Assembly (NCBI RefSeq): GCF_003014675.1
Contig: NZ_PYAU01000001.1
Span: forward strand, 3,224,001-3,288,000
Direction of reading: 5' to 3'
Source of the DNA: Labedella gwakjiensis
GTDB lineage: Bacteria; Actinomycetota; Actinomycetes; Actinomycetales; Microbacteriaceae
Length of the DNA stretch: 64,000 bases
Shown here piece after piece: positions 1 to 64,000 of this stretch. Positions within the stretch are counted from its first letter, which is position 1. The number at the start of each line of letters is the position of its first letter. The notes beneath the pieces are model-generated. The model did not search any database and had not been told where the DNA came from. It saw nothing but the letters and a program-made list of their open reading frames with translations. The position numbers and the translations under genes were made by a program.

Positions 1-896
1 ACCTTCGTGACGTCGACCTCCACGACCGTGGTGAGCTGGGCGGTTGCCTGCATCGAGGCCACGGCGCGCTCGGCGACGACCTTGCGCAGTCGCGACATCG
101 GCTGGGTGGTGCCTCGCAGCGGCGAAATCTCCACCGTGGGAGCAGCCGCGGACTCGGCAGGAGCCGACGTGGTCGAGGACTCGGCGGCGGCGAGGACGTC
201 CTCCTTGCGGATGCGCCCTCCCACACCCGTTCCGGTGACGGACGCGAGGTCGACACCCTTGTCGTTCGCCAGACGGCGGACGAGGGGTGTGACGTAGCCG
301 GAGCCGGACGAGGCGGAGTCCGACTCGGCCGAGCCGGCTGCGGCCGGGGCTGCAGCAGGCGCCGGAGCGGCGGGTGCGGCAGCCGGAGCGGCAGCGGGGG
401 CCGCCGCGGGCACAGGCGCCGGAGAGTCCGTCTCGTCGATGCCCTCGGAGACCGATTCCTGGGCGATCTCCTCGGCCTCACTCGCGGGGGCCTCGTCGGA
501 GGCCGCCGGGGTCTCGGTGTCCTGCTCGCGCGACGTCTGGTCTGGCGTCTCGTCTTCGGGTGCCGGCGTCTCGGCAGGAGCGCTCTCCTCTGCGGGAGCC
601 TCCTCCGCGGGAGCCGCCTCGGACGGGGCGTCGTCGGCGGAGTCGCCCGCCGATGCGGAACCGTCCCCGATCACGACGAGGTCGGTACCGACCTCGACCG
701 TCTCGTCCTCCTCCACGAGGATCTTCTCGATGACTCCTGCGACCGGCGACGGGATCTCGGTGTCGACCTTGTCCGTCGATACTTCGAGGAGCGGCTCGTC
801 CACCTCCACCCTGTCGCCGACGTTCTTGAGCCAGCGGGTGACCGTGCCCTCGGTGACGCTCTCGCCGAGCGCCGGGAGGCTGACGGATTCGCTCAT
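1..896 (-). CDS. sucB: 2-oxo acid dehydrogenase E2 component (dihydrolipoamide acyltransferase), 3' part missing
   Basis: E2 core of a 2-oxoglutarate or pyruvate dehydrogenase complex, which moves acyl groups from E1 to CoA through lipoyl-lysine. Only the first 298 codons lie in the window. They show one N-terminal lipoyl domain (residues 1-77, lipoyl-lysine K43 in STDKVDTEI), a long Ala/Pro/Glu-rich linker (about 80-190), the E3-binding peripheral domain (starting [12 protein letters not shown]) and the beginning of the acyltransferase domain. The ATG at 896 follows AAGGAGA with good spacing. lpdA (E3) lies immediately upstream on the same strand, so E3 and E2 are probably co-transcribed. 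In some actinobacteria one E2 serves both complexes (DlaT), and the sequence seen cannot decide between them. Confidence 0.93.
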
Positions 897-964
897 GACC
901 TTGTCTCCTTCAAAACCGTACTTCGTGTGACAACTCTATCGACCGGATCACCGGTCGTCGTGAT

Positions 965-2338
965 TCAGAGGGCGTGCAACGGCTTTCCGGCGAGAGCCAA
1001 GAAGGCCTCTCCGAGTGCCTCGCTCTGAGTGGGGTGTGCGTGGATCAGCGGCGCGATGTCCTCCGGGTAGGCCTCCCAGTTCACGGCGAGCTGGCCCTCG
1101 GAGATGAGTTCTCCGACGCGCGCGCCGATCATGTGGACGCCGACGACGGGACCGTCGTTCACGCGGACGACCTTGATGAGGCCGCTCGTGTCGATGATCT
1201 CGCTCTTGCCGTTCCCGGCGAGGTTGTAGTCGTACGCCGTGATCTTGTCATCCCCGTACTGCTCCTTGGCCTTCGCCTCGGACAATCCGACCGACGCGAC
1301 CTCCGGGTCGCTGTACGTGACCTTCGGGATGTTGATGTCGGGGATGATGACGGGCTTCAGGCCGGCGAGCTCCTCGGCGACGAAGATGCCCTGCTGGAAG
1401 CCGCGGTGCGCGAGCTGAAGGCCGGGGACGATGTCACCGACGGCGTAGACAACAGGGACGGATGTCTGGAGGCGGTCGTCGGTGGTGACGAACCCGCGGT
1501 CCATCGCGATGCCGACCTCCTCGAAGCCGAGACCCGAGGTGGCGGGGCCGCGCCCGACCGCGACGAGGAGGATGTCCGCATCGATCGTGGTCCCGTTCTC
1601 GAGCGAGACGTGCACGCCCGAGTCGTCCTGTGTCACGCCGGCGAAGCGCACACCGAGAGAGAAGTCGATCCCCCGACGACGGAAGGCGCGCTCCATGAGC
1701 TTGCTGATCGCCTCGTCCTCTGCGGGTACGAGGTGGGGGAGGCCCTCGATGATCGTCACCTCGGAGCCGAAGCTCTTCCAGACGCTCGCGAACTCGACAC
1801 CGATAACGCCGCCGCCGAGGATGGCCACACGGTCCGGCACGAAGTCGAGCTGCAGCGCATGCTCGCTCGTCATGACGCGGCCACCGATGTCGAGACCGGG
1901 GAGCGAACGGCTGTACGACCCGGTCGCGAGGATGATGTTCTTCCCCGTGATCGTCTGGTCGCCGACCTGCACGGTGGTGGGCGACGTGAGCCGTCCCTCG
2001 CCGGCGATCGTCGTGATCTTGCGCGCCTTGATGAGGCCTTGCAGGCCCTTGAACTTCTTGGCGACGATCCCCTCGCGGTAGCTCGTCACCCCGGCGATGT
2101 CGATGCCGTCGAAGGTCGTCTTGACACCGAATTTCGAGGAGTCGCGCGACACGTCGGCCACCTCGGCCGCGTGGAGCAGCGCCTTGGTCGGGATGCAGCC
2201 ACGGTGGAGGCAAGTGCCGCCGACCTTGTCCTTCTCGATCAGTCCGACCGAGAGTCCGAGCTCGCTGGCCCGGAGTGCAGCGGCGTACCCTCCGCTTCCA
2301 CCTCCGAGCACGACGACGTCGAAATTGTGCTCTGACAC
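965..2338 (-). CDS. lpdA: Dihydrolipoyl dehydrogenase (E3)
   Basis: Flavoprotein that reoxidises dihydrolipoamide in 2-oxo acid dehydrogenase complexes with NAD+. The 457 residues are normal for the family. Visible features are the FAD-binding GGGSGG at residues 12-17, the redox-active disulfide in GGTCLHRGCIPTK (C43, C48), an NAD-binding GGGVIG segment near residue 176, and the C-terminal catalytic HAHPTQSE (H433, H435). The start is GTG at 2338, preceded by AGGGAGAAG. It sits 68 bp upstream of the E2 gene on the same strand, which supports an E3-E2 transcription unit. Confidence 0.97.
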   Translation of the reverse strand: MSEHNFDVVVLGGGSGGYAAALRASELGLSVGLIEKDKVGGTCLHRGCIPTKALLHAAEVADVSRDSSKFGVKTTFDGIDIAGVTSYREGIVAKKFKGLQGLIKARKITTIAGEGRLTSPTTVQVGDQTITGKNIILATGSYSRSLPGLDIGGRVMTSEHALQLDFVPDRVAILGGGVIGVEFASVWKSFGSEVTIIEGLPHLVPAEDEAISKLMERAFRRRGIDFSLGVRFAGVTQDDSGVHVSLENGTTIDADILLVAVGRGPATSGLGFEEVGIAMDRGFVTTDDRLQTSVPVVYAVGDIVPGLQLAHRGFQQGIFVAEELAGLKPVIIPDINIPKVTYSDPEVASVGLSEAKAKEQYGDDKITAYDYNLAGNGKSEIIDTSGLIKVVRVNDGPVVGVHMIGARVGELISEGQLAVNWEAYPEDIAPLIHAHPTQSEALGEAFLALAGKPLHAL

Positions 2339-2515
2339 TGAGCTTCTCCCTTAGCGCTTCTCGTGGTGATGTGCTTCTCGTGGGCCGTGCATGTCGGATG
2401 GCGGACATCCCACGTCCTGCTGGACGCTGTGTCCGCGGTGGTCGCTCGTTCCTGCCCGTCCGTCGTTCGGTCCTGCCGACCGCGGTGCGGGGGCCGGAGC
2501 GCCCCTCAAACCCTA

Positions 2516-4003
2516 CTACGCGTCGCTCATGCTCTCGGCGAGTGCTATGAGCGTCCGGACGCCCACTCCGGTCGGTCCCTTGCCCGTGAATCCGTACGGG
2601 GATCCTTCGTTGTTGGCGGTCGCCGCGATGTCGATGTGCGCCCACGGGATGGTCGTGCCGTCGACGGATCCGACGAACTCGCGCAGGAAGACCCCGGCGA
2701 GGAGCATGCCGCCGTTGCGGTTGCCGATCTTCGCGTTGGCGATGTCGGCGACGTCCGAGGAGAGGAGGGCGCGGAGCTCCGACGGCAACGGCATGTGCCA
2801 GAACTTCTCGCCGGCTCCGTCCGCGAGGTCGACCACGGTCGATACGAGCGCGGAGTCTCCCATGACTCCCGAGTACCGGGTGCCGAGTGCCATCCCTGCG
2901 GCACCCGTCAGCGTCGCGATATCGAGGATGACGTCGGGGGACTCCTCGCTCGCGGCGACGATTCCGTCCGCCATGACGAGGCGGCCCTCCGCGTCGGTGT
3001 TGAGGACCTCGACCGTGCGACCGCCGCGGATCGTGATGACGTCCTCCGGACGCATCGCGGTGCCCGACGGCATGTTCTCCGCGAGGCAGAGCCACCCGGT
3101 CACCCGCACGGCGAGGCCGAGCTCGGCGACGGCCGCCACGGCGGCGAGGACGGATGCCGCTCCCGTCATGTCGTACTTCATCCCGACCATCGAGCCGGCG
3201 GGCTTGAGCGAGAGCCCTCCCGTGTCGAATGTGATTCCCTTGCCGACGAGCGCGATGTGACGGGCTGCTCCGTCCGGCGAATAGTCGATCTTCACGAGCC
3301 GGGGGCCGCGCGACGACCCCTTCCCGACACCCAGGATGCCGCCGAAGCCGTCTCGGGCGAGGGCGACCTCGTCCCACACGGTGACGTCGACCGAAGTGCC
3401 GGCGAGGATCTCACGGGCGTGGTCGGCGAAGGACTCCGGGTAGAGATCCGACGGCGGTGTGTTGACCAGGTCCTTGACGGACGCGATCGCCGTCGCGACA
3501 GCGCGTGCTCGAGCGAGGATGCCGGTCCGGTCATCATCGGCCGTCGTCGCGGAGACGAGGACCGTGATCGTCGAGACGGGCGCCTTCACGTCGGCGGCCG
3601 ACGTTCCGCGGTACCGCGTGAATGCGTAGGAGCCGAGGAGGGCGCCTTCGACAGCGCCGCGCACGGCATCGGTGTCCAGATCGGACGCTTCGATGGCGAC
3701 GTGCACGGTTCCGCCCAGCCGTCGGACGGCCGAGCCCACCGCGTCACGGATCGTGCCGGCGTCGGCGTCATCACCGGTGCCGATGACCGCAACGGATCCG
3801 GCCGACGTGAAGGGGGATGGGAGGCGCACGAGCTCTTCCGCAGCCCCCGTAGCACCGACGGCGACGAGCGCGGACGCGAGGTCGGCGGACCCGGCTCCCG
3901 ACACCCGCGGGCCGTCCGGAGACTTCGCGGACAACAGGAGAAGCACGTCGCACGTGACATCGGGGGCGGACGCGGTCGACAGGGAGAGGGAGGGGATCGC
4001 CAT
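2516..4003 (-). CDS. pepA: Leucyl aminopeptidase (M17 family)
   Basis: Cytosolic two-metal aminopeptidase that removes N-terminal residues from peptides. The M17 signature NTDAEGRL lies near residues 334-341, and the metal-binding segment GKGITFDTGGLSLKP is intact upstream of it. I chose the ATG at 4003 (495 aa) because a TAGCAT -10-like element ends 7 bases before it, which predicts a leaderless transcript. An in-frame ATG at 4012 overlaps that element and would add MAG. The gene is divergent from the PAC2 gene, which has the same TAGCAT arrangement. E3/E2 lie downstream. Confidence 0.95.
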   Translation of the reverse strand: MAIPSLSLSTASAPDVTCDVLLLLSAKSPDGPRVSGAGSADLASALVAVGATGAAEELVRLPSPFTSAGSVAVIGTGDDADAGTIRDAVGSAVRRLGGTVHVAIEASDLDTDAVRGAVEGALLGSYAFTRYRGTSAADVKAPVSTITVLVSATTADDDRTGILARARAVATAIASVKDLVNTPPSDLYPESFADHAREILAGTSVDVTVWDEVALARDGFGGILGVGKGSSRGPRLVKIDYSPDGAARHIALVGKGITFDTGGLSLKPAGSMVGMKYDMTGAASVLAAVAAVAELGLAVRVTGWLCLAENMPSGTAMRPEDVITIRGGRTVEVLNTDAEGRLVMADGIVAASEESPDVILDIATLTGAAGMALGTRYSGVMGDSALVSTVVDLADGAGEKFWHMPLPSELRALLSSDVADIANAKIGNRNGGMLLAGVFLREFVGSVDGTTIPWAHIDIAATANNEGSPYGFTGKGPTGVGVRTLIALAESMSDA

Positions 4004-4010
4004 GCCCGCC

Positions 4011-4016
4011 ATGCTA
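4011..4016 (-). promoter_or_regulatory. -10 element (TAGCAT) for leaderless pepA
   Basis: TAGCAT read on the minus strand, with 7 bases between it and the pepA ATG at 4003. No Shine-Dalgarno lies in between. I see no convincing -35, so this is inferred from position only. Confidence 0.5.
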
Positions 4017-4105
4017 ACCGCCCGCCACGTGCCGGCGCGGCGCGTCGTCGCGCGCTGTTCGCCCTGAGCGCAGCCCGCGCGCACCGGGCGTCTCGGGGCC
4101 GCGAT

Positions 4106-4111
4106 TAGCAT
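4106..4111 (+). promoter_or_regulatory. -10 element (TAGCAT) for leaderless PAC2 gene
   Basis: TAGCAT followed by 6 bases and then the ATG at 4118. This is the same architecture as the divergent pepA promoter. There is no Shine-Dalgarno. Confidence 0.5.
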
Positions 4112-4117
4112 GAAGAC

Positions 4118-5047
4118 ATGCCTGGAACCGACGCACTGTACGAGCTGACCGCCGTGGCGGACGAGGTCCAGGACGGGCTCCCGCTCGTGGTGGGACTCAC
4201 GGGTTTCGCCGATGCCGGCGGTGCCGTCGCCCAGGTGACCGAGCACCTCCTCGAATCGATCACTCACCGTGTGGTCGCGCGCTTCGACAACGACACGCTT
4301 CTCGACTACCGTGCCCGGCGCCCCATCATCTCGTTCGAGCAGGATCGGCTGACCGACTACACCCCTCCGCGCTTGGAGCTCTCGCTCGCCGAGGACGACG
4401 TGCATCGGCCCTTCCTGCTCCTCTCGGGCTACGAGCCGGACTTCGGGTGGGAGCGTTTCGTCGCCGCGGTCATCGACCTCGGCGAGCGGTTCGCCGTGTC
4501 GGGTGTGACCTGGGTCCACGCGATCCCCATGCCGGTCCCGCACACGCGGCCCATCGGCGTCACGGTGAGCGGTAACCGCTCGGACCTCATCGAGTCTCTC
4601 TCCGTCTGGCGTCCGCACACCCAGGTCGCGGCCAACGTCCTCCACGTTCTCGAGTACCGCCTGGCCGAGCGCGGCTCCGACGTGACCGGTTTCGCCCTCC
4701 TCGTCCCCCACTACCTCGCCGACACGGAGTACCCCGACTCCGCAGTCGCCGCTCTCGACAGCATCTCCTCGGCGACGGGTCTCATCCTGCCGAGCGACGA
4801 GCTTCGCGGGGCCGGCCGTGAATTCGTGTCGCGGATCGACGAACAGGTCGCGGGCAACGAGGAGCTCGCGCGGCTCGTCACGACCCTCGAGCAGCGGTAC
4901 GACGCCTACATGGAGGGCACATCGGTCCGGTCGCCGCTCACGGACGAGGACGGCGAGCTCCCGAGCGCCGACGCCATCGCCGACGAGCTCGAGCAGTTCC
5001 TCGCCGGTCGGCGATCAGGGGACGACGACTTCCCGGGTCGGGTCTGA
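4118..5047 (+). CDS. PAC2 family protein (proteasome-assembly-chaperone-like)
   Basis: 309 aa with a PAC2 domain over most of the length. It begins MPGTDALYEL, followed by the GLTGFADAG segment near residue 28 typical of actinobacterial PAC2 proteins. The family is named after eukaryotic and archaeal proteasome assembly chaperones, but the role in actinobacteria is not settled and most Micrococcales lack a 20S proteasome. No signal peptide or membrane segment is visible, so it is probably cytosolic. The C-terminal 60 residues are Glu/Asp-rich and predicted helical. A leaderless start at 4118 is likely. Confidence 0.85.
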   Translation: MPGTDALYELTAVADEVQDGLPLVVGLTGFADAGGAVAQVTEHLLESITHRVVARFDNDTLLDYRARRPIISFEQDRLTDYTPPRLELSLAEDDVHRPFLLLSGYEPDFGWERFVAAVIDLGERFAVSGVTWVHAIPMPVPHTRPIGVTVSGNRSDLIESLSVWRPHTQVAANVLHVLEYRLAERGSDVTGFALLVPHYLADTEYPDSAVAALDSISSATGLILPSDELRGAGREFVSRIDEQVAGNEELARLVTTLEQRYDAYMEGTSVRSPLTDEDGELPSADAIADELEQFLAGRRSGDDDFPGRV

Positions 5048-5088
5048 GCCGAGGCCGGCTCATCGGAGGCCCTCCGGTGCGACCCCGG

Positions 5089-5094
5089 TAGGCT
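5089..5094 (+). promoter_or_regulatory. -10 element (TAGGCT) for leaderless MFS gene
   Basis: TAGGCT followed by 6 bases and GTG at 5101, with no Shine-Dalgarno between them. The same TAGGCT-N6/7-start pattern precedes pdxS and ruvA. Confidence 0.5.
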
Positions 5095-5100
5095 GACGAG

Positions 5101-6420
5101 GTGAATTCGCGTCGCTCCTGGTTGGTCTTCTGGGTCGGGATCGTCGCCTACATCGTCGCGATCCTGCAACGGACAACCCTCGGAGTTGCCGGAGTCGAGG
5201 CCGCCGATCGATTCGCGGTGTCGGCCGCGGCACTGTCGAGCCTCGCCGTCGTCCAGCTCGTCGTCTACGCGGCCGCGCAGATCCCCGTCGGGGTCCTGAT
5301 CGACCGCATCGGCCCTCGCGTCCTTCTCCTGTCCGGACTCGTGCTGATGGCGCTCGGTCAGATCGTCTTGGCCATCGCGCCGGACATCGCCATCGCCGTG
5401 CTCGGTCGCATCCTCGTCGGTATCGGCGACGCGGGGATCTTTCCAGCCGTCATGAGGCTCGTGCACTCCTGGTTCTCCGGGCGAAGCGTCCCGCAGCTGT
5501 CGCAGTGGGTGGGCAATCTCGGGCAGGTCGGTCAGATCCTCTCCGCCCTTCCGTTCGCGTGGTTGCTGCACTCGGCCGGTTGGACGCCCGCGTTCCTCAC
5601 GGCGGGATCGCTCGCCGTGCTCGCGACCGTCGTCGTGATCGGGGTGATCGCGGACCGGCCGGACGATTCGCTCGAGCAGCCCAGGGCGTCGAGCTGGGGG
5701 CAGTCGCTCGATCTTCTCGTGTCGAGCCTCAAGCGGCCCGGTACACGCCTCGGATTCTGGGCCCACTTCGTGTCCCAGTCGAGCGGCACGGTGTTCACGC
5801 TCATGTGGGGCTTCCCCTTCATGGTCTTCGGGCTGGGGATCGACGAACGACTCGCAGCCTCCCTGCTCCTCGTGGTCGTCGCGTCCGGCGTCGTCGTCGG
5901 ACCGATCCTCGGCGTTCTGAGCGCGCGCTTCCCTTACCGGCGGAGCAATCTCGTCCTCCTCATCGTGGCCCTCGTCTTCTCCGCCTGGACGCTGCTGCTG
6001 CTGTGGCCGGGCACGCCGCCGCTGGCCGTCCTCGTCGTCCTGCTCGTGTTCCTCGGGATCGGGGGCCCTGGCTCCCTCATCGGCTTCGACTATGCGAGGA
6101 CCTACAACCCCGCGCGTTCTTTGGGTTCGGCCAACGGCGTGGTCAACGTCGGCGGATTCCTCGCGAGCTTCGTGATGATGTTCCTGATCGGCGTCGTCAT
6201 CGACGCCCTCGGGCGCGGTGCGACGTCGAACGCCGAGCTCTATCGGCTCGATTCGTTCCGCATCGCCTTCCTCGTGCAGTACGTCGTCGTCGGGGTGGGA
6301 GTGGTGTTCCTGCTGCTGACTCGCCGCACCGTGCGCACTCGTCTGTCCGATGACGAGGGAATAAACGTCGGCCCGATCTGGGTTGCACTCCTTCGGAGGC
6401 TGAGGCGGTCGAACGGATGA
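5101..6420 (+). CDS. Major facilitator superfamily transporter
   Basis: 439-aa polytopic membrane protein with about 12 hydrophobic helices. The conserved MFS loop between helices 2 and 3 reads GVLIDRIGPR (near residue 76), and a second conserved stretch GRILVGIGDAGIFPAVMR follows helix 4. These indicate a secondary transporter of the MFS_1 type. The substrate cannot be told from sequence. The first hydrophobic helix starts near residue 8, so there is no cleaved signal peptide. It starts with GTG at 5101. It stands between the PAC2 gene and sigA with no obvious functional partner. Confidence 0.9.
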   Translation: MNSRRSWLVFWVGIVAYIVAILQRTTLGVAGVEAADRFAVSAAALSSLAVVQLVVYAAAQIPVGVLIDRIGPRVLLLSGLVLMALGQIVLAIAPDIAIAVLGRILVGIGDAGIFPAVMRLVHSWFSGRSVPQLSQWVGNLGQVGQILSALPFAWLLHSAGWTPAFLTAGSLAVLATVVVIGVIADRPDDSLEQPRASSWGQSLDLLVSSLKRPGTRLGFWAHFVSQSSGTVFTLMWGFPFMVFGLGIDERLAASLLLVVVASGVVVGPILGVLSARFPYRRSNLVLLIVALVFSAWTLLLLWPGTPPLAVLVVLLVFLGIGGPGSLIGFDYARTYNPARSLGSANGVVNVGGFLASFVMMFLIGVVIDALGRGATSNAELYRLDSFRIAFLVQYVVVGVGVVFLLLTRRTVRTRLSDDEGINVGPIWVALLRRLRRSNG

Positions 6421-6787
6421 CGACCGAGGAGGTCTCCGCCTGATCCGGCGGCGTTTCGACTCCGACAGACCCGGGGAGTGGCCCGTCGGAAAGGTGCCCA
6501 GGCGATCCGGGGCTCCCATCCGTGGGTATAATGGTGCACGGACCCGTTCGGGTCCCGGTCACCACGGTCTCTCGCTCGCGTGAGGCGGTGGCGGTACGAC
6601 GTCGGAGTAATCGAGACGTCGGTCGCGCGTGAGACCGGGACTTGACATGGGTCCTCGTACTGCCCGAAAGTCCGTCGACGGTTCGCCGCCACGCTCTCCG
6701 GGAGATCCACCGAAGAATTCTGTCCGACAAAGCAACCCGAGCCCGGTAGGCGCACATCTCCGCCGCTAGGACCGAAAGGTGTTCGCA
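6421..6787 (+). promoter_or_regulatory. sigA promoter and long 5' leader
   Basis: 367-bp gene-free stretch. A perfect TATAAT lies at 6527-6532, followed at the expected transcript start by a hairpin GGACCC-GTTC-GGGTCC at 6540-6555. This would give sigA a leader of about 250 nt. I see no good -35 at 16-18 bp. A TTGACA at 6642-6647 has no matching -10 downstream. AAAGG (6775-6779) is the ribosome-binding site for the ATG at 6788. Confidence 0.55.
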
Positions 6788-8110
6788 ATGGCAACCAAGA
6801 CCGCAGCGCCCACACAGGCGCAGGCGAAGGCTGAGGCCGTCGTCGACGAGGAGCCGACGACCAAACGGACGACGACCGCGACGAAGCCCGCCGCGAAGAA
6901 GAAGGCGCCCGCGAAGGCCGCTCCCAAGACGAAGACCGCTGCGGCGAAGAAGAGCACGGCAGCCGCCGATGGCGCGCCGGACGACGAGACCGAAGACGTC
7001 GAGGCCGATGTCGAGGTCGTGGCGGTCGACGCCACGGACGACGCCGCAGCCGACACGGACACTCCCGCGGCGGACGGCGACGACGACGAGGCGGCTCCCG
7101 CCGCCGCCGTCGAGCCGCTCCCGCAGGGCGCTCTCGTCCTGTCGATGACGGACGACGAGGACGAGGTCCCCGTCTACTCCTCGGCGATCACGGGAGCGAC
7201 GGCCGACCCCGTCAAGGACTACCTCAAGCAGATCGGAAAGGTCGCCCTCCTCAACGCAGCCGAGGAGGTCGAGCTCGCGATGCGCATCGAGGCCGGTCTC
7301 TTCGCCGAGGAGAAGCTCTCGCACCTGAGCGATCAGGAGAAGCGCACGCAGCTGGGCCGCGAGCTCACCTGGGTGGCGAAGGACGGACAGCGCGCCAAGA
7401 GCCACCTGCTCGGTGCCAACCTCCGTCTCGTCGTCTCCCTCGCGAAGCGTTACACGGGTCGAGGCATGCAGTTCCTCGACCTCATCCAGGAGGGCAACCT
7501 CGGCCTGATCCGTGCGGTCGAGAAGTTCGACTACACCAAGGGCTTCAAGTTCTCGACGTACGCCACTTGGTGGATCCGTCAGGCGATCACGCGTGCGATG
7601 GCCGACCAGGCGCGCACGATCCGTATTCCGGTGCACATGGTCGAGGTCATCAACAAGCTCGCCCGCGTGCAGCGTCAGATGCTCCAGGATCTCGGTCGCG
7701 AGCCCACGCCGGAGGAGCTGAGCCGCGAGCTCGACATGACCCCCGAGAAGGTCATCGAGGTCCAGAAGTACGGCCGCGAGCCCATCTCGCTCCACACACC
7801 TCTCGGCGAGGACGGCGACAGCGAATTCGGAGACCTCATCGAGGACACGGAGGCCGTCGTTCCGGCGGACGCTGTGGGCTTCACGATGCTGCAGAAGCAG
7901 CTCGAGAGCCTGCTCGACTCGCTCTCCGAGCGTGAGGCCGGTGTCATCCGGATGCGCTTCGGCCTCGGCGACGGAATGCCGAAGACGCTCGACCAGATCG
8001 GCGACACGTTCGGGGTGACGCGTGAGCGGATCCGCCAGATCGAATCGAAGACGATGGCGAAGCTGCGGCACCCGAGCCGGTCGCAGTCGCTGCGGGACTA
8101 CCTCGAGTAG
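6788..8110 (+). CDS. sigA: Principal RNA polymerase sigma factor (sigma-70 group 1)
   Basis: Housekeeping sigma factor of 440 aa that directs RNA polymerase to most promoters. The N-terminal ~120 residues are a low-complexity Lys/Ala then Asp/Glu-rich region, common in actinobacterial SigA/HrdB. Region 1.2 begins at [11 protein letters not shown]. Region 2 carries [15 protein letters not shown] (the -10 recognition helix). Region 4.2 ends with [21 protein letters not shown] near the C-terminus. The ATG at 6788 is preferred over the in-frame GTG at 6779 because AAAGG sits 8 bases before it. In many actinobacteria sigA is followed by DUF7455 and parE; here the MurT/GatD/racemase cassette intervenes. 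Confidence 0.98.
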
Positions 8111-8114
8111 ATCG

Positions 8115-9392
8115 ATGGGTCTCCGCTATACCGTCCCGATCCTCATCGGCCGGCTGGCCCGGGCCGTCACGCGCGCGCGCGGTGGCGGCTCGGCCTATCC
8201 CGGCCACCTCGTCAACCGGCTCGCGCCGAGCTACCTCCCGAGCCTGCCGGATCAGCTTCCCGGCGGCGTCGTCTTCGTCCTCGGGTCGAACGGGAAGTCG
8301 ACGACCACCCACATGGTGTCGGAGGTGCTCAGAGCCCACGGGCTCCGCGTGTTCACCAACCCGACGGGGGCGAACCTCCCGCAAGGCGTGACGAGCGCCC
8401 TGCTGAGCGAGGTCAGCCTCACGGGCCGGCTCTCCGCCGACGTCGCCGTCCTCGAGATCGACGAGGCGTACGCCGTCAAGCTCGCGCAGACACTGCGGCC
8501 GTCGATCGTTCTGATGCTCAACGTCCAGGTCGATCAGCTCTTCCGGTTCTATGAGACCGAGCGTGTGGCCGACATGATGATCGACACCGGGGTGCTCGCG
8601 TCGACGAACGTCGTGACGAACCGTGAAGACCCCTACCTCAGCAAGGTCGGCCGCAAGATCGCCGGGGACCGCCCCGCCGTCAGCTACTTCGGCGCGAGCG
8701 CCGACGTCGTGGCGCGTTCCGCTCATGGCCTCGTCAACGCCGAGGACTTCCGCGATCCTGACGCCGTCGGGCACGTCGAGGCGGCGTCCGAGGTCGTCGG
8801 CTGGTCTGGCACCTCTGCATCGATCTCGATCGGCGGGGAGACGCTCGACGTCGCGCTGCCGGCACGCGGGCTCCACTACGCGGTCGACGCTGCGGCGGCG
8901 CTCCAGACCGCTCGCCTCGTGCTCGAGTCCCAGTTCTCGGCCGATCGTGCCGTCGAGGCCTTCCGCGTCATGCGGCCGGCGTACGGCCGCGGCGAGCTCC
9001 TTCAGTTCGGAAGCGAGCAGGTCGAGATCACGATGTTCAAGAACGGCGCGAGCCTGCAACTGAACCTCGACGCCTTCGATTCACCGCCAGAGCAGGTCCT
9101 CCTGGCGATCGATGAGGGTACCCCCGACATCTCCTGGATCTACGACGTCGACTTCTCGGCCCTCGATCACGTGGATGTCATCTCCGGTGCGAAGGGCTGG
9201 CAGATCGCCCTCCGCCTCGAGCATGCAGGGATCCCCGTCCACCACATCGAGCCGGACCTCAAGAAGGGCATCGAGATCATGCGCCGACTTCCGGCCCCGA
9301 CGACGGGCCGAAAGGCCTGGATCGTCAACTACGAGCAGATGATGTACGCCCGCAAGCTCGTGGGCCAGGGCGACATGGAGATCGCACGATGA
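8115..9392 (+). CDS. MurT-like Mur ligase (lipid II isoglutaminyl synthase subunit family), no zinc ribbon
   Basis: 425-aa Mur ligase. Canonical MurT activates the alpha-carboxyl of D-Glu in lipid II with ATP, and GatD supplies ammonia to make D-isoGln. The ATP loop GSNGKSTT is at residues 54-61, and the C-terminal DUF1727 segment with DISWIYDVDF keeps the conserved Asp region implicated in GatD cooperation. Oddity: the translation contains no cysteine, so the four-Cys zinc ribbon typical of MurT is absent; that region reads as Asp/Ala-rich filler. Start is ATG 8115, 4 bp after the sigA stop. It overlaps the next gene by ATGA, so the two are translationally coupled. Family assignment is firm; the donated nucleophile is unknown (see findings). 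Confidence 0.88.
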   Translation: MGLRYTVPILIGRLARAVTRARGGGSAYPGHLVNRLAPSYLPSLPDQLPGGVVFVLGSNGKSTTTHMVSEVLRAHGLRVFTNPTGANLPQGVTSALLSEVSLTGRLSADVAVLEIDEAYAVKLAQTLRPSIVLMLNVQVDQLFRFYETERVADMMIDTGVLASTNVVTNREDPYLSKVGRKIAGDRPAVSYFGASADVVARSAHGLVNAEDFRDPDAVGHVEAASEVVGWSGTSASISIGGETLDVALPARGLHYAVDAAAALQTARLVLESQFSADRAVEAFRVMRPAYGRGELLQFGSEQVEITMFKNGASLQLNLDAFDSPPEQVLLAIDEGTPDISWIYDVDFSALDHVDVISGAKGWQIALRLEHAGIPVHHIEPDLKKGIEIMRRLPAPTTGRKAWIVNYEQMMYARKLVGQGDMEIAR

Positions 9393-10138
9393 GCGTCGAC
9401 GGCGAAAACCTGGTCATCGCCCAGCTGTACCCCGACGAGCTCGGGGTGACGGGCGACAGCGGCAACGTGCTGGCGATATCGACGCGTCTCGAACGGGCGG
9501 GCGCGACCGTGACGGTCGTGCACCACCGGATCGGTGACGCGCTCGTATCCCGGCCCGACATCGTCGTGATCGGCAACGGGCCGCTGTCGGCCGTCCGCTC
9601 CGTGATCGACGACCTGCGGCGGATCGCACCAGACCTGACGGAGTGGGTCGCTTCGGGCCTGCCTCTTCTCGCGGTGGGTGCCGGGATGGAAGCTCTCGGC
9701 GAGAGCATCGTCACCCCGGACGGGGAGACGATCGACGGGATCGGTGTCTTCCCCCTGTCGACCGATCGCGCCGGAGCCCGCCACGCCGGGTACCTGGTCG
9801 TCGATTCGTCCGTCGGTCGTATCGTCGGCTTCGAGGACCACCGCACGGTCACCACTCGACGCGACGGTGCGGCTCCGTTCGGTCGTGTCACGTCCGGCGT
9901 CACCGGCACCGCGGGCTTCGAGGACGGCGTCCGCGTGTCCAACGCGATCGGCACGCGCGTCCAGGGGCCGGTGCTCCCGCTGAACCCCGTGCTGACCGAT
10001 TTCCTCATCGCGCGCGCCCTCGAGCGCCGTGGTCTCGACTGGTCGGCTGGCCCGTCGCACGCCGAACTGGACCGGCTCGCCGAGGAGGCGCGCGGCGTCA
10101 TCCTCGCCAACATCGATCACGTCTTCAGCACCATCTAG
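9389..10138 (+). CDS. GatD-like class I glutamine amidotransferase homologue lacking catalytic Cys and His
   Basis: 249-aa homologue of GatD, the glutaminase partner of MurT. It aligns along its whole length, including LGVTGDSGNV, TPDGETIDGIGV, VGFEDH and GPVLPLNP. The nucleophile elbow, normally ICGGYQ, reads VGAGME with Gly97 in place of Cys. The catalytic His before GP(I/V)LP is Gln192. The upstream GGGxDREQ motif is degraded to GNGPLSAV. It therefore should not hydrolyse glutamine. The reading frame is long and intact, so it is a remodelled protein rather than a fresh pseudogene. It overlaps the MurT-like gene by 4 bp and is followed after 10 bp by a racemase-like gene. A structural or regulatory role for the ligase is inferred. 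Confidence 0.85.
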   Translation: MSVDGENLVIAQLYPDELGVTGDSGNVLAISTRLERAGATVTVVHHRIGDALVSRPDIVVIGNGPLSAVRSVIDDLRRIAPDLTEWVASGLPLLAVGAGMEALGESIVTPDGETIDGIGVFPLSTDRAGARHAGYLVVDSSVGRIVGFEDHRTVTTRRDGAAPFGRVTSGVTGTAGFEDGVRVSNAIGTRVQGPVLPLNPVLTDFLIARALERRGLDWSAGPSHAELDRLAEEARGVILANIDHVFSTI

Positions 10139-10148
10139 CGGTCAGGAC

Positions 10149-10886
10149 ATGCGTCCCCTGCGGCAGTTGCGCGTCGTCGTCTCGGCGCTCGAGGAGAACA
10201 TCGCACGAGAGGCCCACCGTGCTGACGTCCTCGTCGACGTGACGGCCGACGCCTTCGGTCTCGGCGTCGACCGGGTCGCGGCCGCTGCTCGCGCCGCTGG
10301 AGTGCCGAGGCTGTTCGTGGCCACCATGGACGGTGCTCTGGCAACACGTCGACTCGTACCCGATCTCGAGATCGTGGTCGGTCGGGCGACTGCCGACCGC
10401 GGAGCCGAGCTCGACGAAGCGCGCATCTCGGTCGACCCTGCCGGCGGAAGGAGGATCGTGCGCGACGAGGTCTACGGCTTCGATGGACGCTCGCGCGTCA
10501 CAGCCTCCCTCCGCACCGAGGTGCTCTCGACGAAGCACATCAGGGCTGGCGACGGCGTCTCGTACGGGTACACCTACCGGGCGAGCCGGGACGAGTGCAC
10601 GGCCCTCGTCGCGCTCGGCTATGGCGACGGTGTCCACCGCCATGCGGGGAACGTCTCCACCGTGAGCATCGACGGCTCGGTCGCTCCCATCGTCGGACGC
10701 GTCGCGATGAATGTCTTCGTCGTCTCTCTCGGCGACCGCCTCGTCCGTCCCGGTGCGCCTGTGGTGCTGTTCGGTGACCCGGACGACGGGGATCCGGCCC
10801 TCGCGGACTGGTCACGCGCGCTGGGCGTGCAACCGGCGGCCGTCGTCGCCGGGATAGGGAACCGCGTGGAACGGGTGGAGTCGTGA
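10149..10886 (+). CDS. Alanine-racemase-like protein A: C-terminal catalytic-Tyr domain kept, PLP lysine and most of barrel lost
   Basis: 245 aa. Residues 8-80 match the first strands and helices of alanine racemase, but the PLP-lysine motif VVKADAYGHG reads DVTADAFGLG (Thr32 for Lys). About 150 residues of the barrel are missing. From about residue 115 on, the C-terminal beta domain is well conserved: GDGVSYGYTYRASRD carries the catalytic tyrosine equivalent Y139, then ALGYGDG, and VGRVAMNVFVV replaces the usual VGRVCMDQ. In alanine racemase dimers this Tyr acts on the PLP of the other subunit. The gene starts 10 bp after the GatD-like stop with AGGA ahead of ATG, and overlaps the next gene by GTGA. 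Confidence 0.82.
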   Translation: MRPLRQLRVVVSALEENIAREAHRADVLVDVTADAFGLGVDRVAAAARAAGVPRLFVATMDGALATRRLVPDLEIVVGRATADRGAELDEARISVDPAGGRRIVRDEVYGFDGRSRVTASLRTEVLSTKHIRAGDGVSYGYTYRASRDECTALVALGYGDGVHRHAGNVSTVSIDGSVAPIVGRVAMNVFVVSLGDRLVRPGAPVVLFGDPDDGDPALADWSRALGVQPAAVVAGIGNRVERVES

Positions 10887-11944
10887 ACGCCGATGTGTGG
10901 GCAGAGATAGACCTCGACGCGTATCGTGCCAATCTTCGGCGGGTCCGTGAGGCGGTCGCCCCCGCCTCGGCGATGGCGGTCGTCAAGAACGATGCGTACG
11001 GTCACGGCCTGAGACGGATCGTGGACGCAGCTGTGGAGGAAGGCGTCCGGTTCATCGGTGTGCTCGACCCGGCCGTCGGCGTCGAGCTGCGCCGGTCAGG
11101 ACTGCCGGACGATGTGCGGCTCTTCGCCTGGCTGTTCGGGCCCGAAGAGGACTATGCCGACGCTGTCGAGTGCGACGTGGAACTCGGAGTATCGAGTGAG
11201 CGTCAGCTGGAGCGCATCATCGAGACCTCCAATGGCAGGCCTGCGCGGATCCACGCCAAGATCGACACGGGACTCGGCCGTGCCGGGGCACGGCCCGAGG
11301 AATGGGAATCCCTGGTCGCCGCGATCGAACGCGATGCCGATGCCGGTGTCGTCGAGTTCGCCGGCGTCTGGACGCACATCGCGGAGGCGTCCGACGCGGA
11401 GGACACGCGGTCGATCATCGCGTTCGAACGGGCCGTACGTGCGGTCTCGGAGGGACGTCGGGCTGGTCTCCTCAGACACCTCGCGGCGAGTGCCGCGTCG
11501 TTCGCGCGCGCCGACAGTCGCTTCGATGTCGTCCGCGTGGGCGCCTTCGGTTACGGGATCGCTCCGGGGGACGGGATCACCCCGTCGTCCCTCGGCCTCG
11601 TCCCGGTGCTCTCCCTGCGCGCACGGATCGTCGCGATCGACGCATCCGGCCGCGGCGTCCTCTCGATCGGATCCGTCGACGGTCTGCCGGGTGAGGGGGT
11701 CGCGCTCAGCGTCGGTATCGACGGTCGTCGTGCGTCGATCGCCGTCGGTCTCGTCGAGTCCACGGTGACGGCCGACGGGGTGGCGGTCGGAGACGTCGTC
11801 ACGCTCTTCGGACGCGAGGGTCGCAACGAGCCGACCCTTCAGGAATGGGCCGATGCCACCGGCACGATCGGTGAGGAGATCGCGGTCCGGCTCTCTCCGC
11901 GCATCCCCAGGGTGACCGTGGACACCGTGGTCTCACACCCCTGA
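10883..11944 (+). CDS. Alanine-racemase-like protein B: PLP barrel intact, catalytic-Tyr segment deleted
   Basis: 353-aa fold-type III PLP enzyme. The barrel is complete: AVVKNDAYGHG with PLP lysine K35 and Y39, KIDTGLGRAG with the conserved Arg, GVWTHIAEASD, and DVVRVGAFGYG with the Arg that contacts the PLP pyridine nitrogen. The C-terminal domain is shortened by about 25 residues exactly where VSYGxTY and GYADG belong, and reads VLSIGSVDGLPGEG; the CMDQ motif is also gone. The domain still ends canonically with PTLQEWADATGTI and SPRIPRV. A homodimer would lack the catalytic tyrosine. GTG start overlaps protein A by 4 bp. The likely function is racemisation of an amino acid as an A/B heterodimer; substrate unknown. 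Confidence 0.85.
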   Translation: MNADVWAEIDLDAYRANLRRVREAVAPASAMAVVKNDAYGHGLRRIVDAAVEEGVRFIGVLDPAVGVELRRSGLPDDVRLFAWLFGPEEDYADAVECDVELGVSSERQLERIIETSNGRPARIHAKIDTGLGRAGARPEEWESLVAAIERDADAGVVEFAGVWTHIAEASDAEDTRSIIAFERAVRAVSEGRRAGLLRHLAASAASFARADSRFDVVRVGAFGYGIAPGDGITPSSLGLVPVLSLRARIVAIDASGRGVLSIGSVDGLPGEGVALSVGIDGRRASIAVGLVESTVTADGVAVGDVVTLFGREGRNEPTLQEWADATGTIGEEIAVRLSPRIPRVTVDTVVSHP

Positions 11945-11965
11945 CCTCGCGCGATCCGAGAACAC

Positions 11966-12001
11966 AAGAATGGCCGCCACGAAATCGTGGCGGCCATTCT
12001 T
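11966..12001. terminator. Bidirectional terminator after the racemase cassette
   Basis: Perfect 17-bp inverted repeat (AAGAATGGCCGCCACGA and its complement) with a 2-base AA centre. It lies between the convergent racemase-B and DUF7455 genes. The A/T ends supply U-rich tails in both directions. Confidence 0.9.
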
Positions 12002-12032
12002 GGTGCGTCTGGGTTGTTCGTGCGACTGCGGA

Positions 12033-12263
12033 TCAGGCGCGCTGGTCCTCGAGGAGACGGGCCGTCTCGTCGTGGAAGCTCTGAGCGACGCTCGCGAGCT
12101 TCTCCTGGTACTTGCGGCCGTGGTGGGCGCAGAAGAAGAGCTCTCCCGAGTTCATCTCGACGCGGATGTATGCCTGAGCGCCACAGCTGTCGCAGCGGTC
12201 GGCGGCCGTGAGCTGGGGAGCGCTCGACTCGAGCTGCTCGCTCTGGCTAGTGGTGTATTCCAT
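12033..12263 (-). CDS. DUF7455 family small zinc-ribbon-like protein
   Basis: 76-aa conserved actinobacterial protein. CDSCGAQAYIRVEM followed about 20 residues later by FCAHHGRKY gives a Cys-x2-Cys and Cys-x-His-His set able to bind zinc. Function unknown. It commonly sits next to principal sigma factor and parE genes in actinobacteria, as here. The ATG at 12263 follows AGGAG at good spacing; an upstream in-frame ATG at 12347 is not supported by a ribosome-binding site. No membrane segment or signal peptide. Confidence 0.87.
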   Translation of the reverse strand: MEYTTSQSEQLESSAPQLTAADRCDSCGAQAYIRVEMNSGELFFCAHHGRKYQEKLASVAQSFHDETARLLEDQRA

Positions 12264-12427
12264 GGGGCTCCTCCTGTTCGACCTACTACGTTCAGCGTGG
12301 TCTTCCAATACAACCACGCGCCCATCCTCTTTCTGCCGGATTGACACGTATTTCGCTGTACGCGTACGTGCCGATCGGAGCGAGGCGTGCGGCCGTGTCT
12401 ATCGGGTGTTCGGAGCCGCGGGCGAAC

Positions 12428-12433
12428 TAGTGT
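12428..12433 (+). promoter_or_regulatory. -10 element (TAGTGT) for parE
   Basis: TAGTGT followed by 8 bases and GTG 12442. There is no Shine-Dalgarno before any of the in-frame GTG codons at 12430, 12436 and 12442. This fits a leaderless start at 12442. Confidence 0.45.
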
Positions 12434-12441
12434 GGGTGTCC

Positions 12442-14532
12442 GTGACAGACTACTCGGCTCGCCATCTCTCCGTCCTCGAAGGCCTCGAGGCCGTGAGGAA
12501 GCGACCGGGCATGTACATCGGGACGACGGATTCCCGCGGGCTCATGCACTGCCTGTGGGAGATCATCGACAACTCCGTCGACGAGGCCCTCGCGGGCAAC
12601 GGCTCCCAGATCGGCATCGTGCTCCATCCGGACGACAGCGTCGAGGTGCGGGACACCGGTCGAGGCATCCCCGTCGACATCGAGCCGAAGACCGGGCTCT
12701 CGGGAGTCGAAGTGGTCTTCACGAAGCTTCACGCCGGCGGCAAGTTCGGGAGTGGATCGTATGCCGCATCCGGCGGCCTGCACGGGGTCGGTGCGTCGGT
12801 GGTCAATGCGCTGTCCGAACGCCTCGACGTCGAGGTGGACCGGAACGGCAAGACGTGGGCCATGTCGTTCCACCGAGGGGAGCCGGGAATCTTCGACGAC
12901 TCCGCCGGTCGCACGCCCGATGCTCCCTTCACGCCGTTCGAGAAGGGCAGCGTGCTGAGGTCGGTGGGCAAGGTCGCGAAGGGGGTCACGGGTACGCGGG
13001 TCCGGTACTGGGCTGACCGGCAGATCTTCACCCCGGGCGCCACGTTCAACGTGGACGACCTGCACGCTCGCGCGCGCCAGACCGCCTTCCTCGTGCCGGG
13101 ACTCGGCATCCGGATCGACGACGAGCGCGCCACCGAGGCGACCGGCGAGGGAGCGTCCGTCTCCGAGTTCCGCTACGACGGCGGCATCTCCGAGTACGTC
13201 GACTTCCTCTCCAACGACGCTCCCGTCACCGACACCTGGCGACTCACGGGCGACGGCACGTTCTCCGAGACGGTCCCGGTACTGCAGGACTCGGGGGCGA
13301 TGGTGCCGACCGAGATCGAGCGCACCTGCAGCGTCGATGTGGCTCTCCGCTGGGGATCCGGCTACGACACGGCTGTGCGCAGCTACGTGAACATCATCTC
13401 GACGCCGAAGGGCGGAACGCACCAGTCCGGCTTCGAGCAGGGGCTGATCAAGGTCGTCCGCTCCCAGGTCGAACAGAACGCGCGTCGCCTCAAGGTCGGC
13501 AACGACAAGCTCGAGAAGGACGACGTCATGGCGGGCCTCACGGCGGTCGTCACGGTGCGCGTCCCCGAGCCGCAATTCGAGGGACAGACGAAAGAGGTGC
13601 TCGGTACGCCTGCTGTGCGAGCGATCGTCGCGAGCGTCGTGGGGGAGCGGCTCAAGGAACGCTTCGCCTCCACCAAGCGCGAGGACAAGGCGCAGACCGC
13701 TCTCGTCCTCGACAAGGTCGTCGCCGAGATGAAGACTCGCATCTCGGCTCGCGCCCACAAGGAGACGCAGCGTCGCAAGAATGCGCTCGAGAGCTCGACG
13801 CTCCCGGCGAAGCTCGTCGACTGCCGCTCGAGCGACGTCGCCTCGACCGAGCTGTTCATCGTCGAGGGCGACTCGGCTCTAGGAACGGCCAAGCTGGCCC
13901 GCAACAGCGAGTTCCAGGCGCTGCTCCCGATCCGCGGCAAGATCCTCAACGTTCAAAAGGCCTCCGTGAGCGACATGCTCTCGAACACCGAGTGCGCCTC
14001 CATCCTGCAGGTCATCGGTGCCGGGTCCGGCCGCACGTTCGACCTGGAGGCCGCGCGGTACGGCAAGGTCATCCTGATGAGCGACGCCGACGTCGACGGC
14101 GCCCACATCCGCACCCTCCTCCTCACGCTCTTCTTCCGCTACATGCGTCCCCTCATCGAGGCCGGACGTGTCTTCGCCGCCGTCCCGCCCCTCCACCGGG
14201 TCGTCGTCGTCAATCCGGGTTCCAAGCCGAACGACATCATCTACACGTACTCCGAGCAGGAACTCCAGGGAGTGCTGACCGGCCTGAAGCGCAGCAACAA
14301 GCGCTACCAGGAGCCGATCCAGCGGTACAAGGGTCTCGGCGAGATGGATGCGGAGCAGCTGGCGTCGACCACGATGGAGCGCGCGCACCGCACGCTCCGT
14401 CGCGTGCGCATCGAGGACGCCGAGATGGCCGGGAACGTGTTCGAACTGCTCATGGGCAACGACGTGGCGCCACGCAAGGAGTTCATCATCGACAGCTCCG
14501 ATCGGCTGTCGAGGGACCGCATCGACGTCTGA
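12442..14532 (+). CDS. parE: DNA topoisomerase IV subunit B (GyrB/ParE family ATPase subunit)
   Basis: 696-aa GHKL ATPase subunit of a type IIA topoisomerase, for decatenation or supercoil control. Features are EAVRKRPGMYIG near residue 18, the ATP-binding IIDNSVDEALAG, and GRGIPVD and GGLHGVGASVVNALS loops. The Toprim domain has EGDSALGTA and the DADVDGAHIRTLLLT metal site. The C-terminus carries QRYKGLGEMDAEQL. It lies convergent to a ParC/GyrA-like gene, and this sigA-linked position is where actinobacteria keep the second topoisomerase pair, apart from gyrBA at oriC. A gyrase role cannot be excluded from sequence alone. Confidence 0.93.
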   Translation: MTDYSARHLSVLEGLEAVRKRPGMYIGTTDSRGLMHCLWEIIDNSVDEALAGNGSQIGIVLHPDDSVEVRDTGRGIPVDIEPKTGLSGVEVVFTKLHAGGKFGSGSYAASGGLHGVGASVVNALSERLDVEVDRNGKTWAMSFHRGEPGIFDDSAGRTPDAPFTPFEKGSVLRSVGKVAKGVTGTRVRYWADRQIFTPGATFNVDDLHARARQTAFLVPGLGIRIDDERATEATGEGASVSEFRYDGGISEYVDFLSNDAPVTDTWRLTGDGTFSETVPVLQDSGAMVPTEIERTCSVDVALRWGSGYDTAVRSYVNIISTPKGGTHQSGFEQGLIKVVRSQVEQNARRLKVGNDKLEKDDVMAGLTAVVTVRVPEPQFEGQTKEVLGTPAVRAIVASVVGERLKERFASTKREDKAQTALVLDKVVAEMKTRISARAHKETQRRKNALESSTLPAKLVDCRSSDVASTELFIVEGDSALGTAKLARNSEFQALLPIRGKILNVQKASVSDMLSNTECASILQVIGAGSGRTFDLEAARYGKVILMSDADVDGAHIRTLLLTLFFRYMRPLIEAGRVFAAVPPLHRVVVVNPGSKPNDIIYTYSEQELQGVLTGLKRSNKRYQEPIQRYKGLGEMDAEQLASTTMERAHRTLRRVRIEDAEMAGNVFELLMGNDVAPRKEFIIDSSDRLSRDRIDV

Positions 14533-14569
14533 TGGCCCGCTCGCCGGGCCACCGGTCCGTCGGACGGGC

Positions 14570-17044
14570 TCAGCCGATCGCGCGACCGATCGTCCCGATC
14601 GGTGCGTCGAGCGGGGAGCCGGACGCGTCGCGCTTGGCTCCGCCCTCCGGCAGTGTGCGGAGGGCGCCGTCGGGACCGAGCGCCCGGGCGGGGGTGGGAC
14701 CGACCCACGCGACGGCGATCTGATCCTCTCCCTTGAGGAAGCGCTGAGTTCGCACCCCGCCGGTGGCACGGCCCTTCGCCGGGAACTCGGACAGATCCGA
14801 CACCTTGGCGCTTCCGGCGTCCGTTCCGGCGAGCGTCGTCGAGTCGGCCGCGACCGTGGCCACCACGGTCTCATCGTCTGGACGGATCACCCCGAAGAAC
14901 ACCACCCGGGCGCCGGATGCGAGCTTGACGCCGGCCATCCCTCCAGCCGACCGTCCCTGCGGTCGAACGCTGGATGCCGAGAATCGGAGGAGCTGCGCGT
15001 CGCTCGTCACGAAGACGACCTCGTCGCCGTCCTCCGATGCGGCAGCGCCGACGACCGAGTCGCCGGGCTTCAAGGCGATCACCTCGACGTCGGGGCGTGA
15101 CGGCCATTCGCCGGGCGCGACGCGCTTGACGACACCGGAGGCGGTGCCGAGCGCGAGGGGGCGTGGATCGTCGAGGGCGACAAGGGCGAGAACGCGCTCC
15201 GAGCGATCGGAGAGAGCCAGGTAGTCCGAGACCTTCACTCCCGCTCCCAGCTGAACGCTCTGCGGGGGGACGACGGGGAGATCGACCGGACTGAACCGCA
15301 CCATCCGGCCGGCGGTCGTGATCGCACCGATCTCGGAGCGGCTCGTGGTGTCGATGGCCGACCGCACGGCGTCGTGCTTCGATCGTCTCGACGGTGGAAC
15401 GATGGCGTCGACTCCGTCGGGCAGGTCGACCCGGACGATGCGGCCGGAGGTCGACAGGAGCACGCGGCACGCGACGTCCGCGACCTCGAGGACCGGCGCG
15501 TTCTTGGAGCGGGACGACGTCGCGATGCTCGGGCGAGCTGTCGTGAGCAGGGTACGACGCGGTGTTCCGAACCTCTCGGCGATCTCGGCGAGCTCGTCCG
15601 ACACGAGCGTGCGGATGGCGGCCTCGGAGGCGAGGAGCGCTTCGAGCTGGGCGATCTCCGCGCGCAGTGCGTCGCGCTCGGCCTCGAGCTCGATGCGCGA
15701 GAACCGGGTGAGGCGACGCAACCGGAGCTCGAGGATGTATTCGGATTGGACCTGGGAGAGGTCGAAGACCTCGATGAGCCTCGTGCGCGCCTGCTCGGAA
15801 TCATCGCTCGTCCGGATGACCTGGATGACCTCGTCGATGTCGAGGATCGCGATGAGCAGTCCCTCCACGAGGTGGAGCCGTTCGCGCCGACGATCGAGGC
15901 GATAGCGCGTGCGTCGCGTGACCACCGAGATGCGGTGATCGACGTAGACCTGGAGCAGCTCGCGGAGCCCGAGCGTGCGCGGCCCGCCGTCGACGAGTGC
16001 GACGTTGTTGATGCTGAACGAGTCCTCGAGCGGTGTGTAGCGGTAGAGCTGCTCGAGAACGGCTTCGGGGCTGAAGCCGGTCTTGATGCCGATGACGAGC
16101 CGAAGCCCCTTCTGACGGTCGGTCAGGTCGGTGACGTCCGAGATGCCACTCAGCTTCTTCGAGCCGACGCCGTCCTTGATCTTCTCGATGACCTTCTCAG
16201 GGCCGACGAGGTATGGGAGCTCCGTCACGACGAGGCCGGCTTTGCGTGCCGTGATGTTCTCGACGCTCACTCGGGCGCGCGTCTTGAACGCGCCACGACC
16301 GGTGGCGTAAGCGTCCTTGATGCCTTCGAGCCCGACGATCGTGCCGCCCGATGGGAGATCGGGAGCGGGAACGAACTCCATGAGGTCGTCGAGGCTCGCA
16401 TCGGGGTGCGCGAGCAGATGCCGCGCCGCGCCGATGACCTCGATGAGATTGTGAGGGGCCATGTTGGTCGCCATGCCAACCGCGATCCCGCTCGCCCCGT
16501 TCACCAGGAGGTTCGGGAAGGACGCCGGGAGGACGTCCGGCTGGAGGAACTGGTTGTCGTAGTTCGGCACGAAGTCGACGACGTCTTCATCGAGTCCGTC
16601 GGTGAGGGCGAGGGCCGCCGCGTCGAGACGAGCCTCCGTGTAGCGGGGGGCCGCGGGCCCGTCGTCGAGCGAGCCGAAGTTGCCGTGGCCGTCGATGAGG
16701 GGGACGCGGAGAGTCCATGGCTGAGCCAGGCGCACGAGGGCGTCGTAGATGGCTGTATCGCCGTGTGGGTGCAGCTTGCCCATGACCTCGCCGACGACGC
16801 GGGCCGACTTGACGTGTCCGCGGTCGGGACGAAGCCCCATCTCCGTCATCTGGAAGAGGATGCGGCGCTGAACGGGCTTGAGGCCGTCGCGTGCGTCGGG
16901 CAGGGCACGGGAGTAGATGACGGAGTAGGCGTACTCGAGGAAGGACCCCTGCATCTCGGTCGAGACGTCGACGTCCTCGATGCGCTCGGCGATCTCCTCG
17001 TCGTTCGAGTTCGACGAGCCGGTGTTCGTGTTTCTGGGCGTCAT
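14570..17044 (-). CDS. parC: DNA topoisomerase IV subunit A (GyrA/ParC family)
   Basis: 824-aa breakage-reunion subunit. The winged-helix region has YSVIYSRALPDARDGLKPVQRRIL, with the usual KLHPHGDTAIYDALVR. The catalytic tyrosine is in APRYTEARL. The C-terminal beta-pinwheel (from about residue 500) contains several GYVxRV-like blades, for example SGRIVRVDLPDGVD and GRMVRFSPVDLP. It lacks a clear GyrA box (QRRGGRG), which favours topoisomerase IV over gyrase. It is convergent with parE and separated from it by only 37 bp. The ATG at 17044 begins MTPRNTNTG. Confidence 0.93.
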   Translation of the reverse strand: MTPRNTNTGSSNSNDEEIAERIEDVDVSTEMQGSFLEYAYSVIYSRALPDARDGLKPVQRRILFQMTEMGLRPDRGHVKSARVVGEVMGKLHPHGDTAIYDALVRLAQPWTLRVPLIDGHGNFGSLDDGPAAPRYTEARLDAAALALTDGLDEDVVDFVPNYDNQFLQPDVLPASFPNLLVNGASGIAVGMATNMAPHNLIEVIGAARHLLAHPDASLDDLMEFVPAPDLPSGGTIVGLEGIKDAYATGRGAFKTRARVSVENITARKAGLVVTELPYLVGPEKVIEKIKDGVGSKKLSGISDVTDLTDRQKGLRLVIGIKTGFSPEAVLEQLYRYTPLEDSFSINNVALVDGGPRTLGLRELLQVYVDHRISVVTRRTRYRLDRRRERLHLVEGLLIAILDIDEVIQVIRTSDDSEQARTRLIEVFDLSQVQSEYILELRLRRLTRFSRIELEAERDALRAEIAQLEALLASEAAIRTLVSDELAEIAERFGTPRRTLLTTARPSIATSSRSKNAPVLEVADVACRVLLSTSGRIVRVDLPDGVDAIVPPSRRSKHDAVRSAIDTTSRSEIGAITTAGRMVRFSPVDLPVVPPQSVQLGAGVKVSDYLALSDRSERVLALVALDDPRPLALGTASGVVKRVAPGEWPSRPDVEVIALKPGDSVVGAAASEDGDEVVFVTSDAQLLRFSASSVRPQGRSAGGMAGVKLASGARVVFFGVIRPDDETVVATVAADSTTLAGTDAGSAKVSDLSEFPAKGRATGGVRTQRFLKGEDQIAVAWVGPTPARALGPDGALRTLPEGGAKRDASGSPLDAPIGTIGRAIG

Positions 17045-17109
17045 TCCTTGATTCCGAGCGGAGGCGGATGGAGGGCGAGGGCCGGACAGCGTATGGAAGA
17101 CTGGGCCCG

Positions 17110-18240
17110 ATGCCGACCATGCTACCGATCGTGAAACCGGCGGCCGTGAGCCTGGCCGACGTTCTGCCGGATTCGATCGCCGCGCTGTCGGGCCGGCGCG
17201 GCCGACTGGGACTCCCGCGGGTGCGGTCCGCCGTCGTGGTGGTCGTCGACGGGCTCGGGGCGCTCGCCCTCGGCGCTCGGGCAGGGCACGCCAGGCGGCT
17301 GGTCGTGAACCAGGCGCGGACGATCGACAGTGTGGTGCCGAGTACGACGGCTGCGGCTCTCACGACCATCCTCACGGGAGTCTGGCCGGGCACCCACGGC
17401 CTGGTCGGCTACACCGCGCTGGATCGGGCGAACGACCGCGTCGTCAAGCAGCTCTCCGGGTGGGACGCACGGATGGTTCCTGAGACGTGGCAGCGGAGCA
17501 CGACGGTCTTCGAGCGGACGGAGCCCGCGTCGGCGTCGATCGTCGCCGTCGGCCCGCGAAGCTTCGCCGGGTCCGGCCTCACGCGGGCCATCCTGCGTGG
17601 GGCGCCCTATCGGGGCGAGGACGACCTCGCGGCCCGGTTCCGCGTCGCCGCCGAACGCTCGGCCATCGAGCGGACCCTCACCTACGTGTACGTCCCGGAA
17701 CTCGACAAGACAGGACATGCGGACGGGGTCGAGAGTCCACGGTGGACGGCCGTCCTCGAAGCGATCGACTCGGCGCTCGGGACGCTCGAGGGGTCGGTGG
17801 CACGCGGCACCGGGATCGCTGTCACCGCTGACCATGGGATGCTCGACATCCCGCACGACGCCCACATCCTCCTCTCGGCGCACACCGACGTGATGCACGG
17901 CATCCGGCACGTCGCGGGCGAACCCCGCTTCCTGCATCTCGGACTCGAACCCGGGGAGGACCCGGAAGCGGTCGCGGCGTCATGGACGGACCGATTCGGG
18001 GATTCCTCGTGGGTCGCCACCCGAGAGGTCGCTGTCGCCGCCGGTTGGTTCGGGGGAGAGGTGGCGTCCGAGGTACTGGACAGGATCGGAGACGTGCTCG
18101 TCGCTCCGCGCAAACGCGTGGCCTTCTACGACGACCGATTCGGGGAGGATCTCGGCCGGCGCATGGTCGGGCAGCACGGTTCGCTGACGCCCGAGGAACG
18201 ATCCGTCCCTCTCATCCGGCTGGCTGCCTGGAAGGCGTGA
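17110..18240 (+). CDS. Alkaline-phosphatase-superfamily phosphodiesterase/nucleotide pyrophosphatase
   Basis: 376 aa with the metal-binding VVVVDGLGAL near residue 41 and the nucleophile motif VPSTTAAALTTILTG around residues 77-91. Later metal ligands are in LDKTGHADG and TADHGMLD. This places it in the type I phosphodiesterase/nucleotide pyrophosphatase branch. No clear signal peptide is present, so the site of action is uncertain. Start choice is weak: ATG 17110 is favoured, with in-frame ATGs at 17068 and 17119. It is divergent from parC and convergent with sepH, whose stop codon is only 4 bp away. Confidence 0.85.
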   Translation: MPTMLPIVKPAAVSLADVLPDSIAALSGRRGRLGLPRVRSAVVVVVDGLGALALGARAGHARRLVVNQARTIDSVVPSTTAAALTTILTGVWPGTHGLVGYTALDRANDRVVKQLSGWDARMVPETWQRSTTVFERTEPASASIVAVGPRSFAGSGLTRAILRGAPYRGEDDLAARFRVAAERSAIERTLTYVYVPELDKTGHADGVESPRWTAVLEAIDSALGTLEGSVARGTGIAVTADHGMLDIPHDAHILLSAHTDVMHGIRHVAGEPRFLHLGLEPGEDPEAVAASWTDRFGDSSWVATREVAVAAGWFGGEVASEVLDRIGDVLVAPRKRVAFYDDRFGEDLGRRMVGQHGSLTPEERSVPLIRLAAWKA

Positions 18241-18244
18241 GCGC

Positions 18245-19291
18245 TCAGTCGTCGTCGGTGCGCGCGCCGAACACGATCTCGTCCCACGACGGCATCGACG
18301 CACGACCCTTCCGAGGCGCCGGGGCCTTCGTGAGCGGCGGTTCGGAGGACGGCTTCTCCTTCTCTCCCTCGAGGGGGATGTCGAAGAGCTGAGTCGATTC
18401 CGGGGTCGATTCCTGGGCAGGGGAGACGGAAGGGGTCTGCGTCCCCCGGTAGTCCGCCGGCTCCCGCTCGCCGCGCCGCTTGCGCAGCGCCTCGAGGAGG
18501 TCGGCCGTCTGTGTGGAGGCCGAGCCCGCGTCATCGTCACCGCGGTTGACCGCGGCCGCAGCCGCCGCCTTCGATGAGGTCTGATTGCGGCCGAAGGCGA
18601 GGGGCTCGAGGACGGCGACGAGGTCGTCGTCTCCCGATGACCGTTCGATCGTGAAGGCGCCGCTGTCGAAGCGGGAGTCGTCGTGCGTGTGGCCGTCGGG
18701 CTCGACGGCCCGGAGGCGGGGGATGAGCCCGTTCGGCATCTCGCCCTGTCGCGAGAGGGTGAGCGCCTCGGAGTTCTGGGGTGAGAGGGTCTGACGTTTC
18801 GGCTCGAACGTCCAACGCGCGTCGTGGTCGACCTCGCCGGAGGTGAAGGACACCTTGACGATCCAGCCGTCCTCGGCGTCCTTCCAGCTCGTCCACCGCT
18901 CACCGGTCGCCGACAGGGAGTCGAGTCGCGCACGGATGGCCGCGCCGAAGGTGGCCTCTTCGCCGTCGGCAGCCTCGACGGGGGCGATGACGGGGACACT
19001 CAGCGCCTGCCCGACGATGTGCTCGCGCTCGGCGAGCACGGGGCGCTCGAAGCGCCGCACGTAATCGATGGTGGCACCAGTGAGATCCGCGACCTCTTCG
19101 GCGGACAATCCCGAGCGGATGTGCGCCTGGATGTCCTTCGGGCTGATACGCGGACCGGTGTTCTGCTCGAGGCGCGGAGGACGCACATAGGAGTGCAGCA
19201 CTTCGTCGATGACGATGCGGTACCGCTCGCCGTTCTCCGTCGCGGCGACGAGAGCGCCGTCCTCTACTCCGACGACCTTCAAATCCTGCAT
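18245..19291 (-). CDS. sepH: Cell division protein SepH (DUF3071)
   Basis: 348-aa actinobacterial FtsZ-binding division protein. The N-terminal DUF3071 domain includes a helix-turn-helix-like segment, SPKDIQAHIRSGLSAEEVAD, near residues 50-69, followed by a long disordered Ala/Ser/Glu-rich linker. It ends in the conserved tail SWDEIVFGAR. In Streptomyces and Mycobacterium, SepH stimulates FtsZ assembly through the N-terminal domain. GGAAGG precedes the ATG at 19291. It forms a convergent pair with the phosphodiesterase gene. Confidence 0.92.
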   Translation of the reverse strand: MQDLKVVGVEDGALVAATENGERYRIVIDEVLHSYVRPPRLEQNTGPRISPKDIQAHIRSGLSAEEVADLTGATIDYVRRFERPVLAEREHIVGQALSVPVIAPVEAADGEEATFGAAIRARLDSLSATGERWTSWKDAEDGWIVKVSFTSGEVDHDARWTFEPKRQTLSPQNSEALTLSRQGEMPNGLIPRLRAVEPDGHTHDDSRFDSGAFTIERSSGDDDLVAVLEPLAFGRNQTSSKAAAAAAVNRGDDDAGSASTQTADLLEALRKRRGEREPADYRGTQTPSVSPAQESTPESTQLFDIPLEGEKEKPSSEPPLTKAPAPRKGRASMPSWDEIVFGARTDDD

Positions 19292-19486
19292 GTGCCTGCC
19301 TTCCAGGATGGATCCGGATGCCCCATACTCACACGGGAGGTCGGCCGTTTCGGGGAATACCGAGGGCGTGCCGGAAGTTGATCAGGAAGCGTCGTCCGGA
19401 GACCGTGCACCGGTTTGCTATTCGCAGACCTTTCATGCAAACTGACGCCGCGATTTCAGTGGACTACACAGCAGAGATGGACGGGT

Positions 19487-19780
19487 ATGGCAACCGATTA
19501 CGACGCCCCTCGCAAGACCGAGGACGACTCCGAGTCGATCGAGGCACTCAAGGAGCGCGTCCCTGACAAGATGTCCGGTGCCGTCGACGTGGAGGATGCG
19601 GACAACCCCACGGGCTTCGACCTGCCGGGTGCCGACCTCTCGGACCTCGACCTCGACGTCGTGGTGCTCCCGCCTCAGGCGGACGAGTTCACGTGCGTGA
19701 GCTGCTTCCTCGTGAAGCACCGCTCGCAGTTCGATCACGAGTCGAAGCTCGGACCGTTGTGCGCGGAGTGCGCGGCCTGA
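19487..19780 (+). CDS. DUF4193 family protein
   Basis: 97-aa acidic actinobacterial protein. It starts MATDYDAPRKTEDDSESIEAL and has a C-terminal zinc-ribbon-like pair FTCVSCFLVKHRSQF and PLCAECA (four Cys). Function is unknown, but the family is highly conserved and usually lies beside dut and DUF3093/DUF3710 genes, as here. The ATG at 19487 gives the family's usual length; the open frame upstream shows no conserved residues. It ends 3 bp before the convergent DUF3093 gene. Confidence 0.9.
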   Translation: MATDYDAPRKTEDDSESIEALKERVPDKMSGAVDVEDADNPTGFDLPGADLSDLDLDVVVLPPQADEFTCVSCFLVKHRSQFDHESKLGPLCAECAA

Positions 19781-19782
19781 CC

Positions 19783-20247
19783 TCAGGCGCGTGAGGCGAC
19801 AGCCCCGATCAGCTCGGAGACGAGCCGGTCGGGGTTTCTTGTCGAGATGAGCCAGTACGGCGTCGGATCCTTCGGATCGGCGATGTCGACCCTGACCACA
19901 CCCGGTACGCCTCCTCGCAGGAGCAGCCAGGCGCGCGCGTCGAGTTCGGGGCCCCGTTGCGACGTGGCGTCGGCTCCCGTGAATGCTGTGGCCCCGCCGA
20001 CGAAGTCGAGCTCGATGCGCGCTCGGCCGGCGCGGAGCTCGGTGTCCGTCACCTCGACGGGGACGCCAGCGATCGCGTACAGGCCGACGCAGCCCGCGTA
20101 CAGGAACACCCCGACGACGAATCCCAGGACCCACGACAACGGGGCGAAGGTGAGAGCGCTCGCGGGGATCACGAGGAGAGTCGCCACGAGGATCCATCGT
20201 GCCGGCCACAGTCTTTCCCGATACCGCACAGCACCCACTTCGCTCAT
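19783..20247 (-). CDS. DUF3093 family membrane protein
   Basis: 154 aa with two adjacent hydrophobic helices (about residues 17-34 and 38-60), followed by a soluble beta-rich domain containing [16 protein letters not shown] near the end. This matches DUF3093, which is restricted to actinobacteria and of unknown role. It is divergent from dut with 22 bp between start codons, and the two -10 elements appear to overlap. The ATG at 20247 is 6 bases after TAGTGC on its strand and has no Shine-Dalgarno. Confidence 0.88.
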
Positions 20248-20253
20248 CGTTCT

Positions 20254-20263
20254 GCACTACCCT
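20254..20263. promoter_or_regulatory. Overlapping divergent -10 elements for DUF3093 and dut
   Basis: The plus strand reads TACCCT (20258-20263), 6 bases before GTG 20270. The minus strand reads TAGTGC (20259-20254), 6 bases before ATG 20247. The two hexamers share TA at 20258-20259. Confidence 0.45.
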
Positions 20264-20269
20264 CGACAC

Positions 20270-20725
20270 GTGACCGAAAGCGTTGACGTTCTCATTATCG
20301 CTCCCGAACTCCCGAGCTACGCCCACCCCGGTGACGCCGGCGCCGATCTGCGCGCCGCCGAGGCCGTCCGTCTCGATCCGGGCCAGCGCGCCCTCGTCGG
20401 CACGGGCGTCGCCATCGCGCTCCCGGACGGTTTCGCCGCGTTCGTCGTGCCGCGCAGTGGTCTCGCGACGAAGCACGGCATCACCATCGTGAACTCTCCC
20501 GGTACGGTGGATGCCGGCTATCGGGGCGAGATCAAGGTCACGCTTCTCAACACGGATGCCCGTGAGGCGTACGACGTGGCGGTCGGCGATCGCATCGCTC
20601 AGCTGATCGTGATGCCTGTGTCACGGGCTCGCTTCGTCCCGGTGGAGACTCTCCCCGGCAGCGCGCGGGGCGAAGGCGGTTTCGGTTCGAGCGGCTATGG
20701 CACGGAGACGGGAGCAGGACGATGA
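20270..20725 (+). CDS. dut: dUTP diphosphatase
   Basis: 151-aa trimeric dUTPase that hydrolyses dUTP to dUMP and pyrophosphate. The five family motifs are visible in order: [46 protein letters not shown] and the C-terminal GEGGFGSSG that closes over the active site. GTG 20270 gives a normal length and lies 6 bases after TACCCT, so the mRNA is probably leaderless. It overlaps the DUF3710 gene by 4 bp (ATGA). Confidence 0.97.
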
Positions 20726-21444
20726 AGCGCACGAAGAAGGACAAGAGCGTCGCGACGACGGAGGAGAAGTCCGTCGACACGACCGACGTCGAGACCGTCC
20801 CGCCGACCGATGACGTCGTCGACGCGATCGAGGCGCCAGACGGCGAGCCCGACGCGGATCTGGACGCGAAATCGGCACCCGTCGACCGCGCCGAGAACGG
20901 ACCGTTCGACGAGTCGGAGGCGAACGCGGTCCGCCCGTACATCGACCTCGGCGGCGTGAAGATCCTCCCGCGAGAGGGACTCAACCTCCGGCTCGAAGTC
21001 GAGGAGAGCTCGAAGCGGATCGTCGCGGTCGGGCTCGACTACGCAGGATCGTCCCTGCAGGTCCAGCCGTTCGCCGCACCCCGATCGACCGGACTCTGGC
21101 ACGAGACGCGTTCTCAGATCGTCGAGCAGATCACACGACAGGGTGGGACGGTCGAAGACGTCGACGGTCCCTTCGGTCCGGAGATCCGGGCCCAGGTGCC
21201 GGTCGCCGCAGCCGACGGGTCCGGGGCGTCCACGCGTGTCGCGCGTTTCGTCGGCATCGACGGCCCCCGGTGGTTCCTGCGCGGCGTGATCGCGGGGGAG
21301 GGCACGTCGTCCGCCGAGGCCGCCGAGAAGATCGAAGACCTCTTCCGCAGCGTCGTCGTGGTCCGCGGGACGCAGCCCATGCCCCCGCGCGACCTCATCC
21401 CGCTCAAGATGCCGGCGTCCGCGGACGCCGCCCCCGCCGAGTAG
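20722..21444 (+). CDS. DUF3710 family protein
   Basis: 240-aa actinobacterial protein. The first ~75 residues are charged and low-complexity (Lys, Asp, Glu, Thr). The conserved domain starts at [20 protein letters not shown] and contains [10 protein letters not shown] and [13 protein letters not shown]. Function is unknown. Its position after dut and before DUF3159 is conserved in actinobacteria. No membrane helix. Confidence 0.9.
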
Positions 21445-21464
21445 TGGCGGGCGACGAGGGCGCG

Positions 21465-22154
21465 ATGAGCGACGACGACACGAGCGCTCGCCTCGAACGG
21501 GCCGCTCGCCTCTCCGGCATCGGGCGTCTCGCGGAGTCCGGCCAGGTCGACGGGCGTTCGGTGCTCTCCGCGATCGGCGGGGTCCGCGGTGTCGTCGAGG
21601 CGATGCTGCCCGGGTTCGTCTTCCTCATCGCCTACACGTTCACGCGGGACCTCGTCCTCTCTATCGTCCTTCCTCTCGCTGTGGGGGTCGTCTTCGTCGT
21701 CGTGCGTCTGATCCAACGACAGCCGGCGTCTCCGGCGATCGGCGGTGTGCTCGGCATCGCGCTGTCGGCGGTGCTCGCCCTCCTCAACAATCGCCCGGAG
21801 GACTACTACATCCCTGGGTTCTGGACCAACGGCGGCTACTTCGTCGTCCTCCTCGTCTCTGTCCTCGCCGGGTGGCCGATCATCGGCGTCGCCGCCGGTT
21901 TCCTCACGGGTGAAGGGACGACCTGGCGAGCGGACCGCCGTCGGAGGCGGGTGTACGCCGCGCTCACGTTGATGTGGTGCTCGCTCTTCGCGCTGCGCCT
22001 CATCGTGCAGATCCCGCTCTACTACGCCGGCGCCATCGAGGCTCTGGGGACGGCTCGCCTCGTCATGGGCATCCCGCTGTACGCGCCGTTGCTCGTCATC
22101 ACGTGGCTCGTCATCCGCTCGCTGCAGCGCTCCGGTTCCCGCGGCGCCGCCTGA
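21465..22154 (+). CDS. DUF3159 family membrane protein
   Basis: 229-aa integral membrane protein of the actinobacterial DUF3159 family. A short cytosolic N-terminus is followed by about six hydrophobic helices; the signature includes the Asn-Arg-Pro loop LLNNRPEDYYIPG near residue 107. Function is unknown, but it is consistently linked to dut/DUF3710. ATG 21465 is preceded by GAGGG; an in-frame GTG at 21444 that overlaps the previous stop is possible. Confidence 0.87.
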   Translation: MSDDDTSARLERAARLSGIGRLAESGQVDGRSVLSAIGGVRGVVEAMLPGFVFLIAYTFTRDLVLSIVLPLAVGVVFVVVRLIQRQPASPAIGGVLGIALSAVLALLNNRPEDYYIPGFWTNGGYFVVLLVSVLAGWPIIGVAAGFLTGEGTTWRADRRRRRVYAALTLMWCSLFALRLIVQIPLYYAGAIEALGTARLVMGIPLYAPLLVITWLVIRSLQRSGSRGAA

Positions 22155-22218
22155 GACCGCCGCGGACGAGCATTCGCAGACGGTCGGCCTGTCCGACGGA
22201 TCACGGTTCTCGGTGCGT

Positions 22219-22243
22219 TAGAATTATCTCGACATCGAGATAA
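22219..22243 (+). promoter_or_regulatory. acnA promoter -10 with overlapping palindromic operator
   Basis: TAGAAT at 22219-22224 is a good -10. A perfect 20-bp palindrome, TTATCTCGA-CA-TCGAGATAA, begins on its last base and spans 22224-22243, covering the expected transcript start. This placement suits a dimeric repressor. The cognate regulator is not in the window and I do not assign it. The acnA leader would be about 140 nt and contains a GGAGG/CCTCC hairpin at 22277-22292. Confidence 0.6.
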
Positions 22244-22368
22244 ATCGAGGATGCGTGGCAGTGCGTCGGCCGCTCGGGAGGTTAGGGCCTCCTTGCTAGC
22301 CCGCGGCGCTCCGGGAATCCAAGATTGGTATGAGTGCGCCGCCGCGGCGCCGACGAAGGAGAGGCATC

Positions 22369-25209
<2,841 letters not shown>

Positions 25210-25232
25210 CGCCAGACTCCGCCGACACGACA

Positions 25233-25277
25233 GACGGCGACCGGATCCGCTTCCGCGGACCGGTCGCCGTCTCTTTT
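25233..25277 (+). terminator. Rho-independent terminator of acnA
   Basis: 12-bp arms GACGGCGACCGG and CCGGTCGCCGTC enclose a second stem TCCGC-TTCC-GCGGA. They are followed directly by TCTTTT. Confidence 0.9.
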
Positions 25278-25292
25278 CGGCGACGTGCTGCG

Positions 25293-25298
25293 TAGAGT
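25293..25298 (+). promoter_or_regulatory. -10 element (TAGAGT) for dxs
   Basis: TAGAGT lies 34 bases before ATG 25333, immediately after the acnA terminator. This leaves room for a short leader with AGGAACGAG before the start codon. Confidence 0.4.
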
Positions 25299-25332
25299 GG
25301 AAAGCACCGACGATCGGAAGGCGAGGAACGAG

Positions 25333-27312
25333 ATGACAGTTCTCGACGGCATCGACGGGCCACGCGACCTCGATGCGCTCACCCCGCGTCAGCTCGAGGA
25401 GCTGGCACGCGAGATCCGGCGGTTCCTCGTGGCCGAGGTCTCGCGCACCGGAGGTCATCTCGGGCCGAATCTCGGCGTCGTGGAGCTCAGCATCGCGATG
25501 CACCGGGTCTTCCACTCGCCGCACGACGCGATCGTCTTCGACACCGGGCACCAGTCGTACGTTCACAAGCTCCTGACCGGCCGGAAGGACTTCTCCACCC
25601 TGCGCCAGAGGGGCGGGCTCGCCGGCTACCCGCAGCGAGCCGAGTCCGAGCACGACATCGTCGAGAGCTCGCACGCGTCGAGTTCCCTGTCGTGGGCCGA
25701 CGGGATCTCCCGTGCGTTCACGATGACCGGGCAGGACGATCGCACCGTCGTCGCCGTCGTCGGCGACGGCGCGCTGACCGGCGGGATGACGTGGGAAGCG
25801 CTCAACAACATCAGCGACGACAACACGAGACGCCTCGTCATCATCGTCAACGACAACGGACGGTCGTACGCGCCGACGATCGGCGGCATGGCGCGATTCC
25901 TCAACGACGTGCGCGTGCGCAAGACCTATCAGACCCTGCACCGCTCGAGCGAGCAGGCGTTCTCCCGCTTCGGCGCGCCGGGACGCGCGATCTACCGGGG
26001 CGTCCGCGGCGGTGCGCACGGCTTCCTGTCGCGGTTCACGAACAACGAGGCCCTCTACTCGAACCTCGACATCAAGTACCTCGGTCCGGTCGACGGGCAC
26101 GATCTGCCGGCGCTCGAGGAGGTCCTGCAGCATGCGCGCGACTACGCAGGGCCGGTGATCGTGCATGCGATCACGGAGAAGGGTCGCGGCTACGAGCCTG
26201 CACGACGGGACGTCGCCGACCAGTTCCACGCCGTCGGCAAGATCGATCCGGAGACGGGTGAGCCACTCGACTCCGGCTCGGGTCAGAGCTGGACGGAGGT
26301 GTTCGGGGACTCGCTCGTCCGCCTCGCCGGCACGAACGATCGTCTGGTGGGGATCACCGCGGCGATGCTGCGACCGACGGGTCTGCACCGAATGGCCGAG
26401 CGCTTCCCGTCGCGTGTCTTCGACGTCGGGATCGCGGAGCAGCACGCTGTGACGTCGGCCGCCGGACTCGCCTTCGGAGGACTTCATCCGGTCGTCGCCC
26501 TCTACGCGACCTTCGTCAACCGCGCGTTCGACCAGGCGCTCATGGACGTGGCCCTCCATCAGGCGGGAGTCACCTTCGTGCTCGATCGGGCCGGAGTGAC
26601 CGGACCGGACGGTCCGAGTCACCACGGGGTGTGGGACCTCGCGCTCCTCCAGGCGATCCCGGGAATCCGCATCGCCGCTCCCCGCGACGGGGCGCGCCTC
26701 ACCGAAGAGCTGGGGGAGGCCGTCGCGGTCGAGGACGCCCCCACCGTCATCCGGTTCCCGAAGGGCGACGTCGGGGAGGACATTCCGTCCATCGAGCGAC
26801 TGCAGGACGGCGTGGACGTCCTGTCCCGGGCGGAGCGCCGAGACGTCCTCATCGTCGGGGTCGGCCCCTTCGCTCGGCTCGCGCTGGATGTCGCCGCTCT
26901 GCTCGACGCCCACGGTATCGGAGCGACCGTCGTGGACCCACGCTGGGTTGTCCCCGTTCCGGCCTCGGTCGTCGAGCTCGCCGCCGAGCATCGCCTCGTC
27001 ATCACCATCGAGGACGGCATCCGCATCGGAGGTATCGGGACCCGCGTGCGTCAGGATCTGCGCGCGGCGGGGATCGATACGGCTGTGGACGAACTCGGCC
27101 TGCCCGACCGTTTCCTGTCTCACGCCTCGCGCGGCGAGATCCTCGAGGAGGTCGGCCTGTCGGCGAAGTCGATCGCGCGTGGGATCGTCTCCCAGGTGCT
27201 CGGGACGCGGATCCCGGTCGCTCGACCGTTGGACGGTTCGACGAACGATGACGACGACGTGCTCGCCGGAGCGGAGCATTCCGCGCAGGCGTCCGACGAC
27301 GGCGCCCGCTGA
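25333..27312 (+). CDS. dxs: 1-deoxy-D-xylulose-5-phosphate synthase
   Basis: 659-aa thiamine-diphosphate enzyme that condenses pyruvate and glyceraldehyde-3-phosphate, the first step of the MEP isoprenoid pathway. Visible are SRTGGHLGPNLGVVEL with the substrate-binding His, DTGHQSYVHKLLTGR, and the ThDP motif GDGALTGGMTWEALNNI. The transketolase-like pyrimidine domain has the IAEQHAVTSAAGLA glutamate. AGGAACGAG precedes ATG 25333; an in-frame ATG at 25285 lies upstream of the presumed -10. It is convergent with fadB across a 21-bp-stem terminator. Confidence 0.96.
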   Translation: MTVLDGIDGPRDLDALTPRQLEELAREIRRFLVAEVSRTGGHLGPNLGVVELSIAMHRVFHSPHDAIVFDTGHQSYVHKLLTGRKDFSTLRQRGGLAGYPQRAESEHDIVESSHASSSLSWADGISRAFTMTGQDDRTVVAVVGDGALTGGMTWEALNNISDDNTRRLVIIVNDNGRSYAPTIGGMARFLNDVRVRKTYQTLHRSSEQAFSRFGAPGRAIYRGVRGGAHGFLSRFTNNEALYSNLDIKYLGPVDGHDLPALEEVLQHARDYAGPVIVHAITEKGRGYEPARRDVADQFHAVGKIDPETGEPLDSGSGQSWTEVFGDSLVRLAGTNDRLVGITAAMLRPTGLHRMAERFPSRVFDVGIAEQHAVTSAAGLAFGGLHPVVALYATFVNRAFDQALMDVALHQAGVTFVLDRAGVTGPDGPSHHGVWDLALLQAIPGIRIAAPRDGARLTEELGEAVAVEDAPTVIRFPKGDVGEDIPSIERLQDGVDVLSRAERRDVLIVGVGPFARLALDVAALLDAHGIGATVVDPRWVVPVPASVVELAAEHRLVITIEDGIRIGGIGTRVRQDLRAAGIDTAVDELGLPDRFLSHASRGEILEEVGLSAKSIARGIVSQVLGTRIPVARPLDGSTNDDDDVLAGAEHSAQASDDGAR

Positions 27313-27322
27313 CCGACGACCC

Positions 27323-27378
27323 CCGGTAACACGAAGGGCCTCGTCCGCCGCAGCGGTCGAGGCCCTTCGTGTTACCGG
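27323..27378. terminator. Bidirectional terminator between dxs and fadB
   Basis: A perfect 21-bp inverted repeat, with arms starting CCGGTAACACGAAGG at 27323 and ending at 27378, encloses a 14-base loop that can itself form CCGC/GCGG. It sits between two convergent genes. Confidence 0.92.
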
Positions 27379-27388
27379 TGTGCCGGCC

Positions 27389-29524
27389 CTACTCGACGCC
27401 GGCGATGCGCGGCGAGTGGAACGTACCGCCGAACGCTCTCTCGCTCGCTCCGACGCGGTCGAGGTACGGCGTGACGCCGCCCATCTGGAACGGCCAACCG
27501 GCGCCGAGGATCATGCAGAGATCGATGTCCTCTGCGGCGTGCACGACGTCGTCCTCGAGCATCCGGTGGATCTCGTCGGCGAGACCGTCCTGGAGACGAC
27601 GGAGGATGTCGTCGCCGGGCGTCGGTGCGCCGCCGCCCGACACGATCTTGAGCGCCGTCTTGTCGAAGCCGGTGATCTTGCCCGACTTGTCCTTCTCCAA
27701 GAGGGAACCGTGCTCGGCCAACCGGTGCAGGTTGTCCGAGCGGTAGAACCGATCGGGGAACGCGGCGTGGTGCGTGTCGAGGACGTGCGCACCGACCTTG
27801 AGGCCCACGAGATCGAGGAGAGCCGACGGGGCCATCGGGAGGCCGAGCGGTGCGAGAGCCGCATCGACGTCGGCGAACGGCGTGCCGCTGTCGACGGCTC
27901 GCATCGCTTCTCCCAAGACCTTCGCGAGAACGCGGTTCACGACGAAGCCCGGGGTATCCCGCGTGATGACCGCGTTCTTCTTCAAGGCCTTCGCCGTGAC
28001 CATGGCCGTCGACAAGGCGACATCATCGGTTGCGGGCGCCGAGACCACCTCGATGAGGGGCATGACGGCGACGGGGTTGAAGAAGTGGAACCCGACGAGC
28101 CGCTCCGGGTGAGCGAGACGCTCTCCGATGCGTTCGACCGACAGCGACGACGTGTTGGTCGCGAGGATCGCCTCGGGGCTCACGTACTTCTCGATGTCGG
28201 CGAAGACCTCCTGCTTGACGCCGAGTTCCTCGAACACCGCCTCGATCACCCAGTCGGCGTCGGCGAAGTCGGCGCGGTCGGTCGTTCCGGTGACCAGAGC
28301 GGTGAGACGGTTCGCCTCGTCCCGCGAGATGCGTCCCTTCTCGCGGAGCGAATCGATCTCCCCCGTGATGTAGGCGAGCCCCTTGTCGACGCGGGCCTGG
28401 TCGAGGTCGGTGATGACGACAGGCACCTGGAGGCGACGCACGAAGAGCAGCGCGAACTGGCTCGCCATGAGCCCGGCGCCGATGACGCCGACCTTGGAGA
28501 CCGTGCGAGCGATCTTCGGGTCGGGTGCGCCGGCCGGTCGCTTCGCGCGCTTCTGAACGAGGTTGAACGCGTAGACGCTCGCCCGGAACTGATCGCCCGA
28601 GATGAGATCGGTGAGTGCCTCGTCCTCGCGAGCGAACCCCTCAGCCTTCGTCCCCGACTTGGCCGCCTTGAGCAGGTCGAGGGCGACGTACGGCGACTTC
28701 TGGACGGTGCCGAGACGGGACGCGACCTGCTTGCGCGCGATGCCGACGGCCGCGTCCCACTTGACGGCACGCTCGATCTTTCCGGGCGCGTGCGGACGCT
28801 TGACCGTCGTCGTACCCGCGATGACGCCGTCGGCCCACCGGATCGACTCTTCGAGGAAGGTCGCGGGGGAGAACCCGATGTCGGCGATGCCGAGCTCGAG
28901 GACGTCCGTGGGCTTCAGCATCCGGTTGTTCTTGAGCGGATTCTCGATGACGACCTTGAGGGCGTTCTCGATGCCGATGAGGTTCGGCAGCAGATACGCG
29001 CCGCCCCACCCGGGGATGAGCCCGAGGAAGACCTCGGGCAGGGCGATCGCAGCCGCTGACGTGTCGAGCGTGCGGTAGTCCGAGTTGAGCGCGATCTCCA
29101 GGCCGCCGCCGAGGGCGAGGCCGTTGATGAAGGTGAAGCTCGGCACACCGAGGTCTCCGAGCCGACCGAGGACGTCGTGCCCCAGCTTCGGCAGGAGGGC
29201 GGCGGACCGACGGTCGGGAATCTTGTCGACCTGGCTGAGGTCGGCACCTGCTGCGAGGATGAACGGCTTGCCGGTGACGGCGACACCATGGATCTCGCCC
29301 CGAGTCGCGCGCTCGCGCAGCCCGTCGAGGACGTCCCTGAGCTCGAGGAGGGTGGCCGGGCCAAGGGTGTTCGGGCGTGTGTGATCCCGACCGTTGTCGA
29401 GGGTCACGAGCGCGAGCACGCGACCACCCGAGAGCGGCACGTCGCGGACGAAGGAGTGTGTGATGACCTCGTCGTCCGACAGGGTGACGAGCGGCGTGAA
29501 GTCGATGTTCTCGTAGTCGTTCAT
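27389..29524 (-). CDS. fadB: Multifunctional fatty-acid oxidation protein (enoyl-CoA hydratase / 3-hydroxyacyl-CoA dehydrogenase)
   Basis: 711-aa fusion. The N-terminal crotonase half has FILAAGADLSQVD (oxyanion region), NGLALGGGLEIALNSD and EVFLGLIPGWGG with the catalytic Glu. The C-terminal half is an NAD-dependent 3-hydroxyacyl-CoA dehydrogenase with GVIGAGLMASQ, NTSSLSVERIGE and GFHFFNPVAVMPLIEVV carrying the catalytic His. Together they do the second and third steps of beta-oxidation. The ATG at 29524 begins MNDYENID and is preceded by AAAGAAG. It ends next to the thiolase gene with a 4-bp gap, so the two form an operon. Confidence 0.93.
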   Translation of the reverse strand: MNDYENIDFTPLVTLSDDEVITHSFVRDVPLSGGRVLALVTLDNGRDHTRPNTLGPATLLELRDVLDGLRERATRGEIHGVAVTGKPFILAAGADLSQVDKIPDRRSAALLPKLGHDVLGRLGDLGVPSFTFINGLALGGGLEIALNSDYRTLDTSAAAIALPEVFLGLIPGWGGAYLLPNLIGIENALKVVIENPLKNNRMLKPTDVLELGIADIGFSPATFLEESIRWADGVIAGTTTVKRPHAPGKIERAVKWDAAVGIARKQVASRLGTVQKSPYVALDLLKAAKSGTKAEGFAREDEALTDLISGDQFRASVYAFNLVQKRAKRPAGAPDPKIARTVSKVGVIGAGLMASQFALLFVRRLQVPVVITDLDQARVDKGLAYITGEIDSLREKGRISRDEANRLTALVTGTTDRADFADADWVIEAVFEELGVKQEVFADIEKYVSPEAILATNTSSLSVERIGERLAHPERLVGFHFFNPVAVMPLIEVVSAPATDDVALSTAMVTAKALKKNAVITRDTPGFVVNRVLAKVLGEAMRAVDSGTPFADVDAALAPLGLPMAPSALLDLVGLKVGAHVLDTHHAAFPDRFYRSDNLHRLAEHGSLLEKDKSGKITGFDKTALKIVSGGGAPTPGDDILRRLQDGLADEIHRMLEDDVVHAAEDIDLCMILGAGWPFQMGGVTPYLDRVGASERAFGGTFHSPRIAGVE

Positions 29525-29528
29525 GCTG

Positions 29529-30725
29529 CTACTTCTTTCCCTTCCAGTTCGGGTTCTCCCAGATGACCGTGCCACCCTGCCCGAGACCGACGCACATGGC
29601 CGTGAGGCCGTATCGGACGTCGGGGCGCTCGGCGAACTGACGGGCGAGCTGGATCATCAGGCGGACCCCCGACGCCGCGAGCGGGTGGCCGATCGCGATG
29701 GCGCCGCCCCACGGGTTGACCCGAGGGTCGTCGTCGTCGATGCCGAAGTGGTCGAGGAACGACAGCACCTGGACGGCGAAGGCCTCGTTGAGTTCGAAGA
29801 GGCCGATGTCCTCGATGGAGAGTCCGGCCTTGCGCAGCGCCTTCTCCGTCGACGGGACGGGCCCGAGGCCCATGACTTCGGGCTCGACGCCCGCGAACGC
29901 GAACGAGACCATCCGCATCTTGGGCGCGAGCGACAACTCCTTCACGGCGTCACCCGACGCGAGAAGGCTCACGGTCGCGCCGTCGGTGAGCGGCGAGGCG
30001 TTGCCCGCCGAGACGCGGCCGTGCGGCCGGAAGGGCGTGCGCAGCGTTGCGAGTCCCTCCATGGTGGTCTGGGGGCGCATGCCCTCGTCCGTCGTCGCGA
30101 GACCCCACCCCTGCGCGCTGCGCACGGCGACGGGGACGAGGTCCGGCTGGATCTTCCCGGCCTCGTAGGCCGCGGCGACCTTCTGCTGGCTGCGCATGCC
30201 GAAGCGGTCGGACCGCTCTTTCGTGAGGTGGGGGAACCGGTCGTGGATCCGCTCGGCGGTGCTGCCCATGTTGAGGGCGTCCCCGCTCACGAGCTTCTCC
30301 GAGAGGAAGCGCGGGTTCGGATCGGCGTTGAAGCCCATCGGGTGGCGACCCATGTGCTCGACTCCGCCGGCGATCGCCAGATCGTAGGCGCCGAAGGCGA
30401 CACCTGATCCGGTGGTCGTCACGCTCGTCATGGCACCGGCGCACATCCGATCGATCGCGAATCCGGGCACCGACTTGGGCAGTCCTGCCAGGAGTGCCGC
30501 CGTGCGTCCCAGGGTCAGCCCCTGGTCGCCCTGTTGCGTCGTCGCGGCGATCGCGACCTCGTCGATGCGGTCCTTCGGGACGTTCGGGTTGCGCTCCAGC
30601 AGTCCGATGATCGCTTTCACGATCAGGTCGTCCGCGCGGGTGTCCCAGTACACGCCCTTTTCGCCCGCTCGCCCGAAGGGCGTTCGCACTCCATCGACGA
30701 AGTAGACGTCGTTGTTTCCGGCCAC
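29529..30725 (-). CDS. fadA: Acetyl-CoA C-acyltransferase (thiolase)
   Basis: 398-aa thiolase, the last step of beta-oxidation, releasing acetyl-CoA. The acyl-accepting Cys is in DRMCAGAMTSV, the second conserved segment is NEAFAVQVLSF, and the C-terminal His motif is GGAIAIGHPLAASGVR. The GTG at 30725 follows AAGGAGG, the strongest ribosome-binding site in this region. It is first in the fadA-fadB operon. The terminal Cys-x-Gly reads MCVGLGQGG, as in the family. Confidence 0.95.
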   Translation of the reverse strand: MAGNNDVYFVDGVRTPFGRAGEKGVYWDTRADDLIVKAIIGLLERNPNVPKDRIDEVAIAATTQQGDQGLTLGRTAALLAGLPKSVPGFAIDRMCAGAMTSVTTTGSGVAFGAYDLAIAGGVEHMGRHPMGFNADPNPRFLSEKLVSGDALNMGSTAERIHDRFPHLTKERSDRFGMRSQQKVAAAYEAGKIQPDLVPVAVRSAQGWGLATTDEGMRPQTTMEGLATLRTPFRPHGRVSAGNASPLTDGATVSLLASGDAVKELSLAPKMRMVSFAFAGVEPEVMGLGPVPSTEKALRKAGLSIEDIGLFELNEAFAVQVLSFLDHFGIDDDDPRVNPWGGAIAIGHPLAASGVRLMIQLARQFAERPDVRYGLTAMCVGLGQGGTVIWENPNWKGKK

Positions 30726-30797
30726 AGTGCCTCCTTGTTGGATTACGCCAACGATCTTAGGAAGGGGCACCGACGGTCCCCAATCCTTTGATTCTTT

Positions 30798-31994
30798 CTA
30801 CGATTCGTCCGACTCGGCGGCGACGGGCGTTTGGTGGGCAGCGACAAAGGCTTCGGCGATCGACTGTGCGGTTGCGTCAATCTGCCACGGCCGCGCGCCC
30901 AGCTGCTCGAGAACCTCGGAGATCGTCTCCGGCGTGGTGGGCTCTGGCGGAATCCACGCGAGCCGACGGAGGAACTCGGGCGTGAGGAGGTTCTCCACGG
31001 GGAGCTGCATCTCCTCCGCGCGGGCGATGAGGAGCGGCCTGGCCGCCTTCAGGCGCGCGTCCGCCTCCGGGTTGCGATCGGCCCAGGATCGCGGAGGCGG
31101 GAGAGTCTCCCCGGTCCCGCGTGCGACAGGGGGATCGGTCGTGGTGCGACCGCGTTCGATCGCGGCCCACCAGCGGTCGATCTCGGAACGACTCGCGCGG
31201 CCGGAGAAGTCCTTCTGGGCGGCGAGGGCATTCATGCTCGTCGGCTGAGTCCGCACGGCCGCGACGATCGACGTGTCGGGGATCAGGCGTCCGGGGGCGA
31301 CGTCGCGTTCGCGAGCGAGGGCGTCACGTGACTCCCAGAGCTCGCGTGCGATGGCGAGGCCGCGCCCGCCCCTCACGGAGTGGATACCGCTGAGGCGACG
31401 CCACGGATCGACTCGAGGAGCCTTCTCGGGACGAGCCACGGTCGCATCGAACTCCTGGCGAGCGATCTCCACCTTGTCGGCTGCGACGAGGTCATCGGCG
31501 AGGACGTCGCGGAGGTCGACGAGGAACTCGACGTCGAGGGCGGCGTATTCGAGCCAGGAGTCGGGGAGCGGCCGCGTCGACCAGTCGGCGGCCGAGTGCT
31601 CCTTGCGGAGGACGATGCCGAGCTTCTCCTCGACGACGGTGCCGAGGCCTACGCGCGGAAGACCGAGGAGCCGGGCGGCGAGCTCCGTGTCGAAGACCGT
31701 GCTCGGATCCAGACCGACTTCGCGGAGGCACGCGAGGTCCTGGCTCGCGGCGTGCAGCACCCACTCCTCGGAACCGATGACGGCCTGCAGCTCGTCGAAT
31801 CGGCCGATGGCCGGAGGATCGAACAGGAAGACCCCCGAACCGCGGCGGAAGATCTGAATGAGGTAGGCACGCTGCGAGTAGCGGAAACCGCTTGCGCGCT
31901 CGGCGTCGACGGCGACGGGCCCCTCGCCGCCGGCGATCTCCTCGACGGCGCGCAGATAGTCCGCTCGCGTGTCGATGACGACACGATCAGTCAC
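30798..31994 (-). CDS. Ribonuclease D-like 3'-5' exonuclease with HRDC domain
   Basis: 398 aa. The DEDD exonuclease domain shows VAVDAERASGFRYSQRAYLIQI (first Asp/Glu pair), LHAASQDLACLREVG, FDTELAARLLG and the Exo III-type YAALDVEFLVDLRD. The C-terminal half contains an HRDC-like helical domain (ARELWESRDALARERDV). It probably trims RNA 3' ends. GTG 31994 follows GGAGG by 7 bases and overlaps the stop of the DUF3000 gene by 8 bp, an arrangement shared with many actinobacteria. Confidence 0.9.
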   Translation of the reverse strand: MTDRVVIDTRADYLRAVEEIAGGEGPVAVDAERASGFRYSQRAYLIQIFRRGSGVFLFDPPAIGRFDELQAVIGSEEWVLHAASQDLACLREVGLDPSTVFDTELAARLLGLPRVGLGTVVEEKLGIVLRKEHSAADWSTRPLPDSWLEYAALDVEFLVDLRDVLADDLVAADKVEIARQEFDATVARPEKAPRVDPWRRLSGIHSVRGGRGLAIARELWESRDALARERDVAPGRLIPDTSIVAAVRTQPTSMNALAAQKDFSGRASRSEIDRWWAAIERGRTTTDPPVARGTGETLPPPRSWADRNPEADARLKAARPLLIARAEEMQLPVENLLTPEFLRRLAWIPPEPTTPETISEVLEQLGARPWQIDATAQSIAEAFVAAHQTPVAAESDES

Positions 31995-32586
31995 GGGCGA
32001 TCCTCCGTGCATCCAGAGAAGCGACACCCTCCGCGCCGACCGGGGGGAGACCCGCCAGGAGACAGAGCAGCTCACCCCATCCCTCGATGTGAGCGCTCAT
32101 GGAGCCCTCGCGGGGGGACCAGGAGGCCCGCAGTTCGATCTGGGCGCCGTCCCCGTGCTCGGCGAGTTCACCGAAGCCCGAAGAGAGGATCTTGGTGGCC
32201 GTGCCGGAAGCGGCGGCGTACTGCGCTCCGAGCGCGTCGAGCGAATCCACGAGCCACGACCAGGCGACGTCGGCGAGGAACGGATCGAGCCCGATCTCCG
32301 TCTCGAGCGGCGCCTGCGCGAAGCAGACGACGCGGAACGGCCCACCCCATGCCTCCGGCTCTGCGGGGTCGTGCAGCAGGATGAACCTGCCGGTGCCCAG
32401 CTCGGAGTCGACGCCGTGCCGTGACGGGCGGACGTCGGCGGAGAACGCGACGGCGTTCGGCGCCAGTTGAGCGGGCGCCGGGATCTCGGTGACGACGAGC
32501 TCGTCCCGCATCTCGGCAGCACGGATGGCGTCGCGCGCCGCGGCGAAGACGGCCGGGACGGCGTCGGTGATCGGAATCTCTCCCAC
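31987..32586 (-). CDS. DUF3000 family protein
   Basis: 199-aa actinobacterial protein of unknown function that almost always precedes the RNase D-like gene. Conserved parts are EIPAPAQLAPNAVAFSADV, the Gly-rich GTGRFILLHDP, and WSWLVDSLDALGA. The GTG at 32586 lies 6 bases after TAGTCT on the minus strand with no Shine-Dalgarno, so a leaderless start is likely. No membrane helix. Confidence 0.88.
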   Translation of the reverse strand: MGEIPITDAVPAVFAAARDAIRAAEMRDELVVTEIPAPAQLAPNAVAFSADVRPSRHGVDSELGTGRFILLHDPAEPEAWGGPFRVVCFAQAPLETEIGLDPFLADVAWSWLVDSLDALGAQYAAASGTATKILSSGFGELAEHGDGAQIELRASWSPREGSMSAHIEGWGELLCLLAGLPPVGAEGVASLDARRIARD

Positions 32587-32592
32587 GGGTGC

Positions 32593-32602
32593 AGACTAGA
32601 GT
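32593..32602. promoter_or_regulatory. Overlapping divergent -10 elements for DUF3000 and the alpha/beta hydrolase
   Basis: The minus strand reads TAGTCT (32598-32593), 6 bases before GTG 32586. The plus strand reads TAGAGT (32597-32602), 3 bases before ATG 32606 and 9 before ATG 32612. The hexamers share TA. Confidence 0.45.
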
Positions 32603-32605
32603 GAC

Positions 32606-33811
32606 ATGACGATGAAAGCTCAGAGGCACGCCGCCCGCCGCCAGCGGGAGACCCCGCGGAGTTCGGGTGTCGCTGCGGCCCTCGCGGCTGTCGCCGTCAC
32701 CTCCTCCACGGCGGCCGCGTTCCTCGCCCTGGTGTCGACGGTCTCCCGCAAGGTCCTCGTGCCGCCTCGCAAACGGCCGTCGAACTCACGCATCGTGGCC
32801 GTCGACCGGCCTGGTCGCGCGATCACGCTCCGCGCGGACTCCGAGACGATCGTTCCCGGTCGATACGGACTGTGGGTCGATGGGTCGGAGCCGTACGTCA
32901 AGATCGGCGAGATCCTCTCCCGCTCCGATCGCACGGTGACCCGTGCCGTCCTGTCGAGCAACCTCGCTCGTGTACCCGGCGACGTCGCAGCGGGGATGAG
33001 CGGCTGGTTCTACCGGCACCCGCGTGAACTGGGTGTCGATTACGAGTACGTGTCCGTGCCGACGCCTCTCGGCCCGGCGCCTGCGTGGATCGTCCCGTCC
33101 GAGGGCGGCGTGGGGGAGGACTGGGTCATCCAGCTCCACGGCCACGGCTCGCAGCGAGCAGAAGGACTCCGCGCCGTGCCCGTCTTCGCCCAGGCCGGTT
33201 ACACCTCTCTTCTGGTCTCGTACCGCAACGACAACGAGGGGCCTCGGAGTACCGACGGCCGATACGGGCTCGGCAGCACGGAGTGGCGCGACGCCGAGTC
33301 CGCCATGGAGTTCGCAGCCGAACGCGGGGCGAAACGGATCGTCCTCATGGGCTGGTCCATGGGCGGCGCGATCGCTCTGCAGACCGTGTTGCGCTCGGAC
33401 CTGAAGGATCTCGTGGTCGGCGTCGTCCTCGACTCGCCGGTCGTCGACTGGCACCGGGTTCTCGCGTTCCAAGCATCGGCCTCACACCTGCCCGGCGTCG
33501 TCCGGGATGCGGCTCTGCACGCGATCGGGAACGACTGGGGGCGCCGCCTCACGGGGCTCGCCGAGCCGGTCGATCTCCACTCGCTCGACGTCGTGGCATC
33601 GGCGGCACGGCTCACCCACCCTGTCCTCATCCTGCACAGCGAGGACGACGGCTTCGTGCCGTCAGACGGTTCGAAGGCTCTCGCGGACGCTCGTCCCGAT
33701 ATCGTGCGGCTCGTCTCGTTCTCCGAGGCGCGTCACGCTCGTATCTGGAACCACGACGAGGCCGGCTGGAACGCCGCGATCTCCGACTGGTTGGCCGCCC
33801 TCGGCCGCTGA
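32606..33811 (+). CDS. Alpha/beta hydrolase, membrane-anchored
   Basis: 401 aa. A basic N-terminus (KAQRHAARRQRE) precedes one hydrophobic segment at about residues 21-45, consistent with a membrane anchor. The hydrolase domain has the nucleophile elbow GWSMGG (Ser near residue 251) and a late LHSEDDGFVP segment with the acid. The catalytic His is probably in SEARHARIWN. Substrate unknown. ATG 32612, two codons downstream of 32606, fits the upstream -10 better if the mRNA is leaderless. Confidence 0.85.
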   Translation: MTMKAQRHAARRQRETPRSSGVAAALAAVAVTSSTAAAFLALVSTVSRKVLVPPRKRPSNSRIVAVDRPGRAITLRADSETIVPGRYGLWVDGSEPYVKIGEILSRSDRTVTRAVLSSNLARVPGDVAAGMSGWFYRHPRELGVDYEYVSVPTPLGPAPAWIVPSEGGVGEDWVIQLHGHGSQRAEGLRAVPVFAQAGYTSLLVSYRNDNEGPRSTDGRYGLGSTEWRDAESAMEFAAERGAKRIVLMGWSMGGAIALQTVLRSDLKDLVVGVVLDSPVVDWHRVLAFQASASHLPGVVRDAALHAIGNDWGRRLTGLAEPVDLHSLDVVASAARLTHPVLILHSEDDGFVPSDGSKALADARPDIVRLVSFSEARHARIWNHDEAGWNAAISDWLAALGR

Positions 33812-33859
33812 GATCGAGCCGGCGGTCCGTGGGAGGGCGCCCGCAGCGCCCGCGGAGGA

Positions 33860-34294
33860 TCAGGCGACGCGCGCGGCGACCTGACGCTTGATTCGGGCCA
33901 GCATCCCCGACATCCCGCTGAGGCGCAGGGGCGAGACGGCTCGGCCGAGACCGAGGCGGTGTGCGACATCGTTCGGCGTCGCGAGGACCTCGTCCGGCGT
34001 GAGCCCCTCGAGCCCCTGCACGAGGATGCTGGCGAATCCGCGTGTCGTCGGAGCCTCCTCCGGGGCCGTCGCGTGCAGATGAACGGCACCGTCCTCGATC
34101 TCCGCGACGATGAACACAGGGGACTGGCACTCGGCGACCCGCTCCAAGAGCTCGGGGTGATCCGCGAGGCGCTGCGGCAGGACGGGGAGCTCGCGTGAGA
34201 AGTCGAGAAGGAGCTGCAGGCGATCCCTTTCGCCGACGGCGAGGAACTCCTCGCTGATCTCCGCGAGGGCGGGTGGGAGGGTCTCGTCGCTCAT
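33860..34294 (-). CDS. sufE: SufE family sulfur-acceptor protein
   Basis: 144-aa Fe-S cluster assembly protein that accepts persulfide sulfur from a cysteine desulfurase. The active cysteine lies in VAECQSPVFIV near residue 56, and the family segments RLQLLLDFSRELP, APTTRGFASILVQGL and GLGRAVSPLRLSGM are present. ATG 34294 is 6 bases after GATAAT on its strand with no Shine-Dalgarno, so probably leaderless. It lies downstream of a rhodanese-type sulfurtransferase gene, a common actinobacterial pairing. Confidence 0.93.
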   Translation of the reverse strand: MSDETLPPALAEISEEFLAVGERDRLQLLLDFSRELPVLPQRLADHPELLERVAECQSPVFIVAEIEDGAVHLHATAPEEAPTTRGFASILVQGLEGLTPDEVLATPNDVAHRLGLGRAVSPLRLSGMSGMLARIKRQVAARVA

Positions 34295-34340
34295 CCGTCC
34301 ATTATCCCCGCCCGTCGACGGGCGACGGGCGGGGACCGCC

Positions 34341-35243
34341 TCAGGTGGACGGGACGGCCCCGGGCTTCGACCCGGTCACGATGGGGACGCGCACGGCGCT
34401 TCCCCACTCGGTCCACGAACCGTCGTAGTTGCGGACGTTCTCGAACCCGAGCAGGTGCGTCAGGACGAACCACGTGTGACTCGACCGCTCGCCGATGCGG
34501 CAGTACGCGACGATGTCGTCGCCGTCGGCGAGACCCGCCCCATCGCGGTAGATCGTGTCGAGCTCGACGACCGGCCGGAAGGTGCCGTCCTCCGCGACCG
34601 CCTTCCCCCACGGCACGTTCTGTGCGCTCGGGATGTGTCCGGCGCGCAGCGCACCCTCCTCGGGGTAGGCGGGGGCCGTCGTGCGCTCGCCCGAGTACTC
34701 CTCCGGTGAGCGGACGTCGACGAGGGGATTGCCGAGGTGGGTGAGCACGTCGTCCTTGAACGCGCGGATGACCGTGTCGTCACGCGCGACGACGGGGTAG
34801 CGGGTCGCCGGTCGGTCGGCCGGTTCCGTCGTGAGCGGCCGTCCCTCCGCGATCCACTTGTCGCGGCCGCCATCGAGGAGACGCACGTCCTCGTGCCCGA
34901 AGAGGGTGAAGACCCACAGAGCGTAGGCGGCCCACCAGTTGTTCTTGTCGCCGTAGATCACCACGGTGTCCGAGCGGTCGATGCCCTTCGACCCGAGGAG
35001 GCGCGCGAACCCGGCTCCGTCGACGTAGTCGCGCTGGACGGGGTCGTTGAGTTCCGTGTGCCAGTCGACCTTCACGGCTCCGGGGATGTGCCCGGTCTCG
35101 TAGAGCAGGACGTCCTCGTCCGACTCCACCACGACGAGACCGTCGCTTCCGAGGTGCTCCTCGAGCCACTCCGTCGTCACGAGACGTTCGGGGTGGGCGT
35201 AGCCAATGAACTTCTCGTCCGAGCTGTCGGTCTCGATGGTCAT
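34341..35243 (-). CDS. sseA: Thiosulfate/3-mercaptopyruvate sulfurtransferase (tandem rhodanese)
   Basis: 300 aa with two rhodanese domains. The N-terminal one is structural and lacks a Cys ([13 protein letters not shown] region). The C-terminal one has the active loop [13 protein letters not shown]; the Cys-Arg-x-Gly-x-Arg-Ser loop is typical of the thiosulfate/mercaptopyruvate sulfurtransferase family. It transfers sulfane sulfur to an acceptor. AGGAGA stands 7 bases before the ATG at 35243. The neighbouring sufE suggests a role in sulfur handling, but no direct link is shown. Confidence 0.92.
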
Positions 35244-35400
35244 CGGTGTTCTCCTCGCGATCGGTGCTGCTGTCCACCCGACGCTACCCGTCGAAACTGA
35301 CGGATAGGCTGGGCCTGCCACGAGCGAATCTACGGAAGCCCTCTCCCGCTGTCACCGTGGCTGTAAGACTTCGACACACGCCTCCCGCCCCGATTCGAAG

Positions 35401-36456
35401 GTGCCCAGCGACGACATGGCCTCCTCACCCTCTCGACCACCGGTGAGCCTCGCCGCACGTTCCCCGCAGTTCAGCGGGACCGAGCTGGCCCAGGGACTCG
35501 CCCCGCCTCGTCAGTTCGCCGAGGCGAGTTTCGAGAACTACCGACCGGACGCCGAGTACCCTTCTCAGGCCGAGGCCGTCGAGATCCTGCGGACGTTCGC
35601 CGGCTCGTGGTCGGCGCCGTCACGTGGCGGCGGGCTCTTCTCGCGGAAGAAGAAGTTGCCGGAAACGCGTCCCGGCATCTACCTCGACGGTGGCTTCGGC
35701 GTGGGCAAGACCCACCTCCTCGCGGCGCTCTGGCACGCCGCTCCCGGACCGCGGAAGTATTTCGGCACGTTCATCGAGTACACGGCCCTGGTCGGTGCTC
35801 TCGGTTACGCGAAGACCGTCGAGCTCCTCACCGGCTCGACCTTGCTCTGCATCGACGAGTTCGAGCTCGACGATCCGGGCGACACCATGATGATGACGCG
35901 GCTGCTCACCGAGCTCGTCTCTACCGGCTCCCGACTCGCCGCCACCTCGAACACGCCGCCGAACGCCCTCGGAGAGGGCCGGTTCGCCGCCGCCGACTTC
36001 CTTCGAGAGATCCATGCGCTCTCGGGTAACTTCGACACGCTGCGGATCGACGGCACCGACTACCGCCGCCGGACGCTCGAGGGGCACGCGACGACGCAGG
36101 ACGACGCCGGCTACGCCTCCCGGATCGAGCGCGCGGCAGCCGACGGCGAGACGGTGAGCGACGACTCGTTCGACGCGATCATCGCCCACCTCGCGACGGT
36201 CCACCCGTCCCGGTACATCGGCCTCATCGAGGGGATCGATCGGATCGGGATCTCGGGAGTGCATGCGACCGAGTCCCAGGCCGAAGCGCTGCGCCTCGTC
36301 GCCTTCATCGACCGCGTGTACGACGCCCAGATCCCGATCGTCGCGAGCGGCGTCCCTCTCGACGAGGTGTTCGGCGGAGACATGCTCTCGGGCGGCTACC
36401 GGAAGAAGTACCTGCGCTCGATGTCGCGCATGATGGCGCTCACCGCCGCGGACTGA
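35401..36456 (+). CDS. zapE: AFG1/ZapE family cell-division ATPase
   Basis: 351-aa P-loop ATPase. Walker A is GGFGVGKTHLL near residue 98, and Walker B is LLCIDEFELDDPGD near residue 155, followed by the family's sensor segment ATSNTPPNALGEGRF. The E. coli homologue ZapE acts at the division ring; mitochondrial AFG1 is linked to protein quality control. The role in actinobacteria is uncertain. GTG 35401 and ATG 35416 are both possible starts, and neither has a clear ribosome-binding site. A TAGGCT at 35305-35310 may be the -10. Confidence 0.9.
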   Translation: MPSDDMASSPSRPPVSLAARSPQFSGTELAQGLAPPRQFAEASFENYRPDAEYPSQAEAVEILRTFAGSWSAPSRGGGLFSRKKKLPETRPGIYLDGGFGVGKTHLLAALWHAAPGPRKYFGTFIEYTALVGALGYAKTVELLTGSTLLCIDEFELDDPGDTMMMTRLLTELVSTGSRLAATSNTPPNALGEGRFAAADFLREIHALSGNFDTLRIDGTDYRRRTLEGHATTQDDAGYASRIERAAADGETVSDDSFDAIIAHLATVHPSRYIGLIEGIDRIGISGVHATESQAEALRLVAFIDRVYDAQIPIVASGVPLDEVFGGDMLSGGYRKKYLRSMSRMMALTAAD

Positions 36457-36580
36457 CGTCGGCAGTCCCCACACGATCCCTGAGTGTGTCGACGGTGGCG
36501 ACCACAGGCTGCCGAGGCACGGATCGTGCCGTCGCTCGTCGTCCTGGGGACGATGGCCCGACTCGTCCCGTCGTGCCGGG

Positions 36581-36586
36581 TAGTGT
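36581..36586 (+). promoter_or_regulatory. -10 element (TAGTGT) for the PemK-like gene
   Basis: TAGTGT followed by 7 bases and ATG 36594; no Shine-Dalgarno. Confidence 0.45.
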
Positions 36587-36593
36587 TCCGGGC

Positions 36594-37118
36594 ATGGCTC
36601 GTTCCTCCGGTCTCCTCGCTGCCGTCGTCGGCCTGTTCCGTCCCCGCTCGAGGAGGAACCCGACGCCGGTCCGCCCGCAGACTCCCGCCGGAATCGACAG
36701 CACGTCGACGCCCGGGCGGACGGTCGAGGTCGATCCGCGCGGACTCGGCCGCGTGCGGCTCGAATGGACACCATCCGCGGACGGCGTGCCCGACCCTGGC
36801 GAGATCGTGTGGACCTGGGTCCCCTACGAGGAGAACGACGGCCGCGGAAAGGACCGTCCCGTTCTCGTGGTGGCCGCCGGGCGGTCCGGTCTTCTCGGCA
36901 TCCAACTCACCTCGAAGGCCCACGACGGCGACCCCGACCACCTCTCGGTGGGCACGGGTGCGTGGGACGGACAGCACCGTGAGAGCTGGGCGCGACTCGA
37001 CCGCGTCTTCCGCGTGGACGCGTCGGGTGTGCGGCGCGAGGCGTCGTTCCTCCCGGAGAAGACGTACCGCGCCGTGGCGAGCGCGCTCGCCCGACGCTAC
37101 GGGTGGTCCGTCGGCTGA
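36594..37118 (+). CDS. PemK/MazF-fold domain protein, orphan
   Basis: 174 aa. The N-terminal ~60 residues are basic and proline-rich. The domain then starts PGEIVWTWVPYEENDGRGKDRPVLVVA, which resembles the first strands of PemK/MazF toxins (G-x-I-W...KxRPVLV). No antitoxin gene lies on either side, and the gene sits between zapE and an esterase on opposite strands. It may be a domesticated member rather than an active endoribonuclease. Leaderless start is likely at 36594. Confidence 0.7.
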   Translation: MARSSGLLAAVVGLFRPRSRRNPTPVRPQTPAGIDSTSTPGRTVEVDPRGLGRVRLEWTPSADGVPDPGEIVWTWVPYEENDGRGKDRPVLVVAAGRSGLLGIQLTSKAHDGDPDHLSVGTGAWDGQHRESWARLDRVFRVDASGVRREASFLPEKTYRAVASALARRYGWSVG

Positions 37119-37119
37119 G

Positions 37120-38052
37120 TCAGTCCTCGGTCGCGTCCCGTCGGAGGATGCGCGCGATGATCGACCGCGCGGCTGCTCCTTCCGGTATGGGGAGCAGCGG
37201 ATACACGTGGAGCATCCCGGGCGCGCGGAAGACGTCGATCGGGTGACTCTCTTCGCGGGCCCTCCGCTCGAGGGTGATCGCATCGGCGTGCGTGATGTCG
37301 CGGGTGCCGGTGAAGAGACTGATGCGTCCCACCCCCGTGAGCGGTCCGTTCACGGGGCTCACGAGCGGATCCGTGATGTCGAGCTCGCCCCTCCAGCGTT
37401 CGCCGACGGCTCGCGGCCCGGGCACGTCGAGCCACGGGTCGGACGGCTCGATGCGGTAGATCTCGGGGTCGGTGAAGGTCATGTCGATCACGGGTGAGAT
37501 CAGCACGACGTCGCGCGGTGACGAGACGCCGCGAGTGTGGAGGAGCTGTGCGACCGACAGGGCGATGGTGCCGCCGGCCGAGTCGCCCAGCAGTGTGACG
37601 TTGTGGCCGCCGACACCCTCGGAGAGTCCGTGCGCGATGTCCGCGATCCGCGTGACGACGGCCTGGGCCGTGGCCTCCGGCCGCGGAACGAGGGGATAGA
37701 CCGGCACGGTGATCTCCGTGCCGGTCGTCTCCGACAGTTCCGCGATGAGGCGCCAATGGAACGCGGTGATCTCGTTGATCCATGCCCCTCCGTGGACGTA
37801 GACCGCTCGCCGTCGCGTCCTTCCGGAGCGGGGGCTCACCGTGTACACGGGCCAGCCGTCCTCGTGACGGATCGTGATGTCGACGCGACGATCGAGAGAC
37901 CGCGGCGGCGCGAACGACTCCGGCCGGAGCACGTGCGACCGTGCATGTTCCATCGTCCGATCAGCGGAGGCGAACATCCTCTTGCTGCCGCGCAGGGTGA
38001 TGAGCGCCGGGATGAGGCGGGCCAACGTGCTCGGACGGTCAGGAGTCGTCAT
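37120..38052 (-). CDS. Alpha/beta hydrolase fold-3 esterase (HSL family)
   Basis: 310 aa of the hormone-sensitive-lipase family. The oxyanion motif HGGAW is near residue 91, the nucleophile elbow GDSAGG near residue 156, and a late APGMLHVYP segment carries the catalytic His. It should hydrolyse short-chain esters; substrate unknown. No signal peptide. It is convergent with the PemK-like gene (stop codons 1 bp apart). GAGAGGA lies ahead of the ATG at 38052. Confidence 0.9.
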   Translation of the reverse strand: MTTPDRPSTLARLIPALITLRGSKRMFASADRTMEHARSHVLRPESFAPPRSLDRRVDITIRHEDGWPVYTVSPRSGRTRRRAVYVHGGAWINEITAFHWRLIAELSETTGTEITVPVYPLVPRPEATAQAVVTRIADIAHGLSEGVGGHNVTLLGDSAGGTIALSVAQLLHTRGVSSPRDVVLISPVIDMTFTDPEIYRIEPSDPWLDVPGPRAVGERWRGELDITDPLVSPVNGPLTGVGRISLFTGTRDITHADAITLERRAREESHPIDVFRAPGMLHVYPLLPIPEGAAARSIIARILRRDATED

Positions 38053-38185
38053 CGGCCCATCCTCTCAGCTCACGCCGCCCGAAAACCGGGGACGTTCTCG
38101 CGCCGGAACAGCGAAGACGGCCCACCGCCCGATGAGCGATGAACCGTCTCCTCCGTCTCAAGCGACCGCAGTCACCCGAGAGGCC

Positions 38186-38326
38186 TCAGCGCTTGCGATT
38201 GACGTTCGAGACGATGTCTCCAGCGTCGGACGTGGCGTCCTTCTTGTTCTTCTTGTCGAGTCGCTTCTCCTTGAGAGAGCGAACGGCCGTCTTCGCGACC
38301 GCCTTGCGTGATGACTTCTCCGCCAT
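38186..38326 (-). CDS. Conserved small basic protein (46 aa)
   Basis: 46 residues starting MAEKSSRKAVAKTAV and ending NVNRKR. The middle is a lysine cluster (LKEKRLDKKNKK). GGAGG precedes the ATG with 7-base spacing. I recognise similar short Lys-rich proteins in other Micrococcales genomes but know no function. A nucleic-acid or ribosome association is only a guess from charge. It lies just downstream of a tRNA-Val terminator on the same strand. Confidence 0.75.
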   Translation of the reverse strand: MAEKSSRKAVAKTAVRSLKEKRLDKKNKKDATSDAGDIVSNVNRKR

Positions 38327-38452
38327 GGTCCTGCCTCCGTCGAGAGCCGGGGTGACCCTGTAGCCCTGACCGTACGCGCTTTCAGCCGGTCGCGCTGCGA
38401 AACCGGCGGATCCACAGGGGAGAGGCGGGAGTGCCGTCGAGTCCTGAAAGCG

Positions 38453-38483
38453 AAAACCCCGCTCGACCAGTGGTCGTGCGGGG
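38453..38483 (-). terminator. Terminator of tRNA-Val(CAC)
   Basis: On the minus strand a CCCCGC/GCGGGG outer stem encloses a CGACCA/TGGTCG stem, followed by TTTTCG. It lies 9 bp after the tRNA 3' end. Confidence 0.85.
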
Positions 38484-38491
38484 CGTCGTTG

Positions 38492-38564
38492 TGGGCGATA
38501 CCGGACTCGAACCGATGACCTCTTCCGTGTGAAGGAAGCGCGCTACCAACTGCGCCAATCGCCC
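38492..38564 (-). tRNA. tRNA-Val (anticodon CAC)
   Basis: 73-nt cloverleaf. The acceptor arms GGGCGAT and ATCGCCC pair, the anticodon loop TTCACAC gives CAC, and the T loop is GGTTCGAGTCC. The discriminator is A. No CCA is encoded (CAA follows). Confidence 0.97.
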
Positions 38565-38600
38565 TGATTCGGCGTCCTGCGAGGACGCCTGCGGTACACG

Positions 38601-38630
38601 ATCCTAACGGACGCCGGGGTGTGGTGCGAA
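38601..38630 (-). promoter_or_regulatory. Promoter of tRNA-Val(CAC)
   Basis: On the minus strand, TTCGCA (38630-38625), an 18-bp spacer, then TAGGAT (38606-38601). This would start transcription about 30 nt before the tRNA. Confidence 0.5.
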
Positions 38631-38679
38631 CCACGATGGTGGCGGTCGTCCGCCGTCCACCGGGCGGCGTGTCTCGGTT

Positions 38680-38708
38680 TGGACATGCGGTGGGGTTTCG
38701 GTTAGAGT
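38680..38708 (+). promoter_or_regulatory. Promoter of the tRNA-Gly-Cys-Val cluster
   Basis: TGGACA (38680-38685), a 17-bp spacer, then TAGAGT (38703-38708). This is the best -35/-10 pair I found in the window. Confidence 0.75.
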
Positions 38709-38738
38709 TCCAAGGCACCCGGAAACGGGAGCGAAAAT

Positions 38739-38810
38739 GCGGATGTGGCGCAGTGGTAGCGCATCACCTTGCCAAGGTGAGGGTCGCGAGTTCGAATCTC
38801 GTCATCCGCT
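38739..38810 (+). tRNA. tRNA-Gly (anticodon GCC)
   Basis: 72-nt cloverleaf. Acceptor GCGGATG pairs with CATCCGC, and the anticodon stem TCACC/GGTGA holds the loop TTGCCAA. T loop is AGTTCGAATCT. Discriminator T; CCA is not encoded. Confidence 0.98.
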
Positions 38811-38862
38811 CGAGTGTTGGTGGTCGGCTTCGGTCGGCTGCGGCATGTGGGCAACCACACGC

Positions 38863-38933
38863 GGTGGCGTGGCCGAGAGGCGAGGCAGCGGCCTGCAAAG
38901 CCGTCCACACGGGTTCGAATCCCGTCGCCACCT
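38863..38933 (+). tRNA. tRNA-Cys (anticodon GCA)
   Basis: 71-nt cloverleaf. Acceptor GGTGGCG pairs with CGCCACC, the anticodon loop CTGCAAA gives GCA, and the T loop is GGTTCGAATCC. Discriminator T; CCA is not encoded. Confidence 0.97.
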
Positions 38934-38988
38934 CAATCATCAGGATCAAGAACTCATTTCCTGAGCCACGCAGACAACTCAACAACAT

Positions 38989-39060
38989 GGGCGATTGGCG
39001 CAGCGGTAGCGCGCTTCCCTGACACGGAAGAGGTCACTGGTTCGATCCCAGTATCGCCCA
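38989..39060 (+). tRNA. tRNA-Val (anticodon GAC)
   Basis: 72-nt cloverleaf. Acceptor GGGCGAT pairs with ATCGCCC, the anticodon loop CTGACAC gives GAC, and the T loop is GGTTCGATCCC. CCA follows the discriminator A in the DNA, unlike the three neighbouring tRNAs. Its body is nearly identical to tRNA-Val(CAC). Confidence 0.98.
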
Positions 39061-39071
39061 CCATCGATATC

Positions 39072-39098
39072 AAGGCCTCCGGGATTCCCGGAGGCCTT
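39072..39098 (+). terminator. Terminator of the tRNA cluster
   Basis: 12-bp stem AAGGCCTCCGGG/CCCGGAGGCCTT with an ATT loop, 11 bp after tRNA-Val(GAC). The following T-run is weak (TTCGTCGTT). Confidence 0.85.
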
Positions 39099-39196
39099 CG
39101 TCGTTCCCCGGAGGAGATCATGCCCCGACGGACGCGACGCGACGCGGCGATAGAGTTGGGGACGTAAGCCCCCTCCTCGACGGATAAGGAACAGCT

Positions 39197-41164
39197 GTGT
39201 CAGACGGTTTCGCCAGGTTCACCGACCGGTCCGTTGTCGCCATGCGCGTCAACGGCGAGCTGAAGGACCTGGCGACCACGATCACGGACGCCGACGAGGT
39301 CGAGCCCGTGACGATCGACTCCGCCGACGGCCTCGGCATCCTCCGTCACTCGGCTGCTCACGTGCTCGCGCAGGCGGTGCAGCGGATCAATCCCGAGGCG
39401 AAGCTCGGTATCGGGCCGCCCGTCACCGATGGCTTCTACTACGACTTCGATGTCGCCGAGCCGTTCACGCTCGACGACTTCAAGCCGCTCCAGAAGGAGA
39501 TGGACCGCATCATCCGTCAGGGCCAGCGGTTCATCCGCCGCGTCGTGTCGGAGGAGGAGGCGCGCGCCGAACTCGCGAACGAGCCGTTCAAGCTCGAACT
39601 CATCGGCCTCAAGGGCGGATCGGATGCCGGCGAGTCGGGGGAGTCCGTCGAGGTCGGCGGCGGCGAGCTCACGATCTACGACAACGTCGACCCGAAGACG
39701 GGGGAGACGGTCTGGAAGGACCTCTGCCGCGGTCCGCACCTGCCGAACACCCGCATGATCGGGAACGGCTTCGCCCTCATGCGTGTGGCGGCCGCCTATT
39801 GGCGCGGTTCGGAGAAGAACCCCCAGCTCCAGCGCATCTACGGCACCGCCTGGCCCACGAAGGACGAGCTGCGCGCGTACCAGGCGCGGCTCGAGGAGGC
39901 GGCGAAGCGCGATCACCGCAAGCTCGGGCGCGAGCTCGACCTCTTCAGCTTCCCCGACGAGATCGGCTCGGGACTCGCGGTCTTCCACCCTCGTGGCGGC
40001 ATCATCCGCAACGAGATCGAGAACTACATGCGCGAGCGCCTCATCGCCAACGATTACGAGCTCGTCAACACGCCGCACATCACCAAGGGACACCTCTACG
40101 AGATCAGCCAGCACCTCAGCTGGTACAAGGACGGGATGTTCCCGGCCATGCATCTCGACGCCGAGTACGACGCCGACGGCGAGCTCACGCGCCAGGGCCA
40201 GGACTACTACCTGAAGCCCATGAACTGCCCGATGCACAACCTCATCTACCGGGCGCGCGGTCGCAGCTATCGCGAGCTGCCCCTGCGCCTCGCGGAGTTC
40301 GGCACGGTGTACCGCTACGAGAAGAGCGGGACCCTCTCGGGCCTCACGCGCGTCCGCGGCCTCACTCAGGACGACGCGCACATCTACGTCACACCTGACC
40401 AGGTCAAGGCCGAGCTCGCTCGCCAGCTCGAGTTCGTGCTGGAGACGCTCAGGGGATACGGGCTCGACGACTTCTACCTCGAGCTCTCCACGAAGGATCC
40501 GGAGAAGTTCGTCGGCACCGATGAGGCGTGGGAGGAGGCGACGGAGACGCTCCGCCAGGTCGCCGTGGAGTCCGGCCTCGAGCTCGTGCCCGACCCGGGT
40601 GGCGCCGCGTTCTACGGGCCGAAGATCTCCGTTCAGGCCCGCGACGCGATCGGCCGCACGTGGCAGCTGTCCACGGTGCAGCTCGACTTCAACCAGCCGG
40701 AGCTCTTCGAGCTCGAGTACGCCGCCGCCGACGGTTCGCGACAGCAGCCCGTCATGATCCACCGAGCGCTCCTCGGTTCGATCGAACGCTTCTTCGCGAT
40801 CCTGCTCGAGCACTACGCCGGGGCCTTCCCGCTCTGGCTCGCGCCGGAGCAGGTCGTCGCGATCCCCGTCGCCGACGAGTACGCGCCGTATCTCGAGGAC
40901 ATCGTGGCTCGCCTGCGCTCCGCGGGAGTGCGCGCGACCGTCGACCGCAGCGACGACCGCATGCAGAAGAAGATCCGCACCCACACGACGGGCAAGGTCC
41001 CGCTCCAGCTCATCGCGGGCGAGCAGGACGTGGCCGGCGGCTCCGTCAGCTTCCGCTTCCTCGACGGCACCCAGCTCAACGGCATTCCGGTCGATCAGGC
41101 GATCGAGCGTATCCGCGGCGCGATCGCCGAGAAGGAACTCGTCCTCACGGCGTGGGCGGAATGA
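39197..41164 (+). CDS. thrS: Threonyl-tRNA synthetase
   Basis: 655-aa class II synthetase that charges tRNA-Thr. It has a shortened N-terminal TGS-like segment (about 1-45), the editing domain with [11 protein letters not shown] and the later [11 protein letters not shown], and the catalytic core with [22 protein letters not shown] and the class II motif-2 region [17 protein letters not shown]-terminal anticodon-binding domain follows. GTG 39197 follows AAGGA. TAGAGT at 39151-39156 is a plausible -10. It overlaps the HIT gene by 4 bp (ATGA). Confidence 0.97.
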
Positions 41165-41718
41165 CGGACGACCGCTCTCCCGTGGAGGATGCCGCGCACC
41201 TCGCCGGCGTGCCCGACGAATTCCAGCGTCTGTGGACGCCCCACCGGATGGCGTACATCGAGAACGGCCCGCAGCCGCACATCGACGAGTGCCCGTTCTG
41301 CTGGGCGCCTCAGCAGGACGACGAGACGTCGCTCATCGTCGCGCGCGGAACACACGCGTACGTTCTGCTCAACCTCTTCCCCTACAACTCCGGACATCTC
41401 CTCGTCTGCCCGTATCGTCACATCCCGCTCTACGACGAGGCGACGCCGGAGGAGGTCGCGGAGATCGGATCGCTGACACAGACGGCGATGCGCGTCGTCC
41501 GCGCCGCCTCGAACAACGACGGCTTCAACATCGGGATGAATCAGGGCGCCGTGGCGGGGGCCGGGATCGCCGGACATCTCCACCAGCACATCGTGCCGCG
41601 GTGGGCCCAGGACGCGAACTTCTTCCCGATCATCGCTCGGACGAAGGCGCTCCCGCAGCTGCTCGGCGACGTCCGCAGGACTCTCGCCGATGCCTGGCCG
41701 GGGTCCCCGGGCCACTAG
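41161..41718 (+). CDS. HIT family nucleotide phosphorylase/hydrolase (Ap4A phosphorylase-like)
   Basis: 185 aa of the histidine-triad family. The zinc-binding-type CPFCW is near residue 44 and the active triad is [11 protein letters not shown] near residue 140. The M. tuberculosis homologue in the same position beside thrS (Rv2613c) is a diadenosine tetraphosphate phosphorylase, so a role in Ap4A turnover is likely. Cytosolic. It overlaps the thrS stop by 4 bp, which suggests coupled translation with a synthetase that itself can make Ap4A. Confidence 0.9.
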
Positions 41719-41809
41719 TCGGGAATTGGCCTGCGGCGACCTTGCATCTGCGGGCCAGTTTCGGTGAATTGGCCCGACCCGCGACGGCGCCCCGACGCCC
41801 TGGCGGATC

Positions 41810-41815
41810 TAGGCT
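41810..41815 (+). promoter_or_regulatory. -10 element (TAGGCT) for leaderless pdxS
   Basis: TAGGCT followed by 7 bases and ATG 41823; no Shine-Dalgarno. Confidence 0.5.
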
Positions 41816-41822
41816 CGCAGCC

Positions 41823-42728
41823 ATGAACCGAACCGCACCCACCTCCTCCGTCACGGGCTCGGACCGCGTCAAGCGCGGACTCGCCGAGATGCTCAAAGGC
41901 GGCGTCATCATGGACGTCGTCACGCCCGAGCAAGCGCGGATCGCCGAAGACGCCGGAGCCGTCGCCGTCATGGCTCTCGAGCGTGTGCCCGCCGACATCC
42001 GAGCCCAGGGCGGCGTCGCCCGAATGAGCGACCCCGATCTCATCGAGGCGATCATCGCGGAGGTGTCGATCCCGGTCATGGCGAAGGCCCGTATCGGGCA
42101 CTTCGTGGAGGCCCAGGTGCTGCAGGCGCTCGATGTCGACTACATCGACGAGTCGGAGGTGCTGAGCCCGGCCGACTACGTCAATCACATCGACAAGTGG
42201 TCGTTCACCGTCCCCTTCGTCTGCGGGGCGACCAACCTCGGCGAGGCGCTCCGCCGCATCAACGAGGGCGCGGCGATGATCCGCTCGAAAGGCGAGGCGG
42301 GGACGGGCGACGTCTCGGAGGCCACGAAGCACATCCGGACGATCAACTCGGAGATCCGGGCCTTGACCGCTCTGTCGAAGGACGAGCTCTACGTCGCGGC
42401 GAAGGAGCTGCAAGCCCCCTACGAGCTCGTGGCCGAGATCGCGGAGACCGGGAAGCTCCCCGTCGTCCTTTTCACGGCCGGCGGGGTCGCCACCCCGGCG
42501 GACGCCGCGCTCATGATGCAGCTCGGCGCCGACGGCGTATTCGTGGGCTCGGGCATCTTCAAATCGGGCAACCCCGCCCAGCGGGCCGCTGCGATCGTGA
42601 AGGCGACGACGTTCTTCGACGACCCGGCGGAGATCGCCGCGGCATCGCGTGGCCTCGGCGAGGCGATGGTGGGGATCAACGTCGCCGACCTCGCCGCGCC
42701 GCACCGGCTCGCCGAGCGTGGCTGGTAG
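41823..42728 (+). CDS. pdxS: Pyridoxal 5'-phosphate synthase, synthase subunit
   Basis: 301-aa (beta/alpha)8 enzyme that forms PLP from ribose-5-phosphate, glyceraldehyde-3-phosphate and ammonia from PdxT. Family segments are [30 protein letters not shown], the active lysine in VMAKARIGH (K near 86), and a second lysine in [19 protein letters not shown] is near the C-terminus. PLP made here is the cofactor of the racemase pair at 10-12 kb, though that link is general. It overlaps pdxT by 11 bp. Confidence 0.97.
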
Positions 42729-43329
42729 CTCGGGAACGCCGCGCGTCGGAGTCCTGGCATTGCAGGGCGACGTGCGCGAGCATCTCTCCGTCCTGTCGTC
42801 GCTCGGAGCGGAGGCCGTGCCCGTGCGAACACCGGTGGATCTCGCGAGTGTCGACGGCCTCGTCCTTCCCGGAGGGGAGTCGACGGTCATCGACAAGCTC
42901 GCGACGACCTTCGGACTCCGCGACCCGATCCGATCCGCGATCGCCGACGGGCTCCCGGTGTTCGGGACGTGTGCCGGTCTCATCCTCCTGGCCGACCGGA
43001 TCGTCGACGGGGGCCCCGGTCAGCGCACCTTCGGGGGGCTCGACGTCACGGTCCGTCGGAACGCGTTCGGATCCCAGCTCGACTCGTTCGAGACCGATCT
43101 CGATGTGACGGTGCTCGGATCGGGGCTCGTGCACGCCGTCTTCATCCGCGCACCGCTCGTCGAGGAGGTGGGGGCGGCGGCGACGCCGCTCGCCCGACTG
43201 GCCGATGGGACGGTCGTCGGCGTCGAGCAGGGTAACCTGCTGGGGTTGTCCTTCCACCCCGAGATGACGGGGGAGTCACGGTTCCACCGCCGCTTCCTCG
43301 AGAGGGTGTCGGCGCGCGCGTCGACATGA
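42718..43329 (+). CDS. pdxT: Pyridoxal 5'-phosphate synthase, glutaminase subunit
   Basis: 203-aa class I glutaminase that supplies ammonia to PdxS. The substrate motif LPGGEST is near residue 50, the nucleophile Cys is in [11 protein letters not shown] near residue 82, and the His-Glu pair is in LSFHPEMTG. All catalytic residues are intact, in contrast to the GatD-like protein at 9.4 kb. GTG 42718 overlaps the pdxS stop, giving an N-terminus [19 protein letters not shown]. Confidence 0.95.
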
Positions 43330-43381
43330 CCGGTCCGCGGTCGGCACGGTGCTGCGCCGCGGACGCATCGCGCTGGCGTTC

Positions 43382-43387
43382 TACAAT
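43382..43387 (+). promoter_or_regulatory. -10 element (TACAAT) for yebC
   Basis: TACAAT lies 32 bases before ATG 43420. AAGAGGAG precedes the start codon, so this mRNA has a leader and a ribosome-binding site. Confidence 0.5.
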
Positions 43388-43419
43388 GGGTGCGATCATC
43401 ACGGCAGTAAGAGGAGCAC

Positions 43420-44178
43420 ATGTCCGGGCATTCCAAGTGGGCGACGACGAAGCACAAGAAGGCCGTCATCGACCAGCGGCGCGCGAAGTCGTTCGCCAAG
43501 CTCATCAAGAACATCGAGGTCGCCGCGAAGATGGGTGGCGCCGATCTCTCGGGCAACCCGACCCTCGTCGACGCCGTTCAGAAGGCCAAGAAGACCTCGG
43601 TGCCGAACGACAACATCGATCGCGCCATCAAGCGTGGTGCAGGCCTCACCGGTGAGGTCGTCGAGTACACCACGATCATGTACGAGGGCTACGCCGCGAA
43701 CGGCGTCGCGCTCCTCATCGAGTGTCTGACGGACAACAAGAACCGCGCGGCGGCCGAGGTGCGCACAGCGATGTCGCGCAACGGCGGCGCGATGGCCGAC
43801 CCCGGCAGCGTCGCCTACAACTTCGCACGCAAGGGGATCATCGTGGTCCCGTCCGAGGGGACGACGGAGGACGACGTCCTGCTCGCGGTGCTCGAGGCGG
43901 GAGCAGAGGAGGTCGTCGCCGAGGAGGACACGTTCGAGGTCTTCACGGAGGCGAGCGATCTCGTCGCCACCCGCACGGCGCTGCAGGAGGCCGGGATCGA
44001 CTACGACTCCGCCGACGTCGCATTCGTTCCGAACCTCAAGATCGAGGTGGACGCGGAGACCGCACGCAAGGTCTTCCGTCTCATCGATGCGCTCGAGGAC
44101 TCGGACGACGTCCAGAACGTCTACAGCAACTACGACATCACCCCTGACGTCCAGGCGCAGCTCGAGACCGAGGACTGA
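43420..44178 (+). CDS. yebC: YebC/PmpR family regulatory protein
   Basis: 252 aa beginning with the invariant [15 protein letters not shown]. The TACO1/YebC family is described as DNA-binding regulators and, more recently, as factors that help ribosomes through difficult peptide motifs. Conserved segments are [28 protein letters not shown] and [23 protein letters not shown] precedes ATG. It heads the yebC-ruvC segment with a 2-bp gap to ruvC, a common arrangement. Confidence 0.95.
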
Positions 44179-44180
44179 CC

Positions 44181-44747
44181 GTGACGCTCCGGGTGCTCGG
44201 GGTCGACCCCGGTCTCACCCGGTGCGGCATCGGCGTCGTGGACGTGGAGCCGGACCGCCGCGTGTCCCTCGTCTACTACGGCGTCGTCCGGAGCGAGCCG
44301 TCGAGCCCGATCGAACAGCGGCTGCTGACGATCGGTCTCGGGCTCGAAGCGGCGATCGACGAGCACAAGCCCCACGCGATGGCGGTGGAGCGAGTGTTCG
44401 CGCAGCACAACCTGCGGACGGTCATGGGTACGGCGCAGGTGAGCGGCCTCGCGTTGCACGCCGCGGCGTCGCGCACGATCCCCGTCGGTCTGCGCACGCC
44501 GAGCGAGGTCAAGGCGGCGATCACCGGGTACGGCGCCGCTGATAAGAAGCAGGTGCAGACGATGGTCGCCCGCGTCCTCGGTCTCGCCGAGCTGCCGCAG
44601 CCGGCCGACGCCGCCGACGCGCTCGCCCTCGCGATCTGTCATGCGTGGCGAGGGGCTGCACCCGCTGCGGCGTCGGGAGGAGACCCCTCCGCGATGACCC
44701 CGGCGCAGCGTGCGTGGCTCGCGGCGGAGCGCGCGAGCAAGCGCTGA
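44181..44747 (+). CDS. ruvC: Holliday junction endodeoxyribonuclease RuvC
   Basis: 188-aa RNase H-fold nuclease that cuts Holliday junctions. Acidic catalytic residues are visible in LGVDPGLTRCG (Asp9), AVERVFAQHN (Glu near 72) and ADAADALALAICH (Asp near 146). GTG 44181 begins 2 bp after the yebC stop. It is followed by ruvA and ruvB, which together form the resolvasome. Confidence 0.96.
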   Translation: MTLRVLGVDPGLTRCGIGVVDVEPDRRVSLVYYGVVRSEPSSPIEQRLLTIGLGLEAAIDEHKPHAMAVERVFAQHNLRTVMGTAQVSGLALHAAASRTIPVGLRTPSEVKAAITGYGAADKKQVQTMVARVLGLAELPQPADAADALALAICHAWRGAAPAAASGGDPSAMTPAQRAWLAAERASKR

Positions 44748-44805
44748 GTCGTCCTCGCCTCGGCGGTGTCCGCGCGCCGGTCGTGGCGCTGTCGGTGGGC
44801 CGCCG

Positions 44806-44811
44806 TAGGCT
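44806..44811 (+). promoter_or_regulatory. -10 element (TAGGCT) for leaderless ruvA
   Basis: TAGGCT followed by 6 bases and GTG 44818. An in-frame GTG at 44812 abuts the element and is unlikely. This suggests ruvAB has its own promoter besides read-through from ruvC. Confidence 0.5.
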
Positions 44812-44817
44812 GTGACG

Positions 44818-45435
44818 GTGATTTCCAGCATCAGGGGCCGCGTGCTCGCCGTGACCGGAGCGACGGCGCACATCGAGGTGGGCGGAGTCGGTTACGCCGT
44901 GCTCGTCACGCCGGAGCACGCCATCGCGATGACCGTCGGCCACGACACCTTCCTCCACACCACGCTCATCGTCCGAGAGGACGCGATGACCCTGTTCGGC
45001 TTCGAGACGGTCGAGCACCGTGAGGTCTTCGACCTGCTGCTCGGAGTCGCCGGCGTCGGACCGAAGTCGGCCCTCGGCGTCCTGTCTCACCTCGGGCCCG
45101 GACAGATCGCCGCGGCCGTCGCCGCCGACGACGACGCGTCGTTCCGGAAGGTCTCGGGCATCGGTCCCAAGACGGCGAAGCTCATCGTGGTCTCACTCGC
45201 GGGGAAGCTGCTCGGAATCTCCCAGCAGCCGGAGCGCTCGGCCGTGCCGGTGTCGGCCGGTTCAGACGTCGTGAGCGCGCTCGTCGGTCTGGGGTGGCCC
45301 GAGCGCGTCGCCGCAGCCGCCGTGGACGACGTCGCGACGGCCCACCCGGAGGCGGCCGACGCGCCCGTCCAGACGCTCTTGCGCCTCGCGCTCGCGCAGC
45401 TCGGTCCGGCGCCGCGGAACGGGTCGAGCGCGTGA
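44818..45435 (+). CDS. ruvA: Holliday junction branch-migration protein RuvA
   Basis: 205 aa. The N-terminal OB-fold begins [21 protein letters not shown]. Two helix-hairpin-helix segments follow, [19 protein letters not shown] and [24 protein letters not shown] flexible linker leads to domain III, which contacts RuvB. It tetramerises on the junction. It overlaps ruvB by 4 bp (GTGA). Confidence 0.96.
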
Positions 45436-46472
45436 GCGACGATCGTGCGCTCGACGCGGCCCCCGAGTCCGAGGCCGAACTCGCCTTCGAAGGGGCTCTG
45501 CGCCCCTCTACCCTCGCCGAGTTCGTCGGTCAGCCGAAGGTGCGCGGTCAGCTCGAGCTCCTCCTCCGGGCCGCGGCCATCCAGAACCGCACGCCGGACC
45601 ACATCCTCCTCGCCGGTCCTCCGGGCCTCGGCAAGACGACGCTCGCCATGATCGTGGCCGCCGAGAGCGGGCGCCCGCTCCGTCTGTCGAGCGGGCCGGC
45701 CATCCAGCACGCCGGGGACCTGGCTGCGGTGCTGTCGAGTCTGCTCCCCGGGGAGATCCTCTTCATCGACGAGATCCATCGCATGGCACGGTCGGCGGAG
45801 GAGATGCTCTACCTCGCGATGGAGGACTTCCGCATCGACATCATGGTAGGTAAGGGAGCGGGAGCCACCTCCGTTCCGCTCGAGCTGGCGCCGTTCACCC
45901 TGGTCGGGGCCACCACGCGTTCCGGTCTGCTCCCCAACCCGCTGCGAGATCGCTTCGGATTCACCGCGCACCTCGAGTTCTACGACGCGTCGGATCTCGA
46001 GCGGGTGCTCGCGCGCGCCGCCCTCCTGCTCGACCTCGACATCTCGTCGTCGGCCATCGCCGAGATCGCGGGCCGATGCCGCGGAACCCCTCGAATCGCG
46101 AACAGGCTCCTGCGTCGCGTGCGCGACTTCGCGCTCGTCCACGGCACGGGGGCGGATCTCACGGCGGTGCGCGGGGCGCTCGAACTCTACGACGTGGACC
46201 CGCTCGGTCTCGATCGTCTCGATCGTGCGGTCATGGACATCCTCCTGACGCGGTTCGACGGGGGACCGGTCGGCCTCGGAACCCTCGCCGTATCCGTAGG
46301 AGAGGAAGCCGAGACGATCGAGAGCGTGGTCGAACCCTTCCTCGTCCGGATCGGTCTGCTCACCCGCACACCACGCGGACGCGTGGCGACTCCGCTCGCC
46401 TTCCGCCACTTCGGCATCGAGCGGAGCGGTGTGGACAGGGCCACAGGTCCGTACCTCACCGATGACCTATAA
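45432..46472 (+). CDS. ruvB: Holliday junction branch-migration ATPase RuvB
   Basis: 346-aa AAA+ motor. [18 protein letters not shown] is followed by Walker [15 protein letters not shown] and Walker [11 protein letters not shown]. The sensor and arginine-finger region includes [20 protein letters not shown], and the C-terminal winged helix ends with [24 protein letters not shown] 45432 overlaps the ruvA stop. Confidence 0.97.
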
Positions 46473-46473
46473 T
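46468..46473 (+). promoter_or_regulatory. TATAAT -10 for yajC-secD-secF
   Basis: A perfect TATAAT overlaps the ruvB stop codon region, 113 bases before ATG 46587. No clear -35. The leader includes TACGTAACGTA (near 46532) and GAAAGG before the start codon. Confidence 0.5.
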
Positions 46474-46586
46474 TCAAGCTGGCCTTCCGGGCGCGCGGCG
46501 AAACACGCGCTTCCGAGCGGCGAATCCCCATACGTAACGTACTTATCGATCAGCGGTTCCGTACCGCGAAAGGTGTCACCCCCCTC

Positions 46587-46988
46587 ATGGACCCGTTGAC
46601 TCTCGGCATGCTGGCCATCCTGGCCGTGCTCATCTTCTTCATGTTCCGCAACGGGCAGAAGCGCAAGCGCGACCAGGAAGCGCTGCAGTCGAAGGTCGCT
46701 CCGGGCGCCGAGGTCATGACGAACTTCGGTCTGTTCGGCACCATCCTCACCATGGACGAGGACGACAACAAGGTCGCGCTCGAGGTGGCGCCCGGTACGG
46801 TTCTCACCGTCCACCGCCAGACGATCGCGCGCGTCATCGATGACGTGGACGCCGCCCCCGTCGACGACCACGGGATCGTGGACGAGTCGACCTCCTCGAC
46901 GGATCCGCTCGTCGCGAGTGAGCCCGTCATCGACGTGCGGACGGATGCCGAGAAGCAGGCAGACGCCGAGAAGAAGTCCGACAACTAG
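46587..46988 (+). CDS. yajC: Preprotein translocase subunit YajC
   Basis: 133 aa. One N-terminal membrane helix (residues 4-22, TLGMLAILAVLIFFMF) is followed by a basic NGQKRKRDQE and the conserved VAPGAEVMTNFGLFGTI. The acidic tail is variable. It associates with SecDF at the Sec translocon. It is the first gene of the yajC-secD-secF unit. Confidence 0.93.
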   Translation: MDPLTLGMLAILAVLIFFMFRNGQKRKRDQEALQSKVAPGAEVMTNFGLFGTILTMDEDDNKVALEVAPGTVLTVHRQTIARVIDDVDAAPVDDHGIVDESTSSTDPLVASEPVIDVRTDAEKQADAEKKSDN

Positions 46989-47003
46989 TCGATCCACCCC
47001 TTC

Positions 47004-47026
47004 GTGCCGCCCCTCGTGGGCGGCAC
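47004..47026 (+). other. Hairpin between yajC and secD
   Basis: GTGCCGCCC-CTCGT-GGGCGGCAC, a 9-bp perfect stem with no following T-run. It lies 24 bp before the secD start and may act in processing, mRNA stability or partial attenuation. Function is inferred. Confidence 0.5.
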
Positions 47027-47050
47027 GGTCGTAGAAAGCTGAGTACCGAG

Positions 47051-48772
47051 TTGGCACGATCGACACCGGTCAGAAATGCATCGCGTTCTCTCGCGTGGTT
47101 GGGCGTTATCCTCATCGTCCTCGGAGCAGTGCTCGCGGGTGGTGTGATCTGGGGCAATGCGACCGTCGCTCCGAAACTCGCGCTCGACCTCGAGGGCGGC
47201 ACCCAGATCATCCTGGAAGCCCAACTCGAGGACGGCCAGCAGGTCTCCCAGGAACAGCTCAGCCAGGCCGTGTCGATCATCCGGCAGCGCGTCGACGCCT
47301 CCGGTGTCTCGGAAGCCGAGGTCAACACCCAGGGCGGCCAGAACATCGTGGTCTCGATCCCCGGTGAGGCCGACGAGGAGACGCGACAGCGCATCGAGGC
47401 GTCCGCCCAGCTTGAGTTCCGACCGGTCCTCGCGACCTCGGCACCCGCCAACACCTTCGTTGGTGAGGACGGCGCGGAGACGCCGTACCCGTCGCCGGAT
47501 CCCTCCCTCGAGGCCACGCCGAGCACGTCCCCGACGAACGCGAGCGACCTGGAGTACATCACGCCGGCGCTGCAAGCCGAGTTCCAGGCCTACGACTGCG
47601 CCAACCCTCCGGCCGATGTCGCCGACGCGCCGGACGACGAGCCGCTCGTCACGTGCGAATCGGACGGGACGGTGAAGTACATCCTCGGTCCCGTGGAATT
47701 GAGCGGATCGGCGATCACCGACGCCTCGAGCGGGCTGGAGACCACGTCGTCCGGCGGAACGACCGGACGCTGGGTCGTCAACATCACCCTCGATGGAGAC
47801 GGAACCGACATCTTCGCCGACATCAGCCAGCGCCTCTACGGAGCCACGGCTCCGCAGAACCAGTTCGCGTTCGTCCTCGACGGCTCGGTCATCTCGGCCC
47901 CGTCGATGAACGGACTGATCACCGACGGTCGACCCAGCATCTCGGGAAGCTTCACCGAGGAGACCGCCAAGACGCTCGCCGACCAGCTCAAGTACGGCGC
48001 GCTCCCGATCAGCTTCGAGGTCTCGTCCTCCGAGCAGATCTCGGCGACGCTCGGCTCGGCTCAGCTGCAGATCGGTCTCATCGCCGGTCTCATCGGTCTG
48101 ATCCTCGTCGTCATCTACACGCTCTTCCAGTACCGTCTCCTCGGCTTCGTGACGATCGCGTCACTCGTCGTCGCCGGCGTGCTCACCTATCTCGCGATCG
48201 CGCTGCTCTCGTGGCGCCAGGGCTACAGGCTGTCGCTCGCGGGTGTCGCGGGAATCATCGTGGCGATCGGCTTCACGGCCGACTCGTTCATCGTGTACTT
48301 CGAACGCATCAGGGACGAGCTCCGTGACGGCCGCGGACTCGAGTCCGCTGTCGAGGCGGCGTGGAAGCGTGCGAAGCGCACCATCTACGCGTCCAAGGGC
48401 GTCAACCTGCTGGCGGCCGTGGTGCTCTACGCCGTCGCGGTTGGAAACGTGCGTGGATTCGCGTTCACCCTCGGACTCACGACGATCATCGACGTGCTCG
48501 TGGTGCTCCTCTTCACGCACCCGATGCTGCAGCTGCTCGCCCAGACCCGGTTCTTCTCGAGCGGTCACAAGCTCTCGGGTCTCGATCCGAAGGCGCTCGG
48601 CGCCGTCTATCGCGGGCGCGCCCAGTTCCGGTCGCCCACGGAGACGGTGAAGCAGGCCAAGCTCGCGTCGTCGAGCCGCGAGGCGCAGCGCCGCCAGACG
48701 ATCGCGGAGCGCAAGCTCGCGGAATCGCAGAAGAGCAGCACGTCGACCTCCACGAAGGACAAGGACTCCTGA
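47051..48772 (+). CDS. secD: Protein translocase subunit SecD
   Basis: 573-aa membrane protein using the proton gradient to help protein export. An N-terminal helix is followed by LALDLEGGTQIILEA, the P1 periplasmic-type domain with RQRVDASGVSEAEV and IVVSIPG, then five C-terminal helices with FQYRLLGFVTIASL and ITADSF-like GFTADSFIVYFERIRDELR. The annotated start is TTG 47051, a rare choice; no better in-frame ATG or GTG lies nearby with a ribosome-binding site. Overlaps secF by one base (TGATG). Confidence 0.94.
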   Translation: MARSTPVRNASRSLAWLGVILIVLGAVLAGGVIWGNATVAPKLALDLEGGTQIILEAQLEDGQQVSQEQLSQAVSIIRQRVDASGVSEAEVNTQGGQNIVVSIPGEADEETRQRIEASAQLEFRPVLATSAPANTFVGEDGAETPYPSPDPSLEATPSTSPTNASDLEYITPALQAEFQAYDCANPPADVADAPDDEPLVTCESDGTVKYILGPVELSGSAITDASSGLETTSSGGTTGRWVVNITLDGDGTDIFADISQRLYGATAPQNQFAFVLDGSVISAPSMNGLITDGRPSISGSFTEETAKTLADQLKYGALPISFEVSSSEQISATLGSAQLQIGLIAGLIGLILVVIYTLFQYRLLGFVTIASLVVAGVLTYLAIALLSWRQGYRLSLAGVAGIIVAIGFTADSFIVYFERIRDELRDGRGLESAVEAAWKRAKRTIYASKGVNLLAAVVLYAVAVGNVRGFAFTLGLTTIIDVLVVLLFTHPMLQLLAQTRFFSSGHKLSGLDPKALGAVYRGRAQFRSPTETVKQAKLASSSREAQRRQTIAERKLAESQKSSTSTSTKDKDS

Positions 48773-49815
48773 TGGCCAACCTCACGCAGTTCGGAAACGA
48801 TCTCTACACGGGCAAGCGGTCGATCAACTTCGTCGGCAACCGCCGGATCTGGTTCACCGTGGCCCTCATCCTCGTCCTCGGCTCGATCGCCGTCCCCCTC
48901 ATCAAGGGTGCGACGACCGGTTCGTACTTCAACTTCGGTATCGAGTTCACCGGCGGGTCGCAGTTCACCGTCGAGAACGCGGACAGCATCGACCAGGAGA
49001 CGGCGACGGAGGCCGTCGCGGAGGCCGCGCCCGACGCCGTGGCGCGCGTCAGCACGGTCGGCGAGACGGCCGTGCGTGTGCAGACGGACCAGCTCACCCC
49101 GGACGAGACGACCGCTGTCGCCGCGTCCCTCGCCGACGCGTACGGTGTCTCGCCGAGCCAGGTCAGCACCTCCTTCATCGGTGCATCCTGGGGCCAAGAC
49201 GTCACGCGGCAGGCTCTCACCGGTCTCGTGATCTTCCTCGTCCTGACCTTCGGCATCATGGCGATCTACTTCCGCACGTGGAAGATGTCCGCGGCCGCGA
49301 TCATCGCCCTCGTCGACGTCCTCGTCATCACGCTCGGTGTGTACTCGCTCAGCGGGTTCGAGATCACGCCGGCGGCGGTGATCGGATTCCTCACCATCCT
49401 CGGTTACTCCTTGTACGACACCGTCGTGGTGTTCGACAAGATCCGAGAGAACACCTCAGAGGATGGCGAAGAGTCTCCGCGTACGTTCGCCGAGTCGGTC
49501 AACCTCGCGGTCAATCAGACCCTCGTCCGGTCGATCAACACGTCGGTCGTCGCCGCTCTGCCGGTCGCTGCCATCCTCGTGATCGGTGCGTTCGTCCTGG
49601 GCGCGGAAACGTTGCGCGACATCTCGCTCTCGCTGCTCGTCGGCATCCTCGTCGCCACCTACTCGACCATCTTCGTCGCAGCACCGCTCTATGCGCTGTT
49701 CCGCGAAGGGGAGCCTGAGATCGCGAAGCGCGACAAGCGAATCCTCCTCAACCGGTCTCGATCGACGTCGGCCGTGCGCCCCGCGATGGCCGGACAGTCC
49801 TCCGACGCAGAGTAA
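48772..49815 (+). CDS. secF: Protein translocase subunit SecF
   Basis: 347 aa with six membrane helices. The first periplasmic-type loop contains NFGIEFTGGSQFTVEN. Later segments GFLTILGYSLYDTVVVFDKIRE and NLAVNQTLVRSINTSV are family signatures. It pairs with SecD encoded just upstream; the ATG overlaps the secD stop. The C-terminal ~30 residues are basic. Confidence 0.95.
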   Translation: MANLTQFGNDLYTGKRSINFVGNRRIWFTVALILVLGSIAVPLIKGATTGSYFNFGIEFTGGSQFTVENADSIDQETATEAVAEAAPDAVARVSTVGETAVRVQTDQLTPDETTAVAASLADAYGVSPSQVSTSFIGASWGQDVTRQALTGLVIFLVLTFGIMAIYFRTWKMSAAAIIALVDVLVITLGVYSLSGFEITPAAVIGFLTILGYSLYDTVVVFDKIRENTSEDGEESPRTFAESVNLAVNQTLVRSINTSVVAALPVAAILVIGAFVLGAETLRDISLSLLVGILVATYSTIFVAAPLYALFREGEPEIAKRDKRILLNRSRSTSAVRPAMAGQSSDAE

Positions 49816-49842
49816 CCTCGGATCAGAGAGGTGGTGCGTGCG

Positions 49843-52095
49843 ATGACCGAGACGACTCCGTCGCAGACTGCCTCTCTGCGCCGCCTCGTGCCGAGGATCT
49901 TCTCGCGAGCACAGCCGGCCGGCGCTGTCGACAGGCTCATCCGCACCGTGCGGATGCACGAGCCGAAGGCCGACATCTCGATCATCGAGCGCGCCTATAC
50001 GGTGGCGGAGCGTGCGCACCGTGGCCAGAAGCGTCAGAGCGGTGAGCCGTACATCACCCACCCCGTGGCTGTCGCGCAGATCCTGGCCGATCTCGGTATC
50101 GGGGCGAAGACGATCGCCGCCGCGCTCCTCCACGACACGGTCGAGGACACCGATTACTCCCTCGACGACCTCCGTGGTGATTTCGGCGACGAGATCGCCA
50201 TGCTCGTCGACGGCGTCACCAAGCTCGACAAGGTCAAGTACGGCGACAGCGCCCAGGCGGAGACCGTCCGCAAGATGATCGTCGCGATGTCGAAGGACAT
50301 CCGCGTCCTCATCATCAAGCTCGCCGATCGTCTCCACAACGCGCGCACCTGGGGTTTCGTGAAGCCCGAATCGGCCACACGGAAGGCCACGGAGACTCTC
50401 GAGATCTACGCGCCGCTCGCGCACCGACTCGGTATCCAGACGATCAAATGGGAGCTCGAGGACCTGTCGTTCGCGGTCCTCCACCCGAAGATCTACGCCG
50501 AGATCGAGAGCCTCGTGCGGCAGCGGACCCCGCAGCGCGAGGAGTACGTCCAGAACGTCATCGACTCCGTCGGCGAGGACCTCAAGGGTCTCAAGATCCG
50601 CGGCAAGGTCGTGGGACGACCGAAGCAGTACTACTCGATCTACCAGAAGATGATCGTGCGGGGCCGCGACTTCGACGACATCTACGACCTCGTCGGAATC
50701 CGCGTTCTCGTCGGCAGCGTGCGCGACTGCTACGCCGTGCTCGGGTCCATCCATGCCCGGTGGACACCGCTGCCCGGGCGGTTCAAGGACTACATCGCGA
50801 CGCCGAAGTTCAACCTGTACCAGTCGCTCCACACGACCGTCATCGGGCCGGGCGGCAAGTCGGTCGAGATCCAGATCCGCACGCACGAGATGCACCAGCA
50901 CGCCGAGTACGGTGTCGCCGCCCACTGGAAGTACAAGGAGCGGATGAACGGCACGAAGGCCGGGGGAGCTCCGTCGGAGAACGACCTCGCCTGGCTCGCG
51001 CACATCTCCGACTGGCAGGCCGAGACGGCCGATCCGAGCGAGTTCCTCGATTCGCTGCGGTTCGAGATCGGCGCGAAGGAGACGTACGTCTTCACTCCGA
51101 AGGGTCGCGTCATCGGGCTCCCAGCAGGCGCGTCTCCCGTGGACTTTGCCTACGCGGTCCACACCGAGGTCGGTCACCGCACGATGGGTGCCAAGGTCAA
51201 CGGCCGGCTCGTGCCACTCGAGTCCGAGCTCAACAGCGGCGACGTCGTGGAGGTGTTCACCTCCAAGAACCCCGACTCAGGTCCTAGCCAGGACTGGTTG
51301 AACTTCGTCAAGAGCCCGCGGGCACGCAACAAGATCCGTCAGTGGTTCACGAAGGAACGCCGCGACGAGGCGATCGAGCAGGGCAAGGACGCGATCGCCC
51401 GAGCGATGCGCAAGCAGAACATGCCGCTGCAGAAGCTCATGAATCAGGACTCGTTCGCCGAGGTCGCCTCTCAGCTGAGATACGAAGACGTCTCGGGGCT
51501 GTACGCCGCTGTCGGCGAGGGTCACGTCTCGACGCAATCGGTGCTCGAGAAGGTCGCGGCTCTCATCCAGGGTGAGACCGACGCGGACGATCCCACAGCT
51601 CTGGACTTCCCCGTGCGCGGGCGCACGCGCCCTCTGCCGGACAGCGACTCCGGGGTCCTCGTTCGCGGAGCGCCGGACATCCTCGTGAAGCTCGCGAAAT
51701 GCTGCACGCCGGTTCCCGGTGACGAGATCGTCGGCTTCGTGACGCGTGGCACGGGAGTGTCGGTCCACCGGTCGGATTGCCACAACGTGCAGTCGCTCCT
51801 GCAGGAACCCGAGCGGATGATCGACGTCGACTGGGCGCCCACCTCGAAGAGCCTCTTCCTCGTGCAGATCCAGGTCGAGGCGCTCGACCGGGCCGGCCTT
51901 CTGTCGGACGTCACGCGCGTGCTCAGCGAGCACCACGTGAACATCCTCTCCGCCACGGTGTCCACCTCGAACAACCGTCTGGCCATCAGCCGCTTCGTCT
52001 TCGAGATGGGGGACACCACCCACCTCGAACGGGTGTTGAACGCTGTCCGCCGTATCGATGCGGTCTACGACGTCTATCGCGTCAACGGTGGCTGA
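49843..52095 (+). CDS. relA: Bifunctional (p)ppGpp synthetase/hydrolase (RSH)
   Basis: 750-aa long RelA/SpoT homologue. The hydrolase HD domain has [16 protein letters not shown] and [12 protein letters not shown] with the HDxxED motif intact. The synthetase domain shows [14 protein letters not shown] and [24 protein letters not shown] ([22 protein letters not shown]), zinc-finger-type ([13 protein letters not shown]...HRSDCHN) and C-terminal ACT domains follow. It should both make and degrade the stringent-response alarmone. Start could be ATG 49843 (after AGAGAGG) or in-frame GTGs at 49831/49834. Confidence 0.96.
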
Positions 52096-52645
52096 CACAC
52101 GCGGCCTCGATGCGTCCGGCGACGTGTCGCTTGCCCGGGAGATGCGTCCAATCGTCGAGGTCGGCGAGCAGCTGCGCCTTCTCGAGGCCGCACCGACGCA
52201 CGATCGCCCGTAGGAGAGCGTCGTCCTCGGGGGAGACGCCGATGCGCGCGAGGTCGATCGCCGTCCCGACCGGGGTGAGGACCGCGACACTCAGTCGACC
52301 GACGGGGACGTGCATCCGGTGCTCGTCCCGGATCCTCATCGTCCGGACCGAGCGATAAGGCCGGACCCACCGCGCGGCCGGCCCGGATCCTCCGACCTCG
52401 ACAGGGACGGGGCATCGTCCCCCCGCTCCGTGCAGCCAGGCGGCGCTGCGGCCGACGACCGTATAGGCCGGCGGGATGTCGCCGACGAGGGCAGCGGCGC
52501 GATGCCGCACACCGACGGGCTCGCCCACCGGGGCGAATCCATCGCCCACGGGGAGCAGCTCGCCGTCGATACGTGCTGAGGAGAGTTCTGCGATGGAGAA
52601 CTCGCGGCCGCCGATGAACAGGAGAGGGAGCGCTGGAGAGGACAT
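52082..52645 (-). CDS. AbiEi-like protein, orphan
   Basis: 187 aa. The [14 protein letters not shown] segment and overall layout resemble AbiEi-family antitoxin-like proteins common in Microbacteriaceae; the C-terminal part ([29 protein letters not shown]) also fits. No AbiEii nucleotidyltransferase toxin lies beside it. It overlaps the end of relA by 14 bp in convergent orientation. Start is ATG 52645, with ATG 52657 possible. Function unknown; confidence in the family is moderate. Confidence 0.6.
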
Positions 52646-52758
52646 GCCTGACAGCATGAGCGAACCGGTCGGTGTCGTCCGCCGCTCCGGGCCTATCTGT
52701 GGACGGCAGTCTCTACCCGTCTCGCGCGGTGGGGAGAGAACCATCGGTGCACGAGAAG

Positions 52759-52784
52759 GGGCCGACGAATCGTCGCCGGCCCCG
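52759..52784 (-). terminator. Probable terminator of the DUF349 gene
   Basis: 11-bp stem with one mismatch (GGGGCCGACGA against TCGTCGCCGGCCCC) and an ATCG loop, followed on the minus strand by TTCTCGTG. It lies 19 bp after the stop codon. Confidence 0.7.
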
Positions 52785-52802
52785 CATCGTCACCTCGCGT
52801 GA

Positions 52803-54032
52803 TCAGCCGATCGCGTCGAGCCAGGCGCGTCGGGTCTCGAGCGCCTCGCGAGCCTCGGCCTCCGCGCGGGCGTCACCCGAGGCCTTGGCCGACTCGAGGT
52901 CGGCTTCGAGCTTCTGGATCGCCGAGCCGAGCTGCGAGGCGAGGCCCTCGGTGCGGGCCTTCGTCTCGGGGTTGTTGCGGCGCCACTGCTCGTCCTCGAG
53001 GGTGCGGACGGCCTGCTCGACCTTGCGCAGCCGATCCTCGATCGGACGGATCTGGTCGCGGGGCACCTTTCCGGCGGCGTCCCATCGCCGCTGGATGGAG
53101 AGGAGGGCCTTCTTGGCGGTGTCGAGGTCCTTCTCGCCGATGAGCGGCTCGGCCTCTTCGAGGAGAGCGAGCTTCACCTGGAGGTTCGCGGTGTACTCCT
53201 CGTTCTCGGCGGCGTCGACCTCGGCCTTGGCCTGGTAGATCGCATCGCCAGCGGCCTTGAATCGCGCCCAGAGAGCGTCGTCCGTCTTCTTGCCGGCGCG
53301 TCCGGAGCGCTTCCACTCGTCGAGGAGATCCCGGTACCCGGGAACGCCGTCGATGCCCTTCGGGATGAGGGCCTCAGCCTGCTCGATGAGGCTCGTCTTC
53401 TTCGACTTGGCGTCGCGGTGGACGGAATCGAGTTCGGCGAAGAACGTGCGGCGGTGCTGCTCGATCGTCGTGCGTGCCGTGCGGAAACGCTTCCAGAGCT
53501 CGTTCGCCTCCGCCTTCGGGAGCTTCGGCCCCGTCTGCTGGTGCGCCTGCCAGCGAGCGAAGAGATCGTTGAGCTTCTCGGTCGCCTGCTTCCACTGGAC
53601 TTTGGCGGGATCGAGAGCGGCGAGTGCCTCGGCCTCGTCGACGATCGCCGTGCGCTCGGCGATGGCGCCTGCGACGGCCGCCTGGGCTTCGACGCTCTGC
53701 TGCTCCGTGAGCTCCGACACCGTGGTGTCGAGCGCCGCGACCCGCCCACGCAGCGACTCGAGGTCACCCACGGCGTTGGGGGTCTGGAGTTCCGTCTTCA
53801 GACGCGTGACCGCTCGCGCGACGTCGGCGGCCGGCGCGCCGTTGCGCGCCCGCTGCTCGAGGAGGACGACCTGACCGGCGAGATCCGTGTACTTCCGCTG
53901 GAAGTACGCCATCGCCTCGTCCGGTGTCCCGTCGGGGAACTGGCCGACGGTGCGCCACTCCTCACCCTCGCGGACGTATACGGTGCCGTCGTCGTCGACG
54001 CGGCCCCACTCCTGCTGCCCAGACGTTGTCAC
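52803..54032 (-). CDS. DUF349 helical repeat protein
   Basis: 409-aa almost entirely alpha-helical, highly charged protein with repeated DUF349 units, seen as W-x3-R-x-F-like segments: LFARWQAHQQTGP, LWKRFRTARTTIEQHRRTFF, LLDEWKRSGRAG, LWARFKAAGDAIYQ and IQRRWDAAGKVPRD. The N-terminus (QEWGRVDDDGTVYVRE) is a small beta segment. Function is unknown. GTG 54032 is chosen because AAGGG stands 8 bases before it; GTG 54041 and ATG 54038 are alternatives without spacing. Confidence 0.87.
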   Translation of the reverse strand: MTTSGQQEWGRVDDDGTVYVREGEEWRTVGQFPDGTPDEAMAYFQRKYTDLAGQVVLLEQRARNGAPAADVARAVTRLKTELQTPNAVGDLESLRGRVAALDTTVSELTEQQSVEAQAAVAGAIAERTAIVDEAEALAALDPAKVQWKQATEKLNDLFARWQAHQQTGPKLPKAEANELWKRFRTARTTIEQHRRTFFAELDSVHRDAKSKKTSLIEQAEALIPKGIDGVPGYRDLLDEWKRSGRAGKKTDDALWARFKAAGDAIYQAKAEVDAAENEEYTANLQVKLALLEEAEPLIGEKDLDTAKKALLSIQRRWDAAGKVPRDQIRPIEDRLRKVEQAVRTLEDEQWRRNNPETKARTEGLASQLGSAIQKLEADLESAKASGDARAEAEAREALETRRAWLDAIG

Positions 54033-54122
54033 GTGCATCACCCTTGTCGCTCGCGGTCGCGCTGTGGTGCGACCGTACCGAGCCCCCAGCCTATTACGAG
54101 GGGCTCGGTGCGACGCGACGGG

Positions 54123-54911
54123 CTACTGAACCGTTACCGAGGTGATGGTCGTCGCGACGGCGGGAGAGCCGTCTGTCGAGCCGTCGGCAGTGCCGGCATC
54201 GACGACGCCGGAGATCAGCCCGTCGAGTCCGCTCGTGACCTGTCCGAGGACGGTGTAGCCGCCGGCCTCGTCCGAGGGGATCGTCGTGTCCTCGTAGACG
54301 ATGAAGAACTGGCTGCCCATGCTCTCGCCGTCGCCGCTCTGGCGGGCCATGGCGATCGTGCCAGCCGGATAGACGTCGTCGTCCGGTGCGTTCTCGATGG
54401 GGCCATAGCTGAATCCGGGTCCGCCCGAGCCGTCGCCGTTCGGGTCACCGCACTGCAGGACGCCGAAGCCGTCGGATGTCGTGAGGCGGTGGCAGGAGAG
54501 CCCGTCGTAGAAGCCGGCCTGCGTGAGGGCGACGAACGCCGAGACGCCCTGCGGTGCTGCCGCGCCGTCGAGCTCGATGCCGAGAGGGATGTCGTTGATC
54601 GTCATGGTGCCGGTCCACGTGCGGTCCTCGGCGAAGTCGGGGGAGGGAAGGTCCACCGCGGGGGCCGCGGACGCATCGGCCGACGCGCTGGCCGACGGGG
54701 TGGCAGCGGCCTCGAACGGTCCGGCTTTCAGGAACGCGAGTTGACCGAGGGTCACGGCCGAGGCGACCACGACGACGAGGACGGCGGCGATCCAGTTGTC
54801 GCGGACCCGACGCGAGGTGCGGTGCGCGTGCACGGCCTGGCGGGCCTTGTACGCCTTGAGCCGCTGACGCGCCTCGCGTGCCGCGCGCTCCTCGTTCTTG
54901 CTGGCTGCCAC
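54123..54911 (-). CDS. Membrane-anchored cyclophilin-type peptidyl-prolyl isomerase
   Basis: 262 aa. A basic cytosolic N-terminus (about 38 residues) precedes one membrane helix at residues 39-58, then an Ala/Ser-rich spacer. The extracytoplasmic cyclophilin domain has FYDGLSCHRLT, VLQCGDPNGDGSGGPG and MARQSGDGESMGSQFFIV. It probably assists folding of exported proteins. GTG 54911 follows GGAGGA at 6 bases. Upstream of it on the other strand is rarA, and the position near relA is conserved in actinobacteria. Confidence 0.92.
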   Translation of the reverse strand: MAASKNEERAAREARQRLKAYKARQAVHAHRTSRRVRDNWIAAVLVVVVASAVTLGQLAFLKAGPFEAAATPSASASADASAAPAVDLPSPDFAEDRTWTGTMTINDIPLGIELDGAAAPQGVSAFVALTQAGFYDGLSCHRLTTSDGFGVLQCGDPNGDGSGGPGFSYGPIENAPDDDVYPAGTIAMARQSGDGESMGSQFFIVYEDTTIPSDEAGGYTVLGQVTSGLDGLISGVVDAGTADGSTDGSPAVATTITSVTVQ

Positions 54912-55043
54912 GTAGTCCTCCGCTGCTGATCGGGTCGATGCCCGGGACGAGGGCTCTATCGTCCCCGAACCCCCTAGCACTTTACTGGGACGGGTGGAGT
55001 GGCCAGAACAGACACGCTCGGCCCCGGTGTCGGGCCCGGCCAG

Positions 55044-55049
55044 TAGCCT
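55044..55049 (+). promoter_or_regulatory. -10 element (TAGCCT) for leaderless rarA
   Basis: TAGCCT followed by 6 bases and ATG 55056; no Shine-Dalgarno. Confidence 0.5.
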
Positions 55050-55055
55050 GGTTGC

Positions 55056-56396
55056 ATGGCCTCCTCTGCGCCCGGACTGCACCCGGGCTCGTCCCCGCTC
55101 GCGGTGCGCATGCGCCCGCGCAGCCTCGACGAGGTCGCCGGCCAACGCCATCTCCTCGGGCCGGGCTCTCCGCTCTGGAGCCTCGCGAGCGACACGGAGG
55201 GGACCAAGGGATCGGTGTCCGTCATCCTGTGGGGGCCGCCGGGTACAGGGAAGACGACCATCGCCCAGGCGATCGCGCACTCGTCCGGACGCCGCTTCGT
55301 CGAGCTCTCCGCCGTGACGGCGGGAGTCAAGGACGTGCGTCAGGTGATGGAGGAGGCGCTCTCCGGGCGCGATCTCTACGGCCTGTCGACCGTCCTCTTC
55401 CTCGACGAGATCCATCGCTTCACCAAGGCGCAGCAGGACGCCCTCCTTCCCGGCGTCGAGAACGGCTGGGTCATCCTCATCGCGGCGACGACGGAGAACC
55501 CGTCCTTCTCGGTCATCTCCCCGCTCCTCTCCCGGTCTCTCCTGCTCACCCTCCAGCAGCTGTCAGACGAGGACCTCCGCCTCCTCGTCGACCGGGCGAT
55601 CGAGGACCCGCGCGGGCTCGGCGGCCGGGTCGACGTCGACGACGAGGCGAAGGACGCGATCGTGCGTCTCGCCTCCGGGGACGCGCGTCGGGCCCTCACC
55701 GCCCTCGAGGCCGCGGCTTTCTCGGCCGGCGCCGTCGCCGAGGAGGAGGAGCGCGCCGTCGTGACGGCCGACATCGTGTCGACCGCGGTGGACCGGGCTC
55801 TCCTGCGCTACGACAAGAACGGCGACGAGCACTACGACGTCATCAGCGCCTTCATCAAGTCGATCAGGGGCTCGGACGTCGACGCCTCGCTGCACTACCT
55901 GGCGCGCATGATCGAGGCAGGGGAGGACCCGCGATTCATCGCCCGTCGCCTCATCATCTCGGCGTCGGAGGACGTGGGCATGGCCGACCCCCAGGCCCTG
56001 CCGATCGCGGTCGCGGCCGCGGACGCGGTTCAGCTCATCGGGATGCCGGAGGGGCGAATCCCGCTCGCGGAAGCCACGGTCTACCTCGCGACGGCGGCGA
56101 AGTCGAACGCGGCCTACAACGGCATCAACGCGGCCATCGCCGACGTGCGGGCCGGTGCGTTCGGGCGTGTCCCTCTCCACCTGCGCGACGCCCACTACGC
56201 GGGTGCGAAGCGGCTCGGCCACGGCAAGGGCTACGTCTACCCGCACGACGCCGATCTGGGGGTCGTGGCGCAGCAGTACCTCCCTGACGAACTCCGCACG
56301 GCCCAGTACTATCGACCGACCACGCACGGTCACGAGCGGGAGGTCGGATCCCGGCTCGAGAAGCTCCGTCGCATCATCCGCGGCATCACGGGATGA
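55056..56396 (+). CDS. rarA: Replication-associated recombination protein RarA (MgsA)
   Basis: 446-aa AAA+ ATPase related to clamp loaders, acting at stalled replication forks. [19 protein letters not shown] is followed by Walker [16 protein letters not shown] and Walker [16 protein letters not shown]. The sensor region has [19 protein letters not shown], and the C-terminal family domain includes the [19 protein letters not shown] tetramerisation region and [17 protein letters not shown]. The alaS-linked location matches other actinobacteria. Confidence 0.95.
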
Positions 56397-56706
56397 GACC
56401 GCCACAGCGCAACAGCATCACCACCGCCCCGTGCTAGGATTGTCGACGGCCTAGGTCCGATCGAAGCGTGCGGCTGCGCGACGACGACCGACGGGATGCG
56501 CTCTGTAGCCGAGCGGCCCAGGTCCGAACCCTCTTACAACCGAACATCGACCGATCCGTGCTGCTGTGCTTTCAGTCTGCCGGCGCGGACGGACCGAATC
56601 GTTCGGAAGGTTCCCCCGTGAACTTTCCGGGGTGCGCGTACGCACTCCGACCCATGTCGCCGACGGCGCCATGGAGACGTCAGAGAATTCCATCCGAAAG
56701 GAAACC
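56397..56706 (+). promoter_or_regulatory. rpsD promoter and structured 5' leader
   Basis: 310-bp gene-free stretch. TAGGAT at 56435-56440 is a plausible -10, implying a leader of about 260 nt. Three hairpins cluster in its second half: CCGAA-TCG-TTCGG (56594-56606), CCCC...GGGG (56613-56632) and GTGCG-CGTA-CGCAC (56632-56645). S4 is an autogenous translational repressor in other bacteria, so the leader may bind S4; this is inferred. GAAAGGAAA precedes GTG 56707. Confidence 0.55.
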
Positions 56707-57336
56707 GTGTCTACCAAGTCACGTACCCGTAGCAAGACCCGCCTGTCGCGTTCGCTCGGCATCGCGCTCACCCCGAAGGCCGCCCGCTACCTCGAGAAGC
56801 GTCCGTACGCTCCGGGTGAGCACGGCCGTTCCAAGCGCAAGGCCGACTCGGACTACGCCGTTCGTCTGCGCGAGAAGCAGCGTCTCCGCGCCCAGTACGG
56901 CATCCGTGAGAAGCAGCTCCGCATCGCCTTCCAGGAGGCTCGTCGCACGAAGGGCCTCACGGGTGAGAACCTCGTCGAGATCCTCGAGCACCGTCTCGAT
57001 GCCCTCGTCCTGCGCGCCGGCCTCGCCCGCACCACGGCGCAGGCGCGTCAGATGGTCGTGCACCGCCACATCCTCGTCGACGGCAAGATCGTCGACCGTC
57101 CCTCCTTCCGCGTGAAGCCGGGTCAGCTCATCCACGTCAAGGCTCGTAGCGAGGGCACCGAGCCCTTCCAGGTGGCGGCAGCCGGCGGACACGCCGACGT
57201 CCTCCCCAAGGTCCCGGGCTACCTCGAGGTCGAGCTCGACAAGCTCCAGGCGCGCCTCGTGCGCGACCCGAAGCGTGCAGAGGTCCCCGTGACCTGCGAA
57301 GTCCAGCTCGTCGTCGAGTACTACGCGGCGCGCTGA
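56707..57336 (+). CDS. rpsD: 30S ribosomal protein S4
   Basis: 209-aa primary 16S rRNA-binding protein. It starts VSTKSRTRSKTRLSRSLG and continues with the S4 signature regions YAPGEHGRSKRKADSDYAVRLREKQRLR and the S4 RNA-binding domain RLDALVLRAGLARTTAQARQMVVHRHI. No zinc-binding Cys is present at the N-terminus, so this is the zinc-independent form. It stands alone rather than in the alpha operon, with its own leader and terminator. Confidence 0.98.
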   Translation: MSTKSRTRSKTRLSRSLGIALTPKAARYLEKRPYAPGEHGRSKRKADSDYAVRLREKQRLRAQYGIREKQLRIAFQEARRTKGLTGENLVEILEHRLDALVLRAGLARTTAQARQMVVHRHILVDGKIVDRPSFRVKPGQLIHVKARSEGTEPFQVAAAGGHADVLPKVPGYLEVELDKLQARLVRDPKRAEVPVTCEVQLVVEYYAAR

Positions 57337-57353
57337 CACGTCAGTCATCACTC

Positions 57354-57385
57354 GAAGGGGGTCACGGTTCGCCGTGGCCCCCTTC
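57354..57385 (+). terminator. Terminator of rpsD
   Basis: 14-bp stem GAAGGGGGTCACGG/CCGTGGCCCCCTTC with one T-G wobble and a TTCG tetraloop, 17 bp after the stop codon. Confidence 0.88.
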
Positions 57386-57496
57386 GTCGTCCTCGGGGAA
57401 GCGGCGTCCCGCCGGTCGGTGCCCTCGCATCGGGTCGCCGACTAGGATGGATTCTTGGCCGGCACCGCAGATCGACGTCCCCGGAGGAGCAGTTCC

Positions 57497-57730
57497 ATGA
57501 AGTCCATCGCCTACCTCATCCTCGGCATCATCGGCGGGTTCGTCGTCGCCCACCAGGTCAACAAGTCCCAGCGGGGCAACGCCTTCTTCGCTGACCTCGA
57601 CGACAAGATGCGCGAGTTCGGCGACTCCATCGCCGACGCATACAAGGAACGTGAGGCGGAACTCCGCTCCTCGCTCGAAGACGTCACCCGCGAGGCCGAA
57701 GACGCCATCGACAGGCTGTCGAAGGACTGA
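57497..57730 (+). CDS. Small single-pass membrane protein
   Basis: 77 aa. One hydrophobic helix at residues 3-19 (SIAYLILGIIGGFVVAH) is followed by a charged, helical and coiled-coil-like tail rich in Glu, Asp and Arg. GGAGGA lies 8 bases before the ATG at 57497. I do not recognise a named family; the layout resembles YtxH-type proteins. It lies between rpsD and alaS in the orientation of both, a position I believe recurs in related genomes. Confidence 0.75.
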   Translation: MKSIAYLILGIIGGFVVAHQVNKSQRGNAFFADLDDKMREFGDSIADAYKEREAELRSSLEDVTREAEDAIDRLSKD

Positions 57731-57801
57731 CGGGTCGGCGGCTCCGCCGGCTCCACCACACGAACACCGGGCCATGAGCCCCGAACGACTCGAACGGAAC
57801 C

Positions 57802-60459
57802 ATGCAGACAGCTGACATCCGGCAACGCTGGCTCGACTTCTTCGGAACACGCGGCCACACGGTGGTTCCGTCCGCTTCGCTCGTGAGCGATGACCCGACC
57901 CTGCTCTTCACCGTGGCAGGCATGGTTCCGTTCATCCCGTACCTCACGGGGCTCGTTCCCGCGCCGTATTCCCGCGCGACGAGCGTGCAGAAGTGCATCA
58001 GGACGAACGACATCGAAGAGGTCGGGAAGACGCCGCGTCACGGCACCTTCTTCCAGATGAACGGCAACTTCTCCTTCGGCGACTACTTCAAGGAAGGCGC
58101 TATCGGGTACGCGTGGGAGCTCCTCACCAGCCCCGAGTCCGCCGGCGGCTACGGCTTCGATGAGAAGGACCTGTGGGTCACCGTCTACGAGGACGACGAC
58201 GAGGCGATCCGCCTCTGGAAGCAGATCGCCGGGCTTCCCGATGAGCGCATCCAACGCCTCGGCAAGGACACCAACTATTGGTCGACGGGTCAGGCCGGCC
58301 CCGCCGGCCCCTGCTCGGAGATCTTCTTCGATCGTGGCCCGGCGTACGGAGCCGACGGCGGCCCGGCGACCGACGACGACCGCTATGTCGAGATCTGGAA
58401 TCTCGTGTTCATGCAGTACGCGATCGAGGACGTTCGCAGCAAGGTCGACTTCCGCATCGCCGGTGACCTTCCGCGGAAGAACATCGACACGGGTATGGGC
58501 CTCGAGCGCGTCGCATTCCTCAAGCAGGGCGTCGAGAACATGTACGAGATCGATCAGGTCCGTCCGGTGCTCGACATGGCGGCTCAGCTGTCGGGCCGCC
58601 GTTACGGCGCCGATCACGGGGACGACGTCCGCATGCGCGTCATCGCCGACCACGTGCGTTCGTCCCTCATGCTCATGAGCGACGGCATCACCCCGTCGAA
58701 CGAGGGCCGGGGTTACATCCTGCGCCGGCTTCTCCGTCGCAGCGTCCGCTCCATGCGCCTCCTGGGCGTCGACGGCGCGACCTTCCCCGAACTCTTCGCG
58801 GTGTCACGCGATGCGATGAAGGCGGCGTACCCGGAGGTCGAGACCGACTACGACCGGATCTCCCGCGCCGCGATCGGCGAGGAGGAGGCATTTCTCCGCA
58901 CGCTCGCCGGCGGGACGACGATCCTCGACCTCGCGGTGGACAAGACCAAGGCGGCCGGAACAGCCGCGCTCCCGGGTGACACCGCGTTCCTCCTGCACGA
59001 CACCTACGGGTTCCCCATCGATCTCACCCTCGAGATCGCCGAGGAGGCCGGCCTGACCGTCGACCGCGACGCGTTCGACACCCTCATGACCCAGCAGCGC
59101 ACGCGGGCCAAGGCCGACGCGAAGGCGAAGAAGTCGGTGCTCGCCGACCTCTCGGCATACAGCGAGTTCCGTCGGGCGGGAGAGACCGTCTTCACGGGCT
59201 ACGACGAGCTGCAGACCGCGTCCCGCATCCTCGGCATCATCGTGGACGGCGAGTCCGTCTCGCGGGCGAGCGTGGGCCAGACCGCCGAAGTGATCCTCGC
59301 CGAGACCTCGCTGTATGCGGAGTCGGGTGGTCAGGACGCGGACAAGGGTCTCATTGTCGGGCCGGGCTACGAGCTCGAGGTCCTCGACGTGCAGAAACCG
59401 GTCAAGGGACTGATCTCGCACACCGTGCGGGTCTCGTCAGGCGAGGTCGCGATCGACGATGAGGCGACGTCCATCGTCGACCCGGACTACCGCAGGGGAG
59501 CGCGTCAGGCCCACTCGGGCACCCACCTCATCCACGCCGCCATCCGTCAGGTCCTCGGTCCGGACGCTCATCAGTCGGGTTCGTACAACAAGGCCGGGTA
59601 CCTCCGTCTCGACTTCTCCTGGAACCAGGCGCTCTCGCCCGAGACGCGCTCGGAGATCGAGGAGATCGCCAACAACGCGATCCAGGACAACCTCGAGGTC
59701 GTCACGCGCGAGCTGCCGCTCGACGAGGCGAAGTCGCTCGGTGCCATGGCGCTCTTCGGTGAGAAGTACGGCGACGTCGTTCGCGTCGTCGACATCGGCG
59801 GCCCCTGGTCGCGCGAGCTGTGCGCCGGCACCCACGTACGAACGAGTGCTGAAGTCGGCATCGTGAACCTCGTGAGCGAGTCGTCCGTCGGTTCCACCAG
59901 CCGGCGCGTCGAGTCTCTGGTCGGGCCGGAGGCGTTCCGCGACTTCGCCGTCGAGCGGGCTATCGTGTCGCAGCTCTCGAGCAGCCTGAAGACGCCGAGG
60001 GAATCGCTGCCCGACCGGATCGCCGACCTCGTCTCGAGCCTCAAGCAGGCCGAGAAGCGCATCCAGGCGTTCGAGTCGCGCGCTCTCGCCGAGCGTGTGC
60101 CCACTCTCGCCTCCGCGGCGCGTCGGGTCGGGGACGTCCTCGTGGTGGCGGAGAACCTCGGATCGATCGGGTCGGGAGACGAGGTGCGTTCGCTCGCCAC
60201 CCAGGTGCGCGCGAAGCTCGCATCCGAGGCGGCCGTCGTCGCTCTCGCGGCCGAGGTCTCCGGACGTCCCGTCGTGATCGTGGCGACCACCGAATCGGCT
60301 CGGTCCGCCGGTGCGAAGGCCGGCGCACTCGTGCGCATCGCTGCAGGTGTCCTCGGCGGTGGCGGAGGCGGCAAGGACGACCTCGCTCAGGGTGGCGGGA
60401 GCGACGTGTCGAAGATCGACGCGGCCCTCTCCGCGATCGTCGGCGGCATCGGAGCCTGA
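57802..60459 (+). CDS. alaS: Alanyl-tRNA synthetase
   Basis: 885-aa class II synthetase. The catalytic core has FFQMNGNFSFGDYFKEGAI and the class II motif region. The editing domain carries the zinc ligands RQAHSGTHLIHAAIRQ and LCAGTHV. The C-terminal Ala (oligomerisation) domain ends with the Gly-rich GVLGGGGGGKDDLAQGGG. It misacylation-edits Ser/Gly-tRNA-Ala. It starts the alaS-ruvX-mltG-aroE-aroC run, with 3-bp, overlapping or short gaps between genes. Confidence 0.97.
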   Translation: MQTADIRQRWLDFFGTRGHTVVPSASLVSDDPTLLFTVAGMVPFIPYLTGLVPAPYSRATSVQKCIRTNDIEEVGKTPRHGTFFQMNGNFSFGDYFKEGAIGYAWELLTSPESAGGYGFDEKDLWVTVYEDDDEAIRLWKQIAGLPDERIQRLGKDTNYWSTGQAGPAGPCSEIFFDRGPAYGADGGPATDDDRYVEIWNLVFMQYAIEDVRSKVDFRIAGDLPRKNIDTGMGLERVAFLKQGVENMYEIDQVRPVLDMAAQLSGRRYGADHGDDVRMRVIADHVRSSLMLMSDGITPSNEGRGYILRRLLRRSVRSMRLLGVDGATFPELFAVSRDAMKAAYPEVETDYDRISRAAIGEEEAFLRTLAGGTTILDLAVDKTKAAGTAALPGDTAFLLHDTYGFPIDLTLEIAEEAGLTVDRDAFDTLMTQQRTRAKADAKAKKSVLADLSAYSEFRRAGETVFTGYDELQTASRILGIIVDGESVSRASVGQTAEVILAETSLYAESGGQDADKGLIVGPGYELEVLDVQKPVKGLISHTVRVSSGEVAIDDEATSIVDPDYRRGARQAHSGTHLIHAAIRQVLGPDAHQSGSYNKAGYLRLDFSWNQALSPETRSEIEEIANNAIQDNLEVVTRELPLDEAKSLGAMALFGEKYGDVVRVVDIGGPWSRELCAGTHVRTSAEVGIVNLVSESSVGSTSRRVESLVGPEAFRDFAVERAIVSQLSSSLKTPRESLPDRIADLVSSLKQAEKRIQAFESRALAERVPTLASAARRVGDVLVVAENLGSIGSGDEVRSLATQVRAKLASEAAVVALAAEVSGRPVVIVATTESARSAGAKAGALVRIAAGVLGGGGGGKDDLAQGGGSDVSKIDAALSAIVGGIGA

Positions 60460-60462
60460 TCG

Positions 60463-60954
60463 GTGGTGCATGACGCCTTCCGGTCCGGGGTGCGGCTCGG
60501 GATCGACGTCGGGAAGGCGAGGATCGGCGTCGCCCGATCCGACCTCCACGGCATGCTCGCGACGCCCCTCGAGACCGTGCGGCGTGCTGCGGATGGTTCG
60601 GACCTGGCCCGTGTGGTCGAGCTCGCCGTCGAGTACGACGCGGCGGAGATCCTCGTGGGCCTCCCGCTCGCGCTGTCGGGGCGCGAGACGGCGTCGACGG
60701 ACGACGCGCGAGGCTTCGCCGCGCGAGTGGCCGGTGCCGTCGGTCGGCCGGTCCGGCTGGTCGACGAGAGGCTGAGCACCGTCTCGGCCAATTCGGTGCT
60801 CCGCACCTCGGGTCGAAGCCAGAAGTCGTCCCGTATGATCGTGGATCAGATCGCCGCCGTCGTCATCTTGCAGCAGGCCCTCGACACCGAGCGCAGCACG
60901 GGACGGCCCCCCGGATCGCTCGTCGATGCAGAGGAACTTCCCCCCACCCCATGA
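60463..60954 (+). CDS. ruvX: Holliday junction resolvase-like protein / pre-16S rRNA nuclease
   Basis: 163-aa RNase H-fold protein (YqgF family). The first Asp is in LGIDVGKARIGVA, and later segments are ILVGLPLALSGRE and LVDERLSTVSAN. The last catalytic acid is in MIVDQIAAVVILQQAL. In E. coli YqgF matures 16S rRNA 5' ends. GTG 60463 or 60466 begins 3-6 bp after alaS. It overlaps mltG by 4 bp. Confidence 0.93.
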   Translation: MVHDAFRSGVRLGIDVGKARIGVARSDLHGMLATPLETVRRAADGSDLARVVELAVEYDAAEILVGLPLALSGRETASTDDARGFAARVAGAVGRPVRLVDERLSTVSANSVLRTSGRSQKSSRMIVDQIAAVVILQQALDTERSTGRPPGSLVDAEELPPTP

Positions 60955-62387
60955 GTCGAACGCCAGACAAGGACGCTCCGTCCGAAGAACAGGACCCGTT
61001 CACCGCCCTCCTGAACGGGTCGCATTCCGCGGACGGCGCGTCCCGCTCCGTCGGCCCCGGTGGCGATCCTGCACGTGGTGCCACGACACCCCAGCCTCTG
61101 TCCCGTCGGGAGGCACGGCAGCGATCGGCCGCCGAGCGTCCGGACGACACCGCGCGCGGCGGCTCCGACGGCTCGCCCGTCTCGGTGCCTGACGAGTCGG
61201 CGGAGACGGAGCGCCCGCACATCCTGCTGGGGACGGCCACCGCGGAACAACCGACGGTCGCGGCCGATCGCGCGTCGCGTCGTGCCGCCGCCCAGGACGA
61301 CGGGTACCCTCCGCGCGAGAAGAGGAGTCGCCGTGGCCTGATCGGCACGATCATCGCGCTCCTCGTCGTCGTGGGCCTCGTCGCGAGCGGCCTCTACGTC
61401 TGGAACACGTTCGAGCCGCAGATCCGAGCGGTGATGGGCTGGGAGGAACCCAACGACTTCGAGGGCTCCGGGACGGGAGAGGTTCTCGTCACGATCGCCG
61501 ACGGGGAGACGGGCTCCGACATCTCCGACACGCTCGCGTCGTCCGGGGTCACGAAGACCGCTGAGGCGTTCTATAAGCTCCTCCTCGCACAGGACGAGGA
61601 CGTCGTGTTCCAGCCGGGCGTCTACCGACTCGCGAAGGAGATGAGTGCGCAGTCGGCGCTCGACGCGCTGCAGGACCCCGCGAACAAGATCGAACGCACG
61701 GCCGTGATCCGTGAGGGACTCACGGGCGCCACCATCATCGAGGAGCTCTCGGCGGCTACGGACATCCCCGTCGAGGATTTCGAGGCTGCGATCGAGGACC
61801 CGACGCAATACGGTGTCCCGGAGAATGCCGTCTCGATGGAGGGGTGGCTCTTCCCTGCGACCTACACGTTCGACCCGGGACTCACCGCCACGCAGGTCGT
61901 CAAGACGCTCGTCGACCGCACGATCTCGTCGCTCGACAGTGCCGGCGTGCCGGTGGAGGACCGTGAGCGCGTCCTCACCATCGCCTCGATCATCCAGCGC
62001 GAGGCACGGCAGGCCGACGACTTCTACAAGGTGTCCCGTGTGATCCAGAATCGCCTCGACGACGGCATGCGACTCGAGATGGACTCGACGGCGCAGTACG
62101 GCGTGAACGAGGCGTCGGGCTCGGTATGGTCGTCGGCCGAGGCGCTCGGCTCCGACAACCCGTGGAACACCTATCAGCGGGACGGCCTCCCCGTCGGTCC
62201 GATCGCGAGTCCGGGGGACGTCGCGATCGACGCCGCGATGCACCCGGCCGACGGCAGCTGGATCTTCTTCGTCACGGTGAACCTCGACACCGGCGAGACG
62301 GTGTTCTCCAACACGATCGCCGAACACGACGCCGCCGTCGCCCAGCTGAGGGCCTGGTGCGCGGACAACCCCGACAGCGGGTGTTGA
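60951..62387 (+). CDS. mltG: Endolytic murein transglycosylase MltG (YceG-like)
   Basis: 478 aa. A long disordered cytosolic N-terminus of about 120 residues precedes one membrane helix near residues 127-148 (LIGTIIALLVVVGLVASGLY). The extracytoplasmic domain has the LysM-like early part and then the catalytic region ASIIQREARQADDFYKVSRVIQNRL (Glu in QREA), followed by EMDSTAQYG. It cuts nascent glycan strands and limits their length. It overlaps ruvX by 4 bp and lies 6 bp before aroE. Confidence 0.93.
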   Translation: MSRTPDKDAPSEEQDPFTALLNGSHSADGASRSVGPGGDPARGATTPQPLSRREARQRSAAERPDDTARGGSDGSPVSVPDESAETERPHILLGTATAEQPTVAADRASRRAAAQDDGYPPREKRSRRGLIGTIIALLVVVGLVASGLYVWNTFEPQIRAVMGWEEPNDFEGSGTGEVLVTIADGETGSDISDTLASSGVTKTAEAFYKLLLAQDEDVVFQPGVYRLAKEMSAQSALDALQDPANKIERTAVIREGLTGATIIEELSAATDIPVEDFEAAIEDPTQYGVPENAVSMEGWLFPATYTFDPGLTATQVVKTLVDRTISSLDSAGVPVEDRERVLTIASIIQREARQADDFYKVSRVIQNRLDDGMRLEMDSTAQYGVNEASGSVWSSAEALGSDNPWNTYQRDGLPVGPIASPGDVAIDAAMHPADGSWIFFVTVNLDTGETVFSNTIAEHDAAVAQLRAWCADNPDSGC

Positions 62388-62393
62388 CCCGTC

Positions 62394-63275
62394 GTGGATG
62401 ATGACACGCCCGTCCCGCTCTTCGGCGTGATCGGATCGCCGATCGAGCACTCGCGGTCGCCGATACTCCACCGCGCCGCCTACCAGGTGATCGGTTTCGA
62501 CGCCGAGTACGACAGGACCGAGGTGGTCGCTGGCGGGCTGACCGACTTCCTCAGCTCGTCGCCCCCTCGACGGCGCGGCGTATCGATCACGATGCCGCTC
62601 AAGAGAGAGGCCTGGGTCGCCGCGACCACCCGGGATCGTGCGGCTGAACTGACGGGTGCCGTCAACACCCTGGTCTGGCCCGAGAGCGGTGGACAGGCTC
62701 CGCTCAGCGGATCGAACACGGATGTCGCGGGGATCGTCGATGCCGTCCGCGCGGCCCTACCGGACGACGTCCGACGCGTCCTCGTCCTCGGGGCCGGGGC
62801 GACGGCGGCCTCCGCCGTCGTCGCGGCCGTCGAGCTCGGCGCCGTCTCCCTCACCCTCGCGGTCCGATCCCCGGAGCGCGCCGGGGAGACGGTCGGCCTC
62901 GCGCGTTCGCTCGGTCTCGACGTGACCGTGGTCGCTCTCGCCGACGTGGCGGCGGTTCGAGCAGACCTCGTCGTCTCGACCCTCCCGGGCGGAACGGCCA
63001 TGCCAGCCCTTCCGCTCGCGGCGCTCGTCCCCGGCGCGGTCGTCCTCGACGTCGCGTACTCTCCCTGGCCCAGCGCGCTCGTCGAGCGCGGCATCGCCGA
63101 GCGAGCGACCGTCGTCCACGGGCTGTCGATGCTCGTCCATCAGGCCGCCCAGCAGGTCCGTGTCTTCGCCGGCCTCGACGAGGGCGAATGGGGCGACGCG
63201 GTCGGACCGGTGACCCGCGCGATGTTCGACGTCGTCGGACTGCCGTCCTCCGGGGTCGTCACGTCGCTTCGCTGA
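62394..63275 (+). CDS. aroE: Shikimate dehydrogenase
   Basis: 293 aa. The substrate-binding [17 protein letters not shown] is near residue 14. The catalytic lysine lies in [10 protein letters not shown] (the usual PhK reads PLK). AVNTLVW and [14 protein letters not shown] carry the substrate Asn and Asp. The NADP domain has [21 protein letters not shown]. It reduces 3-dehydroshikimate in aromatic amino acid synthesis, and aroC follows. GTG 62394 lies 6 bp after mltG. Confidence 0.92.
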
Positions 63276-63333
63276 GGCCGACGGCCGCCGTCACAGGGAC
63301 GGGCCGCCGCCCGCGCTGTGGAAGGATGGGACC

Positions 63334-64000
63334 ATGCTTCGTTGGCTCACAGCCGGGGAATCCCACGGCCCGGAACTCATCGCGATCCTCGAGGGACTGC
63401 CCTCCGGCGTGCCCGTCTCGCTCGCGGCCATGCGCGAGGATCTCGCCCGCCGCAAGCTCGGCTACGGCCGAGGCAGCCGGATGAAGTTCGAGGAAGACGA
63501 GCTCTCCCTCTCTGGAGGTGTCCGACACGGGCTGAGCCTCGGCAGTCCTGTCGCTCTGCGGGTCGGCAACACCGAATGGCCGAAGTGGAGCGAGGTCATG
63601 AGCGCCGAGCCCGTCGAGACGACGGAGCGTTCGCGCGGGCGCAGCGCGCCCCTCACCCGCCCCCGTCCCGGACACGCCGACCTCGTCGGGATGCAGAAGT
63701 ACGACTTCGACGAGGCCCGGCCGATCCTCGAGCGCGCGAGCGCCCGCGAGACCGCCGCGCGCGTCGCCCTCGGCTCGGTCGCGCGGTCGTTCCTGTCCGA
63801 GCTGGGCATCCGCCTCGTGAGCCACACGCTCTCCATCGGGCCCGTGCGCGTGCCAGAGGACGCGCCTCTGCCCGGACCGGACGACGTGGCGGCACTCGAT
63901 GCCGATCCTCTGCGGTGCTTCCACGCCGAGACGAGCGCCGCGATGGTCGCCGAGGTCGACGACGCGAAGAAGGATGGCGACACCCTCGGGGGTGTCGTGG
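63334..64000 (+). CDS. aroC: Chorismate synthase, 5' part (cut by window end)
   Basis: First 222 codons only. It converts EPSP to chorismate with reduced FMN. Signatures are [22 protein letters not shown] at the start, [12 protein letters not shown] near residue 39, and [18 protein letters not shown] near residue 107. GGAAGGA precedes the ATG at 63334. It follows aroE in the shikimate segment; the remainder lies outside the window. Confidence 0.96.

Follow-up and report, generated by a model that had tools for sequence, protein, structure and literature searches.

Can two adjacent genes, neither of which encodes both catalytic bases of an alanine racemase (Alr), together specify one enzyme? 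The question is raised by two overlapping reading frames, A and B, in a 64,000-nucleotide stretch of Labedella gwakjiensis DNA (here called the window; Table 1). We propose that A and B are very probably the two subunits of a PLP-dependent amino-acid racemase of fold III that is obligately heterodimeric and has a single active site in place of two, a reading strongly supported by sequence evidence together with a natural fusion of the two genes; from these we infer that the proteins pair physically and that the pair is catalytic.

Table 1 Features of the A/B locus and its upstream neighbours in window coordinates.
Feature	Position	Strand	Remark
MurT-like ligase, P-loop motif GSNGKST	8115..9392	+	upstream of A, same orientation
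GatD-like protein without glutaminase Cys and His	9389..10138	+	upstream of A
Protein A, 245 aa, ATG start	10149..10886	+	Ala racemase C-domain with Tyr139 and a shrunken, Lys-less barrel remnant
Thr32 codon of A, at the PLP-lysine place	10242..10244	+	
A residues 119–243, Ala_racemase_C domain	10503..10877	+	expected trans donor of Y139, Y158 and M187
Tyr139 codon of A, catalytic	10563..10565	+	
GTGA, B start overlapping A stop	10883..10886	+	
Protein B, 353 aa, GTG start	10883..11944	+	full PLP barrel; C-domain without the catalytic-tyrosine loop
Lys35 codon of B, PLP Schiff-base lysine	10985..10987	+	
B junction D253/A254	11639..11644	+	18 columns including the tyrosine loop absent

Both proteins are Alr relatives by domain content, each containing the two Pfam domains above gathering score (the N domain of A and the C domain of B being partial), and the Streptomyces coelicolor alanine racemase (5FAC) is the best-scoring solved relative of both. 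Scores against TIGR00492 fall below the NCBIfam cut-off of 168 (100.4 bits for A, 161.6 bits for B), and neither A nor B carries the PLP lysine and the catalytic tyrosine in one polypeptide. In A, Ala_racemase_C is essentially complete (profile positions 2–126 of 127), with Y139 lying in VSYGYTY and Y158 in GYGDG, and Ala_racemase_N is represented by positions 4–89 of 220; the alignment of A proteins identifies Thr32 as the PLP-lysine position. Ala_racemase_N is complete in B (1–220 of 220), and Ala_racemase_C begins only at profile position 27. AlphaFold models of A (pLDDT 82.9) and B (pLDDT 87.7) both have alanine racemases as their best structural matches. Relatives were aligned to a canonical Alr model and fixed columns were read, the column numbers (K39, Y265 and so on) being those of G. 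stearothermophilus Alr; Tyr139 of A is the counterpart of Tyr265' in that enzyme. Window A has Y265, Y284, R290, R309, A311, M312 and N313, with nothing aligned at the barrel columns, and window B has K39, Y43, K129, R136, H166, S204 and R219, with the Y265 column gapped and the remaining C-domain columns degenerate. By the fixed columns, then, B carries the barrel-side residues and A those that act in trans.

The first-pass annotation of this DNA had described the locus in similar terms, and its coordinates, frames and GTGA overlap are exact, as are its placing of K35, Y39 and a whole barrel on B and of Thr32, Y139 and the GYGDG segment on A. Two of its estimates need adjustment. Of the gap of about 25 residues ascribed to B, the loss of the tyrosine loop stands and the size does not: 18 alignment columns are missing at the loop and 4 more at the C311–G314 columns, and a degenerate GSVDG still occupies the place of GYADG. 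The barrel of A is indeed shortened, the protein being about 125 residues shorter than the genome's own canonical Alr query (370 aa) rather than by the 150 residues suggested. Two other origins of the gene arrangement were considered and rejected. A and B are not one gene split in two, being two decayed paralogues, and a split through sequencing error or frameshift is rejected because both frames recur in many genomes.

To place these features in a wider set, A was searched against 299 genomes of the family and an alignment of B against 90 genomes of 84 genera, and named genome contigs were searched as well, the best 80 loci being kept. The resulting set comprises 63 pairs, from 53 genomes of 24 genus groups and from 10 named contigs, any of which may come from a genome already among the 53; duplicate loci of one genome were removed before counting, broken or contig-end matches (G007, G009, G012) were left out, and the counts describe the best-scoring matches rather than a family-wide frequency. 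Genes were typed by gene order alone, so that counting residues in them is not circular. In the first gene of the pair, Y265, R290 and M312 are each present in 63/63 and the Y284 column holds Y in 58 and F in 5, with K39 in none of the 63. The second gene retains K39, Y43 and R136 in 63/63 each, and Y265 occurs in 0 of the 61 complete ones, two second genes (L036/G112 and L070/G177) being cut by contig ends, which leaves 61 in which loss of the tyrosine loop can be tested. Carriers include Microbacterium testaceum StLB037, M. kyungheense, M. aoyamense, M. resistens and a Gulosibacter. Complementary residue sets are therefore kept together in every pair record (61 for the B tyrosine loop), which bears out the earlier argument that such reciprocal losses exceed what chance would give.

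The pairs are not one uniform type. A is full length yet Lys-less in G267, G080 and G008, and its C-domain is the sole alignable part in G001, G084, G085, G089 and G148, where the open frames continue upstream for another 39–358 residues that do not align. Of the 30 loci scoring best with the B model, 24 are split pairs and 6 are tandem pairs of full-length genes; 69 other records of the 146 examined, all best-scoring matches, hold a single full-length racemase, and in none of the 146 does either A or B occur without the other. One contig (L097), assigned by its label to an uncultured Cellulomonadaceae MAG, also has A/B, with MurT/GatD-, rpoD- and gyrB-like genes nearby; either A/B reaches outside the family or the contig label is wrong.

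How the residues are divided suggests how the pair would work. B would provide the barrel, PLP on Lys35 and the remaining barrel-side residues, and A would contribute in trans a C-terminal domain bearing Tyr139 as the second catalytic base together with entryway residues. The mirror-image site, built from the A barrel and the B C-domain, would have lost both catalytic residues and decayed; since both losses fall on this one would-be dimer site, the other would be left whole. Against such obligate pairing, B retains a C-domain and could still self-associate.

Two genomes from a single genus group carry A and B as a continuous open frame (766 and 729 aa). The first half of these fusions is A-like: its lysine column holds Ser or Asp, and its tyrosine loop is present. 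The second half is B-like, with the lysine present and the loop absent, so that the PLP lysine and the tyrosine are both held by one polypeptide, one in each half. These fusions bear on the alternative that survives best, in which B alone is a different PLP enzyme (aldolase-like or eliminating, its tyrosine gone), with A acting as a regulator or left as a remnant. The entire PLP side is present on B, and removal of Tyr265 from an alanine racemase can give retro-aldolase activity, both of which fit such an enzyme. We nevertheless regard it as improbable, as the fusions show the same partition of residues and A keeps Y265, R290 and M312 in all pairs while its barrel decays.

A and B are adjacent in all 63 pair records. 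The coupling of the two genes proposed from the GTGA overlap extends to the relatives: a start codon for B that lies 1 nt ahead of the A stop and yields a 4-nt overlap is found in 53 of 61 unfused pairs, a count based on the in-frame start nearest the A stop, which attests to the presence of such a start and not to its use. Pairwise distances of the A C-domain and the B barrel are correlated (0.73; partial correlation given GyrB 0.57), with none of 1000 permutations reaching as high a value (41 loci after thinning 48). Residue partition, overlap, the two fusions, the reduction of A to its C-domain in some genomes and co-divergence beyond that of GyrB together support the candidate obligate heterodimer of the first-pass annotation, on comparative grounds.

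Canonical alr is also present elsewhere in the window organism's genome, twice, as two other full-length genes besides A/B, and it follows that A/B is probably not the supplier of D-alanine. These genes allow a further alternative, in which B takes its tyrosine from a full-length cellular Alr, mixing of family subunits being conceivable, and A is either not needed or a partner for the barrels of canonical Alr. We judge this to be quite unlikely, less probable still than an independent B enzyme, because A and B are invariably adjacent, mostly overlapping, fused in two cases and co-diverging. That A/B is a functionless, decaying relic, as its fast evolution might suggest (mean distances 0.95 for A and 0.89 for B against 0.25 for GyrB), is the least credible explanation of all, given the open frames, the excess of third-position differences among codons in four genomes of the genus, where third positions differ most, and catalytic residues invariant in 63/63 records from 24 genus groups and 10 contigs.

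The proposed heterodimer has a partial parallel in eukaryotic serine palmitoyltransferase, a heterodimeric PLP enzyme in which, as in A/B, the PLP lysine is missing from one subunit and the two share one site. That enzyme is of another PLP fold type, without homology to A/B, and we know of no reciprocal loss of the second base in its partner subunit. Closer likeness is found in Alr itself (TIGR00492; S. coelicolor 5FAC, S. lavendulae 1VFH), which has in common with A/B the fold, the PLP lysine motif and two-base Lys/Tyr chemistry with the tyrosine coming from the partner subunit. That Alr subunits supply the tyrosine and entryway residues in trans is established, and the known Alr structures are homodimers with two equal sites (PMC3146814), whereas A and B each lack one base and a single site is expected. 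Among the open-access literature matches listed, none describes a split or heterodimeric alanine racemase.

A plausible source of the pair is provided by the tandem full-length racemase genes found in Curtobacterium, Herbiconiux and further genera of the family, in which both genes have both Lys and Tyr (14/14 each). Gene order is as in A/B; the tandem pairs are found at the canonical alr locus, next to glmS-, tsaB- and tsaD-like genes (names read from the sequences), whereas A/B lies between rpoD and gyrB. In a tree of the barrel, the second tandem copy groups with B (52 B and 12 second copies, SH-aLRT 95), the copies having been labelled by score in agreement with gene order in the tandem pairs compared. 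The C-domain tree places A with the first copy and the canonical Alr of the family at modest support, and an alternative that unites A with the second copy survives the AU test (p 0.252). Because tandem second copies fall inside the B group, either the loop was lost repeatedly or the tree is in error. A/B probably descended from two tandem full-length racemase genes, and the simplest course would be that the first copy gave rise to A and the second to B, with gene order kept and losses reciprocal.

If this is true, the duplicated subunits of a homodimer have here undergone reciprocal loss in nature. Several stages coexist, namely tandem full copies, a full-length Lys-less A, a short A, an A in which only the C-domain aligns, and the fusion, and with these stages surviving, one enzyme family could serve to test how interdependence of paralogues arises.

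In the window, an rpoD-like gene lies beyond MurT/GatD, and gyrB- and gyrA-like genes lie downstream (names read from the sequences). Of the 40 regions first fetched, 37 had split pairs, all 37 near a gyrB-like gene and 32 with an rpoD-like gene also within the fetched stretch; MurT/GatD was present in the fetched stretch at only 25/37 genome A/B loci and 4/10 contig A/B loci, which tells against the proposal. The MurT-like and GatD-like neighbours are homologous to the ligase and amidotransferase subunits of the MurT/GatD lipid II isoglutaminyl synthase, but the window GatD differs in having neither Cys nor His for glutamine hydrolysis: aligned with 5n9m, it has Gly at Cys94 and Gln at His189. 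Replacement of Cys94 or His189 by Ala abolished glutaminase activity in S. aureus GatD (PMC5871853). The catalytic Cys was found in 0/25 GatD sequences at A/B loci and in 0/19 of a second set, likewise from A/B loci, and in 25/25 from outside the family within the same order (all among the best 30 loci of 59 matching genomes). Loss of the Cys as a family-wide rule was rejected, as 10 of 48 sequences in a wider family set (best-scoring loci plus 20 chosen lower matches) have it; a second, Cys-bearing kind of GatD thus exists in the family, and we claim the loss only for GatD at A/B loci. Two genomes, G054 (L240, L268) and G066 (L244, L269), have two GatD genes each, one Cys-less and one with Cys.

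At eight loci without MurT/GatD (L069, L077, L078, L081, L088, L093, L112, L124), the gap between the rpoD-like gene and A is filled by CofE-like and ATP-grasp frames (8/8 by eye), with Pfam confirming the CofE-like frame in 2 and the ATP-grasp frame in 4. CofE-like proteins belong to the F420 ligase family and the ATP-grasp frame (PF14397) lies on the opposite strand; both are ligase families.

Clavibacter michiganensis, a member of the window organism's family, offers a hint of what such a locus might make. A study of its wall describes the position-2 D-Glu as bridged to D-Ala via D-2,4-diaminobutyrate (D-DAB), and also describes muropeptides with some D-Glu amidation in this group-B wall (PMC9603630); amidation is thus not absent from group-B walls, a point against the proposal. 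D-Orn is given for the M. testaceum wall in a report in which the wall diamino acid serves as a taxonomic marker (PMC10757982), and strain StLB037 of this species has A/B. The genus Microbacterium also includes L-Lys species, M. enclense being one according to PMC10757982, which counsels caution about a diamino acid. Taking the ligase neighbours, the D-DAB bridge and the M. testaceum wall together, we guess at a diamino-acid racemase feeding an amino-acid ligase, the substrate most likely being an L-diamino acid (ornithine, 2,4-diaminobutyrate or lysine) converted to its D-form for the group-B bridge. More tentatively, and with somewhat less than even confidence, the D-diamino acid from A/B may be joined by the Cys-less MurT/GatD (or by the CofE-like and ATP-grasp proteins) to the alpha-carboxyl of D-Glu for this bridge, the ligase adding an amino acid and not ammonia. 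No pocket residue of A/B identifies the substrate, and none of the literature matches listed gives genes for the group-B peptidoglycan bridge, for which A/B and its neighbours are candidates.

Two minor observations concern individual racemase residues. In window A, N188 replaces the Asp that most racemases have after the conserved Met; Asn stands there in 10/63 A proteins, and an Asn also aligns with N188 in the solved D322N variant of M. tuberculosis Alr (8ahw). The window organism's genome also contains a third racemase gene, full length and divergent (G000:C1:1377127-1378215; L002, L007), with Phe for Tyr43, His at the carbamylated-lysine column and Val at R309.
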